NCBI GenBank assembly: GCA_950295325.1
Contig: OX485803.1
Span: 18,414,001 to 18,478,000 of the forward strand
Source: Polytrichum commune
Taxonomy: Eukaryota > Streptophyta > Polytrichopsida > Polytrichales > Polytrichaceae
Direction: 5' to 3'
DNA length: 64,000 nucleotides
Shown: in pieces, positions 1-64,000 of the stretch
Layout of the letters: each line of letters begins with the position of its first letter
How positions within the stretch are numbered: the first letter of the stretch is position 1
Notes under the pieces: model-generated
What the model saw: only the letters and a program-made list of their open reading frames with translations
What the model was told of the DNA's origin: nothing
Databases searched by the model: none
Translations under genes and position numbers: made by a program

Positions 1-1471
1 TAGAGAACTTACCTCTATGTGCATATTATGTGGAAGCTACTCCATCCTCATTATTTATGGTTGGCATTGCCTCAACATTTGTAATCTACACATCCTCATG
101 TTCCTTTGTATGCATATTTAGTCAAGTTTCACTAGCTCCTTCATCCAAAGTACATGTTGTGTCAGTGGTAAAATGCCTTTGGACCTCAGTACATTGGGGT
201 TGGGTTGGGAATGCACCTCCTTTGTGAGCATCCCTTCCTCCACTTCATTTACCGACATTCTATACCATTCCCATTGTGTGTGGGTTAAGATTGGTTTAGC
301 TCCAATCCTCTTTCCTCCACTCCCATTCACCTCCCTTGCCTTCAATTGTTACCTCATCCATGCCCGCACCCACACGTTCATCCCCGCATTCCAAAGTATT
401 AACCTTTTGTAACTTCCTTGGAGGTGGCACGATAGTACCTCTTGTGACAATATCACATCTATTTAATCCTTCTAGGTTGTTAGGTTGAAGACAACATCCA
501 CATCAAATCGTCTTCTATGTGCACATGGTCTCATTATGGATGTTTGTGTTGATGGTATGCATTGCGTGTCCTTGTGAGACTCATATCCTTTTCATTGCAC
601 AATATTCTTCCTTGCAACACACAAATGCCGATACAATCTTAAGTCATATACTATCATTTGCAATTTGTGTAATTCTTCACCCCCATTTGTGTATTGTTGG
701 CTTTTGCATCTGACACACACATGTTTGCATATGGGTTTAGATTATCTACAGGAGCAATGGGCCCATACTCCATGTATTCAACATCATTGTCTACATGAGG
801 GTTATGTTGTTGTGCAACATTTTGGGCAATATGTAGAAACTAGTTGTGCCGTGTTTTCTTCTTCAATGTTGGAAACACTAGAATTGGGTACGGGTGGATC
901 CCCCTAATACCATTACTTTGAGGCAAGATACTTCTCTCCGCATGTGACGGACATCACCCTTCACTTTGAGAACAACAATCTGGAGTCCATTTATTGATTC
1001 CACTAGTGAATTTATCGTCCACCATTGGGAGGTCTCCATTCTAATTACAAAGTAGCCTCTTTTCACCAGTGAGAGGCCCATGATGTGGGAGGTGGTGGAC
1101 AAACTAAGGATGAGTCGGAGTGTCATGGTCCCCAAAAGCTCTTGACCCTCACCCTCACTATCAATGTCAAAAAACTATGATATTGAAGGGATTAATTTCA
1201 AAATACGGTCATTTGGAGAGAATGTGGGTCTAGAAACATAACCATTTGGCACTTGAGGAGGTGGTGTTCCAAGATTGGGGAACATGATGACTTTCATGTA
1301 CCATAACCATTTTGTGCATGAGGTGGCCGTCAAAGATTGGGGAAGAGAATGACATTTTAAGAACAAAATATTTTTCATTCTCTGTCCTCAATCTAAGTTG
1401 TACATCTTTGTGAGTAGAGGGTCTGCAAGAATGATATAGTCACTGAGTTGGTTGTCTATCACATGCCATCA
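1..1471. other. AT-rich DNA, no gene recognised
   Basis: Only short open frames on both strands, with no family motif and no coherent exon chain. Nothing else is visible here. It could be decayed transposon sequence. Confidence 0.5.
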
Positions 1472-1769
1472 CTACACTAAGTACAAACGCATACACTAAA
1501 TATCAATAACCCTTTGAAAGTAAGTAACATTAAATGTAAACTCAACCATTAAATATCAACTATGGTAATATGTGGAAGTTACATGTTTGCATTTAGTGTT
1601 GGTAAAGATATATATAAAAAAGGATATAATAAAAAAGGTGGCAATAGTGAAGGTAATGGCACATTTATGTCTAACACTAATTGTCAAGAATTTGAAAATT
1701 AGTGTTGAGCAGGGTAAGATGGTAACAACACTAAATATAATCAAACACCAAACATCCTATTTAGTGTAG
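1472..1769. mobile_element. MITE, CACTAAAT family, divergent copy
   Basis: The left end reads CTACACTAAG and the right end TATTTAGTGTAG, so the termini are inverted repeats. A second, subterminal pair of the same motif lies inside (ACACTAAATATCAATAA near the left end, ACACTAAATATAATC near the right). No coding capacity. The ends match the elements at 2535, 23409 and 27231, but the interior differs, so this is a diverged member or a sister subfamily. No clear target-site duplication. Confidence 0.6.
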
Positions 1770-1990
1770 TTGTGTTACACGCTCAAGCAATCAACCAAAA
1801 TCACTCAAGAGCTTGAACCAATGACATTCAAAATTGCTTCCAGCAACTCATACTAAACAGCATTGCTACAATCAAGAATACATAGCTTTTAAATACAGGA
1901 CCACAGCTCTATGAAGGTGGATTATTTGAGTGTAAAACATCTTTGGCATACCTATAAAAGCACAGTAATAACTAAAATTAGATACCCAGA

Positions 1991-2476
1991 GTACCCACAA
2001 AATTATACTTGCCTTGTTTTGACTCTTCATGAATTGGCTCGGTCCATGCTCGGATCGAATCCCTGATCTTGCTGAAACAAAACTTTCACCATTCTAGAAC
2101 TTGTATCATCCACGATCAATCCTAGTGCGTGAACTAACCCAGAAGTGAATCTCGACCAGTCCTGTAGATGTTACTGGGGAAACTAGCCACTGAGATCGAT
2201 CAAAACTAATCCAATACTTGAACCAAGTATTGATCAACCTGTGATCAATACTTGTGCAAGAAACATGATTAGGACAATCCACCGGAGGACTAGATTGTGT
2301 GCATGCAACCCAACCAAGTCAATGTGGAAACTGGAGTACTCAAAGGCAGCAGCCCAGCCATCAATCGTCTCTGCTCTCTTACGATTAAACAGCAAGACAA
2401 TACCAATACCTAAAAGCACAACAGCAAGACAGATTAGTGCCATCTGATCTTGAAGCTGAGGATTAAAGTGTTTCAA
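1991..2476 (-). CDS. Possible gene fragment with one membrane helix
   Basis: On the minus strand an 80-codon open frame (2234-2476) contains one strongly hydrophobic segment (MALICLAVVLLGIGIVLLF) followed by NRKR, as in a single membrane-spanning anchor. Further along the same strand, a pyrimidine-rich tract ending in TTTCAG precedes a coding-looking stretch (near 2010-2070) that reads IRDSIRAWTEPIHEE in one frame. I could not find a splice junction that joins the two in a consistent phase, and I do not recognise the protein. It may be a pseudogene or chance. Confidence 0.2.
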
Positions 2477-2534
2477 TTGAGATAATTAAGGAGGTCCAGT
2501 GTTAATAGAGGCAATGAACGGGGAGAACTGACTG

Positions 2535-2867
2535 CTACACTAAATATGATATTTAGTGTCACCAATTCTAATTGTGGTGCTGAATAGTAATTGTAAACCG
2601 CAGTATAGTGTCACCAACACTAAATGTTAACCCAACATTATCTGTCATTCCTTGTAAATGTTTTTGGGGATTATATGTTTACAGTGTTGCAATTACTGTC
2701 ACTTACCAAGTGATTTTTCCTCCAACTTTCAATCATCCATGACAATATTTCATCACAAGTTGCTGACAAGTGAAGGTAGGGTTCACTTATTCAAGAGAAG
2801 TGTCATCCGAAAAGTTACCATAGTGACAAAAAGTACCAGATGACACTAAATATCACATTTAGTGTAG
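2535..2867. mobile_element. MITE, CACTAAAT family, intact copy
   Basis: About 333 bp. The left terminus CTACACTAAATATGATATTT and the inverted right terminus differ at one position over about 26 bp. The terminus is itself nearly palindromic (ACTAAATAT then ATATTTAGT), so each end can fold on its own. If the element starts at CACTA, the flanking dinucleotide is TA on both sides. No open frame for a transposase, so it is non-autonomous. The interior is about 80 percent alike by eye to the copies at 23409 and 27231. Confidence 0.8.
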
Positions 2868-5800
2868 TTACAGATGAAGCGGATGAGTTTGAGAAATAAC
2901 CGGTTGAAGTTCAAGACTTCAGGAAAATTACCCCATGATTTGGGAAGAATGTATGGGATATACCTCAAAAGGGTATCTTATAAACGTGGTGTATTCAGAT
3001 GAACTCATATAAGCCAACATTTTAATCTGGGTGAATAGTATAAACCCTACATAAGATGTTCACTCCCGTTTACTTCCAAATGCATTCAGAAAGTTAAACA
3101 AAGTTCTGAGGGTACACGTTGTGCATATCACGAAGTACTTGGGTTCTCCAACCAATAAACTACATTTGAACATAGATACTGCCACAAAAAATTGCTCAAA
3201 ATTGTATGACTATGTTTAACACAGTAGAATTAACATGCTTAGGGCGCTAAACACGAACGACAGAAATCAATATACTACCAAGAATCGGGATAGGCATGTG
3301 CCGTTGCAAAATAATCAACCCCGGATTGCAGATGATTTAGGACAAAATCTGTGCCCAGTGTACTGGAGTGTTCGGATTCACGCTTGAGGTACGCTTGCTC
3401 TTTGACGCATAAAATCCCTCCACACCAACAGTCCAGAGATGATTGTCCATCATGTAAAACTTGATTGTGTATAAAGTATAGTGGTTAATGTACTTCAAAC
3501 ATGTCCTTCATGAAGAAGCTTCATCTAGGCTGATTGATATCCTATTGGGTATAAACATGTATGATCAAATGTACATCGACAATGTCCTTCATTACAAGAG
3601 ATGCACATCATTGAGAGGATCATTTTCAGAATGACTCCGCTACTTTAACAAAGGCAACGTAAATGGAAAACCTTCAAGAACCAAATTGTACCTGCAAAGT
3701 ATTTCATGAAGGATCCAAACTGCATTCGGGCTCGTTTTACAAGCTCCCAGCCCAAGATGGCAGCATCGTTAAGATACTCCACTTGGGTATACGAATTCAC
3801 TCTTGTCAAAACAAGTTGCCAATTGATGGGATACATCGGGGCATGAATGTATGAAAACAGAGTGCATTATGCATCGAAGGAATAGTGATTGCAGGAAAAA
3901 TGATTATCCTAGTATATCTATTATGTGCCCTAGAGTTGTTCCCCTTAATAAGATCACAGCATGTCCGTAGTACTTATATACTTTCAATAACTGACCAAGT
4001 TCACCGATATGACTTTTTCTTAGAGATGGGGTATGAGGACAAAATCCACAAAAGTCTGGTATTTTTTGATTTGAAGTATTTTTTGATTTGACATGATCCT
4101 TGTAGTACTGGCGGCATATGACATTGGTGTAGAAGTCATCGTCAGCAGTAACGTTCTCTCCTGCCGCTTGAGCCAATGCACGCAACAAGAAGTTTTAACA
4201 CAAAATATAATCAGTACTTGGAATGTGCTTTTACGAATCAAAGTCTAACGCTTCAAGAGCCTGTCATGACAACCTTGAAATTGCTCGCCAACGCTGTTTG
4301 TTGAGAAGGCAGTGGGAGAAAGAAAAACCGACCACATTTCATCCAAACGAAGCTTCCAACAAAATCTATAAGCTGGTATAGGGTTTAGAGCTTAAGCTTT
4401 CTAACGAAGATACATGAAGCTGAGGTAACTTCCCTTGGTCGTTAAACATGTGTGGTTTGATAACAGACTTCGTCCAGACCATAAGAAACTTATGATAAGT
4501 TTTCATTTTGACTTAGACAGGATGACATACTCCTACTTGTTCCTCTCGTACTTGAGTGCAAGCAAAAATGAACAAACTGCTTGTTCAGATTCAAGATGGT
4601 TCGAAATGAGAAGCTCATCCATCTTTGACCTGCTTGCTCCAGAGTCATTCAAACGAGGTACAAATCCCTTGGCACAACAAAAATCCCTTCTCCAACAGCA
4701 AGTTGCCTCTCAGGAGCAAACAAACAAGTCTGTGCTGGCAAATGGAGCGTGCACGTTCAAAGACAATTCAGAACAAATACTAGACAACAATGAGATCGAC
4801 GCAGGGAGAAAGAGAGAGCTGACTTTTCAAACTTTTTTCAAAGCTTGAATTTTCTTCCTAATTAGAGGCCAAATCCTTCAAACTCTTCTTCATTGCAATG
4901 CAAGGTCGGTTGGATGGGAATTTTTCCTAGACTCTTTCGACTTCTTTTTCAACATTCACATTTGTGAAAAACTGCTTGTTTGCATGATAAAGTATATAAT
5001 TTTTCAAATATAGTTAAGTATGTGCATGGTGAGGTATCCATAGGTTGTGTATTGGGCTAAGTTGCTTTGCAAGAATGTATACCATACCTAGGGTTTCGAT
5101 TTTTTTTTTAATGACATGCAAAATAAGGTTTTGAGTATGAATGTCTCATACCTCAGAAGTTCAAGCAAACATCCTTTGTTTAGTACAAAACATATGTAAC
5201 ATTACCTCAACAACTATGGAGTACTTACTAGGGTATAAGTTCCTAGTAACTTCATCCAATAACATTGTATAAAAACTCTTGAGCATAATACATCATTATA
5301 TGTGTTGAAAATGTGAAGGGCATGCCTCACTTGTGCCCATGCCATCAACCAACATATATTTGAGGATTAGTTGCATGCATGAGGTAAATAATAGCAAGAC
5401 CCAGTTGTCATCCACGTCACACACCATTAACAAAAAGTCAAATGCATTGTGGTATTTCATATTATTTCATTGAGTGCAAGATCACTATTGAGCGTTCAAA
5501 CCTGTTCCTTTGCCATGATTGGGTAACTCCAAGTAGAATACTTCTCTTGTGGTTTAACCTAACTTCTCGCATGTTTAGCACGTGTATATATTGCCTCGGT
5601 AAGTATGAACAATGTGAGCACCTCCTCTCACTGGCATGATTGATAAAAAGGAGGCTCATTTAAGGTTAAGGGTTTATATTGGAGACCTTTACCATGGTAA
5701 ATTCCCATAAATCCTAGATTCTAACCATGGTTTAGTGATGTGAGTTACGTATGTAACCTTGGTTATTTTACCGATTCATCTATCATAGTGGTAAATTTGT

Positions 5801-6871
5801 TTTCATGATAAGTGTAATGCATTTCCATGTACAAGTAGATTTCTAATGAGCTTGAAGTCCTTTTTTTTTGGTTTTCAAAAAGACTATTGCTCAGTAGATC
5901 AATGTTGGAGCTCTTTAAGAAGATAGCAAGGCACAGAGAGACAGAGAGAGAGAGTTCACATGGCCATATGTAAGGATTTGGGGTTTGTTTATGTTGCTCA
6001 CCTCATAACGCCACCCTCATTTGCTAATTAGGTGGATCTTGCTCCCATAGTTATGGAGAGAGTAATTCACTAGCCCGTCTTAGTTCCTCTCGAGCATAAC
6101 ATGTTGCACACTTCTATTCTCGAGCCCTTTAGAACGATTTCTCGACAAACAGTCATGGAGGAGGAGTGTGAGTTTAATTGCAAATATGATCACAGATGTA
6201 CCATCACAAGCCTAGCAACTTTCAGTTTTACAGGCCCATGCTTGATGCTCATTTTCATATGCTCTCTGATTACATAACATATGAGGGTTTTGCAAGGATC
6301 TTATAGAAACTTGAGTTTGACTTATTTGTTTCAATGGTCATGACACGGTGTTACGGGAGTAGCTAGCCTGCAAAGCCAGCAAGGACACAAAGCTAGTCCC
6401 ATGTGGTGAAGCCACATAAATTTTTGTTGCTGCTACTCTGAAGAAAAAGAGAACATCCATGAAAGTGGCAAGCATGTAGTTTATTTCTTCTATGTTTGTC
6501 GTGTAGAGGAGCTTTGAAGATTGGTTATGTTGGCCAAGACAACCTTGTTGGATTTACCAATGCTATGACAAATTGCATCGCAACCTTCAAATGCAAAAGC
6601 ATCACTATTGAGAGAAGAGAGGAAGAAGGATAGAAACATGTATTATTATTATTTTTAATTTTTAATTTTTAATTTTTAATTTTCATAACCACCCTTTTTG
6701 ACATATATCAAAAAATTAGCACAAAACACAATATTCATTAAAATGAGAGTTTTTCAGTGATTTGAGAGTACATAAAGCAAACTATTAATCCAAGAATGAA
6801 ATGAAAACCACTGGAAAGTTGTAGAGTACAAGTAAAAAAATAACATTTGATTTTCCGCCATAAATTCTGCC
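2868..6871. other. Gene-poor stretch with coding-like scraps
   Basis: No gene could be assembled. Three short stretches look coding: minus-strand readings near 4130-4190 (RALAQAAGENVTADDDFYTN) and 3695-3810 (VEYLNDAAILGWELVKRA), and a plus-strand open frame of 137 codons at 4435-4848 that begins with TTG. None shows a recognisable family motif or a consistent exon chain. The segment just after 2868 (2890-2970) resembles a repeat found at 37499 and 37970. Simple AT repeats lie near 6650. Confidence 0.4.
6648..6684. repeat. Simple repeat, TTTTAA units
   Basis: TTATTATTATT followed by about five copies of the hexamer TTTTAA. Typical microsatellite in non-coding DNA. Confidence 0.9.
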
Positions 6872-7356
6872 GTAGTTTCCATTAAAATGAGAGTATGTTA
6901 ATTTGGGAAATCGACTCATTTAGGTCGACTCAACTTAAATTGACTAACATATTGTCCTCATTTAGGTCGACTCAACCTAAATTGACAGCATAATGTCCTC
7001 ATTTAGGTCGACTCAACCTAAATTGACAAAATATTGTCCTCATTTAGGTCGACTCAACCTAAATTGACAACATAATGCCCTCATTTAGGTCGACTCAACC
7101 TAAATTGACAAAATATTGTCCTCATTTAGGTCGACTCAACCTAAATTGACAACATAATGCCCTCATTTGGGTCGACTCAACCTAAATTGACAAAATATTG
7201 TCCTCATTTAGGTCGACTCAACCTAAATTGACAACATAATGCCCTCATTTAGGTCGACTCAACCTAAATTGACAAAATATTGTCCTCATTTAGGTCGACT
7301 CAACCTAAATGAGTCGATTTCCCAGCTTAACATACTCTCATTTTAATGGAAACTAC
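6872..7356. mobile_element. Fold-back-like element with 56-bp inverted ends
   Basis: The left end begins GTAGTTTCCATTAAAATGAG and the right end is its inverted copy. The two arms agree over about 56 bp with two mismatches, running from GTAGTTTCC to GACTCATTTAGGT. Between the arms lies a minisatellite whose own units are palindromic, so the whole element could fold into a long hairpin. There is no open frame. I found no convincing target-site duplication (CTGCCG on the left, ACGTCTG on the right), so the superfamily is unknown. Confidence 0.8.
6918..7312. repeat. 41-bp minisatellite alternating between two variants
   Basis: About nine units built around CATTTAGGTCGACTCAACCT. Two unit types alternate: one ends GACAAAATATTGTCC, the other GACAACATAATGCCC, giving an 82-bp higher-order period. 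Every unit contains TTTAGGT followed by its inverse ACCTAAA and a central GTCGAC (SalI) site. The units are nearly identical, so the array expanded recently or is being homogenised. Confidence 0.92.
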
Positions 7357-7471
7357 ACGTCTGAAGTATAATCTAGTATTTATCAACCTAACATGACTTT
7401 TAGGTGTCCAAATGGCCAAAATTATTTTGAGAGGATCCCACTCTCTCAAAATATTGAATATCGTGTTACAT

Positions 7472-7655
7472 CCATTTTTGGTACATGATCACTCCTCTTC
7501 ATCCACGTTCGGTTTATACCTAATGAGTGGCAAAGAAGCTTCAAAATTTGTATTTCTCCCATATGTGACCATGGAAATGGGACCATCAAGTGTGACCCTA
7601 GATTTAATTTTTTTTAAAATAAAAATAAAACTATATGACATGGGACAACTAATAG
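7472..7655. repeat. Degenerate relative of the 10.7-kb MITE
   Basis: A stretch from TTTTTGGTACATGATCAC to GACATGGGACAACT follows the order of motifs at 11121-11275: GGTGCATGGTCAC, a block ending GGGACCAT then AAGTGTGA, and ACATGGGACAACT. The inverted ends of that element are not visible here, so this is a truncated or decayed copy. Confidence 0.55.
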
Positions 7656-10600
7656 CATATAGCCCTAACCCACATCGATCAAAACACAAGCGATTGGTCA
7701 TACAATCAATCTCAAGATTTTCAAAAATTAATCCCACTTGACAGTGCCCATGAGAACTACACGATATACTTTTGATGACTTTCGAGTGTCTTCTGCAATT
7801 TTAGATTAAGATGATTAAACTTTAATCTAGAAACAGTTAAAATTCCATGCATTGCATAAAGATAGCAATGTTATCGCAAATTTAGCCTCCTCCTATGCCT
7901 TCCCTCATGTCTCTTTCCTTCTCAATCATGTTAAGCCAAAAGCTTAATGTCCTCTAAGATCTTTGTATTTGTTTCAACCACCTCGGGCATGCACAATTTT
8001 AATTCATATTAGATTTCATCAACTACTTAGCCTAGACAATTTGCCTATAAAATATGATTTTTACTATGTTCACACCGCTTTTCAAAAAATCTTCAACATG
8101 AGACAAAAAGAAAATGCATACCACATGTCCCATCTAGAACAATAATTGCATGCTCTAGATGGCATCAATTAAGTTTGTGCACTAGATATAAAGAAAGAGA
8201 AAGCATGTGACACCTTGTCACTCAAGAAAGGAGGTGGGATGGCGTTGATGGAGGTGTGGTTAAACAAACTTAAATGTGCCCCCAACGCCAACTTGTCCAC
8301 AAAGACCTAAGAAGGTTGATTCAGAGGGGAGCAAAGTGAATTGTAGAGTGCCTTTATGAAGCATTTTGCATTATGATATGTTCACACTAGATCATGTAAC
8401 ATATGGTAGCATAATATAGTTGACCAAATAGCGAGAGGTCAACAACACCAATAACAATAAAGAGGGGAGGTCAACAACAATAACAATGCATCTTCATTAC
8501 ATGCATAAATGGGCTGATTATTTCTATCTAGCCCCATATCCATTACTGGGTAGAATTTGAGTTGTTGAGGCTTTCACTCTACACCAAAAGTTTTTTGTAG
8601 GCCATAGACCATATGAGCAAGTTTATCATGTTTTTGTTGAAGAACCCTAAGTTACAAATCACACATTTGTATTTCCTCTACATACCTTCCTCTACTTTCT
8701 CTACCTTCTAGTAATGCATTGTTTAATAAAGGCCTTCACCTCCTCTACACTATCAAAAGTGGTTGTGACATATTTGTTGTCAATTTAACAATAACAATGA
8801 TTGGTCCAATTTTTGGCAAGTTGCACTTCGTTTTGTGGTGAAAGTTGGCATGGCGAAACAATTCGTCAAGTGAACGTGGTAAGTGTGGTGATAAGAGCGA
8901 CCACCTTAATTTTTCAAGTGGTTTCAAATACAATTGGAGTCACCCACCCAAAATTAGTAAAGTCGATTGCATTCTATGGGAGTAGATGGTTGTGGATCTT
9001 TAAGATTTGAATCATTTTCTAGTTCTCTGAAAGAGGTCCATAGCAAAATTTAAACCTCCATGCAATCCATCATTATATAGTTCAGACCTCATGGAACCCA
9101 TAATTATCCCCCACAAACCCATGAAACCCCCATGGGCATAAGGAGGTTTGAAAATTAAAACCCCATGAACTCACAACTCGATATTTATAAAATATCTATT
9201 GTAGAGATCATTGCTATAAGAACTTAGCTTGGGGAAAGGAGAAACATCTTCATATTCTCCTCCACACATGTGCCATATTATGCCATATGCCATATTATTC
9301 TCATCCACACATGTGCCATATTGACCACACTAATGCCAAGTGTCTTGTATTAATAATTAAGTATGGAAGAGGAAGATATTATTGACCATACTAATGCCAA
9401 TATCGTGTATTTAGCATTTAGCACTTGGCGTGTAACATGTTTGACACTATTTCCAAACATAAGGTAATCAAATGAAGTGCATCACCTCTTGTAATGGCAT
9501 ACTAATCCCTTGTATTATGTGTTTAAACTTTTAACCTACTAGTTGACTATTGTCTAACCTTGGCATGCATATCGTATTATTACTAATGCCATTGAAGTTT
9601 GACATTATTACATGAAACCTTACCACCTAGAACATGCTAGAGACGCTTCATCTAGATCTACACATAACTTTACCTCCTGGAACATGTTAGGCATGCTTCA
9701 TCTCAATCGACATGAAATCTTAGCATTTGGAATACCATACTAAAGGGTTATCTGAGTTAACATGAAACCTTAGCACAATCAAGAATGCAAAAGGGTGAAA
9801 CTTAGCACTTGAAGGACAATAGAGATGGTTCTTCTTGATCAACATGATTACTCACATTTCAACACCAAAAATGAGGGTTCTTCTCATTCCACATGAAAAC
9901 TTAAATCTTACAAGACAATAGCGAGGGCTCATCTAGATCAACTTGTAGAATAGACATACAAGTTACCATGTGTTGAAGGTTATGTGCCATTGAAGCTTAC
10001 CATTTGGCGTAAGATATTGTGATCAAACCTAAATTCTTATGGTGTTTTGGTTTTTTGAATCAACCATGTTTGACCATGCATAGGGTTTAGGGTTATGGAA
10101 AAATTAGCCAAACAACCATTTAGATTAAAATTAGTAGGGTTGTTTGGATCAAGGTCAAGTTCGCGCCACATATATGCATGTTGTATATTACACACAAATG
10201 TGTGAGCCTCAGATTTGCCTTCAACAACAAAGAGGCTCACAGTTGAGGGTTTTAAGCAAAAACATTAGATTACTAGTAGGGAAAATTAGCCAAACAACCA
10301 TTTAGATTAAAATGGCTTTAAAAGAAAGACCCTACGAGGTTGGTTAAGTGTGTTTTAACCTTGGCATAAAAATCTTAAACAAGTATGAAATTAGGAACCA
10401 AAAGGATAGAAGAAAAATGTCCTTTACCCGAATCGGAAATATTAAGGAGTGACATAATAAGTAGGTTGGTCAAATAGGTTGAAATGGCCTTATTGATGTA
10501 GGTAATCATGAATACCGCCACTCTTTGTGTTGCTAAGCTTGGTCATCATTCCAAAGCACCTCCCCACAAACAACATATATGCACAATCCATATAAGAACG

Positions 10601-10711
10601 AAAGATATTCAAAGGATTTGTACGTTGGCTCATTGGTTAGGATAGCCAAAAAGTCAATGCTCAACACCCACTCAACATTAACCATTTTAGACACACCTAC
10701 ATAACCACTTA
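7656..10711. other. AT-rich DNA, no gene recognised
   Basis: Short open frames only. Some local duplication: the motif TGCCATATT recurs near 9280-9320, and ACATGAAACCTTA-like phrases recur between 9610 and 9790. No protein family, RNA gene or complete element was recognised. Confidence 0.45.
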
Positions 10712-11296
10712 AAGGGTTGTTTACATCATGGACCATGAAGTCATCCTTTGCTCCTCTAAAATATGTGATTGGCCATTGAACTCGTCTTGGGACCACTTCA
10801 ATTTACATCAAGAAAAAAATGTAAGAGTGAGCATGGAACTTGAGACCCCAAAAGGCCTATTTTCAGGCCTACATTATCCATTGTCATGGTTCAATGGGTT
10901 TTGCAGTGGGAGAGGCAAAAGAGATTCTCTCACTGCACATTTCAAGGGACCGTGGAAGAGAAATGTTGTTTTAAATTTTATTTTATTTCTAATTTTTGCC
11001 AAATGTTTCCATAGTTACGAGGAAAGAAGGGGAGAAGGTCAAACATAAAGAATATTCCCAAAACTTCCCTTTTTGAACATATATATACACACGTACATAT
11101 AAAATCAACACATTAACTTTTTGGTGCATGGTCACTTCACTTTATCCATGTCTAGTTTACACCTAGTCAGGGGCCCAAAGGCTTTAAGAATGTGTTTCTT
11201 AAAAATCAGACAATGAATATGGGACCATTAAGTGTGATCATGGAAAAATGTCCTCTAACATGGGACAACTTCATGATCTAGGATGTAAACAACCCC
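10712..11296. mobile_element. Harbinger/Tourist-like MITE (TTA target site)
   Basis: Inverted termini read AAGGGTTGTTTACATC on the left and GGGGTTGTTTACATC on the right (as reverse complement), followed by a shared CATGAAGT. Both ends are flanked by TTA, the 3-bp target duplication typical of the PIF/Harbinger superfamily. About 585 bp. It carries no recognisable transposase, only chance open frames. The right half shares sequence with 7472-7655. Confidence 0.7.
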
Positions 11297-11706
11297 TTAG
11301 AAGATCACATATGTGATTTTTGAAAATTGTCAACTTAATCAACTTCATCAACTTGATTAAGTTAATTAAATCTTTGCAATTTAATTAACTTAATCTCATT
11401 CTTACAGCATTGGTTCCGTATAAGATTTACAAATCAACTGAGTGTTTTTTTTCCTTGGATTTAGTGCACATCATAGAAGTAATTGCAGTCCGTATTAGGC
11501 TGGTCTACCTTAGATGTTAAAGTGAAGAATGAATGACATGATGTAGTTATATCCGCCTAAGCGCACCCTAGAGTCAAAGAAGGAGATTTTTCAGACTCTC
11601 CAGGTTTTCAAAACCAGGTTCGTCAATCGCAGTCGGGGTTTTCAAAACCCAGGTTTGCGAGGCTTTGCAAAGCGAGGAAGGAGAGAACACAAAGAGAGAG
11701 ATAGCG

Positions 11707-13970
11707 ATGGCGATGGCGGGAAAGCGCAACGCAGGAGCAGGTCGAATGCTGGCTGTGGCCGCAGGGGCTGCAGCGGCCATGGCCGCCATCTTCGCCAAGT
11801 TTGCGTCCCCAGAGGTTTGCATTCATGGTTGCGAGCTCTTTGATCTTCTGAATTGGGAGTTACCCAGTTTTGTTCCATACGGGGATAGGTACCTGGGCCC
11901 AGATGACGGGGGTTTTAGTGATTTTGCACTAATCTGAGAGATCATTCTGATTCTAAGAGTTCCGATCGGACATTTGAATTTGGATTTCTCTTGCACCTAG
12001 GTCACACATTTGTAGAGGGAGAGGTTGTTTGGGGCATGTTCAGATTTCAGAATTCAGCTACTGTATGTTGTCGTCATTTGTTTATGTATTGAAGCATGGC
12101 TTTCATAGTCATAAGATACGACATTGCCTAAAGTAAGTGCATTGTTAAGTTGGACGTTCGTATGAGCTCTCTAACTTAGCTCGGATGCTGCAAAGGTGGG
12201 ATTTACCCTCAAAGGAATCTTCAACAGGAATCAAGTACCCTAATTACATCTGCTCATTTATGCTCTCGACATGTTCTCGATACTACATAAAAATGATGCT
12301 CTGGCTAACCAAGAGACATTCAAACAAATTTTTCCTAACCACATCTGTGCTGAAATTAGTACAATTTTTTTCCTAACAGTGCGGTTTGCATATAATTATT
12401 CGGCACTCAGAGCGTGCCCACGACACCGCGCAAATTTTCTTTGCTACTATCGGCTTTTCAGGCGATAAAAGTTATGATGGCATGCCTGTCCCTCCATTTA
12501 TACAAAAGATTGCTTGCTGTCCACTGCCTCTCTTTGGACGTCTTGACCGAGTAAATGTTCTCATATTCGCCCGGCCAATGCCTCCAAAAGAGGAACCCAC
12601 TAAGTCATAATCGGTGGGCAATAATGAATTTTGCTTACATACGGCAAGACAAACATGCCATCATACTGTATAAAGCCTCAAAAGCCGATGGTAGCGAGGA
12701 AAATTATGATTATTTATGGTGAGACAAACATGTTCTCATGCCTTGTAAAGCCTCAAAAGCTGATTGTAGCCCGGTGTAGTGGACTCACGTAGGGAAATTG
12801 AAATCTTCACAATGCAAGAGTGTGTGCACATAGTGTCTTCTTGTACAAGAGGTGTGGTTTAAACTTAAGGCCTTAACCTGGATCCCATGGAAACTCCAAA
12901 GTTAAGCCGCACCCTACCACCTATGGTCCATGCAATCATTAGGGGGTATCCAGGTGAACCGTATATTCTGCTTGGAACCTAGGGGCTTGCATTTGGGGGA
13001 GATAGGTACCGGCCAGTTTGTGTTTAAGGTGATCACCTTCGAAAGGAGGCAGTAGTCTTCAGCAGCCTTCTAATTCTCGAAATGCTTGTTGGGCAATTAC
13101 ATATAGACTTAGACCAACTCGAAACTGAAGCAACACCATAATTCATGATTGAAGTCATCTTAATTTCTTTCTGCTTGTACAAGTTCCCTGACTGGTTAAG
13201 GGGTCTTAAGCTTTTATGCTTGTTTGGAGGTCGCAGATGAGATGGGAAGTTCGGATGGGCTGCTACGGAGGAGTGTTGGCCTGCAATGTAGCGATGTGGA
13301 CTCTTTATGTGCAGAGCCTTACCTTGCTCTCCTCTTTACAAGCCACTTGTTTCAACTTCGCAGCCAACTTTCTTCTGTCTGGGCTAGCCGGCTTCCTCCT
13401 TTTTGGTGAAGCCGCTCACTTTCAGGTATCCTCTTGTTTGAAAGGGTTTTTATCTTGTGCGCATGTGGCCCCTATTGTGGCATCCAATCCCACAGGCGAT
13501 TCTGACTGCTGGATTAGCACATGAATTGTCTCATCCAATTAGCAACTGCAAATCATAAAGAATATTATAACAAGTTTCAGAATCAAAGCAGAGATGCAGA
13601 AGTTATAGGAGGTTAAAGTACATATTCTCTATCTCTTTAACTGACATAGGCCCTCCCAATTTTGTAAATTATTGAACCTAGAATGGTGTCTATATTCTGA
13701 GCACATAGTCTAATTTTGTCATAACATGTCTTTTTGGTGTCTGTTCATAAGAACAAGCCTTCTCATGCACCACTTAAATGTAGTTCACTGGAATTTTGGA
13801 GACATTGGATCTTCCTCCATTCTAGGGCATTGCAGAAATTTTGACATCTTGTAACTGGTGGAATGTGGCAGTGGCTGTTTGGAGCATCACTCATAGTGAT
13901 GGGCATTACAGTTCTTAGTAATGCCGATGCCAGTGTGGAAGCCACCAAGTCTCAGATAAAGGAAGAGTAA
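11707..13970 (+). CDS. TMEM42/EamA-like small membrane protein, 3 exons
   Basis: Exons read by hand: 11707-11814, 13237-13425 and 13872-13970, all phase 0, giving 131 residues and a TAA stop. Exon 1 encodes a short basic start (MAMAGKRNAGAGR) and a first hydrophobic helix. Exon 2 has NVAMWTLYVQSLTLLSSLQA, then FAANFLLSGLAGFLLFGE. Exon 3 has WLFGASLIVMGITVLS and a polar tail ending KEE. Four hydrophobic helices with the GLAGFLLFGE loop and a final WxxGxxLIVxG helix are the pattern of TMEM42-like half-size EamA/DMT proteins, which plants also carry. The transported substrate, if any, is unknown. Acceptors are GTCGCAG and GTGGCAG; donors are GAG|gtttgc and CAG|gtatcc. Intron 1 contains repeat-like DNA. 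The main uncertainty is a possible small extra exon in the 1.4-kb first intron. Confidence 0.8.
12641..12773. repeat. Two-copy direct repeat in intron 1 of the TMEM42-like gene
   Basis: Two adjoining blocks of about 60-70 bp share AAGCCTCAAAAGC, with GACAAACATG at the start and GTAGC near the end. About 75-80 percent identical by eye. No coding potential. Confidence 0.65.
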
Positions 13971-15290
13971 GGGCAAGTAAGGTGACTAGACATTAGAAGA
14001 TAGAGAGGGTTAAACATCACCACAACATTATCCACATGTATATATTTATTTGAGTGGTAATCCTGGTGGCTGTGAAATGATCGGGGGGGAGGGGGTATCT
14101 CTTTCACAGAACTCAAAGTAGTTTAGCATGCCGACGATAGTTGAATTGTTGACAACAACAACATTGACCATTTGCAAAGTAACAAAGATCGAGGGAATGC
14201 AGTGCCCTGTCAAACAAACAAACACTGGCCACAGTGCCACCCTAGTAAATCAGTGGAACATAGCCCTGCAATTTTGAAGATACCCATCAATCTGCAGTTG
14301 GTTTGAAGTGGTGAAGACTTCGTGCAGACCCACTAAAGCTTTCTCCAGCCTTTCTTGTTAAGATCTGGAGACTTGGTTAGCGAACTTTGACCCAAGACCT
14401 TTATCACAGACATTGAGCCCTGAATTGCTTGACAAAAGTTGTCCAATGCAAGTTGGATTTAGACTTAGACTAGAACAGCTGTAATTGATGACTTATACAC
14501 TAATTAAATGATGATTTTATTTGTCTTCCTTGTATCTAGCTGTATATGGTTCAGAGAAAATTGACACATTACTTCTGCATTTGATGGTGATGAAACACTT
14601 GAAGGCTGTGCAATGAAATCTTTCTAAGTACTGTGACCAAAGTCCTCATCTCCTTTACTTAGTAATGTAGTCAAAATCCCATGAAAGAGCTATGCTCAAA
14701 GAGGAAGAGCCAGAGACTAACCAAGATGCAACTTTGTGGGAGTTTTGAGGACTCTTGTGTTCACTTGTGTGGTACACGCCTGAAAGGTTTAGAAGCAATT
14801 CTTTGTGAAGATGGAAAAAACCTATTGTCATTCACCACGTCATGTGTAGGAAATTACCCTGAAGTCAGTAAGATTTTAAGAATGGATGCATATATCGGAA
14901 TTCACATATACACATCCTTGTGCTGCATTGCATTCCATAAATTGTACATACCCAAAATAAGGTTCTATTTTCAACATTCAACTTCAACACAAATCATTAG
15001 GATTGAATAGGTTCTAGGAAATGAAATGATGTTCGTGCATGGATGGCACTTACCAAGCTGTTTAGATTACAAGTGGAAGTACATTTACAGCTGAAGAGGA
15101 ACACTCAATCTCATTCTAAAAAGAATTTTGCAGCTAATTACCAACTCCTATGAGTAAGTTCTAAGTGATTCGTAAAATCTATTGTTTTCGATGGTACATT
15201 TGAAAGCAAAACATTTTTGGATTGCTCTCTAGTCTCAAGGTGATGATGTACACATAATCTGCCACACAGCCATCACAGCCAAGTGCGCAA
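13971..15290. other. Downstream region of the TMEM42-like gene, no further gene
   Basis: Includes the expected 3' untranslated region of the TMEM42-like gene. Open frames are short and unrecognised on both strands. Confidence 0.4.
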
Positions 15291-15292
15291 AC

Positions 15293-16240
15293 TCAAGTAC
15301 TGAAGTTGCTGCAGACGAAGGGAGACGAGCCGATAAAATTCTTGACAAACGCCTCTGCTATGCTTTTACCGTTTCCATCTGAAAATAAGAAAGGAAAGCC
15401 TCCTTTAAAATGAAGAAGCGGTGTCCAACTGCCGAGTGCTTGAAGATCACTCTTCTGAGAAGGTGAAGACTTCCATGAGAGGCCAATGCCAAAACCCATC
15501 ATAACTGCCAAACCATTCCCTGCATTTCCCACATCCATATTTCTCCCACAATTCAAAACATCATCTTTTCAAGTGAAGGTCTCCCAGTTTGTAATCAAGG
15601 AAAGCACTTGCTGTCCACTGCCCAGCCTCTGTATTGGTATTGAATCAAAGTCACAAAAATACACATGTCCATGCAAGGCTTTTCTGTACAGTAAAGTGGT
15701 CCCCCTTTTCAGTTGTGATTTTTTCATATATATCTCTAACTGATTGCAGTCACTGGCGCTTACCCATCAGTTAGATGTTCTTAGGGGACCATTGTTAAGG
15801 AAGGTCCAACTTGGCTCCTACACCTTCAATGTTAGCCGCCAACATTCACAAAGAACTGGCAATCTAACACTGGATAATACAAATGAGATGTGAAGACACA
15901 TCTCAGATAGATCACACTTCACAACTGTGAAACAAAGTGGGTAAACTCTCTCTACCTGCCAAGTTCCAGCTCCTCAAATTGTCATTTAACTCTACAAGGG
16001 GAACTTTGAATTCCAGTCAGGGGGTGTTTTCCCAACCAACCAACCGCCGCCGTGCTCAAAATAAAACTGAGAAAGCGAGATGCAGAAAACCTTCGGAACT
16101 TGACGAATCTAAGGCGTGCAAATAGGGACTCACGAGGTCGAAGTTGCTCTGTCAATGGACTTTGTTCCGTCAGCCAATTGCATAGTGCCCTGTAACGAGG
16201 GTGTTGCACCCACTTCAGGAGGTGGTAATGTGGATGCCAT
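15293..16240 (-). CDS. Possible small unrecognised gene, two candidate exons
   Basis: On the minus strand an ATG at 16240 starts an open reading of 35 codons beginning MASTLPPPEVGATPS and ending at a strong donor (ACCTC|gtgagt, exon end 16134, phase 2). About 580 bp further along, an acceptor-like ATGCAG precedes open sequence between 15293 and 15526. One frame there reads GIGLSWKSSPSQKSDLQALG and ends in TGA; the frame that would follow exon 1 in phase reads EWFGSYDGFWHWPLMEVF and stops sooner. I do not recognise either reading. It lies about 0.9 kb downstream of the PPPDE gene on the same strand. It could be a lineage-specific gene or a chance pairing. Confidence 0.22.
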
Positions 16241-17148
16241 TTTCATATTCTCCCGAACAGCAGTCAGCAGCACATCGGGTCCTATTCTCTGCATTTACAC
16301 TACCAACCTGTTACCACTAGAAAGCCTCAAACAAGAAATTAAAATGCCACCTGTGATCAAAATGTTGCACTACAAGTCATCTATATGACTCCAAATGTTT
16401 CCTCATGCCTTATGAAGAAGTAGCACTTCAGGTGAAAATAGAATCAACCTAATCCTAAGTTAGAGTGGACAAAGGACACGATCCTAAGAAAATCATGGAG
16501 AGAATCAAGTATCTAGAAGATCTGCACCTAGCAAGTGAAGGAGGCCTCCCACGTCGAGAATTCCATAAGACGACCCTCTTGATTGAAAGCACCCACAAGA
16601 GAATTGAAAAACAGAAAGCAAGGCCATGACAAAAACATATATAATAGGGGACAGGGTTGGATAAGAGCAATTGTAGTGAGAATAAAAGAAGCACCTCTAC
16701 AAAGAAATTTGCAAATTTTATTCAATCCACAACTTTGCACAATTTGTGCCCAAAAATTACACCTTACCACCTAAATAAAAGTGCAGTGACTAACTTATGC
16801 TGAAGATATTGTCAAAACCTTGTCACCACATCTCCAAAACAAAAATACATGAAGCCCTCTACAGAACAATAACCGTTGTGCTGTTATTGACCTAAGACCT
16901 ACGCTGCATGGGAAAAAATGGAGAGAGGAAGATAGTCAGCGGGGGGGACAGTAGCACTGGCTAAAAGTTCTGTGGCAAAATTAAGACACATGTCAATGAA
17001 TCAAATGATTGAATGGCTAAATGGGAAGCACCTTCACTTCTCTTCAGACGAACAGCACTACTACTGCCACAAGAGCTTGAAGCTGAAAAGCCTTGAGACT
17101 AAAGAGATTGCAAAAAAATAGAGTGAGAGAATAATAATTAGTAGAAGT
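16241..17148. other. Probable 3' flank of the PPPDE gene
   Basis: No recognised coding sequence. The part near 17148 should hold the 3' untranslated region of the minus-strand PPPDE gene. Short open frames near 16500-16770 on both strands overlap each other and look like chance. Confidence 0.4.
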
Positions 17149-17811
17149 TTACAGGTCGTCATCATCTAGCTTAGGTTTAAAGTAAACCTCTTTAAAGCTG
17201 TCCCTCATCAAAGATTGTGTGTTGCCACTTGGTGTCGTAATTAAAGAACGCTCCTGATCACTCTCGCTCTCCACCATCTCCTTTCCTTCCCCAAAGTCTC
17301 GAACATTGTCCACACTCGGATGTTGCACTTCCGGACTGTTATCAGGTACTTGTAGACCCTCCGGCAACAAACAATTACACATATACCCTACCCTCGCAAG
17401 GCGGTTGACCCACCCAGGTATTCCTTTTCCTGTTAACCTTCGACAGACATCTTCTGAAAAATGGTTGCAGTTCTTCACTATGAGATGGTATGTGTCCCCA
17501 TTGTACTCATCTGCGCATTGCTCAATAAAGCTTCGAAATTCTGCTGCGTTGAGGTTTGTAGTTCCAAGATGTACTGAAGACCGATACGTAAAACCTGGGC
17601 AAGACTTGGGCTCGACTTCAAAAACTCCACTGGTAGCATAATCATGCGCCCCAAACGCATACTCAGCTCCATGTGCTTCAATACCCGAGTGGAAAATCCC
17701 TAAACCCACCCAGTAGACATATCCATTCATGGGAGTCAAGTCATACACATTTAGGTATACAGGCGCTCGACAATTAGGGTCTGATCCCTTGGGACATGTA
17801 GGGCCTGTCAT
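17149..17811 (-). CDS. PPPDE (DeSI-type) isopeptidase-like protein
   Basis: A 220-residue protein in one uninterrupted frame. The PPPDE fold spans about residues 15-150: it opens with APVYLNVYDLTPMNGYVYW, carries the catalytic histidine in FHSGIEAHG (His41), the family phrase GAEYAFGAHD, VFEVEPKSCPGF, and the catalytic cysteine in LIVKNCNHFSEDVC (Cys115). It then continues WVNRLARVGYMCNCLLPEG, as in plant deSI-like proteins. These are thiol peptidases that remove ubiquitin or SUMO in the animal members; the plant substrates are unknown. The acidic tail ends DDDDL and is poorly conserved. The ATG at 17811 is chosen because the conserved domain starts soon after it. Just upstream, an acceptor-like TTCAGCCAG suggests a 5' leader intron reaching toward the GC-rich region near 19.5 kb. 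Plant relatives usually have introns in the coding part; none is visible here. Confidence 0.93.
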   Translation of the reverse strand: MTGPTCPKGSDPNCRAPVYLNVYDLTPMNGYVYWVGLGIFHSGIEAHGAEYAFGAHDYATSGVFEVEPKSCPGFTYRSSVHLGTTNLNAAEFRSFIEQCADEYNGDTYHLIVKNCNHFSEDVCRRLTGKGIPGWVNRLARVGYMCNCLLPEGLQVPDNSPEVQHPSVDNVRDFGEGKEMVESESDQERSLITTPSGNTQSLMRDSFKEVYFKPKLDDDDL

Positions 17812-18267
17812 ATCTCACAGCCTCTTCTTCAGTTGATAAGGGGAGCAATCATCAACACCATCCTGGCTGAATTTGTATTTCCAACTCCAGCAATGACCTA
17901 AATAGATCATTCATTCAATCTCCTGCTGCAGATTGACTCATTTCAGTCACAATTCCTGAGTGAAACACAGAAAGTGCTTGTCAGCACAGTCTATATGCAA
18001 CGTAAAAACCCAGTTGGCAGTATGGTTGTCATATAATTATCAAAGACTCAAAAATCATGTGCTAGTGTAAAAAGTGTGTCCCCACGTGAAGAGCAGATCC
18101 GGTTCAATTCAATCTGTGACAGTTCATAAACCCTTTCACTGCACCATCTTTGTTCAATCTCCCAGCGCACTAGAGAGCCCTCCAAAAACAAACAAGGAGT
18201 ACAAGAAATTACCAATTGATGACACAAAGATAGGAAGAATGCTGCCCAGTATAACCACTTCCCTCAT

Positions 18268-18485
18268 GCTACCACTCCCTAGTTCGCATAAATGGACTGA
18301 TGTGAGGTTCGAGACCTTGATTTGGACTATGGACAGAACTTTGTGGACAACCAAATGCCATCGATTTTACCCTGATGCTACCACTCCCTAGTTCGCATAA
18401 ATGGACTGATGTGAGGTTCGAGACCTTGATTTGGACTATGGACAGAACTCTGTGGACAACCAGATGCCATCGATTTTACCCTGAT
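18268..18485. repeat. 109-bp tandem duplication
   Basis: Two adjacent copies of a 109-bp unit from GCTACCACTCCCTAG to TTTTACCCTGAT, differing at about two positions (TTTGTGG against TCTGTGG; CCAAATG against CCAGATG). It lies upstream of the PPPDE gene. Each copy holds GGTTCGAGACC, which resembles an RNA polymerase III B box, but no tRNA-like fold surrounds it. Confidence 0.93.
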
Positions 18486-19603
18486 GATCTTGACTGAAGA
18501 TAAGGATTCCAAACATGCGTAGCATTTGAAGGTAAGAAAATGACTTCATCCTAATGGAAGAAAAAAAACACAACTTCCTTGCAAGAAGCACCACCACAAG
18601 TACCCACATCTGAAACTCATCCTAAATCTTGAGCATCTTTCTGCACATGATGATTGCCTGACCCACCTCTCAAATGTCCCCCACCCGGAAGAAGCCCTAA
18701 CCTCAACATCGCGAAACTAGATGAAACAAAGAAACAGCCTTCTAGCTATAAAACCCCGACACCTCTCTGGAGAAAGAAGTACGGCCGTTCCTGTGTAAGT
18801 AGCCCTAATGCCCCTCGTAAGCTGCAAACAGAAGAAAAAAAACCCCGGACTGGATACTCTTGGACACAATAAAAAAATTGCACTAACTTCACTTCCCTCC
18901 GAAATTTGAAGCCCCTGTTACACTCCCAAAACCCCACTTAAACTCTTCCAGAAGAAATGAACAGCAAATGGCACTCCATACATGAATGTCACAAGGATTA
19001 CCTCTTGTAACGAGATTCATATAAGGAACTACCACAACCGGGATCTTTTCTCCCTCTCCACCATTTTACATCATGCCCCCCGAGGACAGACAGACAGAAT
19101 GGCAGAACCCAAGTGGTCCTTCCTGATGAACACAAAAGCTTTCGAGAAAAAGGAAACAAAAGGACAGCAACCGAGAAAATGAACACAGGATCGACCCGAG
19201 TGACGGAATCAAGCAAGCTAAAGCTAAAACTAAGCTCCCGAGGGTTTAGATTTAACACACCTTTTAAAAATAAAAATAAGACATCAGCAAGCAGCAGCTA
19301 AGTACGTAGTAGTGTGCACGACTTGGCACTGCTCTCAAGATGCGACGGTCACAAGATCGGACCGCTCTTACTAAACTATCATCTTAAGGTTTTGCTTGAG
19401 TCTACTTCTTACTTCCAACCTTCCGAGTTCGCATCTCTCCGTCCCGCCCTTCGAGATTGTTGCGAGACCGAAACCGGTGGGCAGGGGAAGGACAAGGAGC
19501 TGAAAAAAAGGTGGGTATCTCAGTTTCGGAACAGATTTGCGAAGCTGTGTGCTGCTGTGTAAAACCAAATCTTCGTTGCATCGTCGTTCGATCGATCGAT
19601 CGA

Positions 19604-19640
19604 GCGGGCGGGCGGGCGGGCGGGCGGGCGGGCGGGCGGG
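19604..19640. repeat. GGGC tetranucleotide repeat
   Basis: About nine GGGC units, preceded by GATCGATCGATCGA. Lies in the GC-rich region upstream of the PPPDE gene, so if transcribed it would be in that gene's leader. Guanine runs of three could form a quadruplex. Confidence 0.95.
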
Positions 19641-22600
19641 CAGGGGGGCGGAATGGGCGGGGGCGGCGACAGCAGATGCGGAGTCCAACGTTGGGGAAGC
19701 ATGGGTCTCTCGGGAGGGGATGAACGTCTTCGTGCATCCTTTTTCCATCCGGTTGTGTGTCCACGTGGATGGGAATGGGTAGGTCTTCCTGGGGTGTGAT
19801 GGATGAACTGTGACTCATAGACTTATTTCATCCATATTTCCTTTGGATAAGTCGATGACGGATGGATGATGTCTGATGCGTTGACTTTTTGACCTAATGT
19901 CAAACCGCTTTGGGAACCCTATAAACCAGGGCACCCTTTGTGCAGCACTGAGCAAATGGCACCACATTAAATGATAGATAGGATGGTAGAGGCACCTATT
20001 TCCGTCACTTGAATAAAATTGAAGATATTAATAGGTATGTGGGTGTACATGGAATAAATGGGATGTGAAAGGCATGTAAATGAGTAACTCAAAGTCACGA
20101 TATAAGGTAGACAGACCCATTTCCAAAGTCCATATTCACGGCATAGGTCAACTTATTTCCAATAATTGGGAGACGAAAACTTGAGTACAATCAATACTCT
20201 TTTCAAGGAATCCAAATCCATGCCCTTTTACGTTTCTTTTTCCATCGCGCCGAATGTAATGTCAACATGTGTGATTCTTCACGGTTTTTCCCATCACATT
20301 AGAAAACGACATCTACATGTGTGGAACTTCAAGGCTTCATGGGATCTCCATGTATTAGGATTGGGGGGGGGGGGGGTAATTGGAAATGGATATGTATCTT
20401 GTGATTTTTTGTAGATGAGAAGCATAGGGACGTGTTATAGTCACATGATCAATCGCTCATCCGAGAGCACAAGGGTTATCATACCTCATTATAAACTTGC
20501 ATCCATGAAGGCACAATATCATCCATCATTCCCAACTTTTGTCCATGAATTGGCAGGTCATGACTGATAACCAACTTGAGTAGAGGGATGATTCATTGCT
20601 CTCATGGTCATCAGCCACTCTCCTCTTGCTAATTATATGGTCCATAGGTGCCTCTAAAAGTTATCGCATTCAATATTTTGAAATATGCAAGTGGCATCGA
20701 AAAGTTAAATGAGTTGTTTTAGCTTGTGAGCGATGTATTTGAAACTTACATGTGTTGAGAATGGGTGCATTTCTAGGCGACAGATAAGGTTCATAACACT
20801 TTTGGTTGTCTCTATCATACATGGAGGGTGACTCTGACTATAAATTATGAACCTTTATAGACGAGAAATTTGTAAAAGAAAAACAAATGTATACATACCA
20901 ACAGTAGGCTAGAAAATAGGCTCGTGTACTTATACCAAGCTTATGAATTTGGTGTGGTGATGCCTTCACCACACACACACAAAATATAAATCATGAAATA
21001 ACTAAACCTTTATGGGATGTACAAAAATGGGCAGGGTAAGTCATTTGGGACCATTACGATATGACAACAATGGATGAAAACTTACAAAATAAATGAAACT
21101 ATCATTGTCAATTATTCGCCAACCTTAAAGGAACCTTTTGTACATCTACTTATACTTCAAAATTCACAATAGCCTTTTTGAATGTACACACTAGAGAAAC
21201 ACAAAACCTCTCCCTTGCGTTTATTATATACACAAATGCCTCAAATAATACCCCTTTCTACGCTCACATTAGTTCATCTGTGGTATGAAGAGTCCACCCG
21301 ATGAGCTATCATAATAGCTAGGATTTGCCATTTAAATATACTTGGACAAACCACTTGTCCAAACATAATAAAAGAGGTGCACTTGTGAGGGAAAAAACAT
21401 CAAACAACATCAACAAAAACAACAACCACAACTTCGAATGTTTGTATTCCATATTCATCAACCATCGTATATGTGTAATTTTGAAATTTAGTGTACGTCA
21501 TATTGGACATTGAAATTGTCCAAAAATCATGCATAAATCCAAATAGGCATGGGTCCCATCTCTATTATATAGAACTAACTTCTAGCCTAGTGTGTCATGG
21601 AGTCCAACTTGGCATGTGTTTCGACATTTTCACTAATTGGGACACTGAAGTAAGCAAGAAAACATGATCCACCCAAACATTCCTTGAATTTCCATGCGAT
21701 ACAATGGCATTAGATAAGTGAGTTGAGCTCAATGTCAATATGCTAGCTCCAAGTCGTTTGGAATTTATTTTGATGCAGTTCCTAATTACATCATGCATAA
21801 CATCCACCAAACAACCAAGCATGCTCTCCCGTAAGAGAGAAAAATGACACACTTGTAGAAGCATTAAGAGGCATGCATAACATTATTCAACCATGTGGGT
21901 CAGGTCCACAACCCTAGAATATGTCAATTATATCATGTGCAGTTCCCAAACAAAAGTGAGAATATTTGTTTATTGTTCATGCACTCCGACTGACACTTGG
22001 AACTTTGGGTGGAGTTATACTCTTGGCACTATTCACACGAAACGTTTTTCATCCTGGTACTATTCGCTGAAAGCACTATTCATAGGAACACTATCACTAA
22101 AAATACCATCATCATTCACAATATTCTTACTATTCATATCAACATTATCCATTATACACATTGGGATCAATTCCTTCTTATTTTCTAAGATTCTACCCAT
22201 GAATGTAAGATAGTGGAGGCCCAAATACTAAATATAAAATGGAACACAACCATGCAACTGAATAATGTTATGTGTATGCTTAAGTACGCAAAACATTTAG
22301 TCTAAACATGACTTCATTTGTGAGAGCCTTTGGTTGTTTAAATCCACGATTAAAAGGTAGTATGCTCGAGTTCCTAAAGATTGAAGAATGTTACGTAGTC
22401 TTTCAATTTAGGAAAGTGATGAATATATCTTGAAGGGGGAGAAGAGAGTGATTCGGATGATGGAGCCACTCATTCACCCCATCCCATTGCTCCTACAAGA
22501 TTTATACACTCTCTCTTTTTGACACCTAGGGAACCAATGAGACGTCGGCAACTTTTGAGGACTTCGACTTTTGAGGACTTCAACTTTTGTTGCCGCCTCA

Positions 22601-22692
22601 TTTGTCTACCGTGGTTGTAAGAGTGGAAGTCTTCCGACTAGAGCTCCAAGAAATGTACCATTTGAAAATACAATTTGTCAAACAAATACTAA

Positions 22693-23178
22693 GGGCCACT
22701 TCACACTATGGCCAAAGGTCGAGAGGCTGTCGATTTCTACCAATCAAGATTGCAAGAAACCAAGAATTCATTCTCTCGATCTTTTACACTAGAGGCCAAA
22801 GTCCAAAGGTTGTCACTCATCAAAATGCCTACATGGCAGTACTTTTTGACCAAGGCGACGGACTCTCAAAGGAAGTTTGGGCCGGACATGAATGAAAACC
22901 CAAACTATCAATTTTTATTTTTCTTCATAAAAATATTAAAAAAATTGAAAAGATATTGGGTGTTAGATTGGAGGGGATGTTTTGGGCAAAGAATAAAGTG
23001 GGATGCTCCTTCTTCCTTTGGGCTTGGCCTTTGGAGGCTTCACACTATGCGCGGCCGAAGGCTCCAATTCCTATATTTTATTGGCTATTTTTCAGCCCGT
23101 TTCTTTGGACTCTCAACAAATTTTGGCCATTCAATCCCACGGCCTCTCGACTTGGACGGCCATAGTGTGAAGCGACCC
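22693..23178. mobile_element. Harbinger/Tourist-like MITE (TAA target site)
   Basis: Left end GGGCCACTTCACACTATGGC and inverted right end GGGTCGCTTCACACTATGGC, then GTCGAGAGGC on both arms. Flanked by TAA on each side. About 486 bp. No transposase. A further TTCACACTATG motif sits inside near 23038, hinting at an internal rearrangement or nested copy. Its termini match the elements at 25709 and 41563. Confidence 0.85.
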
Positions 23179-23408
23179 TAAATATCATGCTAAAAACAAG
23201 GTAACTCACTCGGAGGAGAGAAAATCGAGATGACTTTCTTTGAGCATGCTTGAAAATGTGATGTACTTGAGCAGTTCCATAACGTTCCTCCACTTTTGTC
23301 GTTGTTCCCTATATTAGGCTAGTAGGTACAAAAACATTGGTGATCGTGTAGTGCATGTGTTGCATGGATCTTTGCAATATTATATAGCACGTATAGGTGG
23401 TGGAAAAA

Positions 23409-23764
23409 CTACACTAAATATAATATTAATGTCACCAATTCTAATCGTCTTGCTCACAACTAAATATAAACTGCGGTTGGGTAACACTAACACCAAATGT
23501 TAACCCAACATTATTTGTTATTCCTTGTAATTTTTTTAGGATTCTAGATTCATACTGTTGCAATTACTGTCACTTACCAAGTGATTTTTCATCCAAAATT
23601 CAATCACCTGTGACGATATTTCATCACAAGTTGTTGACAAAAGAAGGGTAGGGTTTTGGCCAATGGATGAACTCATCCATCATCCATGACAATATTTGTT
23701 CACTTATTCATTAGAAGTGTCATCCGAAAAGTTACCATAGTGACACTAAATATCATATTTAGTG
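23409..23764. mobile_element. MITE, CACTAAAT family
   Basis: Left end CTACACTAAATATAATATTA, right end ATCATATTTAGTG. The interior follows the 2535 copy (GTTGCAATTACTGTCACTTA, then AAGTGTCATCCGAAAAGTTA), with an extra segment containing TTTTGGCCAATGGATGAACT that the 27231 copy also has. Non-coding. Confidence 0.8.
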
Positions 23765-23837
23765 TGCCAAGATAGGTATTAGCAAGGAGAGTACCAAAAT
23801 GTTCACAAGCAACTATCCAATCAATCACCCAATCTAG

Positions 23838-23860
23838 TCTCTCTCTCTCTCTCTCTCTCT
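23838..23860. repeat. CT dinucleotide repeat
   Basis: About eleven uninterrupted CT units. Confidence 0.95.
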
Positions 23861-24810
23861 ATACTTTGTTTTACCTTAACCATAGATAAACTGAACTAGC
23901 AACTTACTTTAAACCCAAGATAAAGTTACTTTAGGGTTAGGGAAACCTCACCTAACAAATATCCACCATAGATATGCGAATGGGCATCTATGGCTACAAG
24001 GGATTACCTAAATCTATATTAAGAGGGAACGTCTAGTAGGACCTCCTCTTACTGTTTAAACTGTGGATGTTGTTTACCCTAAGTAACTTTTGGGTTTAGT
24101 GTAAGTGAGGCATAACAGTGGAGCTGGGAGGTGTATGTAACCCAACTCTCACCTTGTGTGCACATAGTTCATATGGCTAAGGAACATGTAGAATACCTCA
24201 TGGAAGTATGTGTATTCTTGATTTGCAAAAATATGTTTGTGCTGTACATTGTTGTGTGACATAGATAACAATTGGGTTCTGCTGTTATTCACCTCGTGTG
24301 CGTTACTAACCCTCTCTTTGGATTTGGTTGGTGGCATGGGCACAGGTGAGGCAGACCCTTCACAAGTATGACATCATCTTTAGGTTTTGCATATCAACTT
24401 CTATCAAAGAATATGTGTACTTAGGACCCAAACATTCTTTGATTAGGAATGTTGAACTACTTGTATGGCAATGATGAAACTTTGAAGTAGATATGGGTTA
24501 GATATATACTTGAGAATGATATGTTACGGATATGAAGTACTTTAGGGTATATGTATTGGTGATATAGTATGGGAAAACCATAGTAGCATTAGTTTACTTA
24601 TGGTTTTTTACTTTTTTACCAAGAAAATACATTGACCTTGATAGGATGATTGCTAAGCCTATGCACGGCTGTGGGAAATGAACCCACCCACCCTCCCGGG
24701 TTTTGTAAGGAACATAGGTATGCAAAAGAATGGAATGGCCTCTTGTTAAGAGGATGTGTTGCACAAGGACTAAGTTTGAAAGTAAGCTTAGCCAAAAGCA
24801 AGAAAAGCCC

Positions 24811-24812
<2 letters not shown>

Positions 24813-24856
<44 letters not shown>

Positions 24857-24857
24857 T
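24813..24857. repeat. CT repeat running into AT repeat
   Basis: About sixteen CT units followed by TATATATATATAT. No gene nearby. Confidence 0.95.
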
Positions 24858-25708
24858 ATTTTATTTTTGGATTTTATAAAATACTTGTGTTTGCAACTGA
24901 AAGAGTTTGGATATTGTCTGCAAAGATTATGAAGGATCGGAGTCCTAATATTCAATGTATCAAAATAGCGAATGTATTAGATATTTGTATCACATTTCAA
25001 GGAAGCATAACACCCTATGTCACATCATGGTTAATTGTGATCAACATATGGCTAACGGGCTCACATTCGTGCCGGAACATGGATACGGGCGTTACATTTA
25101 TTTATTTATTTATATTTGTACCAAGATAGCAATTTGGGAACACATTACCAGCTCGAATGGGACAACCAATTGGGAGCATAGAGGGTATCGGATTGCTATG
25201 AACAATGTGTTTTATTTGAAGACATTGTATGCTTGTAAATATATCCAATGTAGAACCCAATAGTGAGGGCATGGCTACATGTTTTGTTCTTTGAGTTGGG
25301 TCCCCACCAATCTTATAAAGGTAGATGGGGTCTAACAATAACGTGATCCCCATACATTCATTCCCATGGGATCCCTACACACTTTGCCGAAGTCATTGAT
25401 GCTACACTGATTATCCCAATTTGTGTGTGTTACTATGCGGAGTTATGCAGTGTTATAACTTTTTATTAAGAATGTAATATTTTACCAAGCAAAATCATTT
25501 ATGCTCTATAATGTTTGAACAACCTATTGAAACGTTTGTTAGTAAAAATTGAACTCTTAAGTAAGACGTTACTGCACTGCATAACTTGGAACGGTAACAT
25601 GCACTAATTGGGATAATCATTGTAGTTCCATAGCTGAATTGAAGTTAAGTTGTATTGAAATAATATGGTGATCCAATGTAAAATTGACTACATTTCAATC
25701 TTAGATAA

Positions 25709-26209
25709 GGGCCACTTCACACACAAGCCAAGAGCCGTGACCATGATATTGTGAGAACCCAAACGAAAGTGTCCAAAGGCCGTCCCAAGACACCTCCAAA
25801 GTCACATAGTGTAGTCACAAACCCTCAAGTGTAGTGTGAAGTCGTTTGTGACCAGGCTCTCAACCAAATACTATTTCAACGAATTCTCTTCACGTAGGTC
25901 CTCACACATGATAACATAGAATAAATCAACGGTTGTGAGCGTTCGGAGTGCCACGGTCTCCCAATCTGGTGCTAAGCCTATCTCCGAGAGGTGGTTTTTG
26001 AAAATAGTACAAGTGACCATGAAACATGATCCGTTCGATGCCACGTAGAAATCCACGTAGACTTTACATCCATCTTGCATTCACATACTCCATTGGTCCC
26101 TCAAGCGTGGTGTGAAGTAGCGAACTTGGACCGGCTCCGCCTTTTCCAGCAATGAGAGTGCTTGAAGTGTAATGGTCACGGGCTCTCAGTCTCGTGTGTG
26201 AAGTGGCCC
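25709..26209. mobile_element. Harbinger/Tourist-like MITE (TAA target site)
   Basis: Left end GGGCCACTTCACACACAAGC and inverted right end GGGCCACTTCACACACGAGA, both followed within 20 bp by GAGCC and GTGACCAT. TAA flanks both sides. About 501 bp, non-coding. Confidence 0.87.
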
Positions 26210-26276
26210 TAAGATTGGCTCAATGCAAATAGCAAGACATGTAGGCCGGGCCCAATAGCAAGCACATTGCTCATTA

Positions 26277-26826
26277 CAGTCCACCCTCTATAAATGTTAC
26301 ACCTATAAGTGTTAACCCTCTGTAAATGTTAACTTTCTTCTACTCCCCACATATTGCACACTATAAATGTTAAACGTGTTAACTGTTAACAAAATGGTAC
26401 TCCCTTCTTTGTAAATTTGACTCTATAAATGTTAACGAATGAAATACAACCATAATATGGATGATCAAAACTACACATCCAAGTACATGGAATCACGTTC
26501 ATGTGATGTGTCCAAGTATGTGGGTTTGTTGGTGCAGATTGAGAAATATTTGCAAGTTGTGCATGCAGATGAATCTCATCAAAGAACCATTGATTCATAC
26601 TTCACCCATGATTTGTAAACTTGATATTGAATAAAGTTTTGATTGGGTTTGCAATTTTATGAATGGTATTCTCTCACAAGGACTCTTCACAATTGCTTAT
26701 ATTTATAAATGTTAAGATTTGTATATTGCTCAAAAAAATAATTTTATAATTTTATAATTGTTAACACCTCTATAAATGTTAACTTTGATCCACTCCCGAG
26801 GGTTAACATTTATAGAGGGTAGACTG
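26277..26826 (+). mobile_element. pogo/Emigrant-like element, internally deleted
   Basis: The ends are CAGTCCACCCTCTATAAATG and its inverse (one mismatch in 20), flanked by TA. TA target sites with CAGT...CCTCTATAAAT termini are typical of plant pogo-like (Lemi/Emigrant) elements. Subterminal copies of CTATAAATGTTAA recur several times near each end. Unlike a pure MITE, it keeps a short open frame that looks like the tail of a pogo-type transposase. Confidence 0.82.
26439..26618 (+). pseudogene. C-terminal relic of a pogo-type transposase
   Basis: A 59-codon open frame inside the TA-flanked element, in the sense direction, starting at an ATG that need not be used. It reads SKYVGLLVQIEKYLQ in the middle and ends QRTIDSYFTHDL. 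A QxTIxxFF-like ending just before the stop is common in pogo/Tigger (DDE_1) transposases. The catalytic DDE region and the DNA-binding domain are absent, so it cannot be active. Confidence 0.55.
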
Positions 26827-27230
26827 TAGTTGTACTTTGGCAGTTCCCCTTGTGTGTAAGTTACACATGATTTTTACACATGAATTTGGGAACCCTCCAC
26901 ATAGCCCTGATAGAGATTTGGGTTTGTGTGCCAGAATGGTGATTGGAATGTACTTTCATTCCACACATATATTTGTCATGGCATGCTAACACTATTTGGA
27001 ATCTATTTAACTGATTCGTACTCCTGGGAGCGATCCAATGTTTGGGGAGATTTTTGGGCATAACTGGTTGAGATCCTAGTGTTTCCAAGTCCAACCGTTT
27101 TTTGTTTTTTGTTTTTGGGTCATCTTTCGGTTTCTCTTTATCAGTTTGAAGTGTGTTCTAATAATTCCTCTAAATCGATCGGTGATTTTCTTGAAATCTC
27201 GATTTTCAATCCGTTATTTCTCAAACTCGA

Positions 27231-28414
27231 CTACACTAAAAATGATATTTCGTGTCACCAATTCTAGGTGTCGTGCTCAATACTAATTGTAAACCGCGGT
27301 TTTAGTGTCACCAAAACTATGTGTTAACCCAACGGTATTTGTCATTCCTTGTAATTTTTTTTGGGGGATACAGATTTACAGTGTTGCAATTACTGTCACT
27401 TATCAAGTGATTTTTCATCCGAATTTCAATTTTCCATGACAACATTTCATCACAAGTTGCTGACAAGAGAAGGTGGGGTTTTGGCCAACGGATGAACTCA
27501 TCCATCATGCATGACAGTATTTTAGACCTTAGATAGCTAGCCAACTAGCATCACCTAGCTAAAATTTCCGGGCCCCGATTTGTCACTTAGCTTTTAAAAC
27601 CTAAGATTCTTACTCAACTTTAGCTAGCTAACTTTTTCAAAACTCTCATTTTCACTTAACTTTGACTAGCTAAACATTTGTGTGACATGCATGTTCATTC
27701 TAAACCAGAGAAAAATCCATTCAAACGAAACCAAACAATATATAATTAATTTAATTGCTCTCGGTTGGTTATGTATTTTCATTTGTTGCACAAGGAAATT
27801 GAAAGTCTTAAAATCAACACCACATATAATCAACTTCCTCACTTTTGACTGGCACTAGTGATAGATCATTATCTTCGTCATCATCCTCATTATCATCAAC
27901 ACCTTCTTCTTCATCATCATCATCATCTTCTTCATTTTCATTATCATTGGAATTGTCAATGTCATTTGGCAATTAAGGATGAGATGGAATTAAGGTATTC
28001 TAAATTGGAGATTCCGCAACATCTGTTGGATTATTAGGAATTAGGCTCATGTTTAGTTTCAAAAACATCGTTGCTACAACCAGTTTGGGTGTGAGAGATG
28101 ACCGTTTGGGTGCAATGACATCATTCATTCCACCAAGATTACATTCAAATTTCAATTAGCTATTAGCTAACTTCAGCTAGCTAACTTTCCTCACACGGAT
28201 TATGGCATTTAGTTTTAGCTAGCTATTGTTTTGAGGCACCAAATTCTTACATAGCTTTAGCTAGTCGGAGCTTTTAGCTAGCTAAATAGCTGCCCACTTA
28301 GTTAGTTGTCCGAGGTCTGTAGTATTTGTAAACTTATTCATAAGAAGTGTCATCCGAAAAGTTACCATAGTGACATTAAATACTCTATGACAATGTATAT
28401 CATATTTAGTGTAG
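27231..28414. mobile_element. MITE, CACTAAAT family, split by an insertion
   Basis: Left end CTACACTAAAAATGATATTT, right end ATCATATTTAGTGTAG. The left part (27231-27522) and right part (28321-28414) align with the 23409 copy as one element of about 385 bp once the 798-bp insertion is taken out. Non-coding. Confidence 0.82.
27523..28320. mobile_element. Nested hAT-like element inside the MITE
   Basis: The insertion is bounded by AGTATTT on both sides (27516-27522 and 28321-28327), or 8 bp with one mismatch, which fits a hAT-type duplication. Its ends are loose inverted repeats: TTAGACCTTAGATAGCTAGC against ACAGACCTCGGACAACTAAC. TAGCTAGC motifs cluster near both ends. No transposase; the interior has a TCATCATC stretch. 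Younger than its host MITE by position. Confidence 0.72.
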
Positions 28415-31400
28415 TTCCAATTTTCCTTGTTCAATTGGAGTGATTTGGTGGGTTTACATTAGGGTCCGGGTCCGGTCCGGATCCAAGAAAGTTGGGTTCC
28501 AAAACACCCCTTAGTGGACTCAAGATTGAACTCAAGCTTGAATTTTGGTTTTTCAAAAGGTATGTGGGTCTAAATGGTTGCTTTTTTTTTACTAGCCCTC
28601 TTCTACTAGGATATGAAACAATACAATTAGTACAAGATGGTTACTAATCCAAATCAAGGTTGTAGACACTTTCCTTGATATCTTTGGAACTCATATGAAT
28701 ATCTTATTGATGATCAAAGTGAAGACTATTGTGCTCATCAAATGGTCATATTAGCCCGCCCCCCCCGCCCCCCCCGCCCCCCCCCCCACCCCCCCACCCC
28801 CCCACCCCCCCACCCCCCCCCCACCAAGTTGGCTATAGAATCTAGAATTGTTATCATATTTTGAGCATACAACCCTTTTTAACCGTTTATTGCCCCTAGT
28901 GACATGAGGGGTCATCTCTTGCCATGAGAGTGTTCTAGATGGCAACCTCACATCATCATCCAAGGCTCCCACTTGGCATGGTGATTCGTACATAATTCAA
29001 GAAGAGATAAGCACAAGTCCGATTAGATCTCAATTTGATATGAAAGAGTATGATGCTCCAAGGTGTATTTGATCCTTATAGAAGGTCACCAAAACTTGAG
29101 CAAGGTGGCAAGTTTTCTTGCCCATGAGTGTTGCCCCTTGTGAGAATCAAGTATCATTAGCAATTTGAGCAACAACCCAAAGCAAACATGCTCCAAAGAT
29201 GGCATTCCAATTCAATATGTGAGAAACTCATCATTTGGTCAATGAACTTTGAACCCCTCTAGAAGAGGCATATGAACTCCATATTTGAGAATTCAAATCT
29301 CACATTTATGTATTCCAATTTTGTGCATATTTTAATCAAGGGTTTACATCCATCCCATCATCCAAATATGGAAATAACAAGATTTTCACTAGCTGCCCCA
29401 ACTTCATAACTTCAAACTTTGCAACCAATGGATCTTAGATATGTTGGAATGATGATATTTTTGCTCCCACACTTCATTATGAAGTTACTTTCTACACACA
29501 AGTGGCCGATCAAAACAAATGTTGATGATAATGAGCTCAATCGCCCTCAAAATCAAGGGTGGTCGGAAAACACATCTTTTTGTATTTGTCCTTGGAGCCA
29601 CACTTTACCACATACCACTCAAATACGGGTGTCCGACAAAGATGAGTAATCAAATAAGGCATGTCTACCTTAGGACGAGGTAATGTCTTGAGTTGAGACT
29701 CACACGATTTCATAAGAAAGTGGTGCCACATTGCATCACTTCATTTTCTCATACTTTAAATTCAACTCCTCGTAAAAGTGTCTTGGGCCCAAATTTTACT
29801 CTCAACTCATAGGATTGCTCACTTTTGGAGTTTCTTTGGTCTTGGACTCTAATGCAAACTCACAATTAATGCACTGGGTTGAGAAACCATGCTATCTCCA
29901 ACCTTGAGCTCATCATCTTTCTCATCCTTTAATCAAACATGCAAAAAAGTAAAAGCCAGCTCGACTTTTGGCTCCAAGAAGTTTCAGTGAATGTAGATTA
30001 CAAGTTTTGGGTTGCGAAATGCTGTAATTTTGTTACCAAATATAATTGAAGGATGCTATGTTTTACATGGACAACACAACAGATAGTATGCACTTTGTAG
30101 AACATAAGAACACTTAACTTACATTCTTTTTGAGAAGTTATAGCACTGTGCAATTCGAAATGGTCATCCGGACTCACAAAAACAAGCATTGCAATAACAG
30201 CAATCAATCAACCAGAGTAGAGGCGCTCACAACCAGAAACTTCTTCGTACTTTAGAGAAAATGTTTTGTGTCACTATGTTAATCACCCTCAAGAAAATAT
30301 CATTGACACTAAAAGTCTTTCTTGTGATATATGTTATTCTCTTATATGAGCAAGCTATCTGTAGTTTGCGACATTCATCTCTCTGAATTGAGTACCATGG
30401 GGGGGGGGGTAGGATAAAACATTTGCCTCCCAAGGTTGTGGAGCACTAGACAAAAATAAATATGGCCACTGATGCTAAATCGTTAAGTGAGCTAAAGTAC
30501 GCTTAACTGATTTTTTAAAAGGTCCACTTCATTTCCCCTACCTAGTGGCTGCCACGCTACTTCTGCCTCATTCTCCCCACCTATTGAAAACGATTTGGAG
30601 TTCTTCGCATCAATCACTTTTGGGCAAGAGAGAAAAGAAACAGCTCTCCATAATATCAAGTCTTCTCAGAAACACCCTGGCTTTTGAAGGGAAAAACATA
30701 GACAACAGGTTCTTTGATCCAAATTATATGATTCAACCAGACTCAAAATGCACAAATATGACCTACAAGTGTTCACATAGGATAAGCAAAGTCTAATCAG
30801 AGCTATTCTAGAGTGAGAACCAGTTCAATCAAGATCATGAAAATTTCCTGATCCAGAGACACCCTCCAGAGTGTCGTGCACTACTTGTTTGATGTAGGAT
30901 CAGACTGAAGAACCTGTGTTAGTACGTCACAAAAACAGATGGCAGAGGTGATTCTTGTACGGGTATTATGAGAGCACCTGCAAATTATGGGAAGGAAAGG
31001 TTGCAGAAGATACCATCCAGACTATAACTGAAAACTTCTGAACCTCACATGGTAGTGTGTACACAGATCATCTTGACACCTCTCTAAGACCCCAACCGAG
31101 ACCTCACACATAATTTACCTGAGGGCTTACCTTGCACTTCACCTTCGCACAACGCCAATAATACCAGTGCAATGCACCATCTAGTAAAAATGTAGCAAGC
31201 CTCTGCACAAAAAATCTGGAATCCACCAGCCTTTCTTGTGCAGATCAATATCACAAATGTCAGTTAGCCATGTATGAGCAAACAGTACAGTTGATACCTT
31301 AAATATCAAAGCTGCACAGCACACCCACCATCTGATTAGACAGCTAGCACCTGCGCCCCTGCTGGGAGAAAAAGATTGGAAGATGAGCTGCCAGCACATA

Positions 31401-32462
31401 TGCCAGAAAAAGAAGAGGGACGGCAGGAGCAGCAAGAATCAGCTGAACTGCACACTTTGTGACCCAACAGATTTCGACAGAGACCCAGCAGCTGCAGCTC
31501 AGCTATTCCCAGAGTCGGCAGACAGCAACCACCACAGCTCAGCTACTACACCAGGATTATGGCGTATTCCCACGACCCCACTCAGCACTATCACAATACC
31601 CAAAGTATGAACATTCCAGGCATGTCAGACTGCTTCAAAGAGAATGTTCCCACACTCTTGTAAAATACCACTGTTCCCATTGACGTGTTTTGAACCTTCA
31701 CAGTTCTGTATAGAGCAGTCGATAAAGGAAGCAGAATCTAGAAACTACTCTAATGATACCTGTCTCCCTGTAAGATGAAAAAAATCGTCTTGTGTCCTAG
31801 ATCTGAGGATAGATGTAAACTGTGGAAGCTGGAGCACCCTTATCATAACCGTATCATAACCCTCTACCCTCTAAATTCCAGCACGATCCTACTGTTGCAA
31901 ACTACAAGGGAGACAAACCAGGTCAACAAACTAACCAGCCAAACACATCCACAATGATGAAACCTGCCAATTCAGTAACTTCCTGCTCTCCATCCATTCA
32001 CCAACTAGAGCTGGCTCCATTAGTTCCCAAAATGCTTAACATTTCCTGCCCAATGATGCTGCATAAAACACAAGTTGCCATATTACTATATATGAGGTGC
32101 CTTATTCTACAAAGTTCCAGGCCAGCTTAAAGCTAAAGCTTTAAAACCATTACATAAAATCCATGTTTCAGATTCCATTTAATTTTTTTTAATACATCTC
32201 ATTTAAACAGGCAACTAATCTCCTACTCAGTACATTGCAGCAAATGACAAGATAACTTTTATGATGTATCAAAATGTTCAAAGTTGGATTCAAATTCAAG
32301 TTCAACTGTAATGGCGTCTCGCTTAACACACTTATGAAAGATAAGAATCACCGAGCCCAGAAGGTATAAGTTGGTTTAAAGTGATTCATTCCACAAGGAT
32401 GTAGTGCTCAGAAAGAAGATAAAGTGCACAAAGCTCAGGATGGTAGAATGTCTATGTAACCT
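28415..32462. other. Gene-poor stretch downstream of SC35
   Basis: 28.4-31 kb is AT-rich with short unrelated open frames. 31.1-32.46 kb is less AT-rich and may include the 3' untranslated region of the minus-strand SC35 gene. A plus-strand frame at 31459-31683 is glutamine- and threonine-rich (QQISTETQQLQLSYSQ) and is probably chance. Confidence 0.4.
28757..28824. repeat. Polycytosine tract
   Basis: About 68 bp of runs of 6-12 C broken by single G and then by single A (period about 8: CCCCCCCA). Plus strand C-rich, minus strand capable of G-quadruplexes. Length is probably unstable in cloning and sequencing. Confidence 0.95.
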
Positions 32463-35400
32463 TTAGGGGCCATCAGAAGGGGCTGGAGAGGAACTATGAG
32501 GCGGTTCAGGGGTACTCGTGCGAGGTTGCCCTGGAGAAAGACTACGTTGACGGGGTGAGATGCTCCTGTTGTCTGGTGAAGCTGACATTTCACGTCCAGT
32601 TGGTGACAATATGTGATCTGGTGATTCACTACCCCTGTGTGAAACAACATATTTGTGAGATATTTCCAAGATTCAGATATGGCTCAAACCAGGATTGTAG
32701 AAATCCATGGTTGGCAGACTTCACAAGAAATTGCAGCTGTTCATAAGAGCAAGATTCCTATGCATCCAGTAAATTTCATCCTATTTGAAAGTGGCTATAC
32801 AGTGCAAGTGGAAGCCTAGGTGGCAAACCCTGGCAGTGGCTTGATGAGATAACTTGCCTGACAGGTGACAAGTCCCCATTTCTTACAGCCACCTCTTTCA
32901 CTGGCTCTTCTGAGTCTGAGCGCCTGCCTGGACTTCGACTCATGCTCCGGCTAGGACTGCAAGAAACATTCTTTCTCCATGGGCTGGTGCTTGGCTTTCT
33001 TCGAGGACTGACTGCCCTCCTTGGACTGCAGTACAAAAGAGCAAAAGAGACCTCATGTTGTCAAAAATAGTACACAAAATTTTGCCTTTGAGAAAGAGAA
33101 TTGGGATAGGCAATTGAGATCCCATAATGTATTCGCCCCTAAAGGGTGAGACAAGTAATATCTGGAAAATACACACATCTTTGATAAATCATGTTCATGT
33201 AATCCTAAAGTACCTGTGGCTTTCATGAGGAGAAGCCTTTGGTCTGTCTGACATGCTACGGGATGTCCGCTTGACATCCACATCACCACGACCGCTTCGG
33301 CTTCGGCTTCGGCTGCGACTGCAGTTTCGGCTACGGCTTCGGCTCTGGCTTCGGCTGCGGCTCCGACTAAGGCTTCGGGTTGGACTGCGGCGTCGTGAGC
33401 TGTATCCCCTCTCTCTCTCCCGTTCCCCACCACGATATCTCTCTCGCTCATCACGATATTTATCCCTGTCCTCACGATACCTATCACGCTCATCACGATC
33501 CCGGCTGCGTCGGCGATAATCTCTTGCATACCGATCATCATCCTTGCTGGACTTTAGATCCCGGCTGCAGACAATCATTTATCCAGTCAACATCATAAGG
33601 AGACTTATATACCATCATAAGAAAGAACAGAGACATGGCAAGAAGACCAGTGAATGAGGACAAGAAGGTAACATGTAGACAGAAACAAATTCAACAATTT
33701 GAAAATTGAACCAGAGTAAACTATATACAAAAATAATTGTTCCTTAGTCTTATGTTCTTTTCTTTGGTTGCCATGGTGACATTGAGGGTTCGTCCTGTTT
33801 CTCAAGTGAAAATAATATATTTCTAGCTGAATCTGAATTCTTCAACTCCAATTCCGAGGTCAATATTTCTAACTAGATTGACCCTTGAATTGCTCAAAAT
33901 CAGGGAAATTGAAGAATGAAACCACTGATGAGTAATTCTCATGACAAGGAATGACACAATGCCAGCAGACTACTCTACTAATGAACAATATATCTGTACA
34001 TAATGTGCACACCAGCCACTTGATGAGTCCAATAGGCAATTGAGACAACATCACACCATCATCTTAGACATAAATTGAAACAAGAAATAAATATACCTTG
34101 CACGCTTTGGGCTGCGGCTTCTGGATCTGCTAACTCTTTTCAGGTTTGCTTCAGTTATTCTTCCTCGTTGACTGCAAATCACCAGATTGAAAGGTGATGA
34201 AAAGTCTGAGTAGATCTGCAGACTAAAAGAACTCTTTTGCAGTGATGTACCATTATCGATGTAGTGTTACTTAGACATCACCATAACAGCACTTGCTGCT
34301 ACCATCAATATATGCAATGGCCACAATCGCGATGAAAATACTCATATACATCAGCTGGCACTCATCACTGAACTTCAAATTTGAACCTGGAAGCACACCA
34401 ATTACTATCCACTGACTTCTTATCTGGTGCCCATCTAACAAATACGAGATTTCATCTACATTGCCTGTAGTAGCTTGTTATCTGAGAAAGTATTAGCACC
34501 AATCTACACCATAAACTGAACACTTTAAGAAACAGTAGAAAATGTGCAATTGACAGACAGCTGCATCTATTAAGATACAGCAAGCCTGTCTGCTTACTTG
34601 TAAGGCCCATGCTATAAGTAGACCCCACACGATGGCAAAGGAACCATATGTTCATGATGTACAATATAACCTTTTTGTGCACATATCTAGACCTGGTTGC
34701 ACAATTTTGGGGACAGATTGGACTCCCTTTCCAAGGGTTGCTTCATGGCTGCCAGACTATGACAGCAGATCTTAGTAAGAGACTCACATTGGCTCATCCT
34801 TTCGACCATACTTCGCAAACTGCACCACGATGTGTCTTCCATCAACAGTCCTACCTGCATCAAACCAACATACATAAAGGAGGTATTAGGTAACATCAAA
34901 TCACTTACATGGTCTCCATCGCCCGACCATACTTCGCATACTGAACCACCATGTCTCGCCCATCAACATTTCTGCCTGCATCGTGGAAAATCAGGTGCGG
35001 AAACAACTTAGATGTGGCTTGGAGAAGTCTGCCACATACGTTGACTGCTATTAAGAACTAGGACTCCGACCACACAAGTTCAACCAAGTGGCTGCTTGGC
35101 AGTACTTGTGATTTACCACATATTATATGAGATATCTCTACAATAGTGTCCGATAAAACTATCCTGTTAGGGGATGTAGAGGAGCCAACACTGAAGGTGA
35201 TAAGAAGGATTGGTGGGAAACCATCTAGGCGCTCTATTGCCTTCTGTGCCTCGTCAGCATACTTGTATCGTACGAATGCAAATCCTCGAGATTCTCCAGT
35301 CCTGACAAGATGACAGAATTTCCGGAAGTTAGGTCAAGATCGTCAACAACGACAACACAGGAAGAGATGGTTGATTCAAAAATACTAACAGCACCGAGCA

Positions 35401-36685
35401 TCAAGAAGAAAGGGAAAATAAATTAGGCCAATGCAGTCCATTATGGTTGCCTAATCAGTCCAAATAGAGTTATCGATCCAGCGATGAAAATGAATAACAC
35501 ACTCAAATGTTTTCCTAACAACATCTTCTACCTAAGAGAGATCGTTGCAGCGTAATATACCCTTATGAGACACCCTTACCTACGATCTCTTGGGATGAAA
35601 ATATCAACCACCTTCCCGTAACGGTCAAATAAGGGATAGAGATCATCTGCACTTGTTCCTGCAAACGAGGCAATCGGAATGAGAGAAGCGTAGGCAAAAA
35701 CGCTAGGACATCATCAAAATCGAGTTCCACGTGCTACTCACAAAGGAAAGAAAGGTGGCTGTCAGGAATGTAATAGACCGAAAACTGCGTCCAAAATAAT
35801 AAAAACGGAATTCACGCAATTGCAAAGCCTCTCACACGCAGGGGAGGTGACGGGAACCGAAACATAAGTTGTCTAAATCATTGAAGTAGAAAATGCACAG
35901 AAGATTGACTTCTAAATTACAACATGAACGTCAAGACGAACTTCAAGAAGCATCTATCGCTTTGTTTTACACACAACAAGAAATCCTCGTGCTTCAACCA
36001 CGAAGTAATGGAAGCTAATGGACAGAACACTGCGTTTGACATTAAAAATTTTGGAAAATCTAAAATTGCAAAACCTCTCACACGCAGGGGAGGTAGGAAC
36101 TGAAACATGAGTTCTCTAAGTCTTCAAAGTAGAAGACGCACAGAAGACTTTCCATGAACATTGACTTCTAAAACACAACATGAACGTCAAGACGAACTTC
36201 AAGAAGCACCTATCGCTTTGCTTTATGCACAAGAAGAAAATCCTCGTGCTTGCTTCAACCACGGAGCTTACTTACGAACCATGCCGCAGCAATGAAGAAG
36301 AGGCGCAATAAATGAAATAAAGAAACAAACAACTATCCGACAACAACGTCATCATCAATCAAGAAAATGATGATGCACGTCAGCCAAAGGTTTTCGCAAA
36401 CGAGAAATCGCGAGCAGCAATTTAATCAGAAATAACAGAAAACATCCAATGAAACTCGTGGAGAATGATTACCTACTCCGCTATGTCCAGAAGAAAAACT
36501 CCAAAAAAGAAAAAGAAAAAGACTCCAAAAAGTATCAAAAATCAAGCCGTCACGTCTCGAAGAACAATGCAATGGCGTTTGTATAAATCCGTCGCGCAAA
36601 ACTACTTACGGAAGGTGATGTTGAGCACGAGCAGGGAATACGTGTCCCTGATGTCCGGAGGGCCAGCTCTTCCGAAGTGCGACAT
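32463..36685 (-). CDS. SC35: SC35-type serine/arginine-rich splicing factor
   Basis: Nuclear splicing factor: an N-terminal RRM binds exonic enhancers and the RS tail recruits the spliceosome. Coding exons (minus strand, in order): 36685-36610, 35658-35580, 35301-35222, then either 34975-34909 or 34854-34788, then 34171-34097, 33564-33214, 33025-32858 and 32634-32463. Phases agree throughout and give 355 residues. The start MSHFGRAGPPDIRDTYSLLV is the plant SC35 signature. RNP2 is LLVLNI (18-23) and RNP1 is RGFAFVRY (57-64); FDRYGKVVDIFIPRDRR lies between them. The tail holds long RS/RD runs, then SP-rich repeats ending SSPAPSDGP. The next-to-last intron (32635-32857) has a GC donor (GTCAG|gcaagt). 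The fourth coding exon is duplicated (see separate entries). Intron 1 carries a long internal duplication. Arabidopsis SC35 is about 300 residues, so this tail is longer. Confidence 0.95.
34788..34854 (-). other. SC35: SC35 alternative exon 4B (end of RRM)
   Basis: 67 nt, acceptor GATGCAG, donor CCAAT|gtgagt, entry phase 1 and exit phase 2. Encodes RTVDGRHIVVQFAKYGRKDE followed by P. Same length and phases as exon 4A, with 14 of 21 residues shared. Lies 54 nt downstream of 4A in the transcript. If used after 4A, the junction reads ATG TAG, an immediate stop. Confidence 0.85.
34909..34975 (-). other. SC35: SC35 alternative exon 4A (end of RRM)
   Basis: 67 nt, acceptor GATGCAG, donor ACCAT|gtaagt, entry phase 1 and exit phase 2. 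Encodes RNVDGRDMVVQYAKYGRAME followed by T, which continues in the next exon as IQRGRITEANLK; this spacing resembles the plant SC35 continuation. It completes strand beta-4 of the RRM. Confidence 0.88.
35819..36265. repeat. Two-copy direct repeat of about 200 bp in SC35 intron 1
   Basis: The block from ATTGCAAAGCCTCTCACACG to TCCTCGTGCTTCAACCACG at about 35819-36009 recurs at 36065-36265, offset about 246 bp. A shared core TGAACGTCAAGACGAACTTC is exact. Copies are about 85 percent alike by eye with small indels. No reading frame is kept. Could be a duplicated regulatory segment or a simple local duplication. Confidence 0.85.
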
Positions 36686-37498
36686 GCTTTGGTATTGGTG
36701 TTGGCGGTGGTGCCCTGGTCCGCCGGTCTCGCGAAAGAAATTAGCACAGCGCAATCGGTGTAGGAAGGTAGCAAGGGGAGAACGTGCAACTCCTAAAAGG
36801 GGAGAGAAGAGGAGAATGGAGCTATGATGGGAGGAAGAGTTGCAAAAAGAGTGAAGAGCACGCCATAGCCGGAAGAAATAGCGAGAGCGTGGCCATGGTC
36901 GCTTTGTTCCTCCGTCCCTAACTACCAAAGTTCTGGTGCCTTCCTTTCTTTCCTTCGAGCCAGGTGGCGAATCACCTTGCTTTGTGCCCATGCTGTTTTT
37001 ACTTTAATTCCTCCGCACTACACTTGCCTGTTGCGAACTAGCTTTTATCCTTTGGAGAGTAGGAATTATCGCATACTGGGTATCGCTCATAATATATTCA
37101 TCCAGCATAAAAGCCTTGGAAATAGCATGCATTCCATATTATTCTATTTTTAGTTTATTGGCTTTGTCATGTGGGATGAGATCTAGGGGTGGTCTCTTAA
37201 ATGGGCCACAGTCTAGCAACCAACCGAAACCGGTCATATTTGGTTTTAGTAATAGCCCGCCCACACCTGCTAGTGGGAGGGCTAGTCGCAGGCTCCCACC
37301 AGCAGGGGGCCACTTTTCAACTCACTTTTCCCACCGGCTGCGACTGGGCGCAACCAACGCGCCCATCGCCCGTTCACTGTCACAATCGACGAGAGTTAAC
37401 TTGCATTTCTTTTGGACTATTAGCGGCGAGTGAATTACGATTGAGGCGAACCGGCAATTAGTTACAAAAGTATGGACGATTTTGAGAAATAACCGGTG
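36686..37498. other. SC35 leader and promoter side
   Basis: GC-richer than the surroundings up to about 37.0 kb, consistent with the leader and promoter of the minus-strand SC35 gene; no single start site can be called. 37240-37330 is GC-rich with GCCCACACCTGCTAGTGGGA and inverted relatives nearby. Confidence 0.4.
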
Positions 37499-38068
37499 GA
37501 AGTTCAAGACTGCAGGAAAATTACCCAATCATGTTAGACGAATTTATAGAATATACCCCAACTGAATATAGGAAAACCGGAGGATGTCAACATGTAACTG
37601 GTTGGCCCGAATTATCTTGTTTGTTTTTGACAATGAAACAAACTTGGTTCATTTTTCCTAAAATGAAGTGACATTTTTAAACTAAAAGTATATCTCAACT
37701 ACTACTAAATATTTTATTTTAGTATCATATGGTATTTTATGTCACATGTGGTAACTTTTTTTATTGACACTTCATATGAATAAGTTTAGTGCAAATATCA
37801 CCACCACAAGCTACTTTTGGTTCATCCACCTTTGGTATATTCTGCATCCTAAAATTCATATTAAGAAATGTCATCATGGATGATTGAAATTTGGATGAAC
37901 ATTCACCTAAGAAGTGACATTAATTACAACAATGTAAACCTATCATGTCTAATTTCCTTTTTTAGAAGTTCAAGACTCCAGGAAAATTACCGAGCATGTT
38001 AGAGGTTTTTATAGAATATACCTTGATTTATCCCAGGAAAACCGGAGGATGTCAACGTGTAACCGATT
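37499..38068. repeat. Direct repeats flanking a decayed MITE
   Basis: Two blocks of about 100 bp (37499-37600 and 37970-38068) share GAAGTTCAAGACT, CAGGAAAATTACC and AGGAAAACCGGAGGATGTCA. Related sequence occurs at 2890-2970. Between them, 37690-37960 is a diverged CACTAAAT-family element in reverse orientation (inverted forms of AAGTTACCATAGTGAC and of AACTTATTCATAAGAAGTG are recognisable). The layout could be a miniature element with direct terminal repeats or a local duplication around the MITE. Confidence 0.55.
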
Positions 38069-38232
38069 GGACTTGCAAACAATAGGGTCTCAATCGATTA
38101 TGCCCAAAAATCTCCCCGATCACTGGGTCCGAAGAATTTCACGTTTTTCTCAAGTTTTACTAGTCAGAGTGGGCAAAGAAAGTTTCGCGAAGGTTCCTTG
38201 GGCAAAAAAAAATTTCGCGAGAGAGTGTAGAC

Positions 38233-38302
38233 GCCCACACCTACTGGTTGCAGCAAACGGGCGAACTCCGTTCACTGCTGCCCACCACCAGTAGGTGTGG
38301 GC
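38233..38302. repeat. Hairpin with 15-bp perfect arms
   Basis: GCCCACACCTACTGG pairs with its inverse at the other end, with about 40 bp between. A related motif (GCCCACACCTGCTAGTGGGA) lies at 37258. Both may be ends of a small transposon of which the interior is unclear. Confidence 0.7.
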
Positions 38303-41300
38303 AGGGTATAACTCGTCTCTCAGGTGAAGTCTAGTTGCTAGTGGTTGTGTTGTAAAGTGATGTCTAAATTGAGTCAAAGTTCAGTCTTGTTAAGACAACC
38401 CACTAGAACTGGCCACATGTGCAAGATAATACTAGGGCAATGCACTCTTTTAACTAGTTGTTTGTTTGACACCAAAATCGAATTTAAAGATCTTGAATTA
38501 GTGCACTCCAAGTCATCTGAGATGAACTAGCTCCAATCTATTAGGAATCAAGTTATTTATGTTGGATGGATGAGAGGTACATTTGTATGCTATAATTCTC
38601 TTTCTCCCAATCTTTTTCACTCTCTATCAAGTATTTCTTTGATTTGTGCAATCAACACTTGGGGTGGATTTATATTATAGTCTGTGTTTGAGAACTTTGG
38701 GTCCTCAAAGAAAACCCCTTAATCCCTGAGCTTCTTATGCAAATACATATGTTTGACGCAAATACATATGTTGTATTTTGATCATCAATGTCTAGTCTGA
38801 GTAAATTTTGATTTTCTCCCTAACATAAGACAATGTACACAATAAGGTTTCAAACACATAACTATATAAAAATTGGTTTATGAACCTAGTAAAGCTTGTA
38901 TAAATTGCATGTATGGCCGTACATTGAGACCCCACGTCCTTTAAAGGGTTACATGTTCATGGACTTTGCTTTCTCACACAAGCCCGAAGGCAATTGATGC
39001 ATTGACAAGACCATTGGTGTGTTTGCATGTTCGGCCCAATTTTGTGATGAACTTAGGGACTTCCCCCCCCCCCCATCCACAAAAAAAGAAAAAGAAAAAG
39101 AAAAAGAAAAAGAAAAAAAGAAACAACAACAACAACAACACCTAGTGTAAAACATCAAACCCCACTATTCTACCCAAATTATTTCTAAATCACACATGCC
39201 ACAACTTGAAAAATTATACCTTTTCACATGGAAATATTGAATCATGTGCACATGGTGCTTGAATTTCATGTCCATCACATCTTCAGACCATGTTAAATAA
39301 TATAATTGGCTCTCATTTTCATCTATTTCTCAATTTGCATGTGGAATTGAATCAACATTCATCCAATTTTCACAACAAGTACTTCACATTTCAAAACAGA
39401 ATTGAATGGAAACTAATGCTAATAGTGCGAAGGGGTAGGCCTTAGAGCATGCCCACGACACCTAGCAATTTCCCCGTTATTATTCTCTATATTTATTTAG
39501 ATTGTTGTCTAAGAAACATCTCATGCCATGCACACATACACAGTGGATATATGGTTGCATACGGAACTTAATTTATTTTAATTTTTGATAAAAAAAACAA
39601 TTGAAGAAAGGAGGGCATTTTGGCATGGAATTTGTGGATGAAAAATATCATACTAGTAAAATTAAATTGAAATTGAAAAGAGAAGAAGATGTGAAGGCTT
39701 GACATATGTGGGTAAAAATTTAAAAAGAAAAAAAAGATGGCTATCAAACATAGCTCTAGATAAATCTAAAGTGGACATGAGGTTCTAGTAAGTTGTTGAG
39801 GTTTTTAAATGTATGATACCATGCTTGTCCCTCCATCAATAAGCACAAGCTCACCGATTATGTTACACATGACCTATCTTTAAAGATATTTGAACATGTT
39901 TTGGCTATAAATGAAGGGACATACCTTAATAACCTCATGAACTATTAGGTTCCATGTTCATCTAGACTCACTCTTAGGTTGGGCTTGCATATGATCTGGG
40001 TTGAAGAAATTTGGAGTCCAAAACACCCTTCAACCATTAAGATAATGAGAGTTTGTTAATAATATATGTGATGATTTGTACGATCCCCTAATTAGTGTTG
40101 ATTTGTCATTTTATTTGATGTAAGGTATTCAATCCATATTTAACACAAACTGTTATAAAGAGGAAGTGAAAGAAAGCTCATATTTGGAACGATGATTAAA
40201 TATACATGGTATGTTATTCGAGATTAGGTCATTTATATAAATTAAATGCTCCGATAAGAATTATGCATAAGCTAAATGTACTATTAATTTTGACACGTGT
40301 ATTAAAAGCATCAAGAAGTGCTTAAAACCCCTTCCATGTGACATCTTGAGGCTTGGAAAGGTTGTTTTAGGCATTTTAGGGTTTATGGGCCTTGCTTTTG
40401 GATGAAAACAACTGATTTTAGAGTAAAGTTGGAGTAAGCCCAAGTTTATTGTTATAACATGTTGAATTATATCGTGAAATCTTCCAAAAAAAATGTATGG
40501 AAGGATCTTCCGGTAAAATATGCAAAGATGTTTATGATAATATTATAGTAATTGTTTTGATTATATCTTGATTCTTTACCATTCAATATCCAATCAATGT
40601 GTAACCTCACTACATTGATTATCCACTCAATGAGAGTGGGCTAATAGTGCATGTTGGAAATTAGTGAAGGTGATACTAAATTTCTTTACGCTATGAAATT
40701 ATTGCCAGTAGAAGATCTAGGGTTTCAGGAACCTAAATTGTTAGTGTGCTGGAAACTCCCAATACATGCTCTCTTCATTTTCTTAGTGTCAGGAGATGTC
40801 TTAGGAGCGAGTGGTGTTGGCTGAAAAGAAGAAGAAGAAGCCTCTTCAAACTCACCAAAACAAATTATCCACACTACTAACACCTTAGAGCACGCACTCA
40901 TTTTTTTGAAAGGTATGGTAAATGAGCATGTAGTCATGAATGTAGTGTCACTCAATAAATTTTTAGAGCCCTCATTGATTTTGAGATTGTCAAATTATTG
41001 CGTGTGTTGGGAATCAATACAACACACACTAGATGGGATAATTAATTTAGTCAATACACCCAATGTTGACCCTTAAGCTATGTACTTATGCTAGGATGAA
41101 TTTAGGTTACATTTAAAGAAAATGAAGAGATCGCAATGAGAGGGTGACCTAGGGGACGGATTTAGGTAAGGGTCGGAATGAGCTGCCTCTATCTTAGTGT
41201 AAATTAGTGTTGGGTGGGTGTTGCCATTGAGAGCTCAATGTTGACATGTTGAAGGGTAAGAATATCTAGCTCAAAGATTAGAGTTTAGACTAGCCCTTGA

Positions 41301-41562
41301 AGAGAACCCTTTACATGGCCTGAATAACAAATCAACATCTTTAAAGGTAAAGATGCCCAACCCAAAATATATACTCCTTTTACACTTGCCATTGGGGGGT
41401 ACCCTTTTCTTAACAACATTTAGCAGGTAACCACAAGTAAGGTAATTACAATTATTGTTTAATTATGCTAAGGGTATTGCAAGGGTGATTGTAGGTAAAG
41501 GATGAAGGTCATCTTGATACACATTCAACATGACTTACAAAATAGGCTTTGACTCATACTAA
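38303..41562. other. AT-rich DNA, no gene recognised
   Basis: Short open frames only. Contains an AAAAAG repeat followed by CAA repeats at about 39083-39140, preceded by a C run at 39063. Confidence 0.45.
39083..39140. repeat. AAAAAG and CAA simple repeats
   Basis: About five AAAAAG hexamers then about six CAA units. Confidence 0.92.
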
Positions 41563-42029
41563 GGGCCTCTTTACACTAGAGGCGAGAAGTCGTGAGGAGA
41601 GAAATTTCAGCCAATGGGAGGCCTAGAAACCGAGAAGACCAGAGAATGTCACTTTACACATGAAATTTTTAGCCCAAAGGACGGAAGGAGGAGAAAATGA
41701 CGTGGGCAACACTTTTGTCCTTTGTGGCAGGAAAAATGCATATTTTTCAAGGCCCCCAGTTTCTGCGTCTAACTCATCTCATCAAGAGGTGGGCTTGACG
41801 CAAAATCCAGAAGACCGTTTGGCCAAAATTCTCACAACCAATCATTTTTTATTTTTTAAGAATATTTCAGAACGGCCACTTAAAAAAATCAACACTTTAT
41901 TTTTGTGGCCCCTTCTCACTTTACATTATATTGAAAGGCCATCAAGTTCAAAGGTTGGCTTCTCAAGGATGAGCCATGGTTGTTGTGAGGTTTTCTCCAC
42001 GGCTTCTCGCCTCTAGTGTAAAGAGGGCC
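41563..42029. mobile_element. Harbinger/Tourist-like MITE (TAA target site)
   Basis: Left end GGGCCTCTTTACACTAGAGG and inverted right end GGCCCTCTTTACACTAGAGG, both followed by CGAGAAG. TAA lies on each side. 467 bp, no transposase. Termini share the GGGCCNCTTNACAC pattern with 22693 and 25709. Confidence 0.88.
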
Positions 42030-43360
42030 TAAGAAAGCCATTATTAATCATCATTCTTTAGACATTTAACTTAAATGGACTGGGTGAACAACGCCAACGA
42101 CTCTGTCCATCATTCATCCGTTTTCCACTGCTGGATGTAGTATTTTCAACAGCATTCATCGCAACCGCTGCAGTTCAGCCGCACCATTCTGTGTGCTGCC
42201 TGCAGTAGCAGATTCCGGAGCTGAATAGTTTTCATGTCATTCTCGCGCACAAAACGTCGATGGGTAACTTCAACATGATCTGAACTCCAAATCTCCAAAC
42301 ATCGTCTTATGAGGCAGAAACTATTGATATACCACATGATCAGAGCTATACATAGTCACAACCTGACGCAGGATCGAGGACACGCAACATTGGTTTTCCA
42401 CATTTGCAGAAATTTGGTTTTCGAGGCCGAGGTTTTAAATTTGGGTTCCTGATTCGGAATATTGTATACGTAAACGTTGCCTATGCGCATCATAGGCTTT
42501 TGCATGTACATCTGATGCAACGTAGAGGGTCTGGCAGTTCTGTCCACTATTGCGGATTTATTTCTGAGGTCGCAGGATTTCGTAGCTTAGTGTTTCATTC
42601 CATCCCAATTCTAAAAGCATATGTGATGAATTCTTGGTCACAGCCATCCGAGGTTAGGAATGGTGGAGTTTCATAGTGCTACGGAAACCCTGAGTACCGG
42701 TGGGGATGTGTCAATCGATTGTTGCTGGAGAATCGAAGTGAGAAGGAGACCAAATCTCATGGAGTAAGGAATGTTTTTGGATGTTGACGGTGATTTCATT
42801 GGTGGCATTTTTTTTTGTGGCATCATAATAAGCGCATGGGAATCGGGAAGCTCCAAAGAAACTCAAATAGAGGCCATCCGAAGAGATAAAAAGGCTGCGG
42901 GGTCGATCAATGGCTCTTCGCCTAGAGTACGTTGCTACTCCGATTCACCGTTTCCATCATAATTTTGCATGTGTCATGTAGGCAGGAACCAACCACATTG
43001 ATGCAGAGCGGTTTGTAGTCCATGTAGGTGAAACAGAGGGGATTTAGGGGCCTCGAGTGAGAATGCAATTCTGTATAAGTCCCTTGGATAAAATTCACCT
43101 CTGAAAGGAGGGAGTAGCCCTAATTCCAGTCGTCCTTGCAAATATAGTATTGAAATGTTGCAAAGCTGGAGAATGTACCACTGAATCAGGGAAATCCAAT
43201 CTTCTGCAATTTGAAGTACCTGGGATTGCCTCCGAATAGTTTCTGAAACCTCTTAGTTGGCGGGAAAACTGGAAAATGTGAACAACTTGAGAAGGAAAAA
43301 TGGACATCTGCATTGTTATCTAGGTCCATCTAGCTACAGTAGTTTTCTGCAGTAAATAAG
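42030..43360. other. Upstream flank of CFAP43
   Basis: No recognised gene. May contain promoter and untranslated leader of CFAP43. A 90-codon plus-strand frame at 42404-42676 has no family motif. Confidence 0.35.
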
Positions 43361-43667
43361 ATGTTTAGTGTGGTAGTCTGCTGGGTTTTCAGGGTTATGA
43401 GCAAACCTGAGAAGCTGAGAATGGTGCAATCTGGAATTGGAACTGTGTGTTGGTATGGGGTGGGATATCAGGGCACTCTAGTTGCCACCCAGTGATTGCA
43501 AGACAGTCAGTGTCGGTCAATGATGAATGGTCTGGGCCACATTCGATTAGACGTTTAGTTTAGTAGTCTGCTGGGTTTTCAGGGAAATAAGTAACCCTAC
43601 GCAGCTGAGAATGGTACAATGTGGAATTGGAACTGTGTGTAGGTATGTGGTGGGATATCAGGGTACA
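43361..43667 (+). repeat. Duplicated first-exon region of CFAP43
   Basis: About 117 bp at 43361-43477 recurs at 43551-43667, offset 190 bp: TAGTCTGCTGGGTTTTCAGG, then GCTGAGAATGGT, then GGAATTGGAACTGTGTGT, then GTGGGATATCAGGG. Each copy has an ATG at the same place (43421 and 43611). The downstream ATG opens the CFAP43 frame. The upstream one runs 24 codons and stops at 43493, so it would act as an upstream open frame if transcribed. Confidence 0.88.
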
Positions 43668-46600
43668 CCCCTGCACTATGTGGATAAAGGGACGGCTGTG
43701 GCAATATGCGGCACTGCCTTCTGTCAGTACTCTCTCACAGGTGGACCCAACTCCCACCTCATGTGGGCTCCGGGCGCTGGTGTACAAACATCTGCTTACC
43801 ATCCTCGACAGTCCTGCCTTGCTTTTTCTGAAAAGGTTATAATACAATGCCAACCAACACCTCTCTGGTATTCATACATTTGGAAACTCTGCCGATTTTG
43901 TTTAGGTTCAAGATGATCAGATTTGTGCATGTTCTCCTGTTGGCAAACATGATCTCATTCAAAGCAATCCACTTACGAGTATTATGTAATCACAGTGGAT
44001 CACTTATTAAATTGGTAACTGCTCAAGAGTATGGAGGTTCATTGCAGGGTCTGCAACCAGCAGTGCATGTGCACGACATTCACAACGACAATAAAGAAAT
44101 TGCCACCCTCACTGGTACATCAATTGGAAAGACTTGAAAATTGACATACCGATGCTTAAAACGAAGTTGTATTGAAGTAGGCTATTTGTGCATGTTCATG
44201 GGCTTCAGTGTGTAGCAAAGGACTCTCTCTCCCACATCTTCATTTCTGCTCAATTCGCAACAATCACAATTGCGCTATTGAAAATAAAAAGCACTTATTT
44301 AGGGGCTCGTGAATATAGTGTAAAATTATATTCTCAATAACAAAAACCTGTCGTCTTTTGCAGAAATGGCAGAGCTGGAAGTGTTGGCGGTGGCGTTTTC
44401 AACAATCTCTTGGCGATTCGTGACCGCTTCTGGAGTGCCTGATTTCCGCTTGGTGAGCGCACAATTCTTTCTCACCGGTTCTTTTACGGGGTCTTGTAGA
44501 TCTTAGTTCGTTGCACTAGAAGGCCATCCGACATACAGACACGAAGGGAATCAGAATCCCTGTATGAAGAGTACCACCACAAAGTCTCAGGAAAAATGGT
44601 TTGTTTGCCACAAGTATTTTCTCAAACAATAGAGATGGTTGTTTTCTGAGCTCAGTCAGAACCACATGCATTTGAGATGGAGTTGTTCATATCATAAAAC
44701 GATGTTGACTGGCAATACGTCAATTTGTAAACTTGCTTCCATGTTTTGGTCATGTTCTTATGAATTCGCACCATGAATCAGTGTGTGTTACTGCCCCATC
44801 TGGATGTAATGAAGGTACTGTGGGATCTCGATCCCAACAAGGGAGCAGTTAAAATGATTGAGGGAAAAATGGGCGATGTTGTGCACTATGCCAGCTTCAG
44901 TCCAACCAGCGTGGACCGTGTGTGCGTCAGTGGCAATGGTCAATTGTCGATGTGGGTTTATGAACAAAGCTTCACGGTACGGTGATCCTATCCATTCCTT
45001 AAACCAACCTCTCAAATATGCGGCACAATTTCCCAGAAGTCATCACATGTCTTCAATATAGTCGGCAGGCAAATCACCTCCTTGTATTCTTGTACCAGAG
45101 TAGTTGTCTTGAGATATTAGAAAGTATCAAAACAATTAAGTGCTTTGGGTGATGCCGGGTACAGAAAGAGAATGTGACATGCTGATACTGTCTCTCTAAA
45201 AGCCGGAACCACGCCCTCTAAATATTTATAATGAAGGTTGCTCTCTTTAGATCTACTATATTCGTTTTCTGCCATGAGCTTAACTTACAAAAAATGTGAT
45301 GCTCAGTGAGCTGAAGAAGGTTGGTATGCATACAGAGGGTGGCCTGGACAGAGCGAACCTTGCAATGCAAGCCCTACCAGCCACATTGCCATGCTTGGGC
45401 GCCTGCTGGGGACATCATTTATGCAGGCTGTGTAGGGGGCGAAGTGTTGAGCTTTGAAGTGGGTGGACCATTACCAAAGCTCGGAAGCCCAGAAGCACTA
45501 GGGGCAGCGGAAGGCAAACTGTTGATAACTGTTGACAAGCCAGAGAAGATTGTGGGACTGTGTATTGGCGAGAACCACATGGTAGTTGTGGGGATAAGTG
45601 GCAGCTGTTACTGGTTGGGTTTCCCTGTTCGGGTAGTTAAAGAGAAGCCAGTTGAAGCTACGACTGGGAGGAATAGAAAGGCAAGACCCAAGAAAGGTGA
45701 ACCAGTGGTAGAGGAGCCGATTGAGTATGAGCTGATCGTCCCCAATTATCACATTGCACAGAGATTGCATTTGTCATTGATGTCTGTAACTAATGCACAG
45801 TATCGACAGGACGAGGAACAACTACTCTTGGGATCCTCTAATGGCTCCATCACCACCGTCAAAGTTGATGTCGGCCATCTCCAGGATCAGCTCACCGTAC
45901 GTCCTGGTGATGTATTTGAGAAGGTTGACAATGTGGTTCACATTGAATGGCAGAGTAACTTCCACAGTGGTCCTATCACGGCGATGGGGATGCTCAGGTT
46001 GGTAAGAGTCACCTTCTATTCATAAAATAACATGTGTCGAAAAGTCACTTGCTTTTTTCTTGGTAGCAACTTCCCCAATGTTTTGATGAAAGAATTTTTT
46101 TTTCAAATTCTACACTCCATCAGCTAGATTATTTTTGGGTTCCAAAGTAGGGTTCTACAGTTGGCATATTGAATGCCTCCACTTTTTTATTCTCCAGTCC
46201 AGATTGTAGTTGCAGGTGTCTCATCCCTGAGCTTTTCACACATTTTTGCAATACGTAATGGCAGAACCATCTTGTGGATGACGGTGGTTGAGTATGATTC
46301 AACCTTCTTTATTTGCAAGATGCTGAAATGTAACCATGCTGTGCAGTGGAGGAAAGTTCCTGGTGACATGTGGCAAGGATGGTACTGTGAGGGTGTGGTC
46401 AGCAGACTGGGGGAAGGAGATCTCCCGGCAATGTTTCAAGTCGCCGCAGTTGTGCATGTGTATCAGAAACTCCAATGTAAGCGAGCATGTATAGGAGATC
46501 TTCCAGGCCATACGTTGGTGACAGTGTGTGGAAAACTGATAACCAACACAGCAGTGTATGGTGGTCATAATCTCTTAAATTAAAAAACTCACCAGGATTG

Positions 46601-49241
46601 ACGTTGTGCGGGGTCATCAAATTCTTGAGACACAACCTTATCTGTAGTAACTGAAAATTCCTTTATGAGCGCAAGTGAGTCCTTGTGCCAGTCTAATAAG
46701 AAGTGGGCAGGACTCTGGAGCTTCTGATGACCACTTCCGAGCACTCAAACACAGTTCTTGAAACATTAAATTGAAAGGTCCTCCTTAATGGTGATACACC
46801 CGATTCAATTGATAGGTCTATTACGGGCTTAAAATGTGTGTTCTTCTCTGCAGGACTCCTGGTCTTAGGCCAGAGATTCAACGAATGTGATGCAACAAAT
46901 GTAATTTTGGATTGGCAGGGCATTGTGGCAACTGGATCTATGAGTGGTTCTGTGAATATTTTCAAAGTTGACAACACTGGTCGCTCGAACCTTGTCAAAC
47001 GCACCAGAATGCATCCAGTATCCATAGACATGGTACTCTCACTCTTGCTTAAACCCAATTCATTGCCAGTCATTCCTATCAGCCTAGCTTCTATGACAAG
47101 TTCTCAACTATGTTCCTACAAGTGATTTGAATTCAATTTCAAAGCCAAGGCATGTACGTACATGAGTTACTGGGCTGTTTTTGGAACACTCATTGGCACT
47201 TTCTGCCTGGATATCATGTCACAGATTATTTTTAGCGAGAAAGGTTCTGAAGTGGTGGTTGCGTCAAAAGCGGATGGAACAATATACTTCCTTCATAACA
47301 AGACATCTGAGTTCGACGACCTTGAGTTGCAGGGTTTCACTGTCATGAATGATCCGGTTTTAGCCCTTGCCTGGGATCCTAAAGCATCCAAAGGTGGACC
47401 GGTTTTCTGGCTCTGGAACTCCTCAATCACACCACCTCCTCTATACTCTGTTTTACGATTTTCCAATTTATTGTGTCGGGTTTTAAAATTAGAAAGCACT
47501 TGTGTAGCTAAATTCAGCGTACTGTCACAAAGCATTGAATGGGCGCATACTGCAGGGGACAGTGAATTGCACGTTTTGGTGTCGTTGGCGCGGGGAGAGA
47601 TAGTGAAGTTGAAATTCCCTATGGAGAGACCACCAGGGATCAGCCTCCAATTCGATCACGCCGCTCTCCAAAGACTCAGGTCACTAGCACTTCTTATTCG
47701 GAAAGTTTGAGCTCGCACCTTGCAAATCACCATCCTTGTATTGGGTTGTATGTGCACGGCCTTATAAAATAACACTTAAAAAAGAATCAGCAATTGGGGT
47801 GATTAGGTGTGTGCACTTGAATGATCAGACATTTAGCACACATGAAATCGAATTTAGCACACACGAATTCTTCTTCTTTTCCTAAACATTGCCATAGAAG
47901 TTGATTTCAGATATGCATGGTTTGATTACTGGATTCCCGGTCTTTAGTTACTATTTCGTCCTCTCTGAGTAGGGGAATCTTAGAGAATGCAAATGCTCGA
48001 TGGAATTCAAAGAAGAGGCTTAACGTTAATTGTGCTGTCACCCTAAATGCTTGGACTTAGATCATCGGAATGTGTTTCTGTGCCGCAGTTTTCGTGTCAC
48101 TTTCGCATTGAACGCAATGTGCTCAGCCAAGTACTTTGTTGAGAAATTGAAAGTGGAGAAAAGGATCATCTGGGGTTTTGGGCAGGATAAGAAGCTGCTG
48201 CAGTACCGACTTCCTGATAGTATTAGTCAATGGACCGGCCCGGATGCCGTTCCTATGAATCCGCACTATGGCTTTACAAGCCACCACAGGCCAGGCGTTG
48301 CATTATGTACGTGCTTCCTTCCGATTCCTATGGCTGCAGATTATGAACAGAAGAAGGTTTGTTGCAGACCTCAATTTGTTTTAATCAATGCAAGCCGATT
48401 GGCCCACAACTTTCTGTTCACTAAAGAAATATTTGACTGCACAATTTGCATAGCAGCCCTTTGTTACTCCCACAGATGGCTAAATCTAGTCTTGAAGGTC
48501 GCACTGAGAAGGTGGTTATTGAGACAAAATAAGTCACCCTAGGAACTTCATCCCGGCAGAAGGAGGACAATTCAGACTGCATGGAGGTTTTACAATTGTT
48601 GGTCTTCATTTCATGTTATGGCAGATGGTTCCTATTTTCCTCACTGTCCCATTTATTCCATATATTCGTTTATTGAATAAGCCCAGTAGATGCTTGAATA
48701 CTGCAATCCACGATGTGAGGATTTGTTAACGATACAAATGTGGCCTGTTCTTGTCAAGTTCTGGTTCTGCACAATTTAGAGGGGCTTATCAACCTCCCTG
48801 AGTGGACATACATAGTGAATGAGAGGATACATATGATATTTTCTTTAATCTGTTCCGTGTTTGGATAATTCTGATTGACAGACTTCTGAAGGGATGACGT
48901 TGTAACCTAAACCTTTGCATGCAGTGCTGTTAGTCCAGGAACAGATCCTAGTGTCCGGTGCCAGGGATGGGACCCTACAAATTCGGACAAACGCGTTGGA
49001 TGCAGTAAAAGCACCCCAGAAAGCATTGGAATTCTTCATCTATGATTTTTACTTAGGCGGCATAACGTGTCTTGCTGTCCATAATGGCATTGTCTTCACC
49101 GGTGGAGAGAATGGCGTACTATATGCTTGTGATTGCTCTGAGGGAGGTCTCAAAAGGGCCCCAGCCCCAAAGAGTATGTGCAACCTCGTTCACTCATCCT
49201 CTGATTGAGTTTGAGATCTGTTCAAAACGCTGTTAGGGAGG

Positions 49242-49275
<34 letters not shown>

Positions 49276-52200
49276 GAGGTTTGAACATGGTAAAGAGGGC
49301 AGTGGAATATTTCAGCGTTAAAACAATTCGTGAGCGTATGCATGAAAGTCTTTATTTTTACCTTCTTATACCTAACCTCATTGTCTTTTCCCAACTCAAT
49401 GCATTTTACATTAATGAAATTCCAGAATAAACTTATGTTCTCCTGTCCACAGTTGATAGCAGCTCAACAAACAGATTTTACTTGATCTGGATTGAAAATA
49501 CGGTCACTCAACAGGTTGATCCATATTTATTATGGGTGTCATTGAGCCTTTGAAAAAGCCATTCTCAAAGAGGGGTAGGTGCAACTTCGAATGTGCAACT
49601 GCGGACACAGTCTCTGGTTGTCGTTCGATGGCCTCATTATTGGATCAGTATCTCAATGTGTTGTGCAAATCCCCTTGTCTTTAAATCGCTTGTTTGAGTG
49701 CACAGGTGAGAGGCCAGGAAAAGGCTCCCTTCCAATAGAGCACCCAGACGAGGACCCTGCAGAGTTCACAGTGTCTCAAAAGCATGATCACGACGTGGAA
49801 ACCAGGTCAATAAACTTGTATCTCATCAGATGATTTGATTAAGTGGTATTACTGTGATCCCACTTGATATCAATACAAGAGTTTCCTGTATTGCAGTCTC
49901 TGTGGTATGCAGTGAAGTTCAAACTATTTGTCCCCTATTTTGTAATTGGCTGTTTGGGAAAAGCTAGTAGCAACTGTGTCGAGGACGTTACACTGCTTGT
50001 TGCTTCGGGCAGGTACTTGTTATTAGGCCTACCTGCTCGAGAAGAAATGAAAGATAGCGTCCAGAAATTGAGGGAGAGCTTCCAAGAAGTAGTAGAAATA
50101 AACTCGAGGGTTTGAATTCCGACACATCTTACAGATTGATAGTGATGCAGATCTGCTTTTCCTGTATGTGAGGTTTAACATATATATAAGTAAGCGGGTG
50201 GATAAACATATGTAAGTCTACAAATGAATATGTGATTACACTATATATATGAAAGTAAAGTTATTGTGAATAGCCAATTCCAGGTCATGGGGGGCACAAG
50301 AGTAAATTAATACTGTTGTAGAAATTAGCAATGATGTTTATCAGGTGGGAGAGCCATCAAGATTTCGTGATATCATTGTTTGTTAGTATCTCAAGCTACA
50401 TAGGTTGAGGAATAATAAGTCGAGGTCTCCTCCTTGTTTGCGACAGGCACCGCCTTTGGAACAATTGACAACCAAAGAGATGATTGTTGATGCTGATTTA
50501 GAAGCTGAGCTTCGTCAGGAGCTTGATAGGCAAGTTGAAGAAACGCGTGAGGAGGTGTGCACATGTTCACCTTTTTCAATACTAACCTGATGGGTTGTAT
50601 TTCACTTGGGCTTTTAGAACCTCAGGATTAGTTGTCAACCTGCAGAATGTACTGCATATTCACTTATTTTAACCCATTGGTTTGAAAAGAGCCGGTCTGG
50701 ACCTCAGTGTGCATGAAAATGGAGACTCTGCTTAAAATTTCATTCACTTAACTCAATCTTTGAGCACGGGAGGGCAACCTCTTTCTCCAGTTGCTTGAGT
50801 TTCGTAAATTTTGATGCTTGTCGATGTGAGACGGTGTACAATTGGAGGCAACATTTGTCTTAAGCAACAAAATAGTCAGTAGGGGGAAAATAGGCAAGAA
50901 TGTTTAGTAAGCCGATCACAAGAATACTCGAACAAGCCTCGGTTTGGTAGAAATGAACTACATCTCTAATATTCGAATCTGTAATCAATGAGACGACCAT
51001 TTCGCAGCTGAGGTGTAGTAGTCAGTTTGACATCAAACTTGAAGGTGGGTGAAGCAGATAAGAATAAGTGATTTGAAGAAAGAAATTCTGGCGGTGCGCA
51101 TCAAGCAGGAATGCTGGTCTGTAATGGCCGATCCTGGTCTTTGCCTGCCCCTTCCTTTTTTCTTATTTCAAATGTGACTGACTCTGTAAAGGCGATGTCA
51201 GTAACGCAATGTGACCTTCTAAGAGCAGCTCCTATGGTCACTGTAAAGTGATTCTCTCAATAATCAGCTTTCAGTCTTTTGGGCCAATGCCGCATGGTCA
51301 TCTCACACTTAGAGTCGATATTTTCATAAATCTTTATTGCCCACCGATTATTGTGAGAGAAACGACCCTCTTGAGTCCCTTTGGCCCTCAATTATGCTTT
51401 GTGGGTGGAATGAGCATGCGGTCTTGTCCCAATGATTCTAGGAATTCGAGTATTGAGAGAATCACTTTCCAGTGAACATAGGAGATGCTCTAAGTATTAA
51501 CCCAATTCAAGTTGAGGGTCCAGACAATTTTGTATAACTAAAAAAAAACGAAGTGGATTTAGTTGCAAATGTCATCTTATTTCATAGAAACGCTCTCTTT
51601 ATGTGTAATAGCCGCTGCTGTATGGCCATTTAACAACGGTTACCAAGTTTGGAGCTTTCCTGTGTTGGAGACGCCAACATTCAACCTTAAGATGGTTCAA
51701 TTGGCGAAATTCTACCGCCATGTTGAGATGTATGAGCATCACTACATGAAGAGATTGCAGAAGGAGTTGGCCGAGATAGCCAAGCAACAAGCTGCGGAGC
51801 AAGCCGCCAAGGAGGCAGCCGAGTTGGCGGCACAGCAGGCGGAGATTGATGCGGCGAATGCATTAGCATTTGGGCCCCCTCCCGGCGGTGATTCAGACTC
51901 CGAGACGGACAAGGCGTCACAAGGGAGTCACAGGAGTGATGATTCCATGGCTTCTGAGTCATCGGTCAATCTGGAGAGGTCTGATTCCCAACGAGCCAGT
52001 GGTAGCCGCAGGTGCGTGCAGATTTTCATCTCTGGAACACATAACATTCTTAAGTGGCTTATTTAGGATCCGTTGCAAATGGAATGATTCTTAGGTAAGC
52101 CAGAAAACCTTAGAATTATTCCATTGGGGACGCATCTTTTTAATTGAAACTTAGCAGAATTGCATTTGTGCCTGTGGTAGACTTCATGCCCAAGTGAAGT

Positions 52201-55200
52201 GCTTTGGTGGGAATTTGAGTCTCATTAAATTACAGTAATGTTTGAAGAGCTGGTGTAGGCCTCACACTGGCCTCCGTTTTCAGGCATTCATGGTCTCCAA
52301 ATCGTTCATTGAGTTCTTTGACCAGCGGAGATTACAAACAGCCTATTAAGTTTAATGCATCCCAAGATTTTCTGTGTTGCAGAAGTAGCATGGCACCACG
52401 AGAGTCAATGCGAAGCTCAATGCGAGAATCTATTGTAGCAGGGAGTGAGGCAGACGGTGCAAGTGTAGATGGTGGTTCTACCCCCGCCCCTCCGGTGGAG
52501 AACCCTCCGCCAGAGGAGGAGGAAGAAGAGGAAGACCTGGAGATTGCTGAGAGTGCACCAATAACTACGTTTTTGTACAACGACTTTCAACTCACGACAT
52601 CGAAACGGAAGCGTCTTCAGGTGTGCAGATGTGTGCACTCATTCAATCCTTGAACTTAAGGTATGCAGGGCTATAATGGACACTTCCAGCTCCATATACA
52701 CTTTTCGCCGTTGGATGGGATCACAAATTGACTCATCCGGTCAGCAATTATGAATCACGAAGATTGTCTTTTTAAGTGTCAAAATAATCGGGGTTGAGAT
52801 GCAAAGTTATAAGAGGCATAGTGAAGACTCTTCTTTCTCTTTAAGCAATCATATAGGTCCTCCAATTGTGTTAAACCTAGAACGTCATCCTTATTTTCAG
52901 CACATAGTCTAATCTCATGTGTCTTTTTGGTGTCCATTCTTAACTGCAAGCCTTGCCATATACCACTCAAATATGGGCGTCTGCATAAGACTACTGGTCG
53001 ATTAAGGCCTGCTTACCATAACCTCTTTGCATTGTTACAGGCTTCCAGGAGTTGTCTGTCCATCTTTGATCTTTATTACTTCTCTTATTTGTCTTAAAGC
53101 CAAGTCACATAATCTGGACACATAATCTGATAATTTGCTCCTCAAGGTCTGAGATGCTTTCAAGGGTTCATATTGGGATGTGTCCTAAGGTCGATATTCA
53201 AGTGGGTTATAAACTGAGGTGTTACTTGTCAGCATCTTTTGGTTCTTATGAGCCTTTTGATGTCATAAGTATGCCAATCCAGTGACTTCAACTGTTACAG
53301 GGAAACAGACTGAAAGTAGATGTGTGCGTGCAGAAGCACCTACTTAACGTTCTAATCAAAGATATCAAAATAGCTTTTAACAAAAAGCTAGCAGAGGCGC
53401 GTGCAACCAAAATATTCCATATCTCAAGAATAGCAGAGATGAAGAGTAGAATTGTTGATTTACACAAGATGCTATCAATGCCTGGAGAGTATCCTTGGCC
53501 TCAACTCAACGAAGTCATAGATGTAAGCTGAACTACACCTTCTGCTAACGCATGCAAAGTTGATCAATACTTGACACTTGTTATGTGTTGGACTCTGCCA
53601 AGCTCCTGAATTTTTTCTAATTGACTCGTTGAGGAAGCTGATGATGTTTTTCAATGACAGGCTCATGACTAATTTAACGGGTTGATGGATGCAGGGGATG
53701 CCAAATATTTTTGAGGTGAAGAAGGAGGAGGTGCTGGTGCAGAAGCATCTGAATAAAGCTGAGCGGTTGCGTGCTGAAGAGCTGCAGAAGTTTGAGGAAC
53801 AACAGGCCCTGTGTGTCCCAATTCCATAACCAGAATGCACTGGAAGTCACCCATATTTGCTATCTGAGAAATATACATTGAAGTTTCTGTATTGGTAGAG
53901 TAAATGCTGGATTGGCAACAGGTTCAATACGAGATTGGCCTCTTTAGAGCAGAGACTACAAAACACACACTCTTTGATGCACAACATGTAAAGGGAAAAT
54001 GTCAGATCAATGTCCCCAGAACTTGCAGAATGTCCTCATCAGTGTCTCATCAATCTTTTCACAAATGTAAAGGGAGGTCGACATATAGGTTCAGTTACCT
54101 ATCTTGGGTTATTCCTCCAATATGGTAATGGGTACTTATAATCTTCAGATGAAGACTAAAAGTTCAAAGGAATTCCCTAACTGAAACATGATCCAGGGCC
54201 AAAGACTGCGGGCAGGTAACAATGCTGCAGAGCGTGCATTGATGGACATGATGGGGGGAATATTGGAGAAGAAATTGGAAGTGGCAGCCAAGGAGGAAGA
54301 GATACAACGCCCTGCATGGATGGCTGGCAATCCCAAAAAATTCACAAAAGAACAGCACATGGAAATCAAAGCCTTTGATGCCATGCTGAAGGTATGATTC
54401 TGTCATGCAGCGTTTAGAATCATGTTCATTGTTATATTAGTCCACATTAATCACTATGAGGTGAATCTTGGGATATAGACGTTCATTCCATTGGCATGTT
54501 TGAGGGGCTTTGGCCTAGAGTCCAGTCAATACAAACCAATCATTATGAATGTTAATTGGAGCTGTGATGATCGTAATCTTCAGTCAAGAAATGAGAATTA
54601 TCTGTGACATTGATCTGTAAGTTTCATGTGAGGAATTGGTGCAGCAAATGAAAGATGAAAAAGAGAAGAAAATAAGGGGCCAAGAGGCTGAACAAAAGAA
54701 GTTACGGGCCGATGTTGATGAACTTTGTGCAGACTTCAACAAGGAAATGGACTATCTCTTCCAACAGCGGCTTCTTGTACTACCTCCAGCCCAACTGTTT
54801 TTTCTCATTCAAACTAAATCGAAATTCATGATAAAGAAGTTATTACTCTCCATCTTTGAGTATATGTGCATATTTGTGATGATTGTTATTAAGACGTGAG
54901 ACATATATTCTTCAGAGTATGAGATGAGCTGTTAAGCAGCATTTCGCTTTGCCTTTAGGAGATGCAACTCAACTTACACTCTAGGTTTCCTGGACATTTC
55001 TTAGGATGGCACCTTCTCTATTGGGAATAAGCTGGAAGGTTGAGATCTTTTTCATGAAGGAATTCTTTATGCTCCAACATAAAGACTCTTTAATGTATTC
55101 TTGAAGAAGAGCCTGTATTCTGTATCGTGCTGTTTCACATAGACACACAATATGTATGATTCTCAAAATTAGCTAGTATTGATCTTTATATCCTCACACT

Positions 55201-58200
55201 GCAAAAGTATATGGAGATGAAAACCAGGATGAGGCGAAATGTATTGCAATTGAGGAACGTATCACACGCCTCAACTATGGGATTGAGATAGAAGAATTTG
55301 TTAATGAGAGACTTGAGGCTGACATGAACAAGCATATGGATAGACTCAAAGCACTCAAACCTCAGTCTGTCAGTGCCTTCTCCGATTTTAAGCGTGAGGT
55401 ACGCTCTTCTCTCTTTCTAAGCTCCCCAACACTCAGACGATCATGGGAACTGTATGAATATTGGGATGACATGCGAAAGCAGTATTTAGAAAAATAAATA
55501 ACAAATGTTTGTACTCTCGAGAAATGGAATTAATCTATTGAACTGCACGTATTACAAACATCTCATCTCACAGGTACATTGGCACAGAAAAAGAAAAGAA
55601 AATGAATGTTATCGAAACTTGGCTCAAAGTCAAGATTGAAAACGTGCATAGGAGAGTAGGGTTATTGAACTCACATCCTGGTGTCAATTACCATCAGGTG
55701 GATATTTTTGAGGAAAAATTCAGTGCAGCAGTAATTGAAGATAAAGCACAAGACAAAAATTTCCGCAAACACTTCTCAGACTGCGGGGATGTAGTGAATC
55801 TCCTGTACAAAAAGTTCAAAGATCGACCTAAGTAAGTTCTTCTCAATTCCACACTTCTCTGGAATTCACATATACACGTAAATTTTAAATCCAGAAGTTT
55901 CAACAACTGATACCGTGATTGGACCATGATCATTCATGAGCTTACAGACTTAAGAAACACCTGATGAATGATATTTAGCTTGAGTACCTATACAGTGATG
56001 CCAATTTGAAGTGTATGTCCTCAAAAGAAAGTGTAGTGCCACTCTTCCTGCCATTAATATTCACCCTATTGTTAATATGATGCAGAAATAAAGGTGGTGA
56101 TAATACAAAGCAAGCACCACCCATTGCAAAAAAGCAATCCACCAAGCAAACACCTCGTTCATCCCGTAGCCCATCTCGTAGAACGTCTGCTGTAAGGAAT
56201 AAAAGATGTCACCATTTTCCTAATATCCTCAAATACCTGGCCTGTAACTATGTAGCATCTCAATTTGAATGTTATAAGTTGTCTGGTTTCCTGTCACAAT
56301 ATTACCACGTGAATTTGCAATTTGAGTTCAATTGGAATTTGCAACTTGCAATTTGAGCAGGCCCGGAGGCCATCGGCTGCTGCTGCTGCTGCAGGAGCAT
56401 CCTCAGAGGCCCCAGTAGACCCTTTCTATGAAAGACCCCAGGTAAGTACCTATTATTTTTTATCTCATCCACTACAAGAAAACATGGTTGAAAATGATGC
56501 GGTCCATAATGACCAAAATTACATCATCTCATTTAGTTTGGCTCGCAAAGGGACGTATTTTATGTCAAAATGACCATGATTTGGGTCTAAACAATGCCAT
56601 ATCATTTTGGTCATTTCAAACCGTGCCATTACAACCATGTTTTCTTGTACTCACAATTTATTCTTACCTTCAGAAGTTGACCAGTGTGACCAAGAAGTCT
56701 GTCCCGATTTTCTGGATTTGTTAGCTTGGACTTAAGTGACATGGAAGAGCCCAACTGAACTTGTTCAGTGACAAGAATCAGAAACAATAGATGGAGCATT
56801 CCACTCCTAACCCAATTGCTAATGTCTCCTTTGTGCAATAGAGGTAAAATTCTGTCAAGAGAATGCAGCTACATAGGTCATCGCAGGTATATGATGAAAC
56901 AGCTTAATTCATCCACGCCTGATATAATTGGAGGTGAATCTTGCAGGAGGTTACAATACCGCAATGGGACAGGCTCTTGGAAGCACGCCAGAAGAAAATG
57001 GCACAAGAGGAGGAGGTGAGAAGACTGACAGTTATCAAGAACAGCATGGGAGGGTTCCTCGCCGAGCTCACCGACACCGATGAATCGAATCGCAAGCAGA
57101 TTGAAGCTGCTCTGCGGGCAATGGCCGGTCCGTGCAACTCATCTCTTCATAATCCATCTATTGGATAAGGAACCCTAAACCCTTGAACCCTAATCCCTCA
57201 CTCAACATGACTTTTGGCGAGGAGTTGGTTGTTTTGCATACAGCACCCTCCAGTTCAGTAAGTTTTTGATGCATGCTTGAAGGTAGTGTGGAGGTTTGAA
57301 CGAAGAACGTTCTATATTGGTTCATTGAGGGTCAAACTCAATTGGCCATGCCAAGAGGTGCTTAAAATGGATTGGGCCCAATGAACCGAAATAGGTTCCT
57401 CGTCATTCACATTTCTAAAACACTACCTCTGAGTATGCACTACAAGTGGGAAGGTTATTGATTTTGTATGCAAAACAACCAATGAAATATTCCCGACTCC
57501 TAGGGAACCAACTCTTGACAAAAATTCCCATGGAGTTGAAGGATGACTATTAGATAAGGAACCCTACACCGCAAACTCTAAATTCCAAACTCTTACCTCT
57601 TCTCTATGATGCAGCTCATTTTAAACCTGAATAACTTCACTGCCGAGTGTTTGAGGTCTATGTAATGCCTCCGGAGAGTATGATTCCTGAGACTACTGTA
57701 AACCTCTATGCAATGAATTTCTATTCCGAAAGGAGGATATCATGATCAACCTTTACTGTGATGTCTTGAGCTATTAAATATTCTTATGCAATATTGCAGA
57801 GCATTAATCACTACGTACATCACAATGTTGCCATTGACCATGTTTTGGCAGATTTTCGGGATAGCCGGGAGAGGAGAAGGAAGAACCTGGAAATTGTATT
57901 CAACCTCCCTATGGGTTTAGTGGAGGCTCCTCTGAATCCACTTGAAGGAGATTACATTGATGTTATGTTCCTGCCCCGGAAGCTTGTAGAAGACTTCAAC
58001 ATAGTGATCCTCCACCATGCAAATACAAAGGCAAATTCTTACTCAACTGCATGCTGGTAACCTATGTCCAGTTGCCATGATTGACACTAGAACCTACCTT
58101 TGTTTCTCATAGTATCAATCTTATTGTAGCATCAAAAATAAATTGATTTGAGTTCAGGACTGCAGATAGAGATAATGCTGGCTGTGCGACTGACCAAAGC

Positions 58201-60087
58201 TGAGAATCATTTATTACAATGGGAGATCAATAAGAACCATGTGCGGCAAATGCATATTATTGAAAAAATACGCGCCCTTCAACTGCTTCGTGTCACAAAA
58301 GGTTCACCTAAATCTTTCTCCATCAACAGTGGTCTGCATTGATTGTCTTCATTTGAGAAGTAATTGTGGGCAATCTTTATGGACAAACTAAAGAGCAACT
58401 ACTCTCTAAGGAATTAAAAGTTCTTGTTTGTAGAATTAGAGTGTATTGTATGCTTGTATGTAATCTGTATACAAGACATTTGTACATTAAGGCATAGTTT
58501 GTGAGAAATGCAGCTACTCAACAAGTGATCAAGACTGGAGAAGATCCTGCTACAGCTTCTGAAAGTTTGGCACTGGAATTAAGGTTATTAAGCCTTATGT
58601 CTAAGGTTCCCTGTGGCATTGATTTATAACAAATACACCTTCTGACAATCAAGGATTGAGCACAACAGTGTCAAAGTAGGATAGAGCTAATATTCTACTA
58701 CATTCTACTCCATTCTCGTAAGTGGCCACGAAGTGCTTCTGGAGTATCAAGTCTGCATCGGTTGAGTTGCTAATATCCTTTTAACTCAATGGGACTATTC
58801 ACTGAGAGTTGGTCCCCTGTATTTCCATACAACAGCAACAATTTCTTTCCACTTGTAGTGAATGCTTAAAGGTACATAGTGTTTGAATGTGAACAAAGAG
58901 CAACCTATTTCAGTTCATCAAGGGCCAAACTCATTTTAGCACCTGTTGGCATACCAAAATGAGTTTGCCCCTCAATGAACAGATATAGTTTGTTCTTTGC
59001 TCAAACCTACACACTACCTCTAGCATGCACCAAAAACTTACCAAACATGGAAGGTATTGTATGCAAAACAATGAACCACCAACCAGACGTCATGTTGAGG
59101 ATAATGCTATTGAACAGAACTGCTATAGAATCTTTGGCAAAACTTTGGCCAAGTGTACGTAACTGCTATCATTATGAAGATTGTTAAGGAAAAGTGAAAG
59201 TAAAATCAAACCTATTTATTGAAATATTAGGAACACTGCAATACTTAGGTTCTGTTAGGTTGTACTGTACACTGGTAATTCTGACAAGGGCAGATCATCT
59301 AAGAGGACAATTGACTCAAGGTTGTTGGGTGCAGATTTGATCACAACATTAAGCTGCAAAACCACAGAGTGAAAGAGAAAAACATTGTGTATCAGAAACT
59401 TCTAGAAAAAAATGAAGAGATTAAGATTCAAAATGCAAAATTGATGTTGAGTGCACAATTGATGCACCTCGAGCACAAGTTTCAGAACCGGCTCTGCAGT
59501 AGTGGCCGTAAGTCTGCTTCTCATTAACTACTCTGCCTAAGAGCATGAATTGTGTCTCCACAAACCCTTTATAGCAGACCTCATGGTCCTGGTACCAACT
59601 TTTGATCTTGATTTGATTTTTGTGCTACGTGTAATATTGCAGTTGCTGCAAAACAGAAGGAAGAGGCACTGGAGCAAAGATTCCGTGCCCTTTATGTAAA
59701 ACGACAACTGCAAGAAATGGGTATCCAATCCACCTTGAGCTCAGTTACAATATAATTTCAATTGTAAGCATGTTCACTGGCCATGAGCACCAAGTACCTG
59801 AATCAGTCTTTTTGGTTAGCAATATTAAGTCTCCTTGTTTGATTAACACATTGATTCTGTCTGCAGTGAAAGAGCAAACTGAACAGATTATTGCTCTCCA
59901 ATCAGAGTACATGAAGACAAGGAACAGGATACTACCATCACTGCCAGAAGCTAACATGTCTGGATATGACTTTCCACTCCGTCCATTGCACTCTGAAATT
60001 GGAAGAGAAATACTGGATGCTAATGAAGAATTCTATGCAACCCTTAGAGCTACACGAATACCAACATTGAGTCTCACCCATAAGTGA
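43611..60087 (+). CDS. CFAP43: CFAP43-like axonemal WD40/coiled-coil protein
   Basis: In Chlamydomonas and animals CFAP43 works with CFAP44 in the tether that holds inner dynein arm f/I1 on the axoneme. About 32 exons read by hand: 43611-43835, 44048-44114, 44364-44452, 44815-44976, 45336-45997, 46347-46476, 46874-47032, 47225-47393, 47556-47679, 48089-48306, 48925-49173, 49706-49805, 50013-50109, 50447-50554, 51058-51136, 51612-52011, 52383-52620, 53301-53522, 53695-53810, 54205-54391, 54645-54776, 55228-55481, 55574-55831, 56086-56191, 56361-56441, 56947-57131, 57802-58030, 58166-58301, 58514-58583, 59335-59507, 59643-59720, 59867-60087. Phases agree and sum to 1,907 residues (human about 1,665). 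WD40 propellers fill about 1-750 (SGVPDFRLVLWDL; VTCGKDGTVRVW); charged coiled coil follows. Best markers are ERALMDMMGGILEKK and KNFRKHFSDCGD. An acidic/serine insert lies near 930-1060. Exons 22 and 26-28 are least certain. CFAP44 is the alternative. Confidence 0.9.
49241..49280. repeat. GA simple repeat in a CFAP43 intron
   Basis: About 18 GA units with two interruptions (GGGA), between exons 11 and 12 of CFAP43. Confidence 0.93.
52066..52136. repeat. Short palindromic repeat, copy 1
   Basis: Arms of about 30 bp centred on AAGCCAGAAA: ATGGAATGATTCTTAGGT pairs imperfectly with ACCTTAGAATTATTCCAT. In CFAP43 intron 16. Closely related palindromes lie at 62109-62190 and 63634-63692 in the neighbouring carrier gene. 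Confidence 0.75.
56470..56652. mobile_element. CACTA-type MITE in a CFAP43 intron
   Basis: Left end CACTACAAGAAAACATGGTT, inverted right end GAGTACAAGAAAACATGGTT (the last bases altered). CACTACAAGAAA is the hallmark terminus of plant CACTA (En/Spm) elements. 183 bp, non-coding; sits between exons 25 and 26. The expected 3-bp target duplication is not clear. Confidence 0.75.
57227..57480. mobile_element. MITE with TTGTTTTGCATAC ends, copy 1
   Basis: Left end GGTTGTTTTGCATACAGC and inverted right end GGTTGTTTTGCATACAAAAT. Arms are imperfect over about 100 bp (shared GCATGC/GCATAC, GAGGTAGTGT, GAACC). The inverted similarity continues outward (GGAGTTGGTT against its inverse near 57510), and ATAAGGAACCCTA lies on both outer sides (57166 and 57554). 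In a CFAP43 intron. Confidence 0.7.
58830..59080. mobile_element. MITE with TTGTTTTGCATAC ends, copy 2
   Basis: The right arm (inverse of TTGTTTTGCATACAATACCT, then GGTAAGTTTTTGGTGCATGC, then AGGTAGTGTGTAGGTTTGAG) matches the arms of the 57227 element. The left arm keeps CCACTTGTAGTGAATGC and CAACCTATTTCAGTTCAT but its extreme end is lost. In a CFAP43 intron. Confidence 0.68.
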
Positions 60088-60755
60088 GACATTTCAAGAG
60101 CAGATACATCCACAACCTTGTTCTAGCCACAGATTTGGCTGTTGTCAATTTATCCAATCCACTATTTCTTCAGTACAGCACTGAGAGAATTAACACTCAG
60201 GAACTTAAAGCATTGACAATGAGACCTTTATGACAAATTGATCAATCTCTTTAATTTTTAGCTTGGTTTGAGTGAACAGTGTGATCACCAGTGAGTGCCA
60301 CTGATTGATCATGTTTTTTTCTGGCGGCAACCTGTAACAGCAGGTCATTGCAACCACATGGGTGCCTAAAAACCTGTGTACTCTTAACTAAAAAAAGTGC
60401 AAAATTGACTATTACATGCATCAAGTATCCCACCAACTCCAACTACCAAGATACTTGTTAGCTAAAATTGCTCACAATTTGCACAGTTCCTTGTTGGCTG
60501 GGTTCATATGGTGGTATTGTGACATCTGTAATTGAACACCCCAATTTCAAAGTTTCTGAGTATAACTATGTTACATCTATTTGCAAAGAAAATGGTAAAA
60601 TCGCAGAAGTCATCAATGTTTTGACCACGTCCACAGAACTCAGTAACCACAGACCAACCGGATAACAGATTCCTAGAGATGTCATAATTCCCAGGATGAT
60701 GATGAACAGCAGGTAAATGGACACCACCTCATGCAGAATTCTTCAAAAGCATTAT
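60088..60755. other. Spacer between convergent genes
   Basis: About 670 bp between the CFAP43 stop and the stop of the carrier gene on the other strand. Must hold both 3' untranslated regions; nothing else seen. Confidence 0.5.
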
Positions 60756-63700
60756 TTACTGAGAATGCATAAAATAATGCAGCGCTGCTTGATACCCTCC
60801 CACGAGCGCTGTAGCAGCCAACCCATGTTGAGCAATTCGAATGCGTAAACCCCTCCACAACAGAGGCTCATCAAAGGGAAGAATTCCTACAGTTCTTGAT
60901 AACCAGCTGCCAGGTTTCACCCATTTAAGGAATCGCCTCTCCATCGCAATGTGCTGACAATCAGAAAAAATCTTGTGAGGAACATTGCTTACTGATACTG
61001 TGAAAAGGAAATACTCAAACGCTCATGGAAGTAGTTGCATAAATACAACTCAAAAAGAATCAAGACTTCGTCCACCAACAAGACTTCCAGTTGTTGACAA
61101 CCAGACTCGTGCCATTTGTTTCTTGCGCATCTGGATATGTCACATAAAGTGTGTATTGTGATACTTGATGGTTTTTAAAACAAAAGAGATTACTTGAGCA
61201 TTATTAGAAACAAAGACAGAACACATTTAATCCAAGCGATCACAACGATCTCTCTATGTAATTTGAATCCCTCTGTTGAGCCACCACTTATGGGTGGCAA
61301 CTTTTCTACGTTGACCATTATTCTGGCCCAAGGATATAACTGTTGCAGTTTTCTCACGATGATGTCATGTATCTGAGCGGCACAAACTAAGTTACTTATT
61401 AGACTTGAGAATGACATTGTAAATATACATACTGTGAGTACATATACAAAATGTCCCCAGATCAATTTTACCTCCATTGATTATGCAAATTCAAGTCTAA
61501 TCTGGTAAAAAACTAATGTTAAGGTCCTGAAATCTCTTCTGTAATTTTTTGTCAACAGGTTTGCTTCAAAGAGTTCCTTATTATGAACCTACACCCTTTC
61601 CATGCAATCGTGCTCCTGTGGCTCTATATTCAGACATCAGGACTCAACAGATTAGTTCTTATTATTCTTAGCCTGAGTAGGTGTTGGAATGATAATCAAG
61701 TCTTGAGGATATTACCCTTGGTATGATTGTAGCTTGACTCCTAGTCTTTGCAGTGTCCAAAGTATGGGAGACAGCTGCTGCACCAGAGGCAGCAATTCCA
61801 GCAGTCACAGTCAGCTGCCATGGCTTCAGTGGAGGAATTTCTTCCAAAGAGCTGATGTTTACAACAATCATCACGCAAGTCTTAGATGACCATCTCTTAT
61901 TTAATAAGAAACATACATAAACCACATGCATAGCATTCTTGAGAGTGGGAAAGGACACTCTAGCTTCAAGAATAACTTTTCAAGAATCAAGGTCCTGAAG
62001 TAAATGGATGAATGCCAAGGATAGTCAAGTGGCAAGCTCTCATTGGTTGACATCTCATTGCTGCCTATCTTTGGACACGCAGCCTTCTTCCATTTACCAA
62101 GATTTAATCGAAGACGTACTTCCCAAATGAAATTATTCTTAGGTTATCCAGATTACCTTAGAATTATTCCATTTGCATTGGATCGGTTTCAGTATAACAC
62201 TGAGCTAGAATTCAAACCAGGGTCATCTACGTCTTCACTTGAAAATGGATACCAATCTAAGGCCAGTGTGAGGCCTTCCACCAATACATCAAATACTACT
62301 GCAATTTCTTCAGACTCAAATTCCCAGCAAAGCACTTCCTTTGGCATGAGGACTACCACAGGCACAAATGCATTTCTGCAAACTTTGTCGTGCAACAAGG
62401 GGGCTTCCAGAGATCCTTGAGAAATAGTACCTGGGTTTAGGCTCCATTTTAAAAGCCTTCAATTCCAGCAGAAGCTCATAGAGGAACTGCCAACTTCCAA
62501 AGAACACACCTGCATATGTAGCATCACGAAACATTCCAGGTCGCACACCTCGCCAAAGCGTACTCAAACCTTCCACATCAGTCACGCGCTTCAAACCAGA
62601 AACATCTCTCACAAGTGGAGGATGCCCTGAACCATTTTGCAGCCACAGATATCTTCTTAAAGAGCTGACAATATTGGAATTTGAGTGAGGTAGACCAATA
62701 AAACACCGATGGACTCGGTTCCATTGTGCTTCACTGTATGATTTGCTTACAGTAGCACCATTCAAAGGTAGACTACAAGCTGTGAGCTGGGCACGCAATT
62801 TGAGGATGTCAAATGGAGTTCCCACAAATGACTCTACAGAACCCGCAAAAAGGCCTGCTAAAAAGGCTTCAGAGATGGTAACCTGGTGTGAAGTTCGCCC
62901 ATCTGCCACAGCACTCAAGCAAGCATCCCATCACCTTTCTACCTTGGATTTCATTGAAATCAGTGCACAGTTCTAACTGTATACCCAATCCAACAAATCC
63001 TTGCAATTTATGTCATTCCCTTAGAATATCTGTAACCTTTCTTGTAAGTTCTTATTCATCATGCTAAACAGTGCTAAACAAAATAAGAAAACAGTTGTGT
63101 TTATGATGTTGCAGCATCTCTGATATACTGGAAAAATCCCCTTTACATAGCACTCTAGACACTGAGTGATAACCTATTCATAACTTAACTTGCACATATA
63201 GTGACACCACATATTCTGAAGCCAGCTATGTTGCAAGGGACTCAAGCACCTGTGATAAAGGCACAGCTGAGTTCATACACCCCAAAGCGTGCACCTAATG
63301 TTGACAGCCTGCCTAGAAGCTGCCAACCAACCCCTCCATAGAACCCTGCAGAACAAAATCCAGAGCTTCAGTGAAACAAGGATAAGTAGATAGAGCAGGA
63401 AGAAACAAAACCAAACATTAGAAAAATTTGGCATCCCTATCTACATGGTATTGTTAAGCATGTGTAAGGACGTTCTCTTTCTATTCAAGCTTCAAGAATA
63501 TATTTTCAAGCACCAATGTCTTTTGAGTACATGCATGAATGACAAAGTGGCAAGCTCTCATCACTCGACACCTCATCATGGCCTCTTTTTATCTTTGGAC
63601 ACAAAATCTCCTTCCATCTACCAAGATTCAATTGATGAGGTGCGTCCCAGATAAAATCATTCTTGTGTTATCTGGAAACTCTAGAATTATGTCTTACATA

Positions 63701-63973
63701 GCATTACTTAAGAATGTTATGTAAGACTCATTCTACATGCTCTCCAAAACCTGCTATGCGAAGTCTTTCAAATCAAAGCCTGGCGCATGATGGCAAAATT
63801 CACAGGCATTCAATCCAAACACTTCAATGAATACAGTTTCTGACCTGATACCCCAAATGCCGACCTAATCTCAGACGCCAATATACTCACATCCACCCTT
63901 GTTCCAGTGTTGACTGCTGCTTGTATACCAGTGCTCTTGCCTGCATTAGCAGACACCTGCCCCGTGTTTTTCA
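60756..63973 (-). CDS. Plant mitochondrial carrier family protein, 5' part missing
   Basis: Inner-membrane solute carrier of the SLC25-type fold; substrate unknown. Exons seen on the minus strand, in order: 63973-63845, 63345-63250, 62902-62431, 61851-61716 and 60953-60756, with consistent phases and about 343 residues; earlier exons lie beyond the window. Exon order gives VSANAGKSTGIQAAVNTGTR, then FYGGVGWQLLGRLSTLGARF, then GLFAGSVESFVGTPFDILKL with the carrier signature PFDILKLRAQ, then LWRGVRPGMFRDATYAGVFF, then SHTLDTAKTRSQ (signature with Thr in place of Pro), and finally AMERRFLKW and LLWRGLRIRIAQHGLAATAL before the stop. This arrangement is that of a plant-specific carrier group with an unusually long loop between repeats. 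Two introns share a duplicated block. The gene converges on CFAP43. Confidence 0.87.
61965..63692. repeat. Related 200-bp blocks in two carrier introns
   Basis: 61965-62190 and 63485-63692 share, in the same order and orientation, CTTCAAGAATA, TTTTCAAG, GTGGCAAGCTCTCAT, ATCTTTGGACAC, CTACCAAGATT-like and ATTCTTN(G)GGTTATC-like motifs. Each ends in the short palindrome also found at 52066. They look like two copies of one non-coding element. Confidence 0.72.
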
Positions 63974-64000
63974 CTAAGTCAAACAAAACAATCAGATGAC

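Follow-up and report, generated by a model that had tools for sequence, protein, structure and literature searches.

A probable pair of tandem, mutually exclusive exons in the RRM of an SC35 gene of Polytrichum commune

The closest precedent for the exon pair described here is found in vertebrate U2AF1 (U2AF35). In this gene, the tandem 67-nt exons Ab and 3 differ in seven residues of the RRM-like UHM, and the use of both exons, or of neither, leads to stop codons and decay (PMC5224494). Other described cases are more distant. In Volvox, cyn23 contains two 106-nt exons with 13 residue differences, although this gene encodes a cyclophilin and not an SR protein; this pair was picked for verification in that study, as stated in the accessible sections (PMC4378016). 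In Arabidopsis, a 2014 survey predicted 99 candidate mutually exclusive exons, and genes of this type had not been described there before; these exons are of the homologous kind, like the SC35 pair, but SR proteins are not among them in the portion of the article at hand (PMC3923563). A proteome study of the same plant lists, in the part available, 11 mutually exclusive exon events (PMC13136898). For Physcomitrium patens, four SC members were reported in the accessible part of PMC7105729, and a term search for "mutually exclusive" found no occurrence in an article on splicing in this species (PMC5457400), nor in an SR gene survey of 27 eukaryotes (PMC3173450). Our literature search, in which the coverage of SR surveys was incomplete and some sources were accessible in part, retrieved no report of such a pair in SC35 or in any other SR protein.

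We analyzed a window of 64,000 nt of Polytrichum commune (contig OX485803.1, positions 18,414,001 to 18,478,000 of the forward strand), whose minus strand carries a gene of the SC35 (SRSF2) type. The borders, lengths, and frames of the gene were computed from the located exons, except where Table 1 indicates otherwise. Its product shows a match to RRM_1 in the N-terminal part, followed by the RS-rich region encoded by exons 6–8. SRSF2 was the top SR-protein match among the PDB chains, with one multi-domain PABP chain ranking above it by E-value, and, as judged from its sequence, the gene belongs to the SC35/SRSF2 subfamily of SR proteins. BLAST matches to the intact paralogue L003 (see below) were obtained at the region of exons 7 and 8. 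By eye, exon 7 apparently has a GC donor (CAG/GCAAGT, at 32857-32858), which would make the following intron of the GC-AG type. The minus strand of the window also contains open stretches for a PPPDE-type peptidase (Peptidase_C97, 17152-17814) and for a mitochondrial carrier (62319-62930).

Table 1. Exons of the SC35 gene and the intron that separates 4A from 4B (positions in the window; a slash marks the exon border).
Feature	Position	Strand	Characteristics	Basis
Exon 1, coding part from ATG	36610-36685	-		computed
Exon 2	35580-35658	-		computed
Exon 3	35222-35301	-	constant, upstream of the pair; weak donor ATG/GTTTCC	computed
Exon 4A	34909-34975	-	67 nt, RNVDGRDMVVQYAKYGRAMET; acceptor GATGCAG, donor CAT/GTAAGT	computed
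4A/4B intron	34855-34908	-	54 nt; branch-like CTAAT 22 nt from donor	computed
Exon 4B	34788-34854	-	67 nt, RTVDGRHIVVQFAKYGRKDEP; acceptor GATGCAG, donor AAT/GTGAGT	computed
Exon 5	34097-34171	-	constant, downstream of the pair	computed
Exon 6	33214-33564	-	RS region	computed
Exon 7	32858-33025	-	RS region	start computed; 3' end by eye
Exon 8, coding part to stop codon	32463-32634	-		both borders by eye

The original prediction had proposed two adjacent 67-nt exons with GATGCAG acceptors, matching phases, and a 54-nt intron between them, and all of these elements were recovered by computation. The reading frame crosses into each exon after the first base of a codon and out of it after the second. 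In the window gene, they are identical at 50 of 67 nt, and 7 of the 23 codons that they touch give different residues; from this sequence likeness, 4A and 4B are homologous. A chance likeness of two open stretches was ruled out, because the pair recurs elsewhere in the genome, at two further loci, with the identical 54-nt spacing. The possibility that 4A, the 54 nt, and 4B constitute a single long exon was also discarded, given that an immediate stop is encountered.

We translated the possible splices of the window gene and of L003. In both, the 3-4A-5 and 3-4B-5 splices were open through exon 5, whereas a stop appeared within ten codons in the 3-4A-4B-5 and 3-5 splices, as well as when the 54-nt intron was retained. 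In the window gene, the reading ended in ...ETM-stop upon joining 4A to 4B, in ...LDVNEEE-stop upon skipping both exons, and again in ...ETM-stop upon retention of the intron. The ATG TAG that had been anticipated at the 4A-4B junction was exact in the window gene; in L003, however, this joining caused a +1 shift and the stop was found four codons past the junction rather than immediately. The design that would produce a stop if both exons are included thus resides in the length of 67 nt, which is not a multiple of three, rather than in ATG TAG itself. We also observed that the donor of exon 3 is weak in both intact genes (ATG/GTTTCC at window position 35222, and ATG/GTGGAC at position 3429 of the reverse strand of L003), so that the step into 4A or 4B would be open to regulation.

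The pair resembles that of U2AF1 in that both reside in a splicing factor, comprise tandem 67-nt exons that differ in seven residues, and yield a stop upon inclusion of both exons or of neither (PMC5224494). They differ in that U2AF1 belongs to another family and the variable segment of its UHM includes the RNP2 motif and a long helix, in contrast to the last strand of the RRM in SC35; moreover, the vertebrate choice was proven by experiment, whereas that of the plant pair is predicted from sequence. Homology with exons Ab/3 was rejected, since this gene is of the SC35 and not of the U2AF35 type, and the likeness concerns the design only. Because the genes belong to different families, the shared length of 67 nt and the seven changes look like a coincidence.

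A DNA search of the same genome located the pair at two further places, both on contig C2, with 86% and 82% identity. Searching with the protein sequence of 4B (E up to 10) gave six matches, corresponding to both exons at each of the three loci. With a query spanning the RRM and the first part of the RS region (E up to 1), 67 matches were obtained, 14 of which lay at the three SC35 loci with at least 69% identity, while the remaining 53 showed at most 56%; no SC35 gene lacking the exon pair was found in this genome by this search, a type of search that can miss genes. One of the two additional loci, L003 (C2:21.86 Mb), is intact across the compared exons. The other, L004 (C2:61907500-61915000), is a copy of L003, approximately 87% identical to it over long stretches, with the lesions of a pseudogene: insertions in exon 2, the loss of one base in 4A, and a stop in exon 5; no exon 1 was recognizable within the stretch examined. 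The intron between 4A and 4B is exactly 54 nt long in the three loci, the pseudogene included, while the lengths of the other introns in the window gene and L003 are 951/1357, 278/180, 246/209, and 616/712 nt. The splice sites of 4B are also intact in the three loci. Within this genome, the pair has survived in an intact paralogue as well as in a pseudogene, with 4B less conserved than 4A.

Elsewhere in this genome, we noticed a cluster of 14 near-identical matches to LHCB-type genes on both strands of C5:1751760-1846160. Weaker clusters of chlorophyll-binding matches were present at C2:29388478-30911038 (7) and C4:5552659-5568151 (4), and these may represent early light-induced proteins. Among the PDB chains, the LHCB1-like protein of locus L005 matched 9vfj_2 (512.4 bits), an odd chain, followed by 8htu and 7xqp (460.8 and 458.9 bits), both of them Physcomitrium patens structures, with the next chain at 437.9 bits; this agrees with a moss, whereas Pfam and PDB searches with other genes of the window gave no taxonomic placement.

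A tree of the six exons separated the three 4A from the three 4B sequences with a split support of 0.999, which indicates that the exon duplication predates the gene duplication. Constraint was evaluated by comparing the two intact genes. Exons 1-3 encode an identical protein, yet 29 of 55 synonymous sites have changed (dS 0.905), and exon 5 shows a dS of 1.33 and six residue changes. Exon 4A is identical to its L003 counterpart at 64 of 67 nt (dS 0.14, one residue change), and exon 4B at 59 of 67 nt (dS 0.31, three residue changes). Of the synonymous sites of the pair, about 31 in number, 6 have changed; exons 1-3 and 5 together show 40 changes at about 73 such sites (Fisher p 0.001, using rounded site counts as in all of these tests). 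Taken singly, 4A gave p 0.004, and 4B was borderline (p 0.051). Exons that contain splicing signals typically show few synonymous changes.

The noncoding sequences around the pair are conserved as well. In the 60-nt flanks, 41 positions before 4A and 38 after 4B are alike in the window gene and L003, values above the 29-36 of 60 observed at seven other exon edges. Among 2000 random intron pairs, drawn from two introns per gene, 41 was never reached, and 38 was reached in 9. The 54-nt intron can be aligned with that of L003 without gaps and is identical at 41 of 54 positions, compared with 23-28 (ungapped) or 27-40 (gapped) in the 3'-terminal 54 nt of four other introns; the top gapped value, 40, corresponds to the stretch located directly before 4A.

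In steric exclusion of the alpha-tropomyosin type, a donor lies too near the following exon's branch site. Mammals require about 50 nt between the donor and the branch site, and plant splicing is poor below about 70 nt. Within the 54-nt intron, a conserved block, ACCTAAT-CCTCC, holds a putative branch-like motif, CTAAT; the distance from the A of this motif to the donor is 22 nt, and that to the acceptor end 31 nt. The SC35 pair would be like alpha-tropomyosin in the closeness of the donor to the putative branch site, and differs from it in that the whole intron is short. As a reference for intron length, the chaperonin introns of the same genome were estimated to be 113-576 nt long (median 281), although this sample is small and hand-picked (36 neighboring profile-hit pairs between chaperonin exons). 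A putative branch point at 22 nt from the donor, together with other introns of at least 113 nt, favors steric exclusion, which is the likely cause of the 4A/4B exclusion predicted from the sequence. According to this model, the spliceosome would connect exon 3 to one member of the pair, 4A or 4B, and this in turn to exon 5; the joining of 4A to 4B would be blocked because approximately 22 nt from the 4A donor to the branch site would be too little to accommodate U1 and U2 together. Leaks, namely the inclusion of both exons or of neither, or the retention of the intron, would shift the frame and generate an early stop, and the resulting transcripts would be removed by nonsense-mediated decay. 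Both exons would appear in transcripts, and two SC35 products would be made, differing at seven residues in the final strand of the RRM and just beyond it, possibly with different RNA preferences. The mutually exclusive design with built-in stops and probable steric exclusion put forward in the original prediction is well supported by the anatomy of the locus and by its conservation in the paralogue, but it is not without precedent, in view of the available description of vertebrate U2AF1 (PMC5224494). Taken together, these data indicate that 4A and 4B probably form a pair of tandem duplicates, used in a mutually exclusive manner, within the RRM of this plant SC35 gene.

Two other explanations concern the role of 4B. 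This exon could be mainly regulatory, its use or misuse cutting the level of SC35 via stop-containing transcripts, with the 4A protein being the only one that matters. SR genes are often under the control of unproductive splicing, and three of the alternative splice outcomes of this gene do end in early stops. In addition, the protein encoded by 4B is less conserved, with QSAKYG in L003 in place of the QFAKYG of the window gene, whereas its splice sites and spacing have been kept; from this sequence, exon 4B of L003 may be acquiring a regulatory role or dying out. However, 4B used alone is in frame in both genes and its product matches RRM_1 with 71.8 bits (window gene) and 69.2 bits (L003), while an exon that acts only as a poison need not preserve its frame, its length, or an RRM strand; we consider a mainly regulatory 4B unlikely. 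It is still less probable that 4B is a functionless duplicate whose likeness stems from recent ancestry or from gene conversion between the two genes. This idea draws on the faster change of 4B relative to 4A, and on the decay of L004, an indication that copies of the SC35 gene can degenerate. Such conversion could also reduce synonymous differences, and might account for part of the conservation. Nevertheless, the dS of exons 1-3 implies that the split of the genes is not recent, and the splice sites of 4B are intact in all three loci; furthermore, 13 mismatches in the 54-nt intron, situated amid two better-kept exons, would be more simply explained by selection than by one converted tract.

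Regarding the mechanism, competing RNA structures such as those of insect Dscam, rather than spacing, could set the exclusion, and the conserved intron flanks of the pair are compatible with this. Nonetheless, the short spacing would be enough by itself. RNA folding yielded no signal above the shuffled controls. For the two intact genes, which are the only two independent sequences on which conserved competing pairings were evaluated, the consensus fold had an energy of -58.9, compared with a column-shuffled mean of -59.2 (sd 5.7), and 105 of 200 shuffles were at least as good. A fold of three sequences that included L004, a near copy of L003, gave -80.6, a value that has no shuffle comparison. 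Structure-guided exclusion of the Dscam type was therefore not favored, and we regard it as very improbable. The arrangement that best accommodates these observations continues to be a mutually exclusive pair with steric exclusion.

In the window gene, the 4A and 4B isoforms differ by N/T, D/H, M/I, Y/F, A/K, M/D, and T/P, respectively. Matches to RRM_1 were obtained for both isoforms and for the 4B form of L003. In HMMER alignments to human SRSF2 (2lea), the first proline of YGRPP is matched by A/K and the second by M/D; we take these prolines to be Pro95 and Pro96 of the human protein. The residue aligned with the first of these prolines is A or K in the window gene, and E or N in L003. Pro95 is the residue of SRSF2 mutated in myelodysplasia, and in the available part of PMC4863743 its change to His leads to the gain of inclusion of CCNG exons and the loss of inclusion of GGNG exons. 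Since the two exons differ at the residue aligned with this position, it is plausible, by analogy, that the isoforms have different RNA preferences; in the human gene Pro95 is changed to His by somatic mutation, whereas here the change would possibly be a splice choice and involves other residues. A tentative extension of this idea, which we consider possible but doubtful, is that this plant lineage made SC35 a two-state factor, in which the choice between exons of its own RRM sets the residue that biases human SRSF2 toward C-rich or G-rich enhancers, a choice possibly controlled by SC35 itself. If this were true, the cell would have a natural equivalent of the Pro95 change with which to readjust the set of targets of a general splicing factor.

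Mutually exclusive exons have been little described in plants, according to the accessible part of PMC3923563. By analogy, the close parallel with U2AF1 suggests that the same solution may have arisen more than once among the factors that recognize splice sites early. The SC35 pair offers a simple, paralogue-conserved, and testable case of a splicing factor that possibly alters its own RNA specificity by splicing.
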